Of a stretch of 64,000 bases of DNA, positions 1 to 64,000 are shown piece after piece. A program made the translations under genes and the position numbers. Source of the stretch: Rhyzopertha dominica. Taxonomy: Eukaryota; Arthropoda; Insecta; Coleoptera; Bostrichidae. The DNA is taken from the NCBI GenBank assembly GCA_025024175.1, contig QCXZ01000138.1:558002-622001 (forward strand), read 5' to 3'. The number at the start of each line of letters is the position of its first letter. Positions within the stretch are counted from its first letter, which is position 1. Below the pieces are notes generated by a model, which saw nothing but the letters and a program-made list of their open reading frames with translations, did not search any database and was not told the DNA's origin.

Positions 1-3000
1 GAAGCTGGAGATCTGAACAGTTTGCTTGAACAGTTTGAAGCTTCTGAGGGATTTCAGAGTAAAGAGATGGCTAGCGAGATAAAAGTTGAAGAGATGCTAA
101 TTGACGAAAACATCAAGATTAAACAGGAGGTTGCTGAAACATTTGAAGTCAACACAATGCAGCTGCCTACTGCTAGGATCAAAATAGAAGGCAACAGCAT
201 TAAAGATGGTGAGTAGTAAAATTTAACTATGGTTAGTAGTGTACATTGTATACATCTGACACTCTAGTAGGTTTAAAATCATTGAATATTAAAATCAAAA
301 TATGTTCAACAAAAAAGATGCTTGATTAGATTTGTATTGATTGTGTGCTGGTGGGAATTATAGCATGTACATATGCACTGCCAATTTTCTTCTAACATTA
401 GTCATCACATAGCTGCTAGGTATTGTTGTATGTTTATGTAGCTACTAATGTGTTTGCTATTCACCATTATTAAGAGGAGACACATTACTTATTATTTTAA
501 AGTTAGAACTGAGTGACTTCATTTAAATTATAGATATTGTATATTTAAAAAATGCAAATTTTTAATGATTTATAAAATAATAATTCTGTAGACTAACACA
601 GTTCTTTGTGGCACTAAAATTCTTATGAATTATCTTATTTGCCATCTGATCGGTAAAATTACTTAATCTAATTTCCTACAATTAGCTCTGTGGTTTTCTG
701 TATGCTTTGTTCTGAGAAGTTACCTTCACATTGACACTTACATGCAAAAAATCTGACAACATTTTGGAGATCTCCCAAAATTTAATACATTCTGCTATAT
801 TCTTCAACATTATCTGTTCCTTGTCTTCCAGAGTGTGGTGCAAAGAAGACTCATTATGAGCTTAATCTAATTATTTATTACTTGTTTAGCATTTCAAAAA
901 GGTTCTCATTTACTGCACAGACCTTGTTTTTATTCATGTTCATTTCTCATACCAGATGTTAGAATGGAAATCTAAAAGTGAATCAGTATTAAAAGATAAA
1001 GTATGTGACCCATTCAGTTAAATATAACAAATTTTTTAATTCTAACAGTTTAGCTTGAATGTTGCTGTTTTTTCAGATCAAGTTCAGATAAAGAAAGAAA
1101 TTAAACCTAAGGTTGAATCAATGCCACAGCCTGAACCAGCATCAGACGTAGTTAAAAGTAAACAAATCCTAGATGCCTTGCCGGAAGAGCTCATAAAGAA
1201 AATAAAAGAATCGGGCAAAAGGAAACCCATATCTGTGATTCCCGCCATCCCAAACAAGAAGCGTTGCGTTCAGCGAATACCGGAAACCAACACTTTAAAC
1301 AAAATAAAGGCTGCAAGTCCGAATGCTGTCAGATTAGATCACGATTACTGCAGCTCGTTGTCTCCGTATCCCAAACATCCAAAGAAAGATTCCGGATTCG
1401 AATCCTCGGAAGAAGATGAAAGGGCAATCATTCGAAATCAGCCCACTGTTAAGAATGCAGATGGGAAGTTAATGGTTTCACTACTGAAAGTGAACACAAT
1501 CAAACCGAATAACGTAGCCGAAGGAAATCAGCAACAGAAACGTAAACTTAATTTAGCGGAATACAAGAAGAGACGTGCTGTTACTTCAGCCGGAAATTCA
1601 CAGTGCAATTCTCCGATGAACAGCGGCCGGAATTCTCCCGAAGTGGAGGACGAGAATGTCAGGCGACAAAAGCACCAGGAGAAACTCACGCGCATGGCCA
1701 TGGAACTGCTGAATACACCCGCCAAATCGAGCAAAAACAGTGCACCGAGTGACGTAGCTGCCGTCGTCCCGCCAAAGAAGATCATCACTGTCCCTCCGGA
1801 TATGGAAAAAAAGACGCTTGTTAGTATAGGAGTGAACACCATGACCATTGGACGTCTACCTCTTTGTGCCGCACCAGTAGTCGAGGAAATCAAGCCCTTG
1901 CTACAGAACGCCAAGATCAGTACAAATTCCCTCATTACCGCAGTCATAGAAAGTATACCTAAGGTTAAGTATAAGAACGCACTGACCGTGGAAAATGTGC
2001 AACATCATCAACAGGCTGCTGTTGATCAGGAACACGGAGAAAACAAAACGATTGTGTACCTCCCGAAAAACAGAAAGTTGCCTTCGACCTGTAGCGTCCA
2101 TGTTCAGACGACAGACTTCTTGACGGAAGAGAACGTAAAGATAAAAACTGAACCGAGGAGCGACAGTTCCGCCAGTAGTCACTCGAGTAGACGATCACGT
2201 CACCACAGGTTAGTTGTTATGATTTTGCTTTAGCACGCAAAATTATTAAACAACAGTTATGTATCTAGGAGAAGAAGCAGCTCACGGAGTTCTAGATATT
2301 CAAGTTCATCCTACACATCAAGCTCCTCCAGGTAAGTTTTTTTTTTGTTTAATCAGCAAGAAAAAGAAAATATTGTAATTAATGACAACTATTTTTTTAA
2401 CTATTTTTGTTTAACAACTGATTTTATTTTAAATGATTTAAACGGAATTTTGCATGATGAGGTTTCGATGAAGATATTTTCAAGGTAGTAGATGCTAACT
2501 CTGGTATTTTAAATACACTCACTCATAAAAAGACGGCTACCTCAAAATTTTTGAAAAAGGCAGCTAAACAATGATTTATTTATCTTATTAACTACTGATG
2601 CACATATGTCTGTGATAAAAGAAAATGTACAAAGAATGATAACCAAAAAATCGCGTTCTTGCATTAAAAAAGTTCAAAAACAGTAACACAAGTAAGGAGT
2701 TCTCTTTCCATAGTAATATTAAAAGAAATGAGAGACGAATTGCGAGGGTGTAGGAATAACAAATAAAATAAATAACGCGAGGACGTTGCAAAACCTCCAC
2801 TCAAGAAAAAAAGATAGCATAACAGTCAGTGTAGGATAATTAATATTCCTGGGAGCGGTTATTGTCGGCAGCAGTAAAAGAGAAACCTCAGAATAAAAAA
2901 AGAAGTAAAAACAAATTTTAATAGGTAATGATAATTTATGATGTGTGTGGTTAACTATTTTGATATGTGTTATAGATGTATTTGCAAAGAGAAAGCAATA

Positions 3001-5214
3001 TCAAATAAATCAGTGGATTTTGAATGCCACCGAAAGGAACGAGGAAAAAGTACACAAAAGTTCATGTCGAAGAGACAGAAACTTTATTAATAGCATAGAA
3101 GACAGGATCAGAATGTTGAAAAACTAAATGGGGCAAAATAAACAAACACAACATGAACAAATAAACAGTAACATTAAAAACAAGTAATTAATTATAAATC
3201 TATAGACCAAGCAAAAACTCCTCTCACTTTAACTTTAACATTGGCCAAAGCCATACGTTGGGGCCTTTTAAAAAAACTGCTTATTAACCATCGATCACAG
3301 AGTTTCAATATTAAAAAAAGGTTATTAATAAACAACTAAAAATGCAAATTATATATGTAAAATTCAGAAACTTTAAATTATTTATGCAGTTCAAAACATT
3401 AGATAACGAAAGGTTGAATTTATTTGTTTTTTTTTACAGTTTAGTTACAGTTTATCATTTTTTCTCAGTCACACACACAGTGTGAAATCCTTCATACTAT
3501 GTAACAAAAATTTGATGAAGAGTTTTACTGAATGACGGATGATAAGATTTTTAAAATTGTTTTCATTTTTTTTTGCAGATAATTTTTTTGTAACTACTGT
3601 AACAAATGTTGAAATTTAACGTAGCTCAACTCACACATAAAAGACTAATCGTATTAAAAACATTTTTTCACTGTCAAACGCTTAGGGGGCAAACCATTCA
3701 CAATGCGACCTACACAATGTTACATGGATGTCACTTCTACTGAAAACTTGTCTAGGAGAATATCCTATGGTTATATCCTTCCAGACGTTTTAAGAAGTTG
3801 CTTAGATTAACTTCTACCATGCATGACAGCTTTGCTGCCAAAATACATACATATTTGTACTCTACATTATTGTAGTAAGTTTTCTCAAATTCTGTAATTA
3901 AACTAATCACGAACTGACGACTAACTGGTCCACATGTTTTTGGTTGAAAAATCTAGCGGTCACACTGGCACACATGTTATTTTCATAGTACAGTTATACT
4001 AGTTCACTTCTTTGTTCTGAGCTGCAAACTATTATAAAAATTGCAGGTTTTTATTTTATTATTATTTTATTACAGATAAGAATATCTCTTAATCCATCCA
4101 TACTAGAAAAAACTTGTTTACAATTTGGATGAGAGTGTTCCGGATGCGCAATTGTGAAAATTTAAACGAGCCTTAAACAATTTTGTGATTCTCTAAAAGG
4201 GTGGGTCAAATTTGACAAAAAACATGATTGCATAGCAAGTAAAGCAGTTTCGAGATGATGATACTCAATCCTTCTTGCTACTTAAATTTTTTGAATTGGT
4301 GACTGGGCACTAGAGTGATGCAGAAATAATTTTGAAATTATGATAAAATTTGGTCCCCCTGCAAGTCAAAATTGGCCTGTTTCATCATTTTTTCCAAACT
4401 TGGACAAAATGAGAGTTTTTAGTGCCTGGTGCCTAAAGATATTGAAACACAACACAAATTTAACAGTAATTATGTGATCATAAGTCCAACTGACTTACAT
4501 ATATTTAAAAAATGATAGTGGATTAATTAATTTGCCAAACCACAATTCCTGTCATAATTTGTGATAGTCTTTCAAATTACATTTACAGAATAGTACTATT
4601 TCACCACTCACATATAGAAGTGTAATTACTGTTGTTTATGGCGTAGGTCTTCATCAAGATCAAGGTCGAGATCGATATCACCTTGGTATCCAAGGAAACA
4701 GCGCAGTGTTGACCGTGATCGTTTGCAAGAAGTTGAAGAACGTAGAGTTGTCTATGTTGGTCGCATTAGTTATTCCACGACTCGTGAAGATCTTCGAAGA
4801 CGTTTCCAAAGATTTGGCCCGATCACAAGTGTCAGTGTGCACTTCAGAGAGCATGGGTAGGTTGCCTAAAAAGCATGGAGCGTCAGAAACTAAAGAGTTT
4901 TATTTTCAGAGATAATTATGGTTTTGTGACATTCTTAAATAAGCTAGATGCTTATGAAGCAATGGAACACGGAAATGATGATCCCTTTTATCCAAAGTAC
5001 GATTTAAGTTTCGGGGGTAGAAGAATGTTCTGCAGGACGAGTTATTCTGATTTAGGTACGTTAATAAATGAAGTGGTATTTGTATGTATTTATTGTTTTA
5101 TTTATAGATAATATGCATGAGGATATTGGCTGTTATCCTGCTGAAGAAGCAGAAGATTCCTTTGACAATTTGTTACGCAAGGCACAAGAACAAATCCGCA
5201 AGAGGAAGCTTTGA
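1..5214 (+). CDS. srl: PGC-1 family transcriptional coactivator (Spargel-like), 3' part, 6 exons
   Basis: A nuclear coactivator of mitochondrial and metabolic genes, recognised from its C-terminal half. Coding exons are 1-208, 1077-2208, 2269-2331, 4647-4856, 4910-5055 and 5108-5214. All introns are GT-AG and all phases agree, giving 621 visible codons plus TGA. The frame is open at base 1, so the N-terminus lies upstream of the window. An LxxLL nuclear-receptor box (LNSLL) sits at visible residues 5-9. A charged, low-complexity middle is followed by an RS-rich stretch (about residues 435-485). The RRM begins at RVVYVGRI (about 500) and has the RNP1-like NYGFVTFL (about 541). The tail FDNLLRKAQEQIRKRKL matches the conserved PGC-1 end. 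The RS plus RRM plus tail order is diagnostic of the family. Whether it is single-copy, and its true start, cannot be seen here. Confidence 0.93.
2332..4646 (+). other. Intron 3 of the PGC-1-like gene (2.3 kb), no feature recognised
   Basis: AT-rich intron bounded by GTAAGT at 2332 and TAG at 4644-4646. I see no conserved coding, RNA gene or transposon protein in it. The 868-bp intron at 209-1076 is likewise featureless. Confidence 0.7.
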
Positions 5215-5524
5215 CCCCTCGTGATTTTGTATTTGTTCTAATATGCTATTTATGTGACTATTTATGTTAGTTGATTTGTATTTTTTTACAGTTCGCCCTT
5301 TTTACCATTCAGTTTTTATTTTTTTTCTGAGAACAATTAAGCATTCGTGATTTTGTTTAACTTTTTTTTTATATGACTAGTTTAGTTAATCCATTTTCCA
5401 GTAATCATGATTGAAATGTAATTTTGCAATTGACTGTTGCTTTGCAGACGAGGATTAAATATTTTCAGTTGAAGATGTCTTTTATTTGTGATATTGAGTT
5501 TAAGAGAACATTTTTTTAAATTTT

Positions 5525-5530
5525 AATAAA
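5525..5530 (+). terminator. Polyadenylation signal of the PGC-1-like gene
   Basis: Canonical AATAAA about 310 bp after the stop codon at 5214, followed by GT-rich sequence (GTGTTGTATT). It fits the 3' end of the preceding gene. No other AATAAA was noted between the stop and this site. Confidence 0.6.
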
Positions 5531-5647
5531 GTGTTGTATTGCGAGTTGATTTATTTGATAAGAATCACACTGCATTCAAAAATTAGTATATAAAAAGTTA
5601 CTAGCAAATCCCCTACTATCCAACCTCTTAAGGAGCTGCAGCTCCAA

Positions 5648-6397
5648 CAGAGCTGGGAGAGTTACTTTTGAAATGTAACTAAGTTACTTTGCATAGTTAC
5701 TTAGGTAATTAGATACTTATTTATGAATGTAACTAGTTATTTTCAGAGGGAGTAAAATAAAAGGTAAGTATTACATATAAGGTCTTAAGGTCAAGTAAAT
5801 AATTAGAACACGATTGAACGTCCCAGAAGTTCCACTATACTGCCTGGACTACGTTGCTTCATACAGAAAGCTGCATTTTACTTGAGGGGTATAACTTTAT
5901 GTTGTGTAATGTTAGCACAGCATTGACAGTTCGAAACATCTGTCCATGAAGTTGTTTTTTTATTTGTTTATATCTATTGAGTTTGATTTCATATAAAAAC
6001 ATGCTTTAAAATTGTATATTTAATACGATATTAGCGTCAGATAGCGCTGCACAATCTAGTTCATTTTTAACAATTACCTTGTACATTGAGAAAAAAGTAA
6101 CTGGCAACACTGGCCAACTTTAACAGTCAGCACTAATCGTAATGCCTTTCAGTCGTTTCAGCTTTTACAGTCTAAATAAGTTACAACAGTAACTTAGTTA
6201 TTTTGATATAACTTCGTTAGGTATTTTAAAATAACTTGGTTACGTTCCAACAATAAAAAAAATAACAGTTACAGTTACATTTCTAAAAAGGAACTACATT
6301 ATTAGTTTCTTTTTGACCTAAATTAAAAGTAACTAAGTTACCAAGTGTAACTTACTTATTAAAAAGTATCTTGGTTACAAGTTCTTTCCCAGCTCTG
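5648..6397. mobile_element. Non-autonomous hAT-type element (MITE) with 8-bp target duplication
   Basis: The ends are inverted (CAGAGCTGGGA at the left, TCCCAGCTCTG at the right) and the element is flanked by a perfect 8-bp direct repeat AGCTCCAA (5640-5647 and 6398-6405). An 8-bp duplication and CAGNGCTG-like ends are hallmarks of hAT transposons. The interior is full of short GTTAC/GTAAC motifs near both ends, as expected for transposase-binding subterminal repeats. It has no coding capacity. It lies just downstream of the PGC-1-like 3' end. Confidence 0.8.
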
Positions 6398-6739
6398 AGC
6401 TCCAATACTAAAATAAAATTGTTGACTATGCTCCACTGTGGCTTAGCAACCAGAAGCAACATCCTGCAATTTGCCCCACCTATGTTTGCCTGGAAATGCT
6501 ATCTGTGCAATTTTTACTATAGGAAATCACTTAAATATAGTAATAATAATTTTATTCAGAAATTAAAATATTCTACTGCATGATGCTTTTCTTATGAGAT
6601 GACGTCGCACACAGCTCTAAAGCTTTCCAATTCAAAGGTAAGTGTTTTTTATAATGATACTCTTATGTACATACCAACATTCTGTTAGTCTGTGGTAAGC
6701 CAACATATTTCTGTTCAGCATATTTAGTATTATCAGAAT

Positions 6740-9370
6740 CAGAAATCATTTATTGTAGCACATTACAGGATAAGCAAGGATAAACAAAAGATACAAAAAC
6801 TTAATGCTACAATATGGTGTAATGTCAGCAAGGCTGTTTTGCAGTTACACCATAGTGTTTAACATTGGTGTTGTGCTTTCAAGAAAAAATCCTTTGCAGC
6901 AGACCGTAACAAACTGAGTGACAAACGTTGAATATCATCAGGCAAATCATTATACATAGTGTACAACTAGGTAAAGCTATGCTTAAACTTTTCTGTGGAA
7001 TGTCTTGCCACCTCAATCCTGTGCAAGCCTCGCGTATTTAGTTCATGGATATCTTTCATGAGTATAATCTTGTTAAAAAGATAAGATGGCGTTTTACTAA
7101 TTAGAGTTTTATAAATTTGACACATCATAGAGTACTGAAAAGCATTCTCAATATTTAGCCATTGTAACTGCTGAATGTATACAAACACATAATCTCTTCC
7201 ACGCAGATTAAAGCAGTAACGTATATATACAAGTGTTCTGTATTTTTTATAGTCTGTACAAATCAGCTTTAGTTATATGAGAACAATAAACAGCCAGACA
7301 ATATTGAACTATAGGCAAAATCAGAGTTACATTACATTACGTTACATTTTTGGCAAACACTGCATACATGACTAGAAAAGCTAATATCACTGTCCATTAT
7401 AAATACCCAGGTTTCAAACTTCACTACATATATTAAGAACGCAGTCGCCCATTTTCAAAGTAAACTTGCTGCTATCACATATCTTCCTCCGTACCACTCG
7501 AGAACCACACCACATTGCTGCAGTTTTGTTCACATTCAGCCTCAGAGAATGTTCACCACACCACTGCAAAACAGTAGACAGGTTATCGTTGTATAGCTCC
7601 ACTTGTGCTTCCACGTTTGATGGACTCATAGCCATATACAACTGTATCATCAGCGTAATGATGAACTGATATATCAGCCAATTGATTTCGGAAATCACTA
7701 ATGTAAATAGAGAAAAAACCGGCCCCAGCACAGAACCTTGCGGCACACCAGTTGAAGTATCACAACTGCTCGATCAAACAACCAGAACCATGTTCTACCT
7801 TGACTGCCTGAGAGCGCTCTGATAAATAACTTCGAAACCAATCCAGGGCCTCTGGAGAAAAATCATAATATTCAAGCTTTGCAAACAAGATCCCATGGCG
7901 AATATATGGTGTCAAAAGCTCTTGAGAAGTCCAAAAACACTAGCGCTGTACACTGACCCGCGTCCTGGTTGCGCAACACATCAACAGTATATAATGTTTA
8001 GAAGTGCAGTGACGGTACTGTGATCAACCCTGAAACCAGACTGCAAGTCAGGGATGATACTTTCTTTGGAAAGTTAGCTATAAAGTTGGTCCCTAACACA
8101 TTTCTTCAAAATTTTAGACAGCATTGGCAAAACGCAAACTGGACGTAGGTCCTTCAAATGTGATGGCCTCGCACACTTCCGTAGGGGCGCAATCATTTCC
8201 ATCTTCCAAGCAGCAGGAAACACTTTTATTTGCTCTATAAGCGAATTGAGTATATCCAATAGTGCATCAATACAAAAATGCAACAGCAACAGTATCATAT
8301 TGAGGGAAATTCCATCAAAATTAGTGGCATATTAGACTTAATCCTGGATAAGGTGGATACTACAAGCTGTTTAGTAATTGTATTCAACTGGAAACACCGG
8401 AGTTTTTTATTATCATAGATTCGGAATGCTGATGCATGCTGATGCATGATACAAAGAAGTTGTAAATAACATCAGCATCCTGCAAATTTTCAGGAAGAGC
8501 GTTGGTTGTCCTATTGTTCACACTGATCGCCTCTTGCTCTGTATATGTGCTGCATATGCACTTTTTTTTGTCTAACTGCCTTTGTGACAAAATTTCCTAA
8601 GTCAACATAATATGCCCCCCTTCAACGATGTCGCGTTTTTCTATACTTCGCATAAGCTCTGTCCTTCGCCTTGATCATTTTTGACTTCTGCTTCACTTTT
8701 ATCATCTACATTATCATCTCATTAAACATTTCAAGTTTTCTATTAACATCACTTTCTTCCAATATGCAATGTCACGGAAGCCGTCCTGCATCACTATTGA
8801 ACTGTTTCATATCCATGTTCCTCATATCCCTTACATACTTCATTCGTTTTATTAGAGATTTTGTTTTGAGTAAACAGCCATACCTGCCCCGGCACCTTCT
8901 TGAGGTGACGAGGTTTCTATCCTGCCTAGTCATTGTATAGTCCTCAATCACGAAGAGTTCATCATGACCATCTGCACTCATCAAAGTCTCTGTAATTGCA
9001 CATACATCAAAATCTCTGTCCCTAATCAATTCAGAAAGGACCCCAATCCCTGTGTTCAAGGAACTAACATTCAACAAACCCAATCTAAATTCCCCGTTAC
9101 ATAAACCATTTAATTTAAATGAACCTCACTCAACTTTTAGTTTTTTAATTGTTCTAAGTCTTCTGTAGAATTCACTTTGAAACTTCTACCATTTTCATTC
9201 ACTTGCTCATAAACGAATCCATCCCTGACCCATGCCAATCTGTTCCTTTAAGTACACCATTCGCTTGGCCCGCATAAAGAGGTCAAGATTTGCCTTAGTG
9301 ATATCATGATTGAGATATATCTTACTATCATCGGGCATGCCCAACAGACCAACGTCGGACGAATCTATAT
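6740..9370 (-). mobile_element. Degenerate LINE (Jockey/CR1-like) with ORF1 tail, endonuclease and RT pieces
   Basis: Read on the minus strand, broken frames follow the order of a non-LTR retrotransposon. An ORF1 C-terminal domain (DSKIYLNHDITKANLDLF, about 9330-9270) comes first. An AP-endonuclease start follows (FDVCAITETLMS, within 9083-8772). RT blocks come next: LKDLRPVCVLPMLSKILKK near 8130, then PQGSVLGP and a QLYMAMSPSN strand with LRLNVNKTAAMW (7746-7414). A C-terminal part with YNDLPDDIQRLS (about 6940) ends it. Frameshifts and stops are frequent, so it is dead. The clade cannot be fixed without alignment. Confidence 0.75.
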
Positions 9371-9379
9371 ATGTATAAA

Positions 9380-9790
9380 AAAATGTATTTTACTTCATTG
9401 TCACTAATTAGTTCATAATAAAGCTTAAAGAAAAACACATTTATAAATATAGACCATCGAGAGTAAGTATGCTATGCTGGCGAAAAACATTTCTATAAGT
9501 TTTTGTTCGTTTTAAGCCAAATATGGAATGAAGACAGCATTTCTGAAGAAAGATTTTGTCAGCCTTCACTGAGACTCCCCAGAACATGATACCAAATCTT
9601 ATGTTAGCGTGAATATAAGCATAGTATGCATTAAGAGCAGCAGTTACACCCATAGAGGTTGCCAGGATTCTTAGCATGTTCTGAATAAAATGCAACTTCA
9701 CATCAATATGTTTAGTTTTCTTGTGATGTTCTGCATTTTTAATTAAACATAGGTAATGACACTTGTCTACGTTTAGCTTCACTGGTCTAT
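9380..9790 (-). mobile_element. Second LINE fragment (RT C-terminal part)
   Basis: A minus-strand frame at 9782-9441 begins with PVKLNVDKCHYLCL, the LN..KC motif just after the RT active site, and continues through the thumb region (YYAYIHANIRFGIMFWG). It abuts the 3' end of the next LINE at about 9805, which ends in AATAAACTTCTTCTTC. It may therefore be the host into which that LINE inserted. Confidence 0.6.
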
Positions 9791-9805
9791 CGAGATCAAT
9801 ATAAT

Positions 9806-11830
9806 AAAGAAGAAGAAGTTTATTCCAACAACAACTAGTCTATAATGGCACATTTTATTAACAAACAAATGGCAGTCAGAACAGAATCGATAATGTATAT
9901 ATATGTATTCAACTAATCCAATCCACACGTAATATTGTTCACATACTCATGATACTATGTTACAAAATAATATAGCCTATAACTACAACCCAGAAAAAGC
10001 ACCAGTCAGCCTACTCTTACAAATCTGGTAGTAAAATCATAAAAAAAAATATTTCTATATCTGTGTCTCCAGCCAAACAGTTGTATAATCTGAGATAGCC
10101 AACCAGAGAAGAGTGAAGGCGATGGAAAGTGTTTGGGATACTACAATAAAAAGTTAAAACTGCTCGAGGTACAGTAAAACCGTTGTATTCAAGTAACTCC
10201 CCAAGCAACAGTTTTTGGAGAAATACTAAACAGAGAATATTTCTTCTAGATAAAAGGCTGCTTTCCCAACATCAGCAAGGGGTTCTCCCAATTCACAGTG
10301 TCTCACTGGGTATCTATTAAACAATTTTAAATGTAGGTATTTTGCAAACTTTCTGAGGACATACTCCACCAATTGACATAATCCTGATGATAAGGAGCCC
10401 AGACAACATAGCAGTATTCAATCCTAGATCTTACTAAAGTGTAGAATAACAGTTTTATACATGTTACATTTACAAAATCCCTAGTATTTCCTGAGTATAA
10501 ATCTCAAAGTTGTCAACCCCGTTACATGGGGAGAGAATGACAAGTCGTATACACAGCTTTCTTAAATCAAAGGTTTCATTATAGCTCTCAAGGGGATATC
10601 CATTGATGTTGTAGTAATAATTTATTAAATTCGACTTTCTTGCAAGTGTGATTTTTTACAGTCACTCTCGTGAGTGTCTATTAATATGTGCAATCCTTAA
10701 ATCATAAGCATAAATAAAAACACGACAATTTATATAAAGTATTACATCATTATAAAATATATCAAACCTATTCACTAGTAAACTTTTGAACAAAAATAAC
10801 AAATCATCACAAAAACCTGCACGCCTCAGCTTACTCAACAATATTTAGTGATGACCCTATCAAACGCCTTTGTAAGGTCGGTGTATGTAGCATCTACTTG
10901 AAGACGATTGTCTAAAGCATCGGGCAGGAAATGAGTAAATTCACACAAATTAGTTACTGTAGATCTCCTTGCGAATCCATGTTGCTCGGGGACAATCCGA
11001 GAACTAAAGTGAGCATATATACTATGCAAGACCAAACACATTAAATAAGCTTAGCAAAATTTGATAAGGATTAAGGCTAATGGTCTATAATTATTAATAT
11101 TAATATACTGCGGTGGATAATATTAGATTTTATATATGGCGCAGTGGATAAATGCAGCATTGAATAGTCAGTCAGCAGGAACTCAGGTATATTATCAGGT
11201 CCACTCAATTTGTTGGTTCAAAATTTTTTTAATGCATCATCATCCTCAAGTATAAATTTATGCAGTACCAGGTTATTAGTACAGACACGATCATCACTGT
11301 AGTCACAGTCAAGTCAACCGACACTATCACAGAATTCGCACCTATCAAACATATCATTGGCCAAGTTGCAGCGAAGATTGCTGTTGGAGGTGGCACTCAC
11401 AAAAATACTAGATGGGCTGGTAAAGGCATCAACAATATCTTGCTGAGTCTTCAGAATCTCATCCTCATTCCGCATGCAGCCGGGAATCCCACATGATCCT
11501 CTCTTCTGATTAACAAATACCTAAAAACGATATGGATCATACAATAGGAGACGCTCCGTCGCTTTTGTGTATTTCCGGTACTCATTTCGTACCTTATTAG
11601 TGATATTACGACTCAGGGCTTTTACACTGTCCATATGATGATTTAATCTCGTATATCTATAGTTATTATCCAATGCCTCCTTTTCATGTTTAGCATAGAT
11701 ATTATTTCTGTAGTAAACCAGGACGGATACTTGGTTTTTCCAGGACAGAAAAATTTGTCTAGGTGCAAACCTGTCAAGAGTATCATAAAGTATAGCATAA
11801 AATATTAAGTTCTTCCATAAAGTTGCCCAG
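9806..11830 (-). mobile_element. LINE copy, 5'-truncated, inserted into the copia RNase H region
   Basis: Minus-strand pieces follow LINE order. A pre-RT segment (NEYRKYTKATERLLLYDPYRF, 11590-11521) reads on into WVFVN-like and DED-rich sequence. An RT block (PEQHGFARRSTVTN, then VDATYTDLTKAFDRV) lies at 11041-10840. A C-terminal block follows at 10208-10030. The reading frame at 11967-11521 is a fusion: its first third is copia RNase H and its last part is LINE, so the junction lies near 11830. Many stops make it non-functional. Confidence 0.65.
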
Positions 11831-14010
11831 CAAAATAAGCTCTGAAGATGGAACATATACTTTGCATCTGCAGTAGATCTTGGGACGCATTTTTGCCTAT
11901 GTGAAGACCAACTAACTGACCCATCTGCCATAACACTAATGTACCCAGTTGTTGAACGACGACACAAGTGTCCAGATCATATGCAAATAAGGCATAGAAG
12001 AAAACTTTTAGTCGAATGATGCTCCATGTGTACTTTATTCTTGTATTATTAGTTCCCTGAAGGTACTTGAAGATGGTTCTCACAGCTAACCAATGGTCTA
12101 TACCAGGATTATTTAGGAATCGACTAACTTGACTCAAAGCGTACATTATATCCGGCCGTGACACAGTGGCGATAAACATTACACTTCCTACAGCTTCCCT
12201 GTATCGTTTCAGTTTCATTTCTTTCCTGTCTTCTTCCTCAACTGGACACTAACCACTATAAAGAGGGTTGCTTGCGTTCAATGGTACTGCATTCGACTTG
12301 CAATTTCCCATGTTAAATTTCCTTATTGTACAAGTGTATCCGAACTGACAAATAAATGTTCCATGTTTATGACGATGATTGATCTCTAAACCTCAAAAGT
12401 ACTTTCCAACGCCAATTGCGTAATCTCAAAATATTTTGCAATTTCACTGAATAAACTATTAATTACATTAACTGACTTGCAGATAGTAAGACTATCATCA
12501 ACATATAAAACCAACTGGCTGAATCAAAAATTTGTGCGGCAATTTGCAAACTTGATTCCAACAACGAAGTGATAGTTTTAATCTTTTCTTTTTTGTAACT
12601 TACAGAATAATGCCTTATTTTTATCTTCAAAACCAATTGGCTGTTGCATATAAACTTCTCCATGAAGTTCACATTATATGTAGCAGCTACATATAATGTT
12701 CTTATGGAAGTATAAAAGTACAACAGGGGCAAAAGTCTCTTGAATATCAACACCATCTTGCTGTGATGCCTTTGGCACCAAACCTTGCTTTAAATTATCA
12801 GTTGTACCATCAGGTTTCAGTTTTACTCCATCCAACAGTTTTACTTCCTGGTGGCAAGGGTACCAATGTCCATGTTTTATTGACCTTCAGCGAGTAATTT
12901 CATCTTTCATTGCCCTGTTCCAGTGCTCTGATGAACTTGAAGACATTGCCTCTTCGAACTTTAATAGTTCATTAACAATTGCTGCACATGCTACAAAATT
13001 TGAATCACGGTAACGAACAGGTAGATTAACTGCATCACGATTCCTTAAATCCCTTGTATTTTCTTCTATTAATGGAACCATCTTCGTTCTCTTTTATATT
13101 TTCATCTTCTGTAGATATTTCATTTTGCTCTTCTGCATCAGTAAGTAACCATTCGAAAAATACATATTCTTTAGAATTCACATGATCTGAGATATTTTCA
13201 TTGAAAACGACATGACGTGAAATTATTATCTTGTTAGTTTCAGCATCATACAGTATAAACACTGCTACATTTGTCATAACTAAACATAATCATTTTCTTT
13301 GACTTATTTTCAAATTTTCCACGAATTGGTTTTGTATACACCATATAACATGAGTGCAAATCAAATTTCCTCAGGTGACCGAAAGACGGTTTATTAAACC
13401 ATTGCTCATATGGTGTTAAATCACCATTGGCTTTATATCCTCTTCTGTTTAACAGGTAGACAGCTGTGTTCACTGCTTCTGCCCATAAATTTTCTGAAAG
13501 ATCGGTATCAAACAGCATAGATCTGGCACTTTCCACAATAGACCTGTTGTCTGTCCATTCTACTCTGCCATTTTATTCAGGTATGTAAGGACTTGCAGTT
13601 TCCTGAAATAATCCGTTTATATACTCTTCAATTATCAGTACGCAGCCGCAGCACGTCTACTTTGTTACCAGTCCGTCTCAATCATCCTTTCAATTTCCAG
13701 AAATGTAGAAAAAGCATTACTTTTGTTCTGTAAAAGAAACGCACAAATCGCAATGAACTGCAGTCATCCTTTAAGGTCATGAAATAATTTGCCCCACCAA
13801 GGGACGCAATTGGCATTTTTACACAAATATCTGTATGAATTGCCTCCCCGGTCGCTCTTGAATGAAGGTTGGACTTGAATTATTCTCGGTGGATTTTTCC
13901 ATACTTTGTCAGCCAATTCCTTTAAGGTCTTGAAATTCACGTGCTCTAGCCGTTCATGCCAACGTAGAACAGAATTGCTTGTTACAAGATTTGCTTGCTC
14001 CAGAATGCTT

Positions 14011-14147
14011 TGGTATATAAGCAAAACCAGTTCTATATGCCGTGCTGTCTACACTAGATCTAAACTGCACTGATGAGCTGTAATGACAGCGAAATAGATC
14101 TATCTGCAGTTGGTTGAGGTGTAGACAGCACAGCATAGACATGCATT
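14011..14147 (+). mobile_element. Small hammerhead-bearing repeat, copy A
   Basis: About 137 bp starting near GCTTTGGTATATAAGC and ending near ACATGCATTTTA. It is shared with sequences at 22.13-22.26 and 23.70-23.85 kb, and in inverted form inside 23.31-23.70 kb. It interrupts the copia pol frame and encodes no protein. Its conserved core is the hammerhead described in the next entry. Boundaries are inferred only from where the copies stop resembling each other. Confidence 0.75.
14038..14135 (+). ncRNA. Type I hammerhead ribozyme, copy A (intact core)
   Basis: Core CTGATGA is at 14070-14076. Helix II is 14077-14081 paired with 14086-14090 (5 bp, loop AATG). GAAA is at 14091-14094. Helix III is 14094-14096 with 14101-14103 (3 bp, loop GATC). 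The predicted cleavage is after C14104. Helix I pairs 14063-14069 with 14105-14111 (7 perfect pairs). An 8/7-nt internal loop (14055-14062 and 14112-14118) separates this from an outer helix, 14038-14054 with 14119-14135 (16 of 17 pairs). All invariant residues C3, U4, G5, A6, G8, A9, G12, A13, A14 and H17 are present. The internal loop in helix I facing loop II is where natural hammerheads make activating tertiary contacts. A very short helix III is known from Penelope-like elements and retrozymes. Confidence 0.88.
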
Positions 14148-14960
14148 TTAATATTTTGTAACACTGATTTTGGAGTTTTATATCTTATTTGTAACCTTCA
14201 ATTTTGGGACACACAGCGTTTCTTCTAATGTCCGACAATGCCATTTGCAATGTACCAGAGCCATAACTTTAACCGTACCAATTCCTTTAGCTTCAACTGA
14301 TGAATTGTCTCCAATTTGTACACTTATGATTTTCTCAATCGGTTCCAGAGATGCAAACCATTCTTTATGAAAGGTCATATGCTTTGAAGGGGCACTATCT
14401 GCCAACCAAATATCGTCACAACCAGGAACTGTAACATTTTTGACCTCTGCACTTGATTCTGTGTGTTATGATTATCTTCAACGTTTCTCTTTGCTATCAT
14501 TTTGCAACAGTGAGCCTTAAAATGCCCTCATTTATGACAGTAAAATGTTGTTAAACGGTATGTAAGTTTTCATATTTTTGGGTCTAAATTTCACTTTGTT
14601 CAAACTCACAGCAGCAAATGCTGTTGAAACTTCGCTTATCTGTTCTAGATGCTCTTCGTCTTTCAATAGCCTTGCAGTTAAATTGTCAAACGGTTGCATT
14701 TTCTCATCATATGAATCATGCCATAGTGAAAGAACCACATCTCCAACTGTTTCTCAGACATCTGCTAATGCTTGTGGCATAGCTTCAATTTTACTTATGT
14801 GCTGTGCAATTGTATCTGTTTTAGACATTTTGTAACTGAAGAACGTTTGTTTCCATGTAATTTTACTTACCGCTGACCTTTGCTCGCGTATTATCTTTAA
14901 GCGTGACTACATTCCCATTGCATTGTTAGATGTAATTGCAGTCTGAAGCTGTTCAAATTC

Positions 14961-15758
14961 CATAGAAGTTGAAACCAACAACATTGCTTTGGTGTTCTTC
15001 TCTGTCCACTCTTCATCACTTAGTTTGACTGCATAATTCATGAAGTCCTGCTTTGAAGATTATTTTTCGTTTGGTACTTCCATAATGCAAAGTTCTGCCC
15101 ATCAAACTTTTGTATAATACCATAGTCCTTCAACTTATCCTTTTTTTACCTCAGTTTACAACTGAACCTTAATGTGATAAATATTTAATGAAGCTCTGGG
15201 CTCATAATCCGATCAGTTTAGCTTTAAACAGTTCGTAGCTTTCTGATTTTCATTTTAAAAACGCTGTTTGTCATATTTTTCAATGTTCACGTCATGATTT
15301 ATTATCAAAATACTTCTGAACATGGAGTTGAATTACCATATTGAAGAGGATTTATATTTGTCGCTTAAGTCAATAAAATACTCTTTTCCCAAAATAACTT
15401 TAAACATTTCAAATTTTGCCAGTCCTTAACAAGGCTTAGATATACTTTGTTCATACCAACATTTTGATTTTTCTGGTAGTAATGTTCCCCCACGAATAAT
15501 GTATACCATTATAGTTGAAAAAGTACAATTATAATGAGTATATTATTAACTAGTACTGAAAACATTTATAAACAATTTGCTAGGTAAGCATTGTGTGGTA
15601 CCTCAGGATAGCAATTAACAGTTCAATTTAAAAGAGCAATTCTGTCACTGAGGGTAAAAATTTGAAAGGAATTTGTTTCTTTGAAGTAAATAATTTCGTT
15701 TTGTTGCCTACATTATTTATTCAGAATCATTTTAATTAATAACAATATGGGTAGGCTT
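14961..15758. other. Intergenic, no feature recognised
   Basis: AT-rich spacer between the copia gag end and the mannosidase stop codon. I see no coding or RNA signal. Part may be the decayed copia leader. Confidence 0.5.
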
Positions 15759-18700
15759 TTAGATTTCTAAAATAAATGCTTTCGTATCCATCGGACATAG
15801 ACCTATATTTTCTTCTACTTTGGTCTCTCTTACATGAAGGAAACTTAGTGATGTTTGATGCATACGCCTTACGTGCTGCGCTACAAGGGAACTGACGTTT
15901 ATCTGAAATAAAGGGTAATAAAATATATTTCAAACTCTAAACAGTAATATCTAACCTGAGATCCTGGGTTTAAGGGAAACAGCTTGAGTATGTCTGCATC
16001 AGCATAGCAAATATCTAGATGTTGCCGATGAATAGCTATACCAGTATAGAACTGACCACTTACATATATATTATTTCTTATAATTGGTACTACAACATCA
16101 ACACCCAAATTATTCCCAATGTTAACATTATTGGGCCTAATAATGCTCTCCTTACAATCGATCATTTTGATTAAAGGATGTAAGAGAGTTTGGGATAGAG
16201 TGTGGGTTACTACTGTTTCAAATCCAGAAAGATGATCATCTGAAGTTGTCTGAAAGATGAAAAGTTGCATTTGTATTATTACATTAAAACTTGCTAATTT
16301 GTTGAGAAATGTTGAAGCATTAGGACTAGTTAATGATTGAACATGTCTGTAATCAAATACCAGCTGAGTCTTTGTACAGCAATCTCGTAAGAGAAGATGA
16401 ATTCAGTTTGAATTAATATTCAGTTGTCGTTTAGTCCTGAAAATGACAGTAAACAAGTTAACAACAGTGAAGAGATAAATTCCTATAGCATTAATATTTT
16501 ACTATATTCAAGCTATTGTAAACATGCCCGTATCACATCCGATTTCCCTCACTTAACACACAAAAGAAAAAGTATGATAGATACTATTTAAAATAATGTA
16601 AATGAGATGAGATCTACGTCCAAAAACCAGCTATCGTGCTATAGCTCAGAGGCTGGGAGTTCACTATACCACAGTATCTCGTATTATTTCACGTTTTAAA
16701 GAAACTAACAATTGCAACCGTTGTCATGGACTAGGAAGACCTCTATTAATAACAGCGAACCACGATCGTTCCATTTTATTGCGTGGTCTGAAACAACGNT
16801 TTGTAACATCAAGAAATCTCCAAGTACAACTTAATGGTTCTAATAATGTCCAAACAAGTGTGGCTACTGTAAGCAGGCGTCTTAAGAAGCAGAATTTGAG
16901 CTTCGAAGTTCTTGCAAGAGAACCGATATTAACGGCAAACCATCGTCAAACGTTACTGCAGTTTGCTCGACATGTGGATTGGAATCTTGAGGATTGGGAA
17001 CGTGTCTTATTCACGGACGAATCCAGGTTTTGTCTATATAACTGCGACCTCCGCGTAAAAGTTCTCACAGCCAAATGAGTGTTATGCACAATGCAACATT
17101 TTTTGTCAAATCGCCCCATTTAATGGGGTTCTGTAATGATTTGGGGAGGGATTTCTTTGACAGCTCGAACAGAACTTTACTTTACGCGGAGATAATTTGA
17201 CGGGTGATTGTTACATTAGAGAAATTTTATCTCAACATGTTGTCCGCTTTGCTCCTTACATCGGCAATAACTTTTTTTTACTTACATGAGGTGGATAGTG
17301 AGACTAGACTGGCCTGCATGCAATCCTGATCTAAATACAATATCACATTTGTGGTATAATGTGTGTAGACAACTTAAGAACCATCAGCCACTGCCTACCT
17401 CTCTTGATGACATTGGAAACATAATCATGAAAATATGGAAGATTGAGCAAGACCAGATTAGATGGCTGGTTTCATGTATAAGCAAGTGACGTGAAGCTGT
17501 TATTAGGAGTAGAGGTGGCAGTACGAGATATTGATTTTTTCGATCTTCCTTGATCTTATTACAGTTCTTGTTACCTATAGGTACTGTTTTTGTTGTAGTA
17601 CTCTTAAGATTAATTTTGTTGTTGTATATTAAATAACTGGTATATCTAAAACTGTGTATTTCCATTAATAACAAAGTATTGGCGTGAATAAAAAAAGAAA
17701 ATGTTTAGGAAAAATGGGGCTATAGTTTAATTCCAACTGACATCTGCAATTGTAGGTGTAGCTACAGCTGAAACCAAAGATCAGTAAAATCGGATTAGCC
17801 ATTCGAGAGAAAATCCATTTTAAAATTGTAGTCATTTCTTAGTGGTGTATATTCGGATTTACATGTAAAGGAAAACAAATAAATCACCTGAAAATTTATT
17901 TTTGTGGTCTTAATGCCTTAAGAAGTTGGTCCCAAATATGTACTTGTGGAAGGCTTTACTGTATACCATATACTTACGGTAGTTTTGCTTTTGCTTTGAT
18001 TGCCTACCTGACAATATGGCAGTTTCTTTTCAACGACAAGTTTAAAGACATATTTTGTTGGAAGGTCATTCCAAAAGTTGTCTTCAGCATTATGAAAACT
18101 GTCATGAGCAATGTTGTGACCCAGGAGAACCTGCATACGACCTTCTTCAATTAGTGTAACTCCTGTGGGACTGGCTGTGAGCAAAGTGAAGCGAGTGGTA
18201 TCATCTTCTATGTAGGATGTAGTGGACATCGGGTAGAAATTACCCTGCAGTGGTATTTGTGCATGTCTCTCGCGCCTTGTGATCTGTAATATATTTTGTC
18301 TATATAATGCTTAATAATTATAAATAAGCTATGTTTATATGTTTAGAATTAAACCGTTTGTGCATGTACCAGCATGCTAAAATTAATCGTCTTGTTTTGT
18401 TATTTCAAAAAGGGGTAGTTTACTGTTGAAGCTTAAAAGATGAACGGGATTCCACGGAATTAACGGATCTATTTCGACTTTTAGTGTACTGAGTAGCTGT
18501 TTTATTGTATGCTGTAGTGGCTAAACAATTAGCACTCTTCTTGTTTCTCACTTTAATGACCCTTTTTAAGGATTGTATTTGATGAAAAATTTTATATACT
18601 TACTGCAAGTTTGTAGCTAATTTTTAGCTGGTGATAAAATCTTATGTAACAAAAGTGATTATTGTTTATAGTTGTGAAATGTATTAAAAACTGATAATGG

Positions 18701-21700
18701 TTTAGAAGTCAAAAAGGAAAATGCATTTTTTTCGATATTCTGCTGAGTATCTCTTAAAACAGACGCATTTCCACAAGTCCTTTGACTTGCCAAGTAATAT
18801 ATAATTATCACTTAATAAAAACGTATGTTTCGTTGTAATAGCCTGGAAATAAATTGTTGCAACTGACAACCGCACATAGCAAATGTTTTTAGGAACGTCT
18901 TTTTGTAAAAGATATGGAGTCGAGAAGAGGAGCATTATCTTTTGACAATAAAAATTTGGCGTAATTACAGCAAACAAAGAAAAATCAAGACATCAAGAAT
19001 GACGTTGTCAGCTACGATGTCGTACGCGAATGCAGTAGAAAACAAATGCAAACAAAATAAGCGGTGGTCTGGCAAAATATAGAAAAAAGCTTAAAAAGCA
19101 GCAATACAAGTGCTGAGGAAAAGAAAACAAGAAAGAATATATGTTTTAATACCGAGTGTGAAAGGCAAAGAAAAAAGAAGTTAGAGGCTAGAAAACAAAT
19201 GCTTAAGCTTGAAGCTTAAGCATATTATCAAAGAAATGAAAAAGTTAAATATTCTAAAGAAATTGATAAGAGTTGGTACACATGACGCTTGAAAACACAA
19301 TAAATAGGGTCCGCTAGAGAGGGAGAATGTCAAAAAGTTTTGAGGTTCAAAATGGAGTAAGACAATGTGACCCATTATTAACATTACTTATCAATATATC
19401 TTTGGAAGCTGTGCTGAGAGAGGGCAAGATAAATCGATCCGGAAGCGTAAAAGACAAAGGGCATCAATGTATTGCATAGCAGATGATGTGGTAATAATGA
19501 CAACAAAAAAGGAAGGTTTAATATATTTTGTAAAAAGATTCGAAGCAAGTGCAAGAAAAGCGGGACTAAGAATAAACACACAAACACCGAAGTATATGGT
19601 GATGTCAAAATATCCTGACAGAATACAACCACAAAATCTGATAATATCAGAAGACGGAAGGAAAGACGAAGAAATAAAAACCTGGAGAGCAAAACTCAAT
19701 TATATACTAAGATCTAAGCACTTAGCTTTGAAGACTAAACTTCAAACATATAAACTATAGTAAGACCCTGGTGAGACCTACAGTGACATATGGATGTGAG
19801 GTATGGAAGGGACATTAAAAGAGACTAAGTTACTCATTTGGGAGAGGAAGATCTTTAGAAGAATATTTGGAGGGAAGAAGCAGAGGGTGTTCCAATGCAC
19901 AGAAGAACGAACAGTGAAGTATCAGAACATTATGATCAACTAAGTATTGTGCAATTTGTGAGACAGCAGAGAGTAAGATGGCTAGGTATATACAAACAAT
20001 GGACAGCGGAAGAGCAACAAAGATGGTAATGGATATCGACTGCTGGGAAAGCGGGCAAGAGAAAGACCGAGAAACCGATGGAGGGAGGAAGTGATTCAGG
20101 ATGTAGGAGAACTGGGAGTGAAACTAGAAAACTAAGGCAGCGGGCAGAAGAGAATGGCGAAATAAAAAGCGGTTCTAGGTACCCACCTCAGATATTGTTC
20201 AAACAGCGTGATACTAACTTTTTGGGAAGTACAAGCTAAATTCAAATGAATTCCTTATTTATGTCTTTTCCGTCTTTAACTTTAGGATTAAAAACGTTCA
20301 CGGCAGAAGGTTATAATGAATAGAATTTGTTTTCTGTGGCAATACAAAACAAATTGTGACTATGTTAATCGGATTTTTTCCGAAACAACCCGTGTTGATT
20401 CTCCTCTTGAACATTNTAGCACTTAACTCACCTGAAAACCATTTAAGTCTGTANAAAATACATTCCCATTTTTGATATTTGTCTTTATTTCCATTACAAT
20501 TTCTTTCCTTCTCATTTGGGAAACATCAACATAATTTTGAAGTTCAATTCCCATTCCGTCAGTTCCTAGAAAAATGTATATGATTATATGAGTTATTATC
20601 CTTAAACATGCATATTTACCTAAAGGATTGTTATATAGAGTTGCAATATGTTGTATGTAAGGTAACTGTACAGACACAGAAGAAAATATTGGCCCTTGAA
20701 TGACAACGATGCAAGATATGTTGACGCTAAGAGGTATACTACTGCTTACTGGTATAAACAAATTTGCTTCGTGTATTTTTTTAGAAGAACGCACAAAATA
20801 TCTGAAACGATGTGTTGTAATATGGAATTGGTTGTGCTCTTTATTGATTACCTTGCAAAATCTACTTCCAGCTTAGCAACAGATCCATCCTTTAGGGTAA
20901 TTGCTCGCAGTAGACCTTTAGGACTGAATGTGGCAGTAACATGTTCGCTGCTAACTGTGAATTGTTTTGCTTTACTCAAGATTTTCTTGTTAGTGAAAAT
21001 ATTCACTTTTTTAGGATTTTTTGTATTTTCATCATAAACGGTAATATTTGAAAATTTGGTTTCCCTAGACAAAAAGATTATGAAGTAAGCATTTAGGTTT
21101 TAGGTACCGATTTTAAACTGCTGCAAGCAGTTAAAGCTTGTGTTACCTATATCTTCTAGAATAATTCATTGAAAATTTTTTCTGATACTTAGTAATCCTT
21201 CCGTGAGGCGAATTTGGTTTTACTGCGAATTGGATGAAACCTTTAAAAAAAACTAGTGCAACTACGTCAAAAATCAGAAAGTCTCCGAACTTGCAAGTGC
21301 AATAATGATACATATTATGCAGGGTGCTCACACTCGAATATCGTGATAGTGACAAGAAAACAATTAAGCATCAACTTACTGATATCTTTACTACAAGTTT
21401 GTTAGTTTAAATGTAACAACCCCATTCTGAATAGCACATTATACAAGGTACATCGAATTAAAAAAATACTGAGAAACTACATTCTACAGGATTTCTATAA
21501 ATGATACATGTATCCAGGGCGCTTATGGAAATTATAGATTAAATCAATTTGCCGCCTCTCAGGAAAGTGACGTATAATTGTCATCTGACGATTTTTTAAT
21601 TATTTGATTAATTTTAATAAGAGAAAGCGCCTGGGAGTGTGTAGTTTCAACATATTCTGTAGTGTTTTGTGGGATAATCAACTTTAAGGTTGGAGAAAGC

Positions 21701-24700
21701 TCACATTTCAGGACTGTGTATTATCGCCGTGCATATTGTAGCTTGGCAGCAGTTACAAAAAGGCGGCACAAAGAATTCAGAAATCAACGCCGCCCGCGTT
21801 GCGTTGATCATTTATAGAACTAGGCCGTTCATTACATTATAGTTATGAACGGCCTAGTATAGAAGCTCTGTATAATTGCCGTTTACGAAACAGTCTATGC
21901 TTTTCTGTTTGAATTTGTAGAATAGTGATTTAAATAGGAAAGCTTCTCCATTTTTTTTGAGAAAACTTTTGTGGTTATGAGAAAAAAAGATCCTGTATTG
22001 TATTTTGCTGTTTATTAATTCTTATATAGCTATGCATAGAACTGCTTTCAATTGCTAGTAGAAAAAATAGGTGGCAATGGTAATCTGTCATCAATGAACT
22101 GACACATCGACAAAGCCACCTAACATCATGTCAAGCTTTTGGTATATAGGAAAAACCAGATCTATGGCATGCTGTCTGCATTAGACATAAATTACACTGA
22201 TGAGCTGTATTGGCAGCGAAACAGATCTATCTGTAGTTAGTATAGCGTATACATGCATTTTTGTCTTTCAACTGCGGTTGGTACATGGTACATTATTCAT
22301 TTTTCAGTTTCTAGCCTGCTGTCTGCAGAAGTAAAATGTAGGCCATTTATTAAATATGTTAACATGAGTGTAACAAGCAGAGTATAAAAAAAATACTTAC
22401 AAAGGTAGTTGCCCTGGTGACACAGATGTAACACAGTAAGTTGATAAGCTTAGTGCTTGTAAATTCACTATAAACGTCACTCGATAGTAAGCACTGAAAT
22501 TAATAAATCCGTCTTTAAAATAGGGAGAAATTTGTGCTTGTTTGGTAGTTCCATTGCAATCTGTAACCTGTTATTATTTTTAAAATCCTTTAAAGGTAAG
22601 AAGTGTTACGCTTACCTTCACGAATCGTGTAGAAACCATGTAATTAACCACTTCCACTCTTCTGAACGTTAGAGAATTGAATATTACTATCCTCTTAGTT
22701 TCGCCTTCCAGCAAGTTTATTTCTCTTTCATACAATACTGTACCATTATAAAAGTGAATATCACTTATATCAAAATGCTTGGCTGTATTAGAGGAGTTGA
22801 TACCAGGTTTGGAAAGAAAACGTTGTGTACAGAACTGTGTGACGTAATAAGACTTTTCTAAAGCTCGGAATAGGCTGCAAAATATTGTCTGTTAAATTTA
22901 ATTTAAAATTTTAATAAATACGAAAGGAGTGTTTTCATTCATGTCTAAAACTGTTTAAATGTATGGAAATACGGTAATGCTCGAATGATATATTTATTAG
23001 ATTAATACGTCAATACGAGTACAATTACAACAGTTGAAAGGAAAAATAGGATAATGAAACCAAAAAGCATGAAAAGACTTATTTTTAACTGTTTTTTCCC
23101 AAAATAAGACGAATAGTTTATATAAACATATATTGTAAAACGCTTCGTTTACAAAACAGAGTGTAAGGTAAGTTAACGGGTTTTAACTAATCTTTCCCAA
23201 ACGTATAGAGACAAGGTAATGAATCTAGGCGTAATCCCATAACATTTATGCATATTTTGAAAATCCATAAAGTAACGAATACAATTTGTCCATGAGTATT
23301 ACCACAATAAGTAAGAATTTAGATGGCAATGCCATCTGTCAGCATTACACTGACATGATGTACTACTACTTCCTAAAGGAAGTGACCTGTAGCCTGACAA
23401 ATTGGCATGCAACTACATACTTCAATTTGACATTAAAATGCATGTCTACGCTGTGCTGTCTGCACCTCAACCAACTGCAGATAGATCTATTTCGCTGTCA
23501 TTACAGCTCATCACTGCAGTTTAGATCTAGTTCAGACAGCACGGCATAGAATTGAAGTATGCAGTTGCATGCCAATTTGTCAGGCTACAGGTCACTTCCT
23601 TTAGGAAGTAGTACCCGTTAAGGCAGCTAGCTGGCTTTGTCATCATGTCAGTGTAATGCTGACAGATGGAATTGCCATCTAAATTCTTACTTACATCATA
23701 CCATTGCTTTGGTATATAGGCAAAACCAGTTCTATACCGTGCTGTCTGCACTATACCTAAACTGCACTACTGAGCTGTAATGACAGCGAAATAGATCTAT
23801 CTGCAGTTGATTGAGGTGCAGAGTGCAGACAGCACAGCATAGACATGCATTTCATTACCATAATAATTTTAAAAAATCCAAATAAGAGTTTTTAGTATAT
23901 AGTTTAGAACTTTTTTAGAAGTTCTGGGACTATTTAAAACTTGCTTAAACATTTTATATACATGTAGATAAGATAGAAAATATGTCGTTATGTATATAAA
24001 CCGACATATCTAAAACGGTTTTAAGTGGCAGCGTATTTTCAATTTCTGAACATAATAATATTTTCGAAATCTATTGCAAATGTTTAAGACCGAGAAAGAA
24101 CAATAAATGTGAATTTATTTTGGTATTAAATCCGATTGTAAACCTCCTTTAATGGGGCAATCTAGCATTAAGAAACTAGGAAATATGTCACTCCAATTTT
24201 TGTCCTTATTTAGAGACTTAATGAAAAAAATATTTAAAAATCCTAGGTACAAACCTTTTTGCGTAATAGCTGAAGACGTGATCTTTGGCAGTTCCTGAAA
24301 GACCATCATGGTGTTGGAATAAAGCTAGCGATCTTCGTGCGTCCGTCACATATGTTTCCAGATAAACATATTCCTGAGATGAACGTTGCAATTTACTGTG
24401 TAGGAGAGACAGCGATAGCAGTATGTCTGCAGACCTACGTTGTGTTGAAGATAACAAAAAAGTAGATGAATTAAATAGCATCTACATCTCTCAATACATT
24501 CTAAACCACGAAATGTTTAAAAATAAAATTATAACTTTACCTTACATATGCCATTAATATCCTATCAAGTCTTTTAAAGAAGGATCTTGACGAGTAACAC
24601 CCACTCCAATATTGACCATATAAGCTGGCATAAGTAAAGAAGTCGCCAGACAAACTAGGAAACGCTTCCACAGACTTCGCTTCCTTTACGACATCAAAAT

Positions 24701-27700
24701 AATCTGAAAGGGTTCCAAACTGGATCTGAAACAGAACAACATAAAGATGTTCTTAGAACTTAATAATTCCAAACCTACATTGACACCTAAGTCAGGATTG
24801 GAGTTTAAGTAGTTAAATAACATCTGATAGTTCTCGAACTGTACATCCCATTCCTCTGAGCTAGTATAGTAGAAATCATCCCCCAAAGGTACCAGCAACA
24901 CACTAGTTTTGAAAAGTTGAGATTTTTTACGATATTGATCCAAAAGTAGTTTTGCCTTTTCGGCAACGTTTGTTTCAGTGATTTTTGCAGGTTGCATTTT
25001 CCAGGGACATTTACCACGGTTAACTATCAGACGCACAAAATCAAATTGGCAACAAACCATTGNGTCTGGGCCACATGTGTATGGAATTTCATAGCCGTAA
25101 AATGGCATTACATGAGTGAACACTTCTGTTTTTCTTGAGTAGTCTGCAATAAGCAACATATTCTATATCTTCAAAGTTGCAAAATAAACTGATGAACATT
25201 TGTCTAAATAAAATATGAGCAGAGTGTGATTTGATTATGATCAGTAGAAGTAAAATAAGTGATTTCTTGAAATCTCGGGTTGGATTTAACCAAAGAATAT
25301 TCTCCNCACCAAATTCTCAGTGGAATAAGAAGTCACTTTTATTTCCACTGAAGATGGTAGGTTAGCGACCGAAATACTTATTTAGTTTTTCTAAATTATT
25401 GCGGTAAGAGGTTTTCTGTATAGCGTATGCACATTTACGTCAGCTAAAATTTTGAAATAAATAATTGAAAAACTGACAATCTATATATAAATAAAAACGA
25501 AGCCCTCTTATTTAGTGTGTCTGTACTAGGCCATTCATAATAACATGCCGGCATGTAGCGCTATCTCTCTCGATGCCTACGTCACAGAATCACTTATTAT
25601 TGCGAGAGAATAGTAGGAAACTGCTAAAGACCGCTCATTGAGCACTGCTCTACAATTAAAGGTATTTAATAGTACACACCAAAGTTTACTGCAACATCTG
25701 TTTGCTTTATAGTCTGCATCACAATAAATGAAAATGTCGTCACGGTGGTATGATTCCATGGCTTATTATTAAAAATGACAAATTTAGGACACGTTCGTAG
25801 GCATCAAAAGACAAAAAAGTCGCTAATCTATCAAGCGTTTCATATTTTCTCATATTTTTTCAGTGTGGACCTTTGAGCAACCGCTAGTTTTACAAGTCAA
25901 TATAAATCATCTGAATAATGAATATAGGTAACTAACATGTACATGCCGAAATGCCTCGTTTGCTGAGTGTTCAAATTTCTTAATTTTATCATTTCTCTAG
26001 TAGCATTAATATAATTTAAAATAAGAAGTCTGTATTTAGTTTTGTTCTTCATGTTGAGTCGAATCTCGATGCTAAATTTTATTGTAGTCACTTGAAATTA
26101 TACCGAAGAAAAAAATGCTTAGGGCGTAAGAAGCATTATGGCATCTATATACGTATAATTGAAAGTAAAAATGTTGGAACACTTTTATAAATGTCTACGT
26201 CTACATCGAATAAAAGTTGCTATCCCGTACATTTTTCGCCATACTAGAAGAGATAAGTCAATTCATGCTTTCCTTGAAACGTTAAGCAATATTTATTAAA
26301 TAACTGTTTAAAGAATGCTAGACATGCTATACAAGGAATTGTCTCGCTTAGTGAAGATGAGCTTGAATTATTCGCGAATTGTATTTTAGGCAGAGCGAAG
26401 TAAAGTGCTGCACGCAGCCACTGCAGAAAATGGGACCGGTCTTGCGACGTCACGTTCATCGCCTACCGGCCTGTTGTTAGAACGGCCTAGGTATATGCTC
26501 ACTTTTCTCTGCAAGCCTCAAATTCCCAAGTTGTAGGGGTAGATAGTCTATATTTCCCCACTGAGAATGAAGCAATTGAATTGGGTTGGTTTGGAGTATG
26601 GGGAAGTTTGAACGACTTTTTCAATATCTATTACTATTTAACGACACGCATTTTCTACACGTACCAAATCTAGGAGAATTACAGCTTTGAATAAACATAT
26701 GTAATCTATCAACCGTAACATACATATATTTACAAATGTTATATATACGAAAAATACGTAAATACTTTTCTGTTATGAGTTACAAAAATGCACTTCAAGT
26801 GAATAAACATGTAAATTAGTATTATTATGAATAAATACATTATTAGTTTATGTAAGCTAGTACCTAGTTTCATTTCTCACTCTTGTGTTCGAATTATGAA
26901 GAAACTTTAATGACCTCCAGTGGTACAGATCCTGCATTGCTTATATGTATCTGACAACAGGTCTCAGTTAGTGCAGTTATGATCATTACTTTATTTAACA
27001 AATTTTGTCAATGTATTTCTTAAAAAAGAAGCTCGCTTGGTGTAACAGAGAAAAAATGCAGCACTGGTCTTATTAAATTAAATTTTGAGTTACACAAGCT
27101 TCAGGCGATATGATGCGAATATTACAAGATATTCAATTATAAGGAATGTTTTTATGAAACTTAGTATTTGCAATTATTGCTTGAACAATTTTGTCTGGAA
27201 TCATTTACTCTCGAGTGCATCATCATTTTTGCGAATGTTTCAGAACTCTGACCTTACCCCAGCTGCAGTTACTACGTTATAATGAACAATATTTCTTAGT
27301 TCTTAAAATTTTGATATCGTTCGNCTTTCGAGAATGAGTGGAACTAAATCTTTCGCAATTTTGACAGCGGATGTCCGTTGTTCGCCACAGTACATTGTTG
27401 AATACTTTAATACTTTTAAGTATAAGTGGAGGAAACACATTAAATGTTAATTGGTTATTTAGTCGGATCCCACGACTCAGATTTCGCTTTCATCTTTAGG
27501 CTCATCAGACAAGAATTGCAAGTGACTATAATTAGAACAATATAATGATCCATGGTTCTATGGTGATGTTTATACCCAGATGCTTTCGAACCTCTGCTTT
27601 TAGGAGGTGCGAGTTCTTGTTTTTGTTTCACGGGTACGTGGGTATTAGAAAAAATCGCCCAAATTAGATGTAAAACAAATATAATTATGAAGACAAAGAA

Positions 27701-30700
27701 TGTAAGGTGCAACAGCAGGAGTAATCTTACCCCATGCTTGCTTCCATCTGAATTCTAGTTGCTGATGTTCTGCAAAGTGCCTCTTCAAGACGTAGTGTAT
27801 TCTGTTGACCACTAAGTTCTCGAATCCCATGTTATTGAGCAAACTAGTTTGAGTGGCACTGACGCCGAACGGATCAATCGACCAGCTGCTACTTGGCGTA
27901 TAATTTAAATTATACTGCAACCATTGGTGCCCTTCAATCATCTGCAGCAGAGTAGCTGTCCAGTGGGAGCTCGCTTCATCATTCATGACCCATCCACCTG
28001 TTACAAATTCCAGCTGTCCGGCTCTTAACAAACTAACAAAATATATGTATACACAAGAACAAGTTGGACAGACATATAATATTATATTTTAGAAATATTG
28101 TACTATTACAAATTTAATTAATCTAATTTATTTCATGAGATATCTTCATCGGGATAATACTCGTAGTTGCTGGCAGCGAGTATTAAAATGTTTATAATTA
28201 TTATATCAAGGTTGGATACTACCTATATCGACACAACCTACATATGTATGTGTGAGTGATAATCTGATAATGTTGATTAGTTCTACAGGTGCATAGTGCA
28301 AACGTAAGTGGTCTTCGAGTAGTGATACGGGGTATTAAGAACTGTACATCGACCAGAATAGAATTACAGGATATGTTTCCATGTATCAATTTAAACAAAA
28401 ACGTGTCTGCTAGCCATAGGCCACTTTGGAGTGGCATACAATAGTTGTTGATCGCATCACCCCAGCAAGCATCGCGATAGTTGAACCCGAATCACAATAT
28501 TGCATGAAAGTAAAAACGCGGAGCTGTAACGTGAAACCCTCCTTTTTTCACCGTTATTAAGTCAAATTCAGGTTTAAGAGTATTATTAGGATATGACCTA
28601 GTTGGGTAATAACCGTGTATGATATCAAAGAGATGCTTACAAGACTTCCGCTGTATGCGCTCAGTGACATCAATAAGAACCGTATAGAATGGATCCCTTA
28701 TAACGCAGTAATACTCCAACTTTGATCTTACACAAGCATAATATAAAGTTAATAAACAGTCGATATTAGTAAAATTGGCCGTATTCGAGTATAAGAAACC
28801 CATCATTCTGGTAGCATATTCACAGAAATACGGTATATGATGTACAAATGACAAGCGCTCATCCAGAACTACATTCATATCCTTTATTTGATGTTCCCTG
28901 CTTATAACATTACTTCAACTACATAACCATAAGTAATTTCCGAAGCAATTCTAGAGAATGCCATGACCATGCATTGCTCCCAAATTTCTACTGCCACGTT
29001 TCAAATCGTTGGCATAAACGAAAACACTACATTTGAACTGTGACAGCACATCATTTATGTAAACAGTTAATAATACAGGTCCCAAGTTAGACACCTGCGT
29101 TACGCCACTTGATGCATAGTAAGTGGGCGAGCGATAACCGTTACATTCAACATATTGATAACGGTCGGATAAAAGACAAGTGAATAATTTCAGCAATCCA
29201 TTACATAATCCTAATATACTCAGTTTTGCGACAAGAGAATAATTTACAACATTAAGTGCCTTTGACACATCAGTATAGATGACATCAACTCATCGTCTGC
29301 TTTCCATAGCATTCGGTGCATACTGTATAAACGAGCATAGATCCGTAGCAGTTGCCTTGTCTTGTACAAAACCATGCTATCATTAATTTATTATTATCAC
29401 GCATATCAAGCTGGCGCTGAACTGGCGATGGTGAAACAACAAGTGCCGTCATATTATAAACGCCTATCATTGGGACATCACTTAGCTATATATTAAAAAA
29501 TGGGGGTAATTTGATGCAATGGAACACGTCACTGTGGCGGATTAATGTGCGTATATCAAAATTAAAAAACTGCGCGAAAAAAACGGTTGCCGAAATTCAC
29601 GGTGTGTTACAAGAAACTTGCCAGGTGTCGTGTGTAGATAGTTCAACTGTAACTTGCAGGAGTAAGCATTCCAGAGCGTTGGAATAGTGCTAAAGACGAC
29701 CCCAGAAGTTGGAGACCTCATACTGCTACCGACAACATGTTTGCTGCTATTGTGGATACAACAATGGAAGAAGACAGTATAGACAAACTAGCAATAGACA
29801 AACGCCAAAAGAGAAATGTATTTGCCTTCTTTGTAGAAAATTTAAATGCATGATTCCAAAAGTGTAGACGAGATCTGAAAGACAGCGGCATAATATTTCC
29901 CTTGCACGATAACGGTTGATCGCATAAAACAGTGTCAGTCAAAGGAGTTTGCGAGAAGAACTGCTGTGAAATTCTTCCACATCCCTCGTGCAGCCCTGAC
30001 ATGAGTCCTCCAGATTTCGTTCTGTGCCTCCAGTGGAAAGGAGAAGTCTGATTGATTGACTTGCAGATGAAATGAAAATAAAAATAGCACCAATAAGGTA
30101 CCACTACCCTACCGTCTTTGTTTTTCATATGTCTGATGTTGAATAATCGTTATCCAAGAAAGAGTGCAATAGTTAACTTTTTTTTTAAGTTTCTTAATTT
30201 TTCGAGATGAATATAATAGTGACAATAGAAAAAGCAATTGACCATAAACTGACTGAAATATTTATAACTTTGTTATTTTAAATGGAATATTTTGAATTGT
30301 CCATTGAGTAGAGCGTATCGAATTAGAAAAATAGAATCAATAAGGTACCACTACCCTACCGTCTTTGTTTTGAGATATCTGATGTTGAATAATCGTTATT
30401 CAAGAAAGAGTCTGCAATAGCACTTTTTTATTTAAAATTTCTTAATTTTTGGAGCAAAATATATTGGTGATGATAAAAAAACAATTGGACACTAACTGAA
30501 TGAGTTATTAACAACAACTTTGTTATTTTAAACGGAACGACTCCATTCTGAATAGCCAATTGGGTAGAGCAAATCAAATTAAACAAAATAAGACTAAGGT
30601 ACCACTATCCTACAGTCATATCATGTAAAATACGGGCTGTTCCAGAAACAGTCTACAATAGCTAACTTGTTTATTTAAAGCCGTAGATGGGGTCGATCTG

Positions 30701-32916
30701 TTAGTTTATACTCATGTTTTTTCGTAAACCCCACTTAATTTTTTTTTCAAATTCACAAAACTTTCCCATTTAAATAAAAAAAGTGACGTAATGGATTCAA
30801 TAGGCGATGGAAGACTTCTTCCGTTTGCTCAATAATTTTTTCAGCATATCTGCAATGTAACCCCTGTTACTGAGTTTGAAGCATCGGCATTGGATAGAAA
30901 TGGACAGGTGAATGTTTACACGGGCTTGATAAAGGCTTTTGATAGAATAGATCATGTAATTCTGTTTCGGAGGCTATCGCATGCCGAGCTTACATCAGAT
31001 TCCTTGATTTTCTTCATATCTTGTCTGAAAAAAGCCTAGCGTTCGTTAAAAAGATTTTTGTATCGTTATATCCAAGCTGCATCTGATGTACTACAGGGAT
31101 CCATTCTTGGACCCTTACTATTTGTTATTTATATTGACGACGTGGTATGCTATCTAACAAACAATGTCCTTTCAAGTGCTGATGATGCTCTATCAACACA
31201 ATCGAAGGAGGACCTTTGCAGAATATCGGCTCGGTGTTCTGCCAATGCACTCTTAATAACAAGCGCCAAGTTATGACATTTTCTTTAGTCGATTAATAAT
31301 GCTTTGTTGGAGAGATACAGAAGAGTTAAAGATTTGGGAGGTTAAGTTTCAACGATCATGTACAACATAGCATTGTCAGTGAATCGTACAAAAGTCTTGG
31401 TTATGTGCTTAGATATGTAAGGAATTTTTATGATGATAGACCTAAGCTGGAGTATGCTAGCGTTTTTTAGGATCCCCAGTATGTAGTACCTACATAGGAA
31501 TAATATCGAGAAGGTGCTGAGAAGATTTGTGAAGTATTTGCATTTTAAAATACATAACGTTTATCCTGTGAGAGGTCTTCCTTTTACGAACTTGCTGGGT
31601 CGATTTTANATTACAGATCTGCAAAAGCGTCGTGCTTATTTCTCGATCTTATTTTGTATAAGCTAACGAAGGGTCTTGTCAGCTGACTTCAGTTACTGTA
31701 TGGTATTAGATTTAAGGGTTCCATTGGTTCACATTCGCTTATATAATTTATTTTGTTTATTAAACGCTAGGACTAATATGTTAAGCATTCTCCTGTTTAC
31801 AATATGTGCTTACAACACTCGTTCTTTTCAAGACAGTCTTGACATATTCAATTGTAGCATTAAAAAAACGCTGCAAATTGAATCAATACTCTCACAGGCA
31901 ATTGTCAAAAAACAGGTTTTTCTAAGTGACGGTTTTTTGCTAATATCTTCTAAACGGCTTGCTGAACATTTGCATTCAACATTTGATTATGTTTCGCTAA
32001 GTATTTTCTATACATAATATATGCTTTTCTATTTCTGGATGACTGATTAAGCTGTTCCAATTAATCGTGTTTAAACGATTTTTAGTGGTTAAATTGTTAG
32101 ATTGTTTCTTTTGTGCTCTTCCAACCCTTTAACTGAACTTTGTCTGGGTGGTGTTGGTATTCAAATAAATAAATATCAATTTCTGTACCTTTTTACTTGA
32201 TTTCTCCTACTTCTATCCAATTCATCCCACCATTTCGAAAAGAAAGAAATCTCCGCCCAAGTAAACTTCCCTTTTGAATCAGTAGACAATTTTTCAACCA
32301 TGTTATTCAGAATTTTTCTAGCGTTCAGTTTATAATACTCTTCGAACGTGTTTATCCAGCCTGGGTCGTTGTGTGAAAATGGAACTACATACACAGTGAG
32401 ATTCCTACGTTCCTTCCATAAGCTATCATTTAGCGTAATATTCCATCTGGATCTGAAGTCATGTCGGTCAGGATCGTTAAAATTTACCGTCTGATATAGT
32501 TTCCTGGTTTCGATATCTGCACTGTTTAAGCTATAGGTTACGAAATTGCATTTCTCTTTTTGATTTGACATATAAATGTTAGAATTTAAAGCTCCAGTTG
32601 TCCCAACAAAGTTCAAATACATTTGAAACTTCATTTTAGTCGTGTCTTCCCTTAGTTCTTTGATTAGCCTTCTTTCCATTTCTACGTCCTGGCACAATTT
32701 ATTTACACGTTTTTCAAGTTGTGTAATCTGACTAAGCTGCAATGTAAAACGAATTAATTAACTTGAGGTATCGAATAGTTTGTAATATTAGTTTACTTTC
32801 CAACGACTTATGGTTTCATGATTGGCCTTACTCGTATTTCTCGTTCCCAAATAGAAACCAGTCATTCCAATCATTGCGACGCAACACAGCACTATAATTG
32901 TACTTTTATATTTCAT
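15759..32916 (-). CDS. alpha-Man-IIa: Golgi alpha-mannosidase II (GH38), complete, 14 exons
   Basis: Trims mannose from the hybrid N-glycan GlcNAcMan5GlcNAc2 in the medial Golgi. Exons are 32916-32797, 32736-32189, 28032-27731, 25143-24779, 24725-24541, 24434-24255, 22874-22616, 22567-22401, 21064-20852, 20801-20620, 20565-20432, 18283-18008, 16249-15956 and 15902-15759. Every intron is GT-AG and all phases fit, giving 1122 residues, close to the roughly 1100 of insect homologues. The product is a type II membrane protein: a short MKYKS tail, a TM segment (residues 6-24) and a coiled stem. Active-site motifs: HNDPGW (His162, Asp164, zinc), SIDPFG (Asp276, nucleophile and zinc), PLGDDF (Asp413, acid/base) and QHHDG (His549, zinc). 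N bases fall in exons 4 and 11. Introns are either 48-106 bp or 1.3-4.2 kb and TE-filled. Confidence 0.93.
16618..17534 (+). mobile_element. Tc1-like transposase relic in mannosidase intron 12
   Basis: The plus-strand frame starts with a helix-turn-helix ([20 protein letters not shown]), then [13 protein letters not shown] with the first catalytic Asp, and ends with the family's [10 protein letters not shown] and RGGSTRY plus stop. The segment that should carry the second Asp (usually DNARPH) is deleted near 17280. The third acidic residue is Ser (ISHLW instead of IEHLW). It is inactive. Terminal repeats were not identified. Confidence 0.85.
19050..20190 (+). mobile_element. RTE-like LINE fragment in mannosidase intron 11
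   Basis: Plus-strand frames resemble the RT C-terminal half of RTE-type LINEs. [11 protein letters not shown] active site (normally YADD) is near 19480, followed by [15 protein letters not shown]. Downstream is [11 protein letters not shown], then KIFRRIFGG, after a frameshift near 19760. It is 5'-truncated and broken by stops. Confidence 0.7.
21405..21480. repeat. Relic related to the 30.1-30.7 kb tandem repeat
   Basis: The block with CCATTCTGAATAGC and ACATCGAATTAAAAAAATA resembles the end of the repeat units near 30.30 and 30.55 kb, in the same orientation. A dispersed copy is the simplest reading. Confidence 0.45.
21820..21857. repeat. 38-bp hairpin made of two TIR-like ends
   Basis: CTAGGCCGTTCAT (21820-21832) and its exact reverse complement (21845-21857) are separated by 12 bp. 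The same sequence, with one change, forms the ends of the element at 25526-26490. This looks like two terminal repeats joined after loss of the interior. Confidence 0.5.
22127..22260 (+). ncRNA. Hammerhead ribozyme, copy B (core intact, outer helix lost)
   Basis: CTGATGA is at 22197-22203. Helix II is 22204-22208 with 22213-22217 (4 pairs plus one G-U). GAAA is at 22218-22221. Helix III is 22221-22223 with 22228-22230 and has a central C-A mismatch. Predicted cleavage is after C22231. Helix I is 22190-22196 with 22232-22238 (6 Watson-Crick pairs and one G-U). Relative to copy A, the pair C14107-G14067 is T22234-A22194, a double compensatory change. The 3' half of the outer helix is deleted. 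It lies in mannosidase intron 8, antisense to the gene. Confidence 0.8.
23313..23697. mobile_element. Fold-back element with ~130-bp arms carrying hammerhead copy C
   Basis: The left arm runs from AAGAATTTAGATGGCAATGC (23313) to TACTTCAATT (about 23426). The right arm ends in its inverse (GGAATTGCCATCTAAATTCT, up to 23697). The arms are nearly identical apart from about 25 bp (GGCAGCTAGCTGGC region, about 23610-23636) present only on the right. Between them sits a minus-strand hammerhead unit. Sequence related to the arms and the 25-bp extra also lies upstream of copy B (about 22070-22130). It is in mannosidase intron 6. Confidence 0.75.
23473..23521 (-). ncRNA. Hammerhead ribozyme, copy C (C3-to-G core mutation)
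   Basis: On the minus strand helix I, helix II (GCTGT/ACAGC), GAAA (23493-23490) and helix III are all as in copy A. The first core base is changed: GTGATGA instead of CTGATGA (position 23514). C3 pairs with G8 in the active fold, so this copy is predicted inactive. It is the only copy in sense orientation within the mannosidase pre-mRNA. Confidence 0.8.
23705..23855 (+). ncRNA. Hammerhead ribozyme, copy D (G5 and A6 mutated)
   Basis: The unit starts at GCTTTGGTATATAGG and ends near ACATGCATTTC. Helix I (23760-23766 with 23802-23808), helix II, GAAA (23788-23791) and helix III match copy A exactly. The core reads CTACTGA (23767-23773), so G5 is A and A6 is C; both are normally invariant. The cleavage position would be after C23801. 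It lies directly beside the fold-back element and opposite in strand to copy C. Confidence 0.8.
25526..26490. mobile_element. TIR element (~965 bp) in mannosidase intron 3
   Basis: The left end CTAGGCCATTCATAATAAC and the reverse complement of the right end (CTAGGCCGTTCTAACAAC) form imperfect terminal inverted repeats of about 30 bp. A 3-bp GTA flanks both sides, a possible target duplication. No transposase is recognised inside. The superfamily is not clear. Confidence 0.5.
27430..27660 (-). mobile_element. Possible Penelope-like element 3' relic with hammerhead-like motif
   Basis: On the minus strand an open piece with [10 protein letters not shown] is followed by CTGATGA (27508-27502), a possible stem, GAAA (27485-27482) and a GTC cleavage-type triplet ending at 27474. 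Helix I could pair 27509-27514 with 27473-27468 using four G-U pairs. Helix II has one mismatch. The order of C-terminal coding tail, then hammerhead, is that of Penelope-like elements. The evidence is weak base by base. Confidence 0.4.
28430..29300 (-). mobile_element. LINE fragment in mannosidase intron 2 (minus)
   Basis: A minus-strand RT block ([20 protein letters not shown], then [20 protein letters not shown] and a degenerate VYAND in place of YADD) covers 29268-28951. Its C-terminal part ([20 protein letters not shown] and [15 protein letters not shown]) covers 28878-28492. A frameshift separates them. It lies in sense with the mannosidase transcript. Confidence 0.7.
29575..30060 (+). 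mobile_element. Mariner-like relic with central deletion
   Basis: Plus-strand frames give [14 protein letters not shown] (about 29697-29740), resembling the DPRSGRP linker after a mariner HTH. A piece resembling DNARPH appears near 29900, then [16 protein letters not shown] near 30000 with the last catalytic Asp. The middle of the transposase is missing. Confidence 0.6.
30092..30660. repeat. Three tandem ~250-bp repeat units
   Basis: The segment with AAGGTACCACTACCCTACCG recurs at about 30092, 30339 and 30594 (third copy diverged), giving periods of 247 and 255 bp. Between these starts the units share GTTGAATAATCGTTAT, CAAGAAAGAGT and ACTTTGTTATTTTAAA. No coding potential. It sits in mannosidase intron 2. 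Confidence 0.75.
30850..32180 (+). mobile_element. LINE fragment in mannosidase intron 2 (plus)
   Basis: Plus-strand frames give [20 protein letters not shown] near 30930, then [18 protein letters not shown] (31090) and a degenerate SADDA active site. A C-terminal stretch with [10 protein letters not shown] follows. The copy ends at an AAATAAATAAATA tail near 32170, only a few bases before the exon 2 splice donor. Stops and frameshifts make it inactive. Confidence 0.7.
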
Positions 32917-34465
32917 TGAGGCCAAATCTAAATCCAATCTTGTATGTTTCTGAAACACAACCAATACATTTTTCCTTAATTGCGTGTTTTAAGATGATCA
33001 TAGAATGAAAGTTGAAGTAATATACAATGCAAAAATATAGTTTCTTTTTGCTGTAAAAATGCTTTGACACATAGATTAGTATTTTGTATAAAAAAATGTA
33101 TAAAACACAGCCTTGGGGTATTATTTCCCATTTATTAAGTGTAAATTAAGTTATATATAACAACATATGTGGAAACAGGTGTTGAACATGGCGAATTGTA
33201 ACGATCTAACAAAGTTGTTTGTGATCGTTTTACGTTAATGAGATCCACTGCTTTTGATAGCGGTGTGTAATATACATTTTCAGACTTCCCGTTCCTCTTC
33301 TTCGTGGTCGTTCAGTTCGATTTGCGTTTGATTTTTATTAAACGGATTGTACAGAAATTTTCATTTCGCATTTAGTTGTGTGACGTCTAGAGTTGCGTCA
33401 TCTAAGAAATTTTCAAATCTTGTAATATGTGCTTCTACAAGACCGTGTCTTTTCTAAGTTATTCCATAATGCTTATTATGACTGTTAGGAATAAGGATCA
33501 AAATGCAAGACTTATGTTTGAAATGTGTGAAAACAAAGGATAGGAGATTCACTTAACTCTAGTCCCAGAATCCTTGATTTGGCCTGCGTGTGATGGGAAC
33601 CAGATGTGAGAATGTGGCTGCATTGGTCGGCAGAGTTGGCATGATGATGCGTTCGTTGGAAATGACGCTCTGTTGCGTTTCCAATTATCACCTTCTTACC
33701 GACTATATCACTTGCACTACTTATTGGATCCGGCTCGAAGGACCATAAAGAATGTATGCGCGCTTTTTTTGTAATACGGAGCACCTACTTGCACTTTGCA
33801 CTGCACCATAAAGCTTTTGAGGTACAGTCGTTTCATAAGAGTGGACCGAACATTTGGTAATATTAAATTAATTACTTCTGCTTGGTGCTTGGATGTTGTA
33901 GACGACACAAAACAGTTGTAGAAAAATTATAGTTAGGTTGAAGAAATATAAGTAGGGTTTACTATAACAATCATTGTACCAGTACCGTTAGAATTAATAG
34001 TGGCTTATAATATGGATGTACAAGTCTCCTTTAATATAATTAATCATGAGATGCGACACATTTCCTTAGTACATATAGCAGCCGTCAAAGGAAACTAATT
34101 TTACATAATATACATGGTGTTGTCTAAAGTAGGCTTTGGACCTCCTCTGACGTTTCACACACGTTNTGCTATAAAATTGTAAACAACAATCAGTCGCTTA
34201 TGATAAAAACTGATGTAAAGTCTACTCAGAAACTAGTGACTAAGACAAGGTATCAAGTTAATTTTTGTAATCGAATATCACATAAGCATTTTAAAGTTCA
34301 TTTAGATGTATTTTCAAGCTAAACGATAGATTGCCACAGCTAGTGTATTAGGGAGAAATCATTCTAGCATAATTAGGTTGATTAGACGATTATTTTGAAC
34401 AGGATAAGGGAGAAATCAATGTTGTACTAATCAAAGGAATGGCAATTTTTTAAGATTTCTCGCTC
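32917..34465. other. Region upstream of alpha-mannosidase II, with a possible LTR-element leader relic
   Basis: This includes the presumptive promoter and 5' UTR of the mannosidase gene, but no clear core promoter motif. At about 33710-33760 the minus strand reads TGGTCCTTCGAGCCGGATCC, which looks like the leader and first codons of BEL/Pao-type LTR elements. The frame around it (33784-33512) is short and broken. The call on that relic is tentative. Confidence 0.3.
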
Positions 34466-34479
34466 CTAGAAAACGTTGT

Positions 34480-34680
34480 TGTAAGTGGTTCGTAATGTTG
34501 CAATGTCGTCTCGAATAATCAGGAGACGTTTAAATGAAGCCAAATTAAGCATCAGGAGACCGGCAAAGAAACCATTACTATCAGAGAGGAAGACCTTTAA
34601 GGCTACCCGCCCTAAGATAACAATTCGCAGCAAGTATGTTGCAGTCACAACTTCAAAACGCACAAGGCATTGATTAAGCT
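34480..34680 (+). mobile_element. Tc1-like transposase N-terminal (HTH) fragment
   Basis: The plus-strand peptide SSRIIRRRLNEAKLSIRRPA followed by KKPLLSERK resembles the second helix-turn-helix and linker of Tc1 transposases. Nothing of the catalytic domain follows. The longer minus-strand frame over the same bases is judged to be antisense. Confidence 0.65.
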
Positions 34681-34689
34681 TCGAAACAG

Positions 34690-37510
34690 TCTGACTACTT
34701 ATTAGATAAGATAATTTGCATGGGTCTGGATGAAAATTGTGTGAATTATATTTGCCTATAAATTTTACTTCATCTACAATACCGTAAACCAGAGAGTTTT
34801 TAGGTGTACGCGCATAATTAACCAGCAAAATGTATGGGAAATGGGAAGGACCCAAAGTTGGCAGCCTAGGTCCAGGTACACAAATCCCCCATGAAGGAAG
34901 GCTGGCCGCGATCAAAGTAATGTTCAAAATATTTGAATAACTGATTTAGGGTCGGTATTTCAGTGTAAGGTTAACTTCTGGGTTAACTTAATCTGGTTTT
35001 ATTTTTAAACCAAAAATTAAACCCATGAGCGTATTTCAGTCACAAATCGGGTTTAACGAAAATTGGTTTAACGGTCGACAGTTATTTTTCTAATTAAATG
35101 TCAAAGTAACCTTCCTTCTATATCCGCTTGTTTCCAAAACCCCCATGCTAAACATTGAAAAAACTCACCCTATATATGAAGAATGATTCAATAAATTTCT
35201 TTCGAAGCTGGCTTGTAAGAGCCTATAAGTGTATCTTTTAATAAACGTACAAACTTACTGGTTACAATAACACTCACAATCTGTCTTCTAGCCTTGTAAC
35301 ACTAAAAAATTAAGCAATTAGGTAAATACTACATGATTAATACTAATGTCGAAATTTTTGGATAAAAACTAATTACAAACATTTATAGATAACTTTGTTA
35401 ATTAATCGCTTGTCATGAAAACTAGTGACTTTGCCCTAAAAATATACATGCCTATGCCAAGGGCGTCGCTAGCTCACAAGCTGGAGGGGGCAAGCAAGAA
35501 AAAACAACGGGAAAGGGAAAACTGCTTTTGTAGGTAATTGTACAAATAAAAAACAAGATAATGCACAAATTTTGTATATCGTTATATCTCAAATAAACAT
35601 CGATATATTTTATTTATCGATATATTATACCGGGCAAACGATGCTTCGACACGAGCGTTATGTGATTCAGCACTTTACAACACATCTTAAAATTTTGGAG
35701 GTTTCGGAGATTGAAGGGTTTCAGCACTTTTATTGAAAGTACATTATATCTTGAATTCGACACCAACTGTCAGCACTTGGCTAATATTTATTAAGGCATG
35801 CAAATTCTTATAATGAAGATTAAATGCTAAGAAATGAAACATCAAACCTTAAATAAATACAAGATTAAATAAGAACAATAACGAAATGATGCGGCAAAAA
35901 TTTTTTAAAAAGAAGGCTGATCTAGACTAAAAAGATTCTATGAAAAATTTAATTTTAATTGAAATATACCTAAAGCTATGAAAAGAAATAGAGGTTCCTA
36001 TAAACTTGCTTGAAATACCTGAAGTTATATAGTTGTATCTAGATTGTTATGATTTTGATGCTGTATTTGTAAATTATTTGGATATTATTTTGGTGGGATT
36101 AGCAAACACATTTTAACACTGACCCATGCTTTATTTAAAAACGCATTATTAAAATAAAAGAAACTATGTAGTTCATGGGTATATGCACTTATATGTTAGA
36201 TAAACGCTTAACTGCCTTTAATTAATTTTAAACCTGTGAGACACAACCTTTGTGAACTCATATTCACTCGTAGTTTTGTTATTATAACATTCTATTTTAT
36301 CAGAAAGAAATCTTTTGTCATCCTAACATGTTTAGTTCACGTGTTAGAATAAATTGGAAGTACATTTGTATTCGGCAACACTTCTAATCCCCAGTACGTT
36401 TATTATCCAAGATTCCAAGATCAAGGTGTTTTTTTTTCAATTTTAATGCATGGAAGAGTTTCGTTTGTCGATAGATCAACCACATTTTATCTATTTAAAA
36501 TTGTAAGTACTTACCTAAAACAAAAATAATGTAAAATTGAAGAGTAAATTTATGAACCTGTAGCTATAGTTATTGCTGGAGGTTATTTGGTGCCGAGTTG
36601 GTGAACTCCCCTGCCTTTAATGCTGCATTATGTAGTAAAACATTAAATAATATTTAATAAATTAAATATACTAAATTAATATAAAAACTACACACAACAT
36701 AAACCTCAGTTTGCCTCGCCATTTTCACTTTTCCTCATTTGTCAAATTACCTCCCTGCCCTCCCCCCTTGGCGACGTCCATGTGTATATTCAAAAAAAAG
36801 ATAAGTGACTTGCATTTGCATGCGATTTCGATTGTTGACAAAAGCTCCAGGCTATGGGTAGAGGTTAATATGATTACATATCTTATAATTTCGGTTAGAT
36901 ATGAAAATAATTTACTCAACATACAGCAGTGCGAGTCAGAATACCGATGACCCAGTTTTACAGTTTATTTTGAAAACACAACAGACTACAACTTTTATCT
37001 AATCTTTAACTTTAAAAATATCTAACAACTACTAATACACGATGTTTTAGGCAAACGCAGAGTAATCTTTATATCAAGTTACAGTTTCTGGTTGCTGGTG
37101 ATCACGACGGGTCAGAATTTTTAAGGTTGGTTTTGTAAGCGAGCTGCAAGTATTGAGTATTTCCAATACTAAAAAGTATTTAAATACACAATGTATTTAA
37201 AATACTTGTATTATAACTGCTTTTTCCAGTAATTATTTAAAAAACTTTAAATAAAATTAATTTGCAAGTATTTATACATAGAATTTTAAGCAGTATTTTA
37301 AATACTCTTAAATACATTTTAAATACTGAAAAGTATATAATATAAAGGGAGTTTTTAAATTATGTAAAGACAGGTTCACAAATAAAATTAGTTAATAAAT
37401 TGTTTAATTGTAACACATCTATTAAATTACATGTGATGTTTTAATTTTAAATTTTTAAAGATAAACGTTTAACTGTACGTGATGCTTTTGTGTCTCAAAA
37501 TGGTAGAAAG
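34690..37510. other. Intergenic AT-rich region, no gene recognised
   Basis: Two weak element-like patches are visible. At 35455-35500 and 36745-36785 there are G-rich blocks (GGGCGTCGC..GGAGGGGGC and its rough inverse) that could be ends of a decayed TIR element. At 37150-37345 the motif AAGTATTT/AAATACTT recurs many times, as in subterminal repeats of a MITE. Neither has a clear target duplication. Confidence 0.35.
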
Positions 37511-37962
37511 TTTGATGCTTTTAGGATCTTGGACAAAGGTAATAAAAATACTGTTTTGGTTTCGGCCGACGTTTCTGTATTAGTTTATTATACCTTCATC
37601 AGGGCTGAACCAAGAAAAAAAGGAAACGTTGAGTAAATCCATGACTACTAAAATTAGCAACTGGGACCAACCAAAAGCCACAACTAAAACGGGGGCCCGG
37701 AACAACGTATAAAAACGAGTCGTGGAATCCCTAGTAGATTCGTCAAGTCAAAACATCTACAATATGGGGCTTGGTCAAACGTGAAAATCGCTATCAGTAG
37801 AAGGTTACCTGTGCACTGAATGTAACAGAAAAGGAACAAAATGAGCAGCGACGGCAAAACAAAGCCGCTGCATTAAGAAACGTGGAACGAAACCATGCAT
37901 GTTGCAGAAAAAAAAACACTGTTTTGATTACCTTTGTCCAAGATCCTACAAGCATCAAACTA
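37511..37962. mobile_element. TIR element (~450 bp) with Penelope-type hammerhead-like motif
   Basis: The left end (37511-37556) and right end (37915-37962) are inverted repeats of about 47 bp, roughly 90 percent identical, both containing AGGATCTTGGACAAAGGTAA. Just inside the left end, the minus strand has CTGATGA (37602-37596) and GAAACGTC (37575-37568) in the order of a hammerhead, with a possible helix II (GTAT/ATAC). The position that should be U16.1 is G. No protein is encoded. Confidence 0.5.
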
Positions 37963-38429
37963 AGAAACGTTTAAGTTATGTGTAATACAGGGTGGCCCAT
38001 TTTCGTTGAGATTACACTTAGTGCAGCATGCAATGTACACGCTATACGGAGTGTGTCTGAGCATTTAGGCAATATTGTTATTGTTACTATCTATTATAGG
38101 TAAAAAGCAATACGAAGGTTTGTATAATTTTTTCCGTAGATTGTTTCCTAACGGGGGCACGTTGGAGATGGTTTGTTTTATTAACACATCGAAAACTTGC
38201 AGGAATAAATGATAATTTGGGAATTTATGGCTCCTCCAGTAAACTGAATAATACTCCAATCAAACAAATGAAGTTGCAGAAATAAACGTGTTAGCTTGCT
38301 TATTTCAAAATCTATGGCTTTCAATAAGGCAAGTTGTAGCAGACGCATACATCCCAGCGCACTGTTGAAATGTGTTAACAAAGAACTCATTTTATCCATA
38401 AAAATTATCGGTGTCATAAACTGTGCATG

Positions 38430-38650
38430 CTGGTGACACTAAGAGCTCTTTGGAGTGATGAAACACTATTCAGAAACTACACTATGTTCAATAGACATAA
38501 CGAATGACTGATTGAATGGAGGAATATCCTCATCATGTTGAAGAGCGCAAGTAAAATTGAAATTCCGGTTTAATGTGTGGTGTAACATCATAGGGTCAAC
38601 AGCTCTTGGTCCGCATATTATGGATGGGTCTTTAACTAGTTTTGCGAAAC
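38430..38650 (+). mobile_element. Mariner/IS630-type transposase relic
   Basis: The plus-strand frame SLWSDETLFRNYTMFNRHNE carries the first catalytic Asp context of the insect mariner-like group whose intact relative lies at 57.5-58.8 kb. Frames break within 150 bp. The flanks 37963-38430 and 38660-39190 hold nothing else I recognise. Confidence 0.45.
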
Positions 38651-39189
38651 TGCTATGAGCGTTATTGATGAAGACAGAAACCTATAACTTATCTGCCTAC
38701 ACCAAACAAAAAGGTCAGAAACTAGCTGGGTGAGATGGCATACCTACGCCATCTCATCAACATACCATGTATGTCAACTCACCCAGAAGGACATTCCCGC
38801 ACTTTTTTTCTTTATCATAACAACGGCAGGCGCAAAGATATGAAATAAATACATTATTTTGAAGCTAAAAGACATGCGGAAAAAGTGGAACAATTTGCAC
38901 TTAAGCGATCGGCTTGTAATTTCTAGATATTCACAAAATACTTTTGCAAGTGGAAATTTTCGATCACCTCTGCGAACTATCATCGCGTGCACTGACCAGC
39001 ACCTAATACCGAATCAACTAGAACTTTCGCAGACGACTCAGGGCGTCTCTTTCTACGATCGGTGCACTCATGTGGCGCCAAATTTTGAATGTCAATTAAG
39101 AAACACGTCGTATGCCATCTCATCGGATATGCTGTCTCAGACACACTTCCCCTACGTACACATACATATGTCTATAATTTTTGCCACGT

Positions 39190-39895
39190 AACATTAGACA
39201 TGTTCCTTAAAAAAATCTGGCAAGTTTGTTTCTTTCCTTTGGTTTCAAAAATTTTATCGGTGTAATGTGTTTTCATATTCGAAGCAAGTTCATAACCTTT
39301 CATGTCACTTTGCTCTTTTGCTAACCGTTTGAGATGTTTCGCTGTAGTCATACCATCTACCAGATTTTTAATTGAAGAATCTACAGCTTCTACAGAGTCC
39401 TCCGCTTCGTCATCAACTTACTCAGGATCATGGAATAAAAGAGTTGTTGTTAATGCTGAGTAGAGGTCATCTTCTTCTACCACATGTTGATCGTCCAAAT
39501 TAATAAAATCATCAGGATGAACTTTGGTGTTACCGATCGCGTCCAATTCTCTCAAAATCTGTTGAACAGTTGCTAAAGGAATTTCATCTTCGGGAGGTTC
39601 TTGGCAAAGTAAATAGCGTCTAAATGGTCAATGGATTTGGTTAAATTTTGAACAGAATCGACTGTATCGATCTGAACCAAAATGTGTTTTAAAATGAGCA
39701 TTCCATAAAATATTTTGAAATTTCTAATTCCTTGATCAAGGGGGTGAAAACTAATGTGTTGGGCGGAAGAAATAAGATTTTTATGTTGCCAGCTTTAAAT
39801 CTCAGGGATGTGATGCGGTATTATCTAAAAACAAGTATTTTTCTCTTCTTTAGCGTTTGTAGGTTATGTCGTGGATATGGGAAATAAATTAATTT
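39190..39895 (-). mobile_element. Pogo/Tigger transposase, C-terminal half (split by the Gypsy element)
   Basis: On the minus strand KRKILVF is followed by IKILFLPPNT and PLIKELE, the DDE_1 region around the last catalytic residues of Tigger-type transposases. An acidic tail (VDDEAEDSVEAVDSSIKNLV) follows. Stops interrupt it. The matching upstream half lies at 45215-45650, on the other side of the LTR retrotransposon, in the same orientation. Confidence 0.7.
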
Positions 39896-40129
39896 TGTAA
39901 CACGTGACAACGCCGCCAACATGCCAGCCAATCGCTGCGCATAGCCGCCGGGATTTGACTATTCCAATCGTTTTTCTTTCAATAGACACATGTCATATAT
40001 GTGCTGTAGAACACGCGAGTACGCGGTAGTTCAAATAAAGTTTTGTTGAATTTCATCAGTGTGTCGTGTCATTCTTTATTTTACCAGCAAGCACTTGCAT
40101 TAATTTTGTGTGGCACCCTCCGTGTTACA
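39896..40129 (+). repeat. 5' LTR (234 bp)
   Basis: Starts TGTAACACGTGACAACG and ends CCTCCGTGTTACA. It contains AATAAAG near its middle (about 40037), a likely polyadenylation signal. It is identical by eye to the 3' LTR. Confidence 0.95.
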
Positions 40130-40132
40130 TAA

Positions 40133-40150
40133 ATTGGCGACCCAACTTGG
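40133..40150 (+). other. Putative primer-binding site of the Gypsy element
   Basis: TTGGCGACCCAACTTGGGCC begins about 4 bases inside the 5' LTR, where minus-strand primers anneal in LTR retrotransposons. The tRNA was not identified. Confidence 0.5.
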
Positions 40151-40271
40151 GCCTAAGTTCCCAAATAGCAGTGAAATACTAGTTGAAAAGACAGGTGCAA
40201 ACACGCCGAGAAAACGTGTGCCTCGCCCCTCAGAGCCCCCTTCGCTGGAGCTGCGATCTACGGATGCAATC

Positions 40272-42656
40272 ATGGATCAACAACAGCCCTCTACTTCGAA
40301 TGTGGTAATGAGCAATCAACAGTTCCAAGACTTGCTTCAAGGTATTTTAAAAATGACAACACCCGTGACCACGGTTGAGCCGTCTGCAACGCAACATTCG
40401 GTAAGTGGAAACTTTTCCAAATGTCAATCGAGATTCGCTGGTGACAAAACCGAAGACGTAAACGCTTTTATAGACGCTATTACGGTATATAAAGAGTGCA
40501 TGAACATTTCCGATGCGAACGCGTTGAAGGGTTTGCCTATGCTATTGGACAAACTAGCAGCAACATGGTTTTGTGGCGCAAAATGTAATATTGCAACCTG
40601 GAACGATGCATTAGATGGACTTCGTCATGTGTTCGGACATAAAGCTCCACCGCATCGCATTTTTAGACAATTGTTTGCCCGCGAACAAAACAGTGACGAA
40701 CCAACGGACGTATTCGTTAGCGAATGCCGCGCTCTCCTCGCGCAGTTGCCAGACGCACCGCCGTTGCACGAAATACACAAACTTGATATGGTGTACGGAC
40801 TACTGAATAGGAAAATTCGAGAGAAGTTGCCTCGCGAACAAATTAACGATTTCAACACGCTAANTAGTAAAGCGCGTGCTATCGAGGTTAACCTTCACGA
40901 GTCATCTTATACCACGCCCGTGCAGAAGAGAAAAGTAGAAAAAACTCAGAAGATGCGCCCGCGCTGCGATTTCTGTAAAGCTTTCGGCCACGTTCAAAAC
41001 GAATGTAGAAAATTCGCTGGCAGTAATACGAAGAAAACGCAAGAAAACATTGTTCGTCCTGCCGTTACCTGTTTCGGTTGCGGTAATCCGGGATTCGTCA
41101 GGAGTCAATGTCCTAATTGCCAACGTAAAGGTACGACGCCGCGTAACGAAGTTATACGTGAAACAATCTCGGACAACGTTGAATTAATGTTTACGAGCGC
41201 TTCTGGACCAGAAATACAGGATCTACGTCCACTTATATTTATTTCTGTACAAGGCATGTCAGGTTTAGCGCATGTTGATACTGGTGCAAGACACAGCATT
41301 GCAGGTCAGAAGTTAACCCAAAGAGTGTTGAGCTCCAATTATCCACATTGCACAACAACAATGAATATGGTGTTAGCAGATGGGAAAAAACGTCTCATAC
41401 AAGCTATAACGTTTACAACTGTTATAGAGCTTGCAGAACGACCAATTGAGATTGGGTTCATTGGTGTACCGGATCACGTGAACAGTAAGATGTTGCTAGG
41501 GATTGATTTCATCAATAAAGCTGGAATGGTGCTCAATCTAGCGCAACACACATGGTGGTTTAACGATAAGCCCAACGAAGTACGCGACTTCCGTCGTTTG
41601 ACACAAAGCAAAGATGTGACAGTGCTGTCGACATTAAGCATTGAAGATGGAGAAAGTGTACTGAGAGGTAGAGAGAAGGATCAATTCGACCAACTCTTGC
41701 AAAATAACTCCGATGTTTTCGCTAGTAGTGGACCCCCTACGCCTTTTGCTCAGCATGTCATCAAGTTGACCGATGAGATTCCAATTGCAGTACCACCGTA
41801 CCGAATGTCGGAACCGAAAAAGGTAATTCTGCGTGAACAGCTAGATGAATTGCTAGAACAGGATATCATAGAGGAAAGTGAATCGCCCTATGCTGCTCCA
41901 ATAGTATTGGTGCCCAAAAAGGATTCAGGATTTAGAGTCTGCATTGATTATCGCCGTTTGAATGCCAAAACAGTACCAGATAGATACCCATTACCGAGAG
42001 TAGAAGACCTGTTGCATGCTGCCAAACAGTACAAATATATCACAACGCTTGATTTGAAATCAGGGTACTATCAAGTCGAGGTAAGGCCGGAGGATAGGGA
42101 CAAAACCGGTTTTATCACTCCTTTCGGAAGTTTTCGTTTCAAACGTATGCCATTCGGGCTACGCAACTGTCCATCAACTTTTCAGAGATTGATAGACCGA
42201 TTTAGAGCAGGATTGCAAGATATAACAATCTTGGCTTACCTTGACGACATGATGATATTGTCGACAAGTTTCGAAGAGCACTTAAACGATCTTCAATGTG
42301 TGTTCGATCGCCTAAGGTTGTTCAAATTAAGAGTGAATGCCAAGAAGTGCCGATTTGCCCATTCTCAAGTCAAATACCTTGGTCATCTAATCACTCCTAA
42401 CGGAATAAAACCCGATGACGCTAAAGTAAGCGCAATTATGAATATGAAAGAACCCCGTAATGTTAAGGAATTGTTAACATTTCTGCAAACCTGTTCATGG
42501 TTTAGACGATTCGTAAGGAATTTTTCAGAAATTGTCCAACCCTTAACTACACTAACTCGTAAGAATGTCACATGGAAATGGGGAGAAGAGCAAAAGACAG
42601 CTTTTCAAAGACTTAAGGAAGCTTTAACNTCCGAGCATATATTAAAAAGCAGCTGA
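40272..42656 (+). CDS. Gypsy Gag-PR-RT polyprotein (first part of gag-pol)
   Basis: The start is chosen at the ATG at 40272 (MDQQQPST), after the primer site; the frame is open further upstream into the LTR. Gag ends in two zinc knuckles, CDFCKAFGHVQNEC (about 40970) and CFGCGNPGFVRSQC (about 41070). The protease has HVDTGARHS (about 41275). RT carries PYAAPIVLVPKK, CIDYRRLN, TLDLKSGYYQV, MPFGLRNCPSTFQR and the YLDD active site (about 42240). The frame ends at TGA 42654 because one extra base in an A run near 42640 shifts it; the sequence just upstream holds an N at 42629. RNase H continues in the next frame. The break may be a real mutation or a sequencing error. Another N lies at 40864. Confidence 0.9.
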   Translation: MDQQQPSTSNVVMSNQQFQDLLQGILKMTTPVTTVEPSATQHSVSGNFSKCQSRFAGDKTEDVNAFIDAITVYKECMNISDANALKGLPMLLDKLAATWFCGAKCNIATWNDALDGLRHVFGHKAPPHRIFRQLFAREQNSDEPTDVFVSECRALLAQLPDAPPLHEIHKLDMVYGLLNRKIREKLPREQINDFNTLXSKARAIEVNLHESSYTTPVQKRKVEKTQKMRPRCDFCKAFGHVQNECRKFAGSNTKKTQENIVRPAVTCFGCGNPGFVRSQCPNCQRKGTTPRNEVIRETISDNVELMFTSASGPEIQDLRPLIFISVQGMSGLAHVDTGARHSIAGQKLTQRVLSSNYPHCTTTMNMVLADGKKRLIQAITFTTVIELAERPIEIGFIGVPDHVNSKMLLGIDFINKAGMVLNLAQHTWWFNDKPNEVRDFRRLTQSKDVTVLSTLSIEDGESVLRGREKDQFDQLLQNNSDVFASSGPPTPFAQHVIKLTDEIPIAVPPYRMSEPKKVILREQLDELLEQDIIEESESPYAAPIVLVPKKDSGFRVCIDYRRLNAKTVPDRYPLPRVEDLLHAAKQYKYITTLDLKSGYYQVEVRPEDRDKTGFITPFGSFRFKRMPFGLRNCPSTFQRLIDRFRAGLQDITILAYLDDMMILSTSFEEHLNDLQCVFDRLRLFKLRVNAKKCRFAHSQVKYLGHLITPNGIKPDDAKVSAIMNMKEPRNVKELLTFLQTCSWFRRFVRNFSEIVQPLTTLTRKNVTWKWGEEQKTAFQRLKEALXSEHILKSS

Positions 42657-44721
42657 CTCTTCACTTCCGTACATTTTACGCACCGACGCTAGTGCGTATG
42701 CACTGGGTGCAGCTTTACTCCAGGGGGAGTCACCTCACGAAGAGAGACCAGTAGAATATGCGAGTCGATTACTCTCGCCCGCCGAGATGAACTACTCGAC
42801 AACAGAACGAGAAGCACTAGCGGTAGTATGGGCCGTAGACAGATTCAGAGGATATCTGGATGGTGCGAAAGTGCTAGTTCGATCAGATCATCAACCATTA
42901 AGATGGCTACTATCCTTGAGATCACCAACTGGAAGATTGGCCAGGTGGGCTCTTATACTACAGTCTTTTGACGTAGAAATTGAGTATACTCCAGGAAGAT
43001 GCAATTTAATTGCAGACACTCTAAGCAGACCGCCAAAGTTCAGTACAGAAAATGAAGTCTGTACAGTGATTGCCGAGCTGCCTACCAAAGGAACCGCTGA
43101 AACTAGGCGCGAACAGATCGAAGACCCTGAATTGAAGATTGTGATAGACAGTCTAGAGAACTCCGACCAACATGATGAAACAGATGTAACAAGATGGACA
43201 GATCGTGGATATTTTATGCTAAATGGTGTGCTTTATCGTTTTTCACCCGACTCAGATAGTGAAGAAGCACAATTAGTTGTCCCTAAGTCTTGCATAACCG
43301 AAGTATTGCAAAAGTATCACGATTCAGAATTATCTGGACATTATGGTGTCGAGAAAACTCTGCAAAGAATCGCATCCCGATATTATTGGATGGGTATGAG
43401 GAAAAGCGTTACTGACTACGTAAAGGCCTGTATTGAATGCCAACGTTATAAACCGAGTAATGCGAAACCTGTTGGTTTACTCCAGACCCCAGTACAATCG
43501 CAAAGGTTTGAAGTTTTGTCGATTGACCTTTTTGGTCCACTGCCCGAAACCTCAACTGGAGAGAGATGGGTGCTAATAGTAGAAGACATCGCCACCGGAT
43601 GGGTAGAACTGTTCCCATTAACTGTAGCAACAGCGGAAGCTTGTGCTCGATGCCTAATAGACGAAGTGATTCTTCGATATGGAACTCCCCGTAGAGTCAT
43701 TAGCGACAATGGAAGCCAATTTGTAAGTAACGTAATGCAGAAAGTTGCACATTGCCTAGGTTTCAAACAAAACCTTGTGCCATTGTATCATCCACAAGCG
43801 AATCCTGTGGAGCGCAAGAATCGAGACCTGAAAGTTCAACTATCAATGCTAACGCAAGGAAACCACACTGCCTGGAAAGCCGCACTTCCTAGTGTCAGAT
43901 TCGCAATGAATACGGCCAAAAGTCTTACGACCGGTTATACGCCTGCATATTTAACCTTTGGAAGGGAACTACGTACACCCGATGATGTACATCGAGACCT
44001 ACGAGCTATCGTGTCCGCAGAGACGTTTGTACCTCAAATCACTCCTTATCTGCGACTAATGGCTCGAACCTNGCATAAGTCCAAGGAAGAACACGAGAAG
44101 AGGCAAGATTTGTCNAAGAAGCAAGCCGACAAAAGGAGACGACCTGGGAAACCCTATCGTCCAGGAGATCAAGTACTGGTTGTTTCACACACACTCAGCA
44201 GCTCTTCACAAGGATACACATCGAAGTTTGCTCCCCGCCGGGATGGGCCCTACATTGTGCTACAACAAATGTCTCCCACCACGTTCCAGCTAGCAACACT
44301 TCAGAATCCCAGGGATTCCATCGGTGTATACCACCAATCTGCTCTGCAGCCTTATGTGTGCCGGAATGATGCGGCGCCCGCCCCAGTACGCCCTATCCGC
44401 AAAAGAGGCCGACCGCGTCGCGATGCCTCCTCGAACTTTCGTTATGGTGCGCGAACATCCAACGGTACCGTACAGCGCAGTGAACGCGAGCAAAGTAGTG
44501 CCGGTGCCGGACCGACCAAAGCATTCGTTAGCCCATCAACGTCAGCCGAGATGACAGCACCCCAACATCCATCTCTGACAACTCCACGCCACCCAGTTCA
44601 AGAGAGTCCAGCTCCGCAGCGAAGAACTTCGCCACGGCAGGCGAGCGCCTCAAACTCCGGTTGCCTGCGTTGTCCAGGATGTCAACCTAAGAAGAAGTTG
44701 GTCCATTCCCGTGGACGTTAG
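42650..44721 (+). CDS. Gypsy RNase H-integrase (second part of gag-pol)
   Basis: The frame opens at about 42650 and the first ATG is at 42787. RNase H has RTDASAYALGAALLQG and YSTTEREALAVVWA. The integrase zinc domain is HYGVEKTLQR to KACIECQRYK (about 43340-43450). The catalytic triad is in LSIDLFGPLP, ISDNGSQF and NPVERKNRD, with 34 residues between the second Asp and Glu. The C-terminus is Pro/Arg-rich with RKRGRPRRD, an AT-hook-like motif. It is not an independent gene but the continuation of 40272-42656. N bases fall at 44072 and 44115. Confidence 0.9.
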
Positions 44722-44730
44722 GAATGAACC

Positions 44731-44742
44731 AAAGGGGGAGTG
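44731..44742 (+). other. Polypurine tract of the Gypsy element
   Basis: AAAGGGGGAG lies immediately before the 3' LTR, the expected plus-strand primer site. Confidence 0.8.
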
Positions 44743-44976
44743 TGTAACACGTGACAACGCCGCCAACATGCCAGCCAATCGCTGCGCATAGCCGCCGGGA
44801 TTTGACTATTCCAATCGTTTTTCTTTCAATAGACACATGTCATATATGTGCTGTAGAACACGCGAGTACGCGGTAGTTCAAATAAAGTTTTGTTGAATTT
44901 CATCAGTGTGTCGTGTCATTCTTTATTTTACCAGCAAGCACTTGCATTAATTTTGTGTGGCACCCTCCGTGTTACA
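44743..44976 (+). repeat. 3' LTR (234 bp)
   Basis: Same start, end and sequence as the 5' LTR at 39896-40129. It is followed by the ATTT duplication. Confidence 0.95.
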
Positions 44977-45007
44977 ATTTTAGATATTAATAATTAACAA
45001 TTTAATT

Positions 45008-45044
45008 GAGACGTTTCGGAAGCGGCCGCTTCCATCTTCAAGTC
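45008..45044 (-). ncRNA. Penelope-type hammerhead-like motif (degenerate)
   Basis: On the minus strand TTGAAGA (45041-45035) stands where CTGAAGA is expected. A bulged T and a perfect 6-bp helix II follow (GGAAGC 45033-45028 with GCTTCC 45023-45018), then GAAA (45017-45014) and CGTC with C at 45010. The layout, including the bulged T, is the same as the motif inside the Penelope-like element at 63.1 kb. C3 is changed to T. The surrounding 45011-45215 may be a Penelope fragment. Confidence 0.5.
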
Positions 45045-45214
45045 ATACATTAACAATGATGTGTGAGAGGCCTGCTACACCATTACATTTGATGCACACC
45101 TCAAACACATCACAAATGATGTGTTTTTTACATGGTAATTAGTGTCACATGTTTATAATTAATATGTTAACATTTATTAAAATTCGTATTTTGTCACGGC
45201 ATGTGACAATGTCA

Positions 45215-45650
45215 TGATGTCAAACAGGAAGGGTTCTGCATCTCTTCTGTAACTTCATCGTCCTGTCAAACCGAAGTAACCATTCAGTCATGATTTGGCA
45301 CGTCATCCAGGCCTTTTTGTTAAATTTCCTTACAGGCAAGGCATTCACACTTATTCTCTTGAATGCTCGAGGTTTGGCTGATTTTCCTATATCCAACAAT
45401 GGTTCCTTCCATCCAGCCATATTAACGCAATGTAAAATTGTTAGCCGATCTTATGGGGCAAGGCACGAATAAACAACCAGTGTTCTTTGGCATTGTAGAT
45501 GTCTTCTGCATTATAATCTCGAATTAGAGACGGCAATTTATCAGTAAAATTTGAAACATTTTCATTAACACCAGCAGATTCTGCGGAAATGCATCTGAAT
45601 GTCATGTCATGTGGAATTCTGAATTTTTCGAGCCATCCTTCCGATGCTTT
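45215..45650 (-). mobile_element. Pogo/Tigger transposase, N-terminal half
   Basis: On the minus strand FKASEGWLEKFRIPHDM is the CENP-B-type HTH. SLIRDYNAEDIYNA (usually NADETGLF) and LFIRALPHK follow, then GKSAKPRAFKRI, KKAWMTCQIMTEWLLRFDR. Several stops are present. It continues in the same orientation at 39895-39190 once the Gypsy insertion is removed. Confidence 0.75.
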
Positions 45651-45654
45651 AAAG

Positions 45655-46150
45655 TTTATTATCCCCAGCCTCTTTTATGGCGTCAATCGTTTCAAAATGC
45701 TTTCCGCGAAGTGGCAATTTGAGTTTTAGGATGAGGAAGAAGTCACCTTGTGCCATATTTGGTGAACACGGAGCTTGCGGAATGATGTTTACGTTGTTTT
45801 TGATCAAATAATCGTCGCGTATTAAGTGAGCAGTGTGAATCGGTGCATTATCGTGATGCAAAAAACATGTTTTGTTTGTCCATAATTCAGACCACGATAG
45901 ACGAATATTCTCTCTCAAATTTCGTAAAACTTGCACATACCATGCAACATTAGTTGGTTGACCATTCGGAAGGGATTCTCAATGCACAACACAACAATCG
46001 AAGAAAACAATCAACATTGTCTTGATTTTTGAGCGACTGACGAGGTTTTTTGGGTTTCGGCTCATCATTTGCGCGCTATTATTGTTGTGCGGTTTCGACG
46101 TCATATTCACGTTCCGTCACCAGTTAGCATGCATACTTAAATATTGTACT
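45655..46150 (-). mobile_element. Mariner transposase fragment
   Basis: On the minus strand VLRNLRENIRL, LHHDNAPIHTAHLIRDD and a decayed form of SPDMAPCDFFL (SPNMAQGDFFL) are the catalytic half of a mariner (DD34D) transposase. Upstream pieces include KPKKPRQSLK. It abuts the Tigger fragment at about 45650. Confidence 0.75.
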
Positions 46151-46379
46151 TTCTAGTGGTTGCATCCATCCTTAAAACTCCTGTAGCAAATTTGACAAAA
46201 CCTAACGTTTGCAGTTTGTGTCGCAAAAATTGAAAGCCTCGCACTGTAAACACCCGATTACGTCAGTTGCTCTCTCCCAACAAACCTCTTAAGGACATTT
46301 CCCCGAGGTTGGAGTTTGGGATCGCATTTTTTCGGTCTTTTTTTGCTCGCAGTACCTTTGACACTGTCAAACCATCAAA

Positions 46380-47192
46380 AAATTTCAGAAGTAACACAGT
46401 ATATAAAGCATCTCTGAATATCTGCTTTTGGCCATGAAGACTACCGCCTGGCGTTTAACACTTTCATTTTCCGAATTTTTGACGAAACAACATGAAAATC
46501 TGCTAAAGAAGGCATGGCACGCAACTTTCCACAACTGTCGATAAAATAGGCATCTCCTACATACAACCACTTCGCAGTTCTTTGCGAGCAATATAATGTG
46601 AACTGAAGATCTTTAGTCAGCATATTGTTTCTAATTTATTTCATAAGATGGGAAATGTATAGGCGGCAATAGGCTGCTTCCATGAGTGTGACACTGATAC
46701 ACTTTTTAATATCCATAACGTCACACGGTCAGCTATTTCGCATTTCCTATTCACTCCGTCATATGTGAACCCCAATACTACATCCAGGTATTTGGAATTG
46801 AAATGCTGTTGAACAAACATTTCGTCAAACATTAGAATGCAACATTCTTCTGCACTACTCACTTGTTTTCTTTGTNATGCTTGAAGGCTGGGTTCACAAA
46901 TCAAACCNGGGTTAATAGGAATATGTCGAATGACTTTTCTAATAGTTTCGACACTGAGCAAACTGAAGCAGGTAGGCAGAAACCTGAAGCTCGTTGGCTT
47001 TTTGTGTATTGCCAAAGCAAGAATTTTGTCAACGAAAGAAAAGTTGCGTTTATATTTGCTCAAGCAGCAGTTTTTTAATTGGCAGAGAATAAAATTACGT
47101 GTTATTGGTTTTAGATGCTCCAGAATTTTGTAGTGAGCCTGTTTTATTATGACTGGAATTTGCATGTTGATAAACAGTATTAGCGAGTTCAT
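46380..47192 (-). mobile_element. P-element-like transposase fragment (1)
   Basis: On the minus strand FRFLPTCFSLLSVETIRKVI and CCILMFDEMFVQQHF, then HSWKQPIAAYTFPI, are the RNase H-like catalytic start of P-element/THAP9 transposases (47192-46641). After a stop, KTAKW-type sequence (QRTAKWLYVGDAYFID) and MPSLADFHVVSSKIRKMKV (46623-46441) follow. Two N bases and stops are present. Flanks 46150-46380 hold nothing recognised. Confidence 0.7.
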
Positions 47193-47609
47193 TAGGCGTA
47201 TTTTTACAAAAATAATATTTTTCTCGGATTAATGATCGAATACTGGCGAAGAGTTGCTATATTTATAAATGCTGAAAGAGTACTTTTTGAGCTATTTTTT
47301 TTAACTCGTTGACTTCCTGCGAAAAAAAACTTATTTAATGAGGTCATTTCTATTTTCTGTTCTTGATGATGTTCAGATAGACTATCTCCTCAACGGGCTA
47401 TTCTGAAATTGTGAAGAACAGAAATTAAAACATACTGGGGAATATTGAACTGTAGTTGGAAATTCGATAGGTCTTAATACTATAATAAGATGCACTTCAC
47501 ATTGGGGATATGTTACACTACAGAATGTATTTCTGATAAAGCACTTTGTATTTAATAGTAAATAAAACACATGTAACACTTAAAACTTCTTTTATTTAAG
47601 GCAAGAGAA

Positions 47610-47880
47610 TTATTTTATTATAAATTTTAATAATGTTTTTTTGTATTTCACCATTCTTCTTAAATCCTTGATTTTCAGTATGTTGAAACACTCCTCCAGA
47701 TAAATTTGATATTTTGCATTCAATTGTAGAAGGATCCCTTCACCATAGGTTGTTCGATGTTTCCTTGCATGTGTTACTAAATATCTTCTTCCCGGAACCA
47801 TATCTTCTATTGTTAGCCATTTTTTCTTGTTTAATTCTGCTATTATGCTTAATCTTCATGCTTAGATCCTTCGCTTCCTC
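47610..47880 (-). pseudogene. Copy 1 of an unrecognised C-terminal domain (ARKHRTTYGE family)
   Basis: The minus-strand frame includes WLTIEDMVPGRRYLVTHARK, then HRTTYGEGILLQLNAKYQIY and LEECFNILKIKDLRRMVKYK. The same domain recurs at 48150-48345 and 49480-49700, the latter following a RING gene. This copy is the best preserved over the domain but lacks the RING exons; a TGA closes the frame upstream. I do not recognise the family. Confidence 0.5.
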
Positions 47881-48109
47881 TGCTGCCATCTTTTTTTATG
47901 TAAACACTTGAGAACTGTCACTGGAACTGTTTTTTTCGCTTTGTTGACGACGACAACGACGACGTTAAATTTAAGTTTGCCTGTACTGGAGAATACTGAA
48001 ATGTAATTGGAAATTTGATAGATCCTAATAGTACAGAAAGTGCACTTCACATTGGTGAAATTGCGCACTACAAAATGTATTTCTAATAAAGCACTTTGTA
48101 GTTAATGGT

Positions 48110-48690
48110 GAATAAAACCCTTGTAAAATATAAAATATGTTTTATTCATGGTAAAAGAATTACATTATTATTTAATTTTACAATGTACATTCTATATTTT
48201 ACTATTTTCTTCAAATCTTCGGTGGTTAATATATTGTACCACTCCTCCAGGTAGAGCTATACTTCTGGTTCAATTCCAAAAGGACTCTCACCGTAAGTCG
48301 TGCGGTGTTTCCTCGCGTATTGTAACTGAATAGGCGCCACGTCGCTGTTGCGCAAGAATGTGGGGCTAAACAAATGCCCACAACGCATCAACAGATTTGC
48401 CCAGCATACCGAATACTACAAAGCGGGCATTCCAATAGGTCCTCCAGGAGGCTCTTGCGCCCTCTCAGCAGCTTAAAACTGAAACAAGAACAAAAGGCAA
48501 TTACTCAGTGTTTTATATAGAATAGCCGTAGAATTTTACTTACATGGCGGACAGATGCATAAGGAAGTTGAAGCACAGCTTGAATTTGTTTAACATGTCC
48601 ATGATTTCTGTGGTTGTTGTTGTTGTATGTGAAGATGCGCGAAACTAAGTAAAATTCGAGATTAGAGGCTTCCGTTATTTATAAAAGTGC
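48110..48690 (-). pseudogene. Internally deleted copy of the RING gene (unit 1)
   Basis: On the minus strand there is a TATA box (TTATAAATAACGG, about 48684-48672). Exon 1 follows (48603-48545, MDMLNKFKLCFNFLMHLS) with donor GTAAGT. The start of exon 2 (FKLLRGRKSLLEDLLECPLC) has the first zinc Cys intact. A stop falls after GQIC. Then sequence jumps near 48340 into the C-terminal domain (ARKHRTTYGE-like, ending at KKIVKYRM) and an AATAAA near 48110. It looks like a deletion derivative of the gene at 49.5-50.8 kb. Confidence 0.7.
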
Positions 48691-48784
48691 AGAGATTCCT
48701 GGCGGGGGTGTGAACTAGTAGATGGAAGCTTTCTCACACAGAAAACGGGAAAAAAAAACGCACCCTCGTTAGTATATGCGACCA

Positions 48785-48880
48785 CTTTGCAGTTTTTTGA
48801 GAGTCATGTAATGTGAACTGAAGTTGTTTAATTAGCAAATTGTTTCTAATTTACTTCAGAAGATGAGGAGGATCAAATAA
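48785..48880 (-). mobile_element. P-element fragment (2), short
   Basis: The minus strand reads QFTLHDSQKTAKW, closely matching QFTLYCSQRTAKW at about 46600 in the larger P-like fragment, including flanking non-coding bases. It is a partial copy in the same orientation. Confidence 0.6.
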
Positions 48881-48939
48881 CGAAATGATAGAATCATTCC
48901 CTATTTGAATTACGTCATGACATCCAATACCGTCAGTTT

Positions 48940-49085
48940 TGTTTGCTCGCGTGATCGTTATGGTGAAAGTGCGCCTCATCTAAAAACATAATGTTGTTAA
49001 AAGACGAAAATCTATCGAAACATCTGGTTAACGAAGCTGAGTCTTTTGGCAGCACCTGTTGACTTCAGTTCTTGAACTATCTGTA
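48940..49085 (-). mobile_element. Mariner/IS630-type transposase fragment
   Basis: The minus strand reads VQELKSTGAAKRLSFVNQMF and, after a frameshift, NNIMFLDEAHFHHNDHASKQ, the context of the first catalytic Asp. It is the same group as the element at 57.5-58.8 kb. Confidence 0.65.
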
Positions 49086-49167
49086 TCTGATAGGGATGGA
49101 GGTGCAATTTTGCAATAAGAAAGTAAATAAAAAATATCAAAAAATTAGAATTTAGCTATTCTGACTT

Positions 49168-49395
49168 ACCCGTTTCCGTACCTTGACTTTTTTTAGTTTC
49201 CCGCCGAAGCGCCGATAAAAGAGCATTAATGTTATTATTGCATTCGTCTACTGTTTTGTAAAACTCCACAGCCAGTTCGTCCCAATCATCATTCTTTTTT
49301 TATTTTGTTTTAATAATTTCGTTTTTTGTATCCCACAAAATCTTATTGCGATAACTGCCGATAAACTGTATGGCAGATTCTTCCGTCCACTTCAT
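49168..49395 (-). CDS. MADF-domain exon (Adf1-like)
   Basis: Starts ATG at 49395 (MKWTEESAIQFIGSYRNKIL, WDTKNEIIKTK) and continues DDWDELAVEFYKTV, then NINALLSALRRETKK, with a GTAAGT donor near 49168. This is the start and body of a MADF (SANT-like, DNA-binding) domain. There is an in-frame stop after KTK. The next exon is not found. MADF proteins occur both in hosts and as partners of PIF/Harbinger transposons; the TE-rich setting favours the latter, but this is an inference. Confidence 0.6.
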
Positions 49396-49479
49396 GATAC
49401 TTAAACTAAATAAAATACAACGAAAAATAGTGAATAAAACACTTGTAAAATATATAATTGTTTTATTCATGGTAAAAGA

Positions 49480-49722
49480 ATTACATTATTATTCAATTTT
49501 ACAATGTACATTCTATATTTTATTATTTTCTTAAAATCTTCTGTGGTTAATATATTGTACCACTCCTCCAAGTGCTATTACTTTTAGTTCAGTTCCAAAA
49601 AGACTCTCACCGTAAGTGGTGCGGTGTTTCCTCGCGTTTGTAACTGAAAATTTCCTCCCCGGTGTCATATCTTCCAATGGCGGAGCTGTGTTAGGTGATA
49701 GAGGGCCAGATGTCAGGAACGT
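49480..49722 (-). pseudogene. C-terminal domain downstream of the RING gene stop (copy 3)
   Basis: In frame after the TAG are LTSGPLSPNTAPPLEDMTPG and then ARKHRTTYGE. A frameshift leads to YNILTTEDFKKIIKYRM in another frame. AATAAA follows near 49460. It is homologous to 47.6-47.9 and 48.15-48.34 kb. Confidence 0.6.
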
Positions 49723-50748
49723 CTACTCCTGGATCCATCTCTCAACCACACTCGCCGCAGTTTCCTGATGCATTGACGAAGTGATTGATGACAGATCCAC
49801 ATTGTCTAAAATAATAATTAAGAGAAGTGTCCAATAAATTGCAAGCTAAATAAAATGAGTTCAAAAACTCACCGATGTTTGTAGAGTTTGATGAGGATGT
49901 TATGGATTGCATATCCTCATCAACATGACAACCAGCGCCTGATATGACAGAAAAAATATTAACACAGACTATCTATAAAAGGATGTTTGAGTACATACCT
50001 GTTCCGAAATTTGTATCCCTGGAAACTCCCGAGGGCCCTGCCACACAACTCCGCCCACCGCCGCTGCCGCTGCTGGCCACCAACGGGCTTCTCCGACCGA
50101 AAAGAAATTCTAAAAAATAGGAAAAATGTTTTATAATACCTTATGTCAACATCAAATTAAACTCACCACCGCCTGCGACTGTTAGCAGTCCTGATGGAGT
50201 TAGGCCCGTCACCAAACCGCCAGAGGCTGGACGTTCTAGAAAAAAAATCATTATTATTGTTAAATAATCGTCTTGTATGATTCTTATAGTTACTAACCTT
50301 CAGCGAAGGCTGTTGCTATTTCAGCTGGGATGCTAATCCTTAGGTCCTCTTTTGGGATTCCTCCCGACCTAACGATCTCATCCCGGACCGCCTCTAAAGC
50401 CACCAGCCTTTGCTTAATCGCCACGGGTCCTCTACAGAAAGGACAAGCCTTCTGCCCTTTCCGTAGCTTCACTCCTGGAGCAGGCGCCACAGCACTTTTG
50501 CGTAAGCATGTGGGGCAGAACAAATGCCCCACAACGCGGCAACAGATTTGCCCAGCATGCCGAATACTACAAAGTGGGTATTCCAATAAATCCTCCAGGA
50601 GGCTGTTACGCCCTCTCAGCAGCTTAAAACTGAAAAAAAGAACAAAAAAAGCAATTACTCAGTTTTACCATTTTTTCAATTTTACTTACATAGCGAACAG
50701 ACGCATTAGAAAATTGAAGCACAGTTTGAACTTTTGTAACATGTACAT
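49723..50748 (-). CDS. RING-finger protein, 6 exons (unit 2), possibly decayed
   Basis: Exons 50748-50690, 50629-50298, 50235-50167, 50109-49999, 49938-49873 and 49805-49723 join in phase through GT-AG introns to 239 residues. A RING-like core lies at about residues 38-95: YPLC, GQICC, GHLFCPTC and CPFCRG. The first zinc ligand is Tyr (TAC) where unit 1 has Cys (TGC). The rest is Ser/Gly-rich. The TAG at 49725 is in frame with downstream sequence that encodes the ARKHRTTYGE domain. The ancestral protein was therefore probably RING plus that C-terminal domain, and this copy carries a nonsense change and a later frameshift. Possible E3 ubiquitin ligase activity is inferred from the RING only. 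Confidence 0.7.
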
Positions 50749-50810
50749 GACTTCTGTTGTTGTCGTACGTAAGATGCTCGAAACTAAATAAAATTCTGGA
50801 GCGGAGGCTT

Positions 50811-50822
50811 CCACTATTTATA
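50811..50822 (-). promoter_or_regulatory. TATA box of the RING gene
   Basis: TATAAATAGTGG on the minus strand, about 65 bp before the exon 1 ATG at 50748. It is conserved at the equivalent place in unit 1 (about 48680). The spacing suits a short 5' UTR. Confidence 0.6.
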
Positions 50823-50898
50823 AAAATGCAGAAGGGGGTGGGTGGAGGGGGTGTTTTTGGGGTATATTCGACTGTGAACTAGGAGATGGAAGGAACGA

Positions 50899-51300
50899 GG
50901 TCAGGTTCTACGATGTGTGAGAAGTAAAATTCTCCCAGAACCCCGGTTTGGCGGTTTCGTTTGACAAAATCCACCCCCACGCACGCACATAATGACTGTG
51001 GAATTCAGAGATCGCGAGACAGAAATCTTAAGCCGCTTCTCAGACAATGCATCTTTATAGCGAGACAGTTCAGCCCTGGAGCGTACAATATAAGCCAAAA
51101 AAGGTCCTGAGACACAGGTTTAAACTTCTTCCTACGGATTAGAAAGTACACCTGTGAAATGAGAGACAGAAATCTTAAGCTGTTTTAAACGGTGGAAAAA
51201 ACGCACCCTCGCTAGGATGGCTTATAGGTCAGATTCTTCGATGTGTGAGAAGTGAAATTCTCCCCAGAACGCCGGTTTGGCGGTATCTTAAACCCTGTAT
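50899..51300. repeat. Two diverged direct copies upstream of the RING gene
   Basis: A segment of about 60 bp containing CGATGTGTGAGAAGT and GCCGGTTTGGCGGT occurs at 50899-50962 and again at 51226-51290. A further shared stretch, AAAAACGCACCCTCG, is at 51195 and at 48755 near unit 1. It may be part of the duplicated unit's 5' flank. Confidence 0.55.
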
Positions 51301-52195
51301 AAAATAGTTTGCTGTCGAATGTATAAAACGATTCTTAAAACTGTTTAATAAAACGTTCTTAACACGAAACTATATAAAAATTAATGCAAACGCTTTGCCC
51401 CCGACTCCCGACAATAGTCCGAAATCCGTTTCTATTTTTAGACTCAGGTAAGGCAGACGGGTCGTGTGTACGGAAAGGTACGAATTGGGTCTTATGAGAG
51501 TGGTGTCCCTCTGGTTCCTTCCAATAAACCAATTACACAAGTGTTCATCACTGAAGATATTATATTTCTCAAAATTTTCTTTTCCTGATAGTTTGTCATT
51601 CATTGGTTATAAGTATGCAGTTTAGCCGCCCCTTTATAAAATGTGCAATACACATGCTAAGACACCTGATCAAAGTAATTTCCAGTTTCAGTTGTAAAGT
51701 GAGTGCAAAGGCAAGGAATTTATTGCTATGAATAAGTTCAATTTATAAAAGAGAAGCCGTAAAAAGCTGGATGTGTACAAATAAAAAAAACTGTGCAAGG
51801 CATTTATTAAGAAAGAGAGTAAGTCTTACTGAGTTTTAGATAAGTTTAAACCTTTTTCTTTCAGTTTTTAATGCCGTAAGATATCAAATTAGTGTAGAAA
51901 AACAATTCATATTGTTTCTTGCAGCTGATAATTATCAAACATGCTTATGTGATATTCAGTAAACAATTAAAGAAGAGCATGAAAATTTATTAAAGATAAA
52001 ATGGCGAAAACAATGTAATACACCCCCAAAACGGCAAAACTTTAGTGTAAATTATTAACTTGCATTTTAAACAGTGAACAAAATTATCCTATAATTTCCA
52101 AATAAATTATAGGATAATTTTGCTTGTTGGGACATTAGCAAAAGTCTTAATAATAAATTATGTCCAGTTGTAACTCTTTCTATCGCCTCCCTTAT
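51301..52195. other. No feature recognised
   Basis: AT-rich. A minus-strand open stretch at 51603-51370 (NFEKYNIFSDEHLCNWFIGR) has no family I recognise and may be chance or a decayed exon. Confidence 0.4.
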
Positions 52196-52198
52196 TGA

Positions 52199-52417
52199 TT
52201 AGGTAGGTTTTGCTGCCGCCCAATTCGTTGAATTGTTTGCCGGTAAAAGCATTTTCAAAAACAAATTTATCTTGAAGCATTCGTCTAGCTCTGCCATGAT
52301 TCTTGGTCCAAATTTTATGCCCGCCTTACGCAGACTATTTACTTTGTATGGACGGTTCTTTTTCATCGACTGTAGGTCGGGGGCGAATGCAGCAGAAGTC
52401 TTGATGGTCTTCTCCAT
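52199..52417 (-). CDS. Short unrecognised protein fragment (YKV..R..G-type)
   Basis: Minus-strand ATG at 52417, then MKKNRPYKVNSLRKAGIKFG and IMAELDECFKI, with a frameshift into a stretch with GKQFNELGGSKTYLINKGG. The pattern Y-x-V, RK, then (T/K)xxG and a hydrophobic pair before L resembles the ARKHRTTYGE domain at 47-50 kb. I do not know the function. The family assignment is a guess from pattern only. Confidence 0.35.
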   Translation of the reverse strand: MEKTIKTSAAFAPDLQSMKKNRPYKVNSLRKAGIKFGPRIMAELDECFKINLFLKMLLPANNSTNWAAAKPT

Positions 52418-52823
52418 CTTTTTTAACTTGTGGTAGCTTTTAGCTAATATGTATTGACTACTCTAAACCGTGACTAGGGTCACTGATACTTGAAAATCAC
52501 AATCACCACACTGCGATCGAAAAATCACGATATTTTACATCTCTAGTTTGATAGCTTGTTTTACAAAACAATTTTGCTCGGTATTATTTATGTTCCTAGT
52601 GTCATAAAATCTTGCATACCTCACTGTACTGTCTTCCTAGTCGCAGAAAACAAGTGCTTGGTCAATATTTTTAAATTAAGAAAAATTTTCAAAATATTTT
52701 TAAAAACGTAAACAAAATCGAGAGTAAGAGATATATCTTTAGGATTAGGAAATCTTTGTATCTGATAACTTTTTGAATATAACTCTGTTTGTGGAATGAT
52801 TGTCAGTTACTGCACAAAGGACC

Positions 52824-53024
52824 TCAAAATAATAAATTTGAATGAAACTTTTTGGTGATTTCTGCAGCTTTAGTACCTTTTATGTTTTGTACAGGTAATA
52901 ACATTTCAAGGTTTTTGTTGTTGGAATCATAAACATTAAAACCGCCCTTGCTGTCACAAGAATCGCGGAACCAGAACTTTGAAGTAATATACGTTTCATT
53001 TATCAATGATCGTATTGTTTTCAA
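52824..53024 (-). CDS. Unrecognised open frame, possible terminal exon
   Basis: The minus-strand peptide ITSKFWFRDSCDSKGGFNVY continues to VQNIKGTKAAEITKKFHSNL and a stop. Composition looks like real protein rather than chance. No family recognised and no clear upstream splice partner. Flanks 53030-53890 show nothing more. Confidence 0.3.
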   Translation of the reverse strand: MKTIRSLINETYITSKFWFRDSCDSKGGFNVYDSNNKNLEMLLPVQNIKGTKAAEITKKFHSNLLF

Positions 53025-53892
53025 TATTTAATTAATTAAAAAATAATTCGTAACAAGACAGAGACTGACTATAAAAATAAGTCATTGCAATGGTAATTCT
53101 CAAAGAGATAACAGCGTTACACTAAGCTCAGATGTGCGGAATGTTGTTTACTTCCCTTCTTTACATGGGTTGTAAAGTTTATTTGCGAAAATCCAGTATT
53201 GCAGTATTGCAGCATTGGACCCACTTAGCACTATTATTTTAGATCTAGAGAATAACTGCTACCACACATGCCACAGTCATCATCTGTAAAAACAGATTTC
53301 CTAGATTTTCGGTTAATTGCGACCGTTGTTTCTCGCGAAACAACACCACTTTTTTATGTTTCCCGAAAACATTTTATGAAAACTGAACTTGAATCCGTCG
53401 ATCAGTAGCTATTTTCTACTTTTCTCACGTAAAATCATTGAACTCATTTTGGCACATACGTAAAGCACACAACTGATATACAAGTAGATACTTACTTCCT
53501 TTTATACATATATTTATAAACCCGCCCCGTATTTAGATTTGGGGGTAAAAATATATTTACAGGAATATTCCATGTCATCCGTACACACAGTTTGCGTTTT
53601 ATCGCTGGGAAAACCCAGAAATTGGTTTGTGGCGGTATTTGTCCATTATTTCTACCTGCACAGGATGAATGCCGGAGATAAGTCGGCCTACGACGCCAGA
53701 CAATTCGTACCCTTGGAAAACTACCTACGAATTTTGGGAGACAACTCATACCCTCCGTTTGAAATTATTACAAGTAAAACACGTGTCTTCATTCCTTTTG
53801 CATATAAAAAATCAACATTGTGGGGCAAGAGTCTAAATACAATGGGGCATGAATCCCACATAACGTTAATACTCTTAAGACCCCTAGTCACA

Positions 53893-54058
53893 CGCGAATT
53901 GGCCTTTACAACCATACGAAGTGCACTTTTTATGCCACCACATCGTGCAGTGACAACATTTGATCCAATCTTCTTTGGGTGGCTCTTCGTATCCTTGCTT
54001 GCAAACTGGCCAAATATATTTCTCCTGCGGATCAGATGCACATTTTATTTTTATTGTT
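53893..54058 (-). mobile_element. Zinc-finger tail of a pogo-like transposase (1)
   Basis: The minus strand reads VCKQGYEEPPKEDWIKCCHC and then MWWHKKCTSYGCKGQFACD. This is the PHD-like C-terminal zinc motif (C..C, WI.C..C..W.H..C, C) often fused to pogo/jerky-type transposases in insects. A longer plus-strand frame over the same bases is antisense. Confidence 0.5.
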
Positions 54059-54199
54059 AGTAAAAACTGGCAGTATATTAACGTTGTCCGAAGCAGATTA
54101 AGTTATCTCATGCCTGACTAACAATCTCTTATTAGCTGCTTTAAATTACAACCAAGATGGATTATTATTGTGTCCTCGCTGTCTAACTGCCAAAATTAA

Positions 54200-55140
54200 A
54201 AATTAAGATATTTTGATTGAATGAAATAATAGTCATATAAACATACGACATTGTGTAAAGCGACGATGATTCCTAGAAAACCTATCTTTCTTTTGGTATC
54301 CAAGATATTTTTGTTTATGCCATCTTTTAATGTACTGATATATTGCTTTATATCAACCATTTTTGCTTTAATTGTTGCGAAGTTATTCACTGACAATCTC
54401 TTCGTTGGAAAGCATATTTGGCATACAAATTGCGCGAATTTGAGGCTTCGAAATTCACGTTCTGTCAGAAAGAAGTAGGTACTTGCTTCGCAGTTTATAA
54501 ATTCTGGTATATGCAATTTTTTGTACTACACTAGCACTTAGAACTTTAAACGCTAACCTTACCTCCATTTTATTTATTTTGAAAGCTCGCATGGCGTGAA
54601 TAAATTTGGTTGTAGCTTTTAACTTGCTCACTGATTCATGCAATTGCACTATATTATTCCTCTCAATTTTTTCGCCTTCAGCATAAAAAAGAAGTAAGGC
54701 TCAGCAAGTTCATTGAGAATCAATTTCAGCATATGTCAGGCATCAAAAAATACATAAACACGGCCTTTGGTGCTTTTATGCAAAATCCAGGGTTTAAAAT
54801 CCGTTAAAAAATTAAGACATGTTGTTATTGCATTTGCTCTTTCAGTCCGAGTCAGGAATGAAATTAGAAAATAACCCAGTGGTATTTTCCAGCTACCACA
54901 TATGCAGGTATACAAAGGGCGTCTAGTTCTGCCCCAAGATCTACATATCCATGGTATTTCTTACCATCCCATTTAATTAACTGAGTAACAATTCTTTTCC
55001 TAGGTTTTTCAACATCACTGTCTTTGTGGTGTATTACCATATTTAACAGCAACTCTTCAAATGATACATTACCGACATATGTTCTGTAGCAGAAGCTTCC
55101 TCGGTTTGATGAATATTCTGATTTTCTTTCTGACTAATAG
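54200..55140 (-). mobile_element. P-element-like transposase fragment (3), internally deleted
   Basis: On the minus strand SFEELLLNM, LIKWDGKKYHGYVDLGAELD, then TRTERANAITTCL, KGRVYVFFDA and HMLKLILNELAEPYFF are the RNase H-like catalytic part of P/THAP9 transposases. About 100 residues between the second and third block are missing. IVQLHESVSKLKATTKFIHA and KMEVRLAFKVLSASV follow. Stops are present. Confidence 0.75.
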
Positions 55141-55925
55141 ACGTTCCCGGTAAATTATTTTCCGATTTGTTTTTGTCCTGATTGGAGGATTGCTGATCTA
55201 ATTCTCATCGCTTCAACGCTAACGGGTCATACTGATCTACAGAAACAACAGTAGGTTTAAAGGGGACTATTCCACCCTTTCTAAAGCCACTGATTATTAT
55301 TTTAGGATTCGTTTTCGATCATATTTTACCTATTAATTTGCTGAAATGTTTTTTTTTTTGAATTCTTTGTGCTTGATTATGCCCGCCAATTAACTATATT
55401 ATATCTTATTTTTAGTGAACGAAAGACACTTAAGTGGCTATATCAGGTGACTCCAGTGGGGTGGTAACTTTATTGTCACATAGCTCTTGACGACTTTCGA
55501 CTGACTCGACGCAAACAGTCGGGAAGAGCCATGCCTCTCAACCGATCTGCAATTGTGTTGCAACGGCCTGGAAGAAAATAAGGATCCGACATGTCTTCCT
55601 TCGAATTAGACTCTGATACTGAGTCACCTAATTGGTATGAAGTTTCTTGTCTCGGCATCAACAACGGCTTTAAGCTTTTAATAGCCTGATTAAAGATTTC
55701 TGTCTGCGCCGCAGATCCCCTAATCTTAATGGCAACAACCGTAAATGGCCCTAAGTACCTCGGGGTGAACTGGGCTTTGGGTGTCCTTACCGGCGATAGA
55801 GATTGTGGATCTCTACGGCGGTTGAGAGCATATCTTCGTAGTCGCTGACGCTTACCAACTCCTGGTGGCGTCTGATTACCTTATTAGTATCTTATTTCCA
55901 GTTTTCACAGGAGAGATCAGCTGCT
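55141..55925 (-). other. Unassigned broken coding-like sequence
   Basis: Minus-strand frames give PKAQFTPRYLGPFTVV (about 55775) and, after a shift, a Ser/Glu-rich stretch with DRLRGMALPDCLRRVSRKSS (55664-55476). The YLGPF motif recalls the C-terminus of some retroelement integrases, but support is weak. Confidence 0.3.
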
Positions 55926-55929
55926 CTTT

Positions 55930-56401
55930 AGTACCAGAGCCGAGAGTTGATTTCGTTACAGCTAGAGTTCCAGAGCTTCGTCGTAGCGCTGAAAATTTCT
56001 GGAGGATCTAACCCAGTTTTCAGAGGAGGCCAGGGGGTGTGGGTAGTAGTTAGAAAGAAACTGACACAGTTTGCACGGGGAGCCAGTCCCTCTTTGCTTT
56101 TTCGTACGACATTGCTTCGGGCAATGGTTGACTTTAAAGACTTCTCTGTTAAAAAAATCTCGAAGTGTGACGAGCAAAGCATCGTTGTCCACTTACAATT
56201 AAAGTTGCGAGAATGGTAGGATGAAAAATTTCTAATTAGCAACGACTTATAAAAAGGAATGGACGCTTCACAACTGGGATTTGTATAACGAACCCAACAC
56301 TGTCTTGTTTGGCCGAATACATTTTCCGGCGGATCCTGATTAAAAGCTCTTGCAAAACCACGCTTTGATAAATTGACCTTTAATAAACAAAACCCTTTCA
56401 A
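55930..56401 (-). mobile_element. P-element-like transposase C-terminal fragment (4)
   Basis: The minus strand reads FARAFNQDPPENVFGQTRQC and then NPSCEASIPFYKSLLIRNFS, matching the conserved P-element/THAP9 tail with its FNQDPLENFFGQIRQ block. On the minus strand it precedes fragment (3), so it must come from a different copy or a rearrangement. Confidence 0.75.
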
Positions 56402-56885
56402 AGTGCGTTGCCTGCCATCCTTTCAAACATTTAGGACAAGGGCGATCCATATCATTTTTTTGGAATGTATAACATATTACTGAATGGATGCCTACCTTCT
56501 GTGTGTGGTATCTGACCCTACCATTCTAAGCAGTGCCTTGTTTGATGACTACCAGTGGCGTGCGGTGATGTTTCAGGATGGATATGCAGTAAGGAAGCGT
56601 GGTGAAACACCGACCACTTAAGAACTTTTTGAATAATTATTTGTATACCAGGTACAGACTAGAACAAAAATTGAATTTAGGCATGTAAAGGGTTCCTACT
56701 TTACAGACCGGATGGAGAATTTATAGACACGTAAATTTCTTTTTGAAATTAATACTTTGAAAAATGCCTTTCAATATCGGGTAATATCAACCAGTCGGGT
56801 AACGTCGATCATATTGTAGAGTAATATCGACCCAGTGCAAAAACTCATACAAGATGTTTATATTAAAAAAAAACTAACAGAAGAT

Positions 56886-57440
56886 TTAACACATATAATT
56901 TGCTGCGGATGATGCTTTAGTGCAACCTGCATGAGCCCATAACCCGCATGACCTGCATCTCCACCAGGTTTCATTTCCTGAATCAAAATGTGCACAATTC
57001 ATGGGCTTCTTTCTTCTGCCTCTTTGGTGATTTCTTAATTCCACTTCCAGCCTTGCCAGATATGTCCGTTTTGCAGATTCGGCAGTTTGCTCCTTCAGTT
57101 TTGCCTCCTGTTTTCTTTCTATGTCATCTCTGAAAGGCGTTGATGTCATTATTTTCGAGTAATCCTTGTTTTTATTTGTGTTTTTTGGTTTTACAGTTAC
57201 CTTGGGCACAGGACATAATTGTCTAAAAGTAGTATTCTTTTTTTTTTAATCGGACAGTTCTACCTTCGCCACAATCGCTGTCTATTATTGATTCCAAGTC
57301 CATTTCAGACGATGATTTGTCGGATGAAGCTTTTTCGTAGATTTTTCTTTTTGTTGTATTGCAGACCATTATTCCGCTTCCGTCTCAGTTTCGGCCGAAA
57401 CCGAAACTTCCATATAAGGTCAATAGTCATATTTCGTGGG
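56886..57440 (-). mobile_element. Zinc-finger tail of a pogo-like transposase (2)
   Basis: A minus-strand acidic stretch (SSSEMDLESIIDSDCGEG, about 57330) is followed by a basic coiled segment. The end is NCAHFDSGNETWWRCRSCGL and then WAHAGCTKASSAANYMC, the same zinc layout as at 53.9-54.06 kb. A frame break near 57210 separates the halves. The DDE core is not found here. Confidence 0.5.
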
Positions 57441-57532
57441 AAGAAAAATAAATAGTAAGTCATAATTGCTACATCGTATACAAACCAGACAAAGGCAGAG
57501 TTACGTTTGGTACATTTTGCTGTTCCCCTATA

Positions 57533-58848
57533 CAGGGTGTCTCAAAATTGACGCCCGTCCTTTGAGAATATGAATCGGGGGGCTAAATCAAATCGAAATG
57601 TAAGAATAAAAAAATTGCGTTTAGGCCATGGTTACCGAGTTATCGATAAAAAAACACAGATCTGAAANACAACCTTTAAACTCTATTAAAAACAAATAAT
57701 TGTTACAAAACAAAAAATTAATTTATAAAACATGTTCAAACACATCGCCGTCTACCTCAATACAAACGTTTGCACGATTTATCATTGAATCACGCACCCT
57801 CTGTAGCATGTTATCGTCTATAAGTGTCACAGCAGCGTGAATACGAGCCATTACATCTTCCGGGTTCTCAACAGGTTCCAAGTACACCTTTTCTTTCAAG
57901 AATCCCCAGAAGAAAAAATCTAAAGGATTTAGATCCAGGGATCTAGGAGGCCATAGCACGGGTCCACCCCTTCCAATCCAGCAGTCTGGGAATTTTTGAT
58001 CTAGTAAAGTTCTCACTTGTCTACCATAATGTGCAGGGGCACCATCAAGTTGGAACCAACAATTCAATCTAGTTGCTAATGGAACTTCTAGTAATGGCAG
58101 TGGTAAATTGTTATTTAAAAAATGAAAATACGAGTCTGAATTAAGTCGGTTAGGTAAAATGTTTGGACCGATTACATTATTATTTAATAATCCAGCCCAA
58201 ATGTTTACTGATCATCGTCTTTGGTGGCATCTTTTACGTATTAAATGGGGGTTTTCCTCACTCCATTTATGTAAATTATGGGTATTTATGATTCCTTCCA
58301 GCGTAAATTTACACTCATCAGTAAACATAATATTTTCTATAAAACAAAATTAAGAATTAGCTCTTCTTGGACGACGTTGAGGGATTTAAATTACCTGTTT
58401 CCAGTAATCTTTGTACAACCCGTCGTATAGTTTTTGCATCAGGATGCCGTCGATCAGGGAATTTTACTGCATATGCTTTAGCTGCACTGGTGGCATTATC
58501 ATTATACGCACCTAATACTTTTAACATATCAACGTATTCTCGATTGGAATAATAACGTTCCATTTTTAAAACAAGTAACCGGATGGAATAGTTAATACTT
58601 ATAAATGACAGAAGTTGACAGAACTAATAATAAACATTTAACAATCGCCATAGCCACCTATGCCAGTCATTTGTTTTAAGCCGACTTCGTTTTCAGTACA
58701 GTTTAAATATGGACTTTCAGATCTTTGTTTTTTATCAATAACTCGGTAACCTTGGACAAAACGAAATTTTTTTATTCTTTGGTTTCAATTTGTTTTAACC
58801 CCAAGATTCATATTCTCAAAGGACGGGCGTCAATTTTGAGACACCCTG
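57533..58848 (-). mobile_element. Near-complete mariner/IS630-type transposon, 44-bp perfect TIRs
   Basis: The 1316-bp element begins CAGGGTGTCTCAAAATTGAC, and the right end is its exact inverse for 44 bp, then imperfectly for about 45 more. TA flanks both ends (57531-57532, 58849-58850). The minus-strand transposase starts at 58563 (MERYYSNREYVDMLKVLGAY, HTH) and runs to about 58357. After a deletion of the expected second HTH it resumes at ENIMFTDECKF (about 58330) with WAGLL, LDGAPAHYGRQVR and PRSLDLNPLDFFFWGFLKEK, ending at 57723. All three catalytic acidic positions are visible. An N lies at 57668. Confidence 0.85.
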
Positions 58849-58854
58849 TATATC

Positions 58855-59640
58855 TGCTTGATTTATCATTTCCTCAAAAGAAATAGCTTTTCCGTCATCA
58901 TTAGATACAGGAGATTTACTGGTAGTCTTGTTGTTCGAACAACTGGGGATCTCCAGTATTTTAGTAAGATTATTTGTAGATGTTCCAACACTGCTGGGAG
59001 ATCTGCTGCTCTCTCCATCAGACTCATTACCAGCTTCATCTAAAATAAATTGTATATAGGTAGGTATAAACACTAAAAAAACCGTATCTCTTAGGCATGC
59101 ATTGCTTAATTATGTCTTTGGCTAAAAGTAGCTTTTACCTTCAAGCTCAGGAAGAGGCGACAGAAAATCATCTCGATATCTTCTGTTTAGTTTCCGCTTC
59201 TTCGTCTTACTTGTATCTAGTTCACTATCCGTGTCNCTAGTTTGAGCTTCCTTTTGCTCGTGATAATGAGTATTTTGTATATTAAATATATATTTACAAA
59301 AAGCGAATATATATGAAATTACGTTAAGTGCAAAAAAAGTGTTAAAAGAAAATATACATTACCATACTTCCCCAAAATACGTGTTATTTCAAAAGACAAC
59401 CAGTCAGACTGTGGCTGAATAGCTTTCATAATAGCTTTACTGGCAGTGGTTGTCTATTTTGGCCACTTTATGGTATTTGATTTTGTATCTAACCAAAGTG
59501 TAGGACCGGCACTTACAAATACGCTTCTGTCATCTTTGTTAAATTCTACGATATTTAGGTTCTCGGGGACATGACAAAATAGACTCAAAACATTATTTGC
59601 GGGGTCCTTGCCCTCAATCAAAAATCGTAAGTATAACACA
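58855..59640 (-). pseudogene. DUF4806-type gene or transposon ORF, disrupted
   Basis: The minus strand reads LNIVEFNKDDRSVFVSAGPT and then LWLDTKSNTIKWPK, followed by an in-frame stop and WLSFEITRILGKYG (exon to about 59365). Next come a basic exon ending DDFLSPLPELEG (about 59258-59139) and a Ser/Asn-rich exon from 59041. This N-terminal pattern (IVEF..D.SV...WL....WP) is that of DUF4806 proteins common in insect genomes. The third exon is cut by the mariner-type element at 58848. Confidence 0.55.
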
Positions 59641-59649
59641 TGTCAAGCT

Positions 59650-61205
59650 TTGCCTAGACCCAATGAATAACGATGCCACCATTAAAACAAATATTGCAAC
59701 GATTTAGAGTATTATTATTGCCTTTAAAACTTTCCCTCGCAATTTGAAAATTCCTTGATACGTCATCGGCCCACACGGAGTGGGGAGTATGCTCGACAAT
59801 GCATTTTACTACTGCAATATAATTACCGAATAAATCAAATATGGAAACATAAAAGTAGAATCGATTTATTTAGACTATGTGAGTCCATTATTAATGAGCT
59901 TTCTTTGCTGAAAAAAATATTTTGTGTTGATTTTATCTATCAATGCAAGATTCAACAATTAACGTAGGTATGTTTAGCGACTGTGGTTCCACATAATAAA
60001 ATTCCTGGTTCATGGATGAAGACGATAATTTATAACGTTCTACCATAATGTGTTGGTACCTAACTACTATTTATAAAAATAATGATAACGAATTTCGTTT
60101 TACATTAATAGATTACTCTACCCCAAGAATTTTAACGGATTTTTCGGGATTCGATGCTGCAATCTAATTCCTATCTGTGCCAATGGCAACACTGTACGTT
60201 TGACATTTTGTTAAGCACGGGCTGCTGGTAACGCCAATTCCAATATACATATTATAAACACGTACGTTCTTTTCTAGGTTAGGTAGTTGTTGTTTGGGCT
60301 TTTGTCAAAAAACTTTTTCTAGGCTAGATTAGAATAATGTTGACATGATATGACATCACTAAACGGCACAGTTGGAATGCACCAAAGAAAAATTCTTCAA
60401 AATCCTCTCGAAAGAATGTTCCTTTACAAATTCCACAAACGAAGTAAAATTACTCGTGTTTTAGAAATTACACACAAATCGGCAACACTGGCTCTGAAAC
60501 TGACCGCTACGCTCTGACCGAGGGACTGCGACTGCTGGCAACATTACACAGTCCAACCAGCCATTTGGCGCCGGGGCCCGCTTACGTCACAGATTTGAAT
60601 TTCAAACTTTGCTATATTTTTTTAAGCCTTAACTGAGCGATTTGGAAAAAATAAAAAAACACCGGTCTATTATTTTTTTGTGTAGATTCATATTCTGCAA
60701 TAAAAAAAATATGGGCAAGGACCCCATTGTCGACGTTTCGTTACAATTCGCAACTTTTTCAAGGCTTATAATAAGTCGTCAAAAGGGTCAGATTTAATTT
60801 AAAAACACATTTTGTTAAACCGAAAAAACACTGACGTGAGACAAAAACATCGTTGAAAACGTACAGCTAAAGGTGGCAAACGAAGTTTATAAGCGTTCAT
60901 GACACATTCTTTTTTATAAAACAGAGAAACAACCAATTAACTGTATACAAAATACCGATGCAAAGGCATTCTGCAGGATTATTTGAATTTGAATTTGAAA
61001 ACCAAATATTTTGACGTCATCTGCTAGATGTATTAAATTATGGACGTTATGGTTAATAAATTCCTTTCCATAAAGTCTTCCTTACAAAATATTTAAGTAG
61101 TTTTCTGCAAACTCATTCTATCTTTGACATAGTAATGTGGAACAGAGTATTCGAATTCCGCAATGTAAAGCCAAAAAATGTGTGTACTGATATGGTTTTA
61201 ATCTA
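59650..61205. other. Non-coding, with a GC-rich patch at 60525-60600
   Basis: Mostly AT-rich with no clear gene. At 60525-60600 the sequence is unusually GC-rich for this window (GGCGCCGGGGCCCGC) and includes TTACGTCACA, a CRE-like site. It lies upstream of the DUF4806-like frame on the minus strand and could be a promoter. A minus-strand open stretch at about 59810-59655 (SVWADDVSRNFQIARES) is unassigned. Confidence 0.35.
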
Positions 61206-61209
61206 TATT

Positions 61210-62460
61210 TTAGTATAATGGGACCTGTATATTACAAAAACTACCTGAATTAAGTTGCTTTCCACTTATCAACGGCATTGAAGGGTCTAGGTAACCTACT
61301 AAAATCTTTGTAACTTTACTGTGTCTAAAATTCAGCAATTGTATATTTACCGCTAGCAAATCAATTTTTGTCATCCGTATTTCCAAATTTCCCTTAGCCC
61401 AAAACAAAATTAATGTTTTCGTTACTCCTAAATAAATTAAGTGCATGCAGTATAAAGGAAAATTGCTTAAACCTACATCTAGTGCTAACAGAGGAGTAGG
61501 GGACACTTGAAAGTCATCATACATATTGTTTTTGAAGTAATGATCATATCTTTTGTTACAATCTAATTGATCATAATATACCCTGTGGTTATAGTATTCT
61601 CCTTCATCCAAAATAAGAATTGTGACCTTTTATACACAGAACGAAAGCTTTTGCAGGTGCATCACATATAAATTTTGATATAGAAATTGGTAGAACTTGG
61701 TTTTGGTTACGAAATCCCCGTTTCTTTTAATAAAATGAATTCTTTTATAAATTCATCCATTAATTCGTTGGCAGATGCTGGTTTGTTGTTTCCGTGAAAT
61801 AAGCCAATTAGAAATGGCTCTAAATCTTGAATATTACTTATACTTCCCATTATTGGCCAAAATTGACTTTGAGAACTTTTGGTTAACAGCAATCAATCAA
61901 TATTAATATCGAGCTGTAAATATTTTAAATTGTTGGCAGAAACTTTATTTGAATACAATATATGCTGTATACTTTCTGTTATACCAAAGTGATAGTAATA
62001 TCCAGAAGGAGTTTTTTGCACTTAGTTTCACGGTTGTTATTTAAAATTGTACGACAACCTGTACAGACTACAAATATGGTCTAATTTGAATTTATACAAA
62101 ATAGATATTTAATCATCAATCCAATGAGTATGAGGAAGGTTTTGAAAAAACTATGGAAACGTTTAGGCACCACTTTAGAAGTTTCTGTAAGTCATAATAT
62201 TTTTTGTTCGAAATTGGTCTGAGAATGTTTCTAATGGGTTCCAAATTAAAATTAGTAGACTTTTCATCAATAAGCCGACGGGAAGCTTTTCAGGCAGATC
62301 TGTTGAAATCAACTTCCTTGTAACATTCCTGATTATATTGTTCAAGTTCTTTTACATTGATATTAATTTCTCTTATTTCATTGTAAGTATAACTTTTTGT
62401 TGATTCATCAATTATAGGCATTTCATCAATACGCCATAAATGGTCTACAACATATTCCAT
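61210..62460 (-). mobile_element. En/Spm (CACTA)-like transposase, degenerate
   Basis: The minus strand reads SSQSQFWPIMGSISNIQDLE and PFLIGLFHGNNKPASANELM (61892-61707), then an interrupted YIKIYM..APAKAF-type stretch. EGEYYNHRVYYDQL and LSNFPLYCMHLIYLGVTKTL (61611-61210) follow. This order, ending in a YMHL.YLGV motif, is that of the insect transposase group related to Transposase_21. Upstream 62460-61900 has a possible N-terminal part. The DUF4806-type frame downstream may be its companion ORF. Confidence 0.55.
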
Positions 62461-62963
62461 TTATTTAAGTAAAAAGAAGTCTTCAAACGCAAATATCTAA
62501 GAAACCGTAAGTCGTAGAGTGAAAGAGACGAAATGACTTTTTCAGTAGGGTCATGATATATGTTTAACTACACGATGTAGCTAGCGTCATTAAAAAAAGT
62601 TTAACACAATAATACCTATTAAACAATTAGGGCGCTTACAACCCCACACTGTTGTTTGTGTTACTCAATTTATATTTTTTAGTTTACTATGTGATATATT
62701 TGTACTAATTCAAAAATTGCATTTTTCTAGTCCTCTTTTTTCGACAGCTTTATTCATATTTTTTTTTAGTTATTTTGTTCATCCCGAATGGTAAAATACA
62801 TCAATTTGATTGAATTTTCTAAGAAGTACATTACAAACGCTGTGTGTATCATTTTTTTTTAAATATTTGAATGTATTACTTACCAACACTATTTATTTTT
62901 TTTAACAAAAGCTTTCCTAACTAAAGGTTATATAAATATGTATGCAACATTTTTAGAACTGCA

Positions 62964-62968
<5 letters not shown>

Positions 62969-63013
<45 letters not shown>
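62969..63013. repeat. (TA)n microsatellite
   Basis: About 22 uninterrupted TA repeats directly at the edge of the Penelope-like element. Between 62460 and 62968 nothing else is recognised. Confidence 0.9.
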
Positions 63014-63017
<4 letters not shown>

Positions 63018-63019
63018 AA

Positions 63020-63838
63020 AAGGGTTTCCGGGATTGGCTCCGCGTTGTCATTGGTTGGTTCTCCTCTGAACCTTGGAATCGACGACGTTTCGGCACGATC
63101 TCACGTACCATCTTCAGGTCTTCTTGCTGCTGATCCCGCTGCTGCTGCTCTGCTCCGTGTCACACGGCTTGAACTGACTTCCGTTGCGATAGATGGCGGT
63201 ATATATACTCGTCGTGTGTTACGCTTGACTGACTCCGTTGCTCCCTTGCGTTGACTTTGCGCTTGATTGGTTCCGGCACGATTCGGCGTCTTCCTAGTAA
63301 TTGCACTGAGAGCTGGCTTCCAGGTGGCTGGTAGTCTTTGTGTGTCATCTCTGGTGTTTAAGTTGTTTGGTCTTCTTTCTATCTCGATGGCTTCTCTAAT
63401 GATGCGTTTGGTCTTGTGTTCTATGCTCGCTATGACTTTAGTGTTGCTGAAGTCAATTTCATGCGACGTCGTTCTTACATGTTCTGCTAAAGATGATGTT
63501 GATTCCATTTTTCGAACTGCATTCCGGTGTTCTTCGCGTCGTACGTTGATACGTCTGTTGGTTTGACCAACGTAGCTGCCCTCACAGTCTCTGCATGGAA
63601 TTTCATATATCCCTTGCGCTTCTAGTTCTACCTTGGTTTTTGTGTTCGGAAGTATCTGGCTTATTTTCCTTGCAGTGGTAAATGTGGTCGCGATCTTGTG
63701 TTTCTTTAGCACCTTGCTGACTTTTTCTGTTGTTCCTTTAATGTACGGTAGATAGGCTTTGGCGACTGGTTTTTCTTCGTCTTCTGTTGGCTCCCTCTGT
63801 CGACGTGGTCTTAGCGCGCTTCTGATGTCGTTTCTCTC
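63020..63838 (-). mobile_element. Penelope-like element, GIY-YIG endonuclease part and 3' end
   Basis: The minus strand reads REPTEDEEKPVAKAYLPYIK, VSKVLKKHKIATTF, then GIYEIPCRDCEGSYVGQTNR and REEHRNAV, SSLAEHVRTTSHEIDF and IREAIEIERRPNNLN. The GIY and YVG motifs, the CxxC between them and the conserved Arg and His identify the C-terminal nuclease of Penelope-like retroelements. The RT is not in this arm. A hammerhead-like motif lies at its 3' end (63117-63081). The copy is 5'-truncated at a palindrome centre near 63851. The first 35 or so residues of the long frame ending at 63943 come from the opposite arm and are artefactual. Confidence 0.85.
63080..63120 (-). ncRNA. Penelope-type hammerhead ribozyme motif
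   Basis: The minus strand has CTGAAGA (63117-63111), a bulged T, helix II GGTACG (63109-63104) with CGTGCC (63097-63092; one G-U), and GAAA (63091-63088). Helix III could be 2 bp (63088-63087 with 63083-63082) with a triloop. The cleavage C would be 63081. Helix I pairs poorly (63118-63123 with 63080-63075 has two mismatches). Minimal hammerheads at this place are an established trait of Penelope-like elements. Confidence 0.65.
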
Positions 63839-63863
63839 GAAGCCGTTCTGCTGTAGTGCTGTA

Positions 63864-64000
63864 GAGAGAAACGACATCAGAAGCGCGCTAAGACCACGTC
63901 GACAGAGGGAGCCAACAGAAGACGAAGAAAAACCAGTCGCCAAAGCCTATCTACCGTACATTAAAGGAACAACAGAAAAAGTCAGCAAGGTGCTAAAGAA
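63864..64000 (+). mobile_element. Second, inverted Penelope-like copy, running off the window
   Basis: A perfect reverse complement of 63702-63838 (137 bp) separated by 25 bp. It encodes the same GIY-YIG-upstream peptide (PVAKAYLPYIKGTTEK) on the plus strand. The copy continues past 64000. Confidence 0.9.

Follow-up and report, generated by a model that had tools for sequence, protein, structure and literature searches.

Metazoan non-LTR retrozymes have been described as tandem repeats with a type I hammerhead ribozyme, a monomer of 170-400 nt, low GC content (<45-50%), no LTR, many copies and target-site duplications of >4 bp (Cervera and de la Pena 2020, PMC7229834; this and the papers below are cited for the portions consulted). 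The same source leaves open which element moves them, naming Penelope-like elements (PLEs) as a strong candidate. For PLEs that contain an endonuclease (EN), the reported anatomy comprises arms in head-to-head orientation, one end longer than the other, two start sites of reverse transcription, duplications of ~8-13 bp and AT-rich targets (PMC3846280, PMC11167929). Such anatomy is seen in rotifer Penelope, for which fold-back on antisense RNA was suggested from palindromes at the junctions (PMC3846280). The protein of a lizard PLE cleaves both strands and extends each of them, with starts at two sites within the RNA, and the PLE tail is the span between these sites; the tail is optional, being present in a fraction of genomic copies, and in vitro the start site was the same for both strands, with no difference seen (PMC11167929). 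Minimal hammerheads without helix III or loop contact, likewise of type I and located within a retroelement, are known from PLEs (PMC7761336).

The repeat analysed here, from the beetle Rhyzopertha dominica, shares with the described retrozymes the listed properties, the tandem arrangement being present in some of its inserts, and it also has no long ORF. It differs in that most of the inserts read are head-to-head with two recurrent unlike ends, if the tandems of PMC7229834 are taken as head-to-tail. Arms, the longer end on one side, the two start sites, the duplications and the AT-rich targets are as in EN-containing PLEs; unlike those, the repeat is without protein and without similarity to the PLE inserts read in this genome, and on its monomer a distance of 156 or 194 nt separates the two start sites, compared with the 30-40 of the PLE tail. 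By description alone it can also be likened to pDo500 of cave crickets, reportedly a family of satellite DNA (PMC2837043), in that a hammerhead resides in a non-coding invertebrate repeat. These sequence features support its assignment to the metazoan non-LTR retrozymes, that is, to the non-autonomous animal retroelements. It is a new family within a known class, and the insertion anatomy is the part that we found undescribed: head-to-head retrozyme inserts did not turn up in the literature searched, which is weak evidence of absence, subscription papers lying mostly outside the search.

The window, meaning the whole 64-kb stretch of DNA analysed, contains a single match to a strict type I hammerhead descriptor (exact core; a minimum of 5 pairs in helix I, 4 in helix II and 3 in helix III), at 14070-14104 on the plus strand, with 7, 5 and 3 pairs, respectively. 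None of 300 dinucleotide-shuffled windows matched this descriptor, in agreement with the sequence-only reading that a chance match is very unlikely; the bare core pattern, with 5 matches in the window against 1.7 expected, is far weaker evidence. C17 is position 14104, and the cut is therefore predicted between 14104 and 14105. The helix placement bears out the 8/7-nt internal loop between helix I and the outer helix, and the outer helix itself, previously given as 16 of 17 pairs, is present and slightly longer (18 of 19). For the RNA 14030-14145, the computed fold energy is -49.2 kcal/mol (z -5.96), and none of 200 shuffles was equally low. The earlier observation of a complete type I hammerhead thus stands confirmed at the level of sequence. 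The Rfam search that it had proposed returned no family at gathering score anywhere in the window; the top match, RF02275 (Hammerhead_HH9), scored 26.8 bits where the cut-off is 52 (E 1.2e-4 for a search over 401 bases). The window motif differs from the minimal PLE hammerheads (PMC7761336) in having a 3-pair helix III and a loop placed facing loop II. Positions of all features are collected in Table 1.

Table 1. Hammerhead, retrozyme copies and interrupted gene in the window (M, position on the 350-nt monomer)
Feature	Position	Strand	Basis or remark
Outer helix, 5' strand	14036..14054	+	19 nt, 18/19 complementary to 14119-14137; covarying pairs
Internal loop, 5' side, 8 nt	14055..14062	+	located between placed helices
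Helix I, 5' strand AACTGCA	14063..14069	+	descriptor; one covarying pair
Catalytic core CUGAUGA	14070..14076	+	descriptor
Helix II GCTGT/ACAGC, loop AATG	14077..14090	+	descriptor
Core GAA	14091..14093	+	descriptor
Helix III, 3 pairs, loop GATC	14094..14103	+	descriptor
C17, predicted self-cleavage 3' of C17	14104	+	descriptor match
Helix I, 3' strand TGCAGTT	14105..14111	+	helix placement
Internal loop, 3' side, 7 nt	14112..14118	+	located between placed helices
Outer helix, 3' strand	14119..14137	+	complementarity; covariation
Retrozyme copy carrying the hammerhead, M206-M350, one arm, outer end ...CATTTTAAT at 14152	14006..14152	+	BLAST with monomer, 98% identity
TATA-like stretch GGTATATAAG within the repeat, possible promoter	14012..14021	+	sequence reading only
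Interrupted Copia-type gene, part before insert, Pol_BBD profile 1-67 of 81	14178..14465	-	Pfam PF22936, E 8.9e-17
Interrupted Copia-type gene, part after insert, gag_pre-integrs profile 20-45 of 67	13764..14048	-	Pfam PF13976, E 3e-6
Second insertion, left arm M46-194 then M228-350, outer end M194	23308..23554	-	BLAST
Second insertion, right arm M50-346, outer end ~M346-350	23550..23852	+	BLAST
Third, diverged copy, minus arm ~22069-22122, plus arm ~22120-22261	22069..22261	both	BLAST; relatives found genome-wide

The repeat unit could be delimited from one locus (L006), in which same-strand copies are spaced 350 nt apart; this defines the monomer M, which ends in ...GACATGCATTTTAAT and has its predicted cut at M302/M303. 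Its GC content is 0.437. On the ribozyme strand the longest stretch between stops measures 58 codons, on the opposite strand 98, so there is no long ORF and no coding capacity for a reverse transcriptase and GIY-YIG endonuclease. As a circle, the monomer is predicted to fold at -132.7 kcal/mol, compared with -92.8 (sd 5.7) in 60 shuffles. Together with its 759 genomic cores and the repeats at its flanks, the length of 350 nt, the 43.7% GC and the lack of a long ORF support the idea of a small protein-free repeat like the animal retrozymes.

Within the window, the hammerhead belongs to a 147-bp copy whose outer end is common to other copies and which is without clear target-site duplication. 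This copy interrupts a Copia-type gene; the PF13976 match on one side of it has 27.4 bits, slightly below the cut-off of 28.4, and the open frame of that part extends into the repeat. Since ~33 profile positions are absent between the two Copia pieces, part of the target appears to be gone, and such a loss may explain why no duplication is visible. The second insertion (23308-23852) is two-ended and has a 13-base flank repeat with 1 mismatch, as read by eye. Another one-arm retrozyme copy (M206-350), found at L062:2612-2756, starts at M206 as the window copy does; it is flanked by AATTCATG and lies ~900 bp from a GIY-YIG match.

The window has further features of its own. An LTR-type retroelement at 40110-44721 (plus strand) has RT, RNase H and integrase domains across two ORFs and a GC content of ~0.44, above that of its surroundings, and a Tc1-type transposase fragment (HTH_Tnp_Tc3_2) is present at 16611-17078 (plus strand). 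ORFs at 1046-2233 and 4618-4860 (plus strand) resemble a PGC-1/spargel-type gene with an RRM, the RRM being matched in Pfam. TTAGG is the usual insect telomere repeat; an exact (TTAGG)6 array had 0 matches in the assembly.

Searching the genome for further copies, as had been proposed, revealed a large dispersed family. In the organism's own assembly (479 Mb, 138 contigs), the exact 38-nt core occurs in 759 copies, divided 373 to 386 between the two strands; the reversed control occurs in none. A young-copy query had at least 44 genomic matches (40 scored of 1829 first-look candidates), and a query with the diverged copy (22125-22265) had at least 42 (40 scored of 1488 candidates), among them the query itself, the rest being 80-91% identical to this query. 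CTGATGA...GAAA is retained in 63 of the 73 young copies compared, a share biased upwards because some loci were picked by exact core match. The core pattern had 0 matches in viral and 0 in prokaryotic contigs, which says little on host range.

We examined covariation in 30 sequences: the window copy, the diverged copy of the window, 20 relatives found with the diverged query (L094-L113, a few of which resemble the young form) and eight young copies. Double-changed pairs are seen both in the outer helix (A-U in 17 and G-C in 9 rows at one pair; G-C in 17, A-U in 7 and G-U in 3 at another) and in helix I (A-U in 18, G-C in 10, G-U in 2). The covariation expected by the sequence-only reading exceeds that of shuffles on three of five measures, in each case with 0 of 500 shuffles as high: double-changed cells (32 vs 14.5), the covariation score (0.137 vs 0.103, and no more than 0.059 when slid) and paired cells (91.3% vs 89.5%). 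On the other two it is not above shuffles, namely pairs with a double change (7 vs 5.6; 97/500 as high) and further pair types (25 vs 26.2; 457/500 as high). Since the double changes mostly divide two subfamilies, many rows rest on few events. One outer-helix pair, the site of the C-A mismatch of the window copy, is unpaired in 20 of 27 rows.

The sequence-only reading recognised the retrozyme repeat and missed its head-to-head architecture, which became apparent once insertions were mapped. We analysed 60 loci, 40 from the young-query search (L001-L040) and the first 20 of the exact-pattern list (L069-L088), with boundaries set by BLAST and by eye; the total sample comprises 65 of at least several hundred loci. 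In 39 of the 60, the insert is inverted: its left arm reads on the minus strand, its right arm on the plus strand, and each outer end falls at one of two recurrent sites. These ends are unlike in 38 of the 39: according to BLAST, one is at M347-350 and the other at ~M189-205 (the right ends of L007 and L029, placed by BLAST at M201 and M205, were trimmed to ~M196). The M350 end forms the left border of 20 inserts and the right border of 18; the single insert with like ends (L079) has two of the M194 type, and none has two of the M350 type. The remaining 21 loci consist of four that are head-to-head with one end elsewhere (L017, L018, L027, L076) and 17 others that have a single arm, are truncated or could not be read clearly; the window copy is one of these 17. 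L093, with a minus arm of <30 nt, was left out of the counts. The young query spanned ~M220-350 and could thus bias the ranking, which was countered with 25 loci from the exact-pattern list: 15 of these are two-ended, 14 of them with unlike ends. The five of these 25 that lie outside the 60 include two two-ended inserts, both with unlike ends.

The flanks point to target-site duplications of ~10 bp. Counting up to 6 nt inside each end, a flank match of at least 7 bases was found in 34 of the 39 inserts, compared with 140 of 1482 mismatched pairs; 5 of the 39 are without such a match. The matched flank letters are 79% A+T.

The inner junctions are scattered. After dropping pieces that were <30 nt or nested in others, 59 loci yielded 44 head-to-head and 0 tail-to-tail junctions (three loci that repeat other loci or the window, L001, L041 and L042, were excluded here and from the divergence and shared-variant counts). 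Overlaps of at least 2 nt, indicative of microhomology, are present at 28 of the 44 junctions, compared with 16% of simulated ones, and at 12 of the 44 there is instead a gap of 1-18 nt. Arm starts lie within 3 nt of the ribozyme cut in 1 of 88 cases, with 1.8 expected. Tandem copies, which the sequence-only reading suggested looking for, do exist in the sense that an arm exceeds 350 nt in 11 of 38 inserts (the longest is 893 nt), but most inserts are not simple tandems. The absence of a start cluster at the cut, together with arms longer than one lap, argues for a template that is unbroken across the cut site, either a circle or an uncut multimer. Arms often begin at M46-49 (L022, L074, L077, L078, L081, L084, L088), and 5 of 88 junction ends, plus those of one-armed copies, lie within 3 nt of M46; this position is perhaps a stop of reverse transcription or an RNA 5' end.

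Comparison of laps and arms within insertions was informative in one respect and not in another. Leaving out BLAST pieces of <88% identity, laps differ at 169 of 4120 positions and arms at 266 of 6590 (~4%), compared with a mean of 0.044 between different insertions. We take this divergence to be mostly a matter of age, and lap identity did not discriminate as a test of rolling-circle copying. Shared rare variants, however, are more frequent in laps (1.95 per kb) and arms (2.91 per kb) than between insertions (0.51 per kb), with resampling p values of ~0.01 and 0.0002, respectively, pairs being taken as independent. This excess favours one RNA source for both arms, although gene conversion could mimic the signal.

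We also asked what the PLEs of the same genome look like. A search for GIY-YIG, the PLE endonuclease, gave at least 144 matches (150 scored of 2080 candidates). Of 22 pairs of neighbours separated by <10 kb, 20 have the minus-plus orientation; the other 2 are minus-minus, and none is plus-minus. The six PLE inserts read were picked as close minus-plus pairs, so that their head-to-head form is a result of selection; their ends were not part of it, and in 6 of 6 one end is tail-less (about ...AAGAAAAATTAA) and the other ~40 nt longer. A flank repeat of at least 7 bases was detected by script in 4 of the 6 (control 8/30) and by eye in the other two, in L065 with a mismatch. No significant similarity connects the retrozyme monomer with the six PLE inserts; the same holds for 20 other GIY-YIG loci, except for the separate retrozyme copy in L062.

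An Rfam search with E-values on 16 PLE loci detected no hammerhead, its four matches being to microRNA families and all within one inverted repeat of L065, and a regular expression for the complete core gave one doubtful 3-pair match in PLE loci L043-L068. Motifs of the CGAAACGT type occur at several PLE-like ends, where the partner resembles CTGAAGA or is degenerate. In a PLE family common among the loci read (L063-L068 and others), GGTCGAAACGTC is kept and TTCGACAAAG replaces the CUGANGA side of the hammerhead, so the ribozyme of that family may be lost. The window itself has, on the minus strand near 63093, a CTGAAGA...GAAACGTC stretch that we take to resemble the minimal hammerhead of Penelope-like elements; it is located by a 280-aa ORF (63101-63943) with no Pfam match. 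A second stretch, CTTGAAGA...CCGAAACGTC, is present on the minus strand near 45019 and, being almost identical in the GIY-YIG locus L057, is probably another PLE end.

The unlike ends, the head-to-head arms, the ~10-bp duplications and the parallel with PLEs indicate that the retrozyme works like a PLE at insertion, while the lack of protein and of detectable similarity to the PLE inserts read means that it is not a PLE. The explanation that in our view best accounts for the whole, with a probability of roughly 0.7, is a retrozyme inserted by a PLE-type protein that primes from both strands. Genomic copies would be transcribed, the hammerhead would cleave the transcript at M302/M303, and the unit would then circularise, by analogy with published retrozymes. 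A Penelope-type protein would then make a staggered cut of roughly 10 bases in AT-rich DNA, as the flanking repeats suggest. We infer that this enzyme uses both cut strands as primers for reverse transcription, at two RNA sites: of the two free 3' ends in the target, one would start at M350, within the upper portion of a predicted hairpin, and its counterpart at ~M194. Each cDNA would run 5'-wards, sometimes beyond one lap, and the two would join at short matches to give outward arms between target-site duplications.

An inverted structure could also be produced by fold-back, that is, by self-priming on antisense RNA. The head-to-head form, most frequent in rotifer Penelope (PMC3846280), is the rule here, and the arms start within 20 nt of each other at 4 of the 44 junctions (L002, L011, L072, L074), which could be fold-backs. 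However, fold-back copies one template end twice, so that the outer ends should match and the arm starts should adjoin. Instead, nearly all inserts have unlike ends, the PLE inserts are one-tailed without exception, and neighbouring starts are no commoner than chance, 5.2 being expected if they were uniform; we consider this origin quite improbable. It is slightly easier to imagine, though still unlikely, that a LINE-type enzyme moves the repeat and that the inversions are ordinary twin priming, which likewise yields inverted arms and microhomology. LINEs are abundant in this genome (at least 150 endonuclease matches, 150 scored of 975 candidates). Yet LINE inversions affect a minority of inserts and have a variable second priming point, whereas here both outer ends recur and inverted inserts are in the majority. 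Moreover, neighbouring LINE-type endonucleases are on the same strand in 9 cases and on opposite strands in 0, which is a weak control because this domain sits at the 5' side and is often lost, and it is the PLEs of this genome that share the anatomy.

Inverted arms between ~10 bp duplications are also reminiscent of fold-back DNA elements, so that the repeat might be a DNA transposon of this kind or a MITE, with the hammerhead as a passenger. This is very unlikely, as the two outer ends differ in sequence, arm lengths vary freely and sometimes exceed one lap, and the inner junctions are scattered and show microhomology. A more serious alternative concerns the template, which might be an uncut multimer transcribed from tandem genomic copies, leaving ribozyme and circle irrelevant to mobility. 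The lack of an arm-start cluster at the cut would fit this, as it would fit a circle; laps of one insertion are overall no more alike than different insertions; and hammerhead mutants left insertion in vitro unchanged (PMC11167929). On the other hand, rare variants are shared between laps and between arms at 4-6 times the background rate, as would be expected of one recopied small circle, and published animal retrozymes make abundant circles (PMC7229834). On balance we regard the uncut multimer as doubtful, but it deserves to be kept in mind. As for a chance motif or plain satellite DNA, the missing Rfam match at gathering score is what could be said for it, and the possibility is excluded for practical purposes by the shuffled windows (0/300), the 759 exact cores, the covariation and the flanking duplications.

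The recurrent unlike ends, head-to-head arms and ~10-bp duplications of the repeat, in common with PLE inserts of this genome, constitute genomic evidence for a link between PLEs and retrozymes, a link that could now be tested using a single protein and a single small RNA. As to how PLE-type inverted inserts arise, the data speak in favour of priming from both target strands and against fold-back self-priming. The strand and tail results for the lizard PLE imply that strict pairing of ends need not be general (PMC11167929). It is tempting to speculate, tentatively and at somewhat less than even odds, that animal retrozymes are short non-autonomous partners of PLEs, and that one RNA circle is copied from both strands, each with its own start site. 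If so, the near-strict pairing of unlike ends, in this retrozyme as in the PLE inserts read, would reflect an ordered two-site priming complex; to our knowledge, no other retroelement is known to insert in this way.
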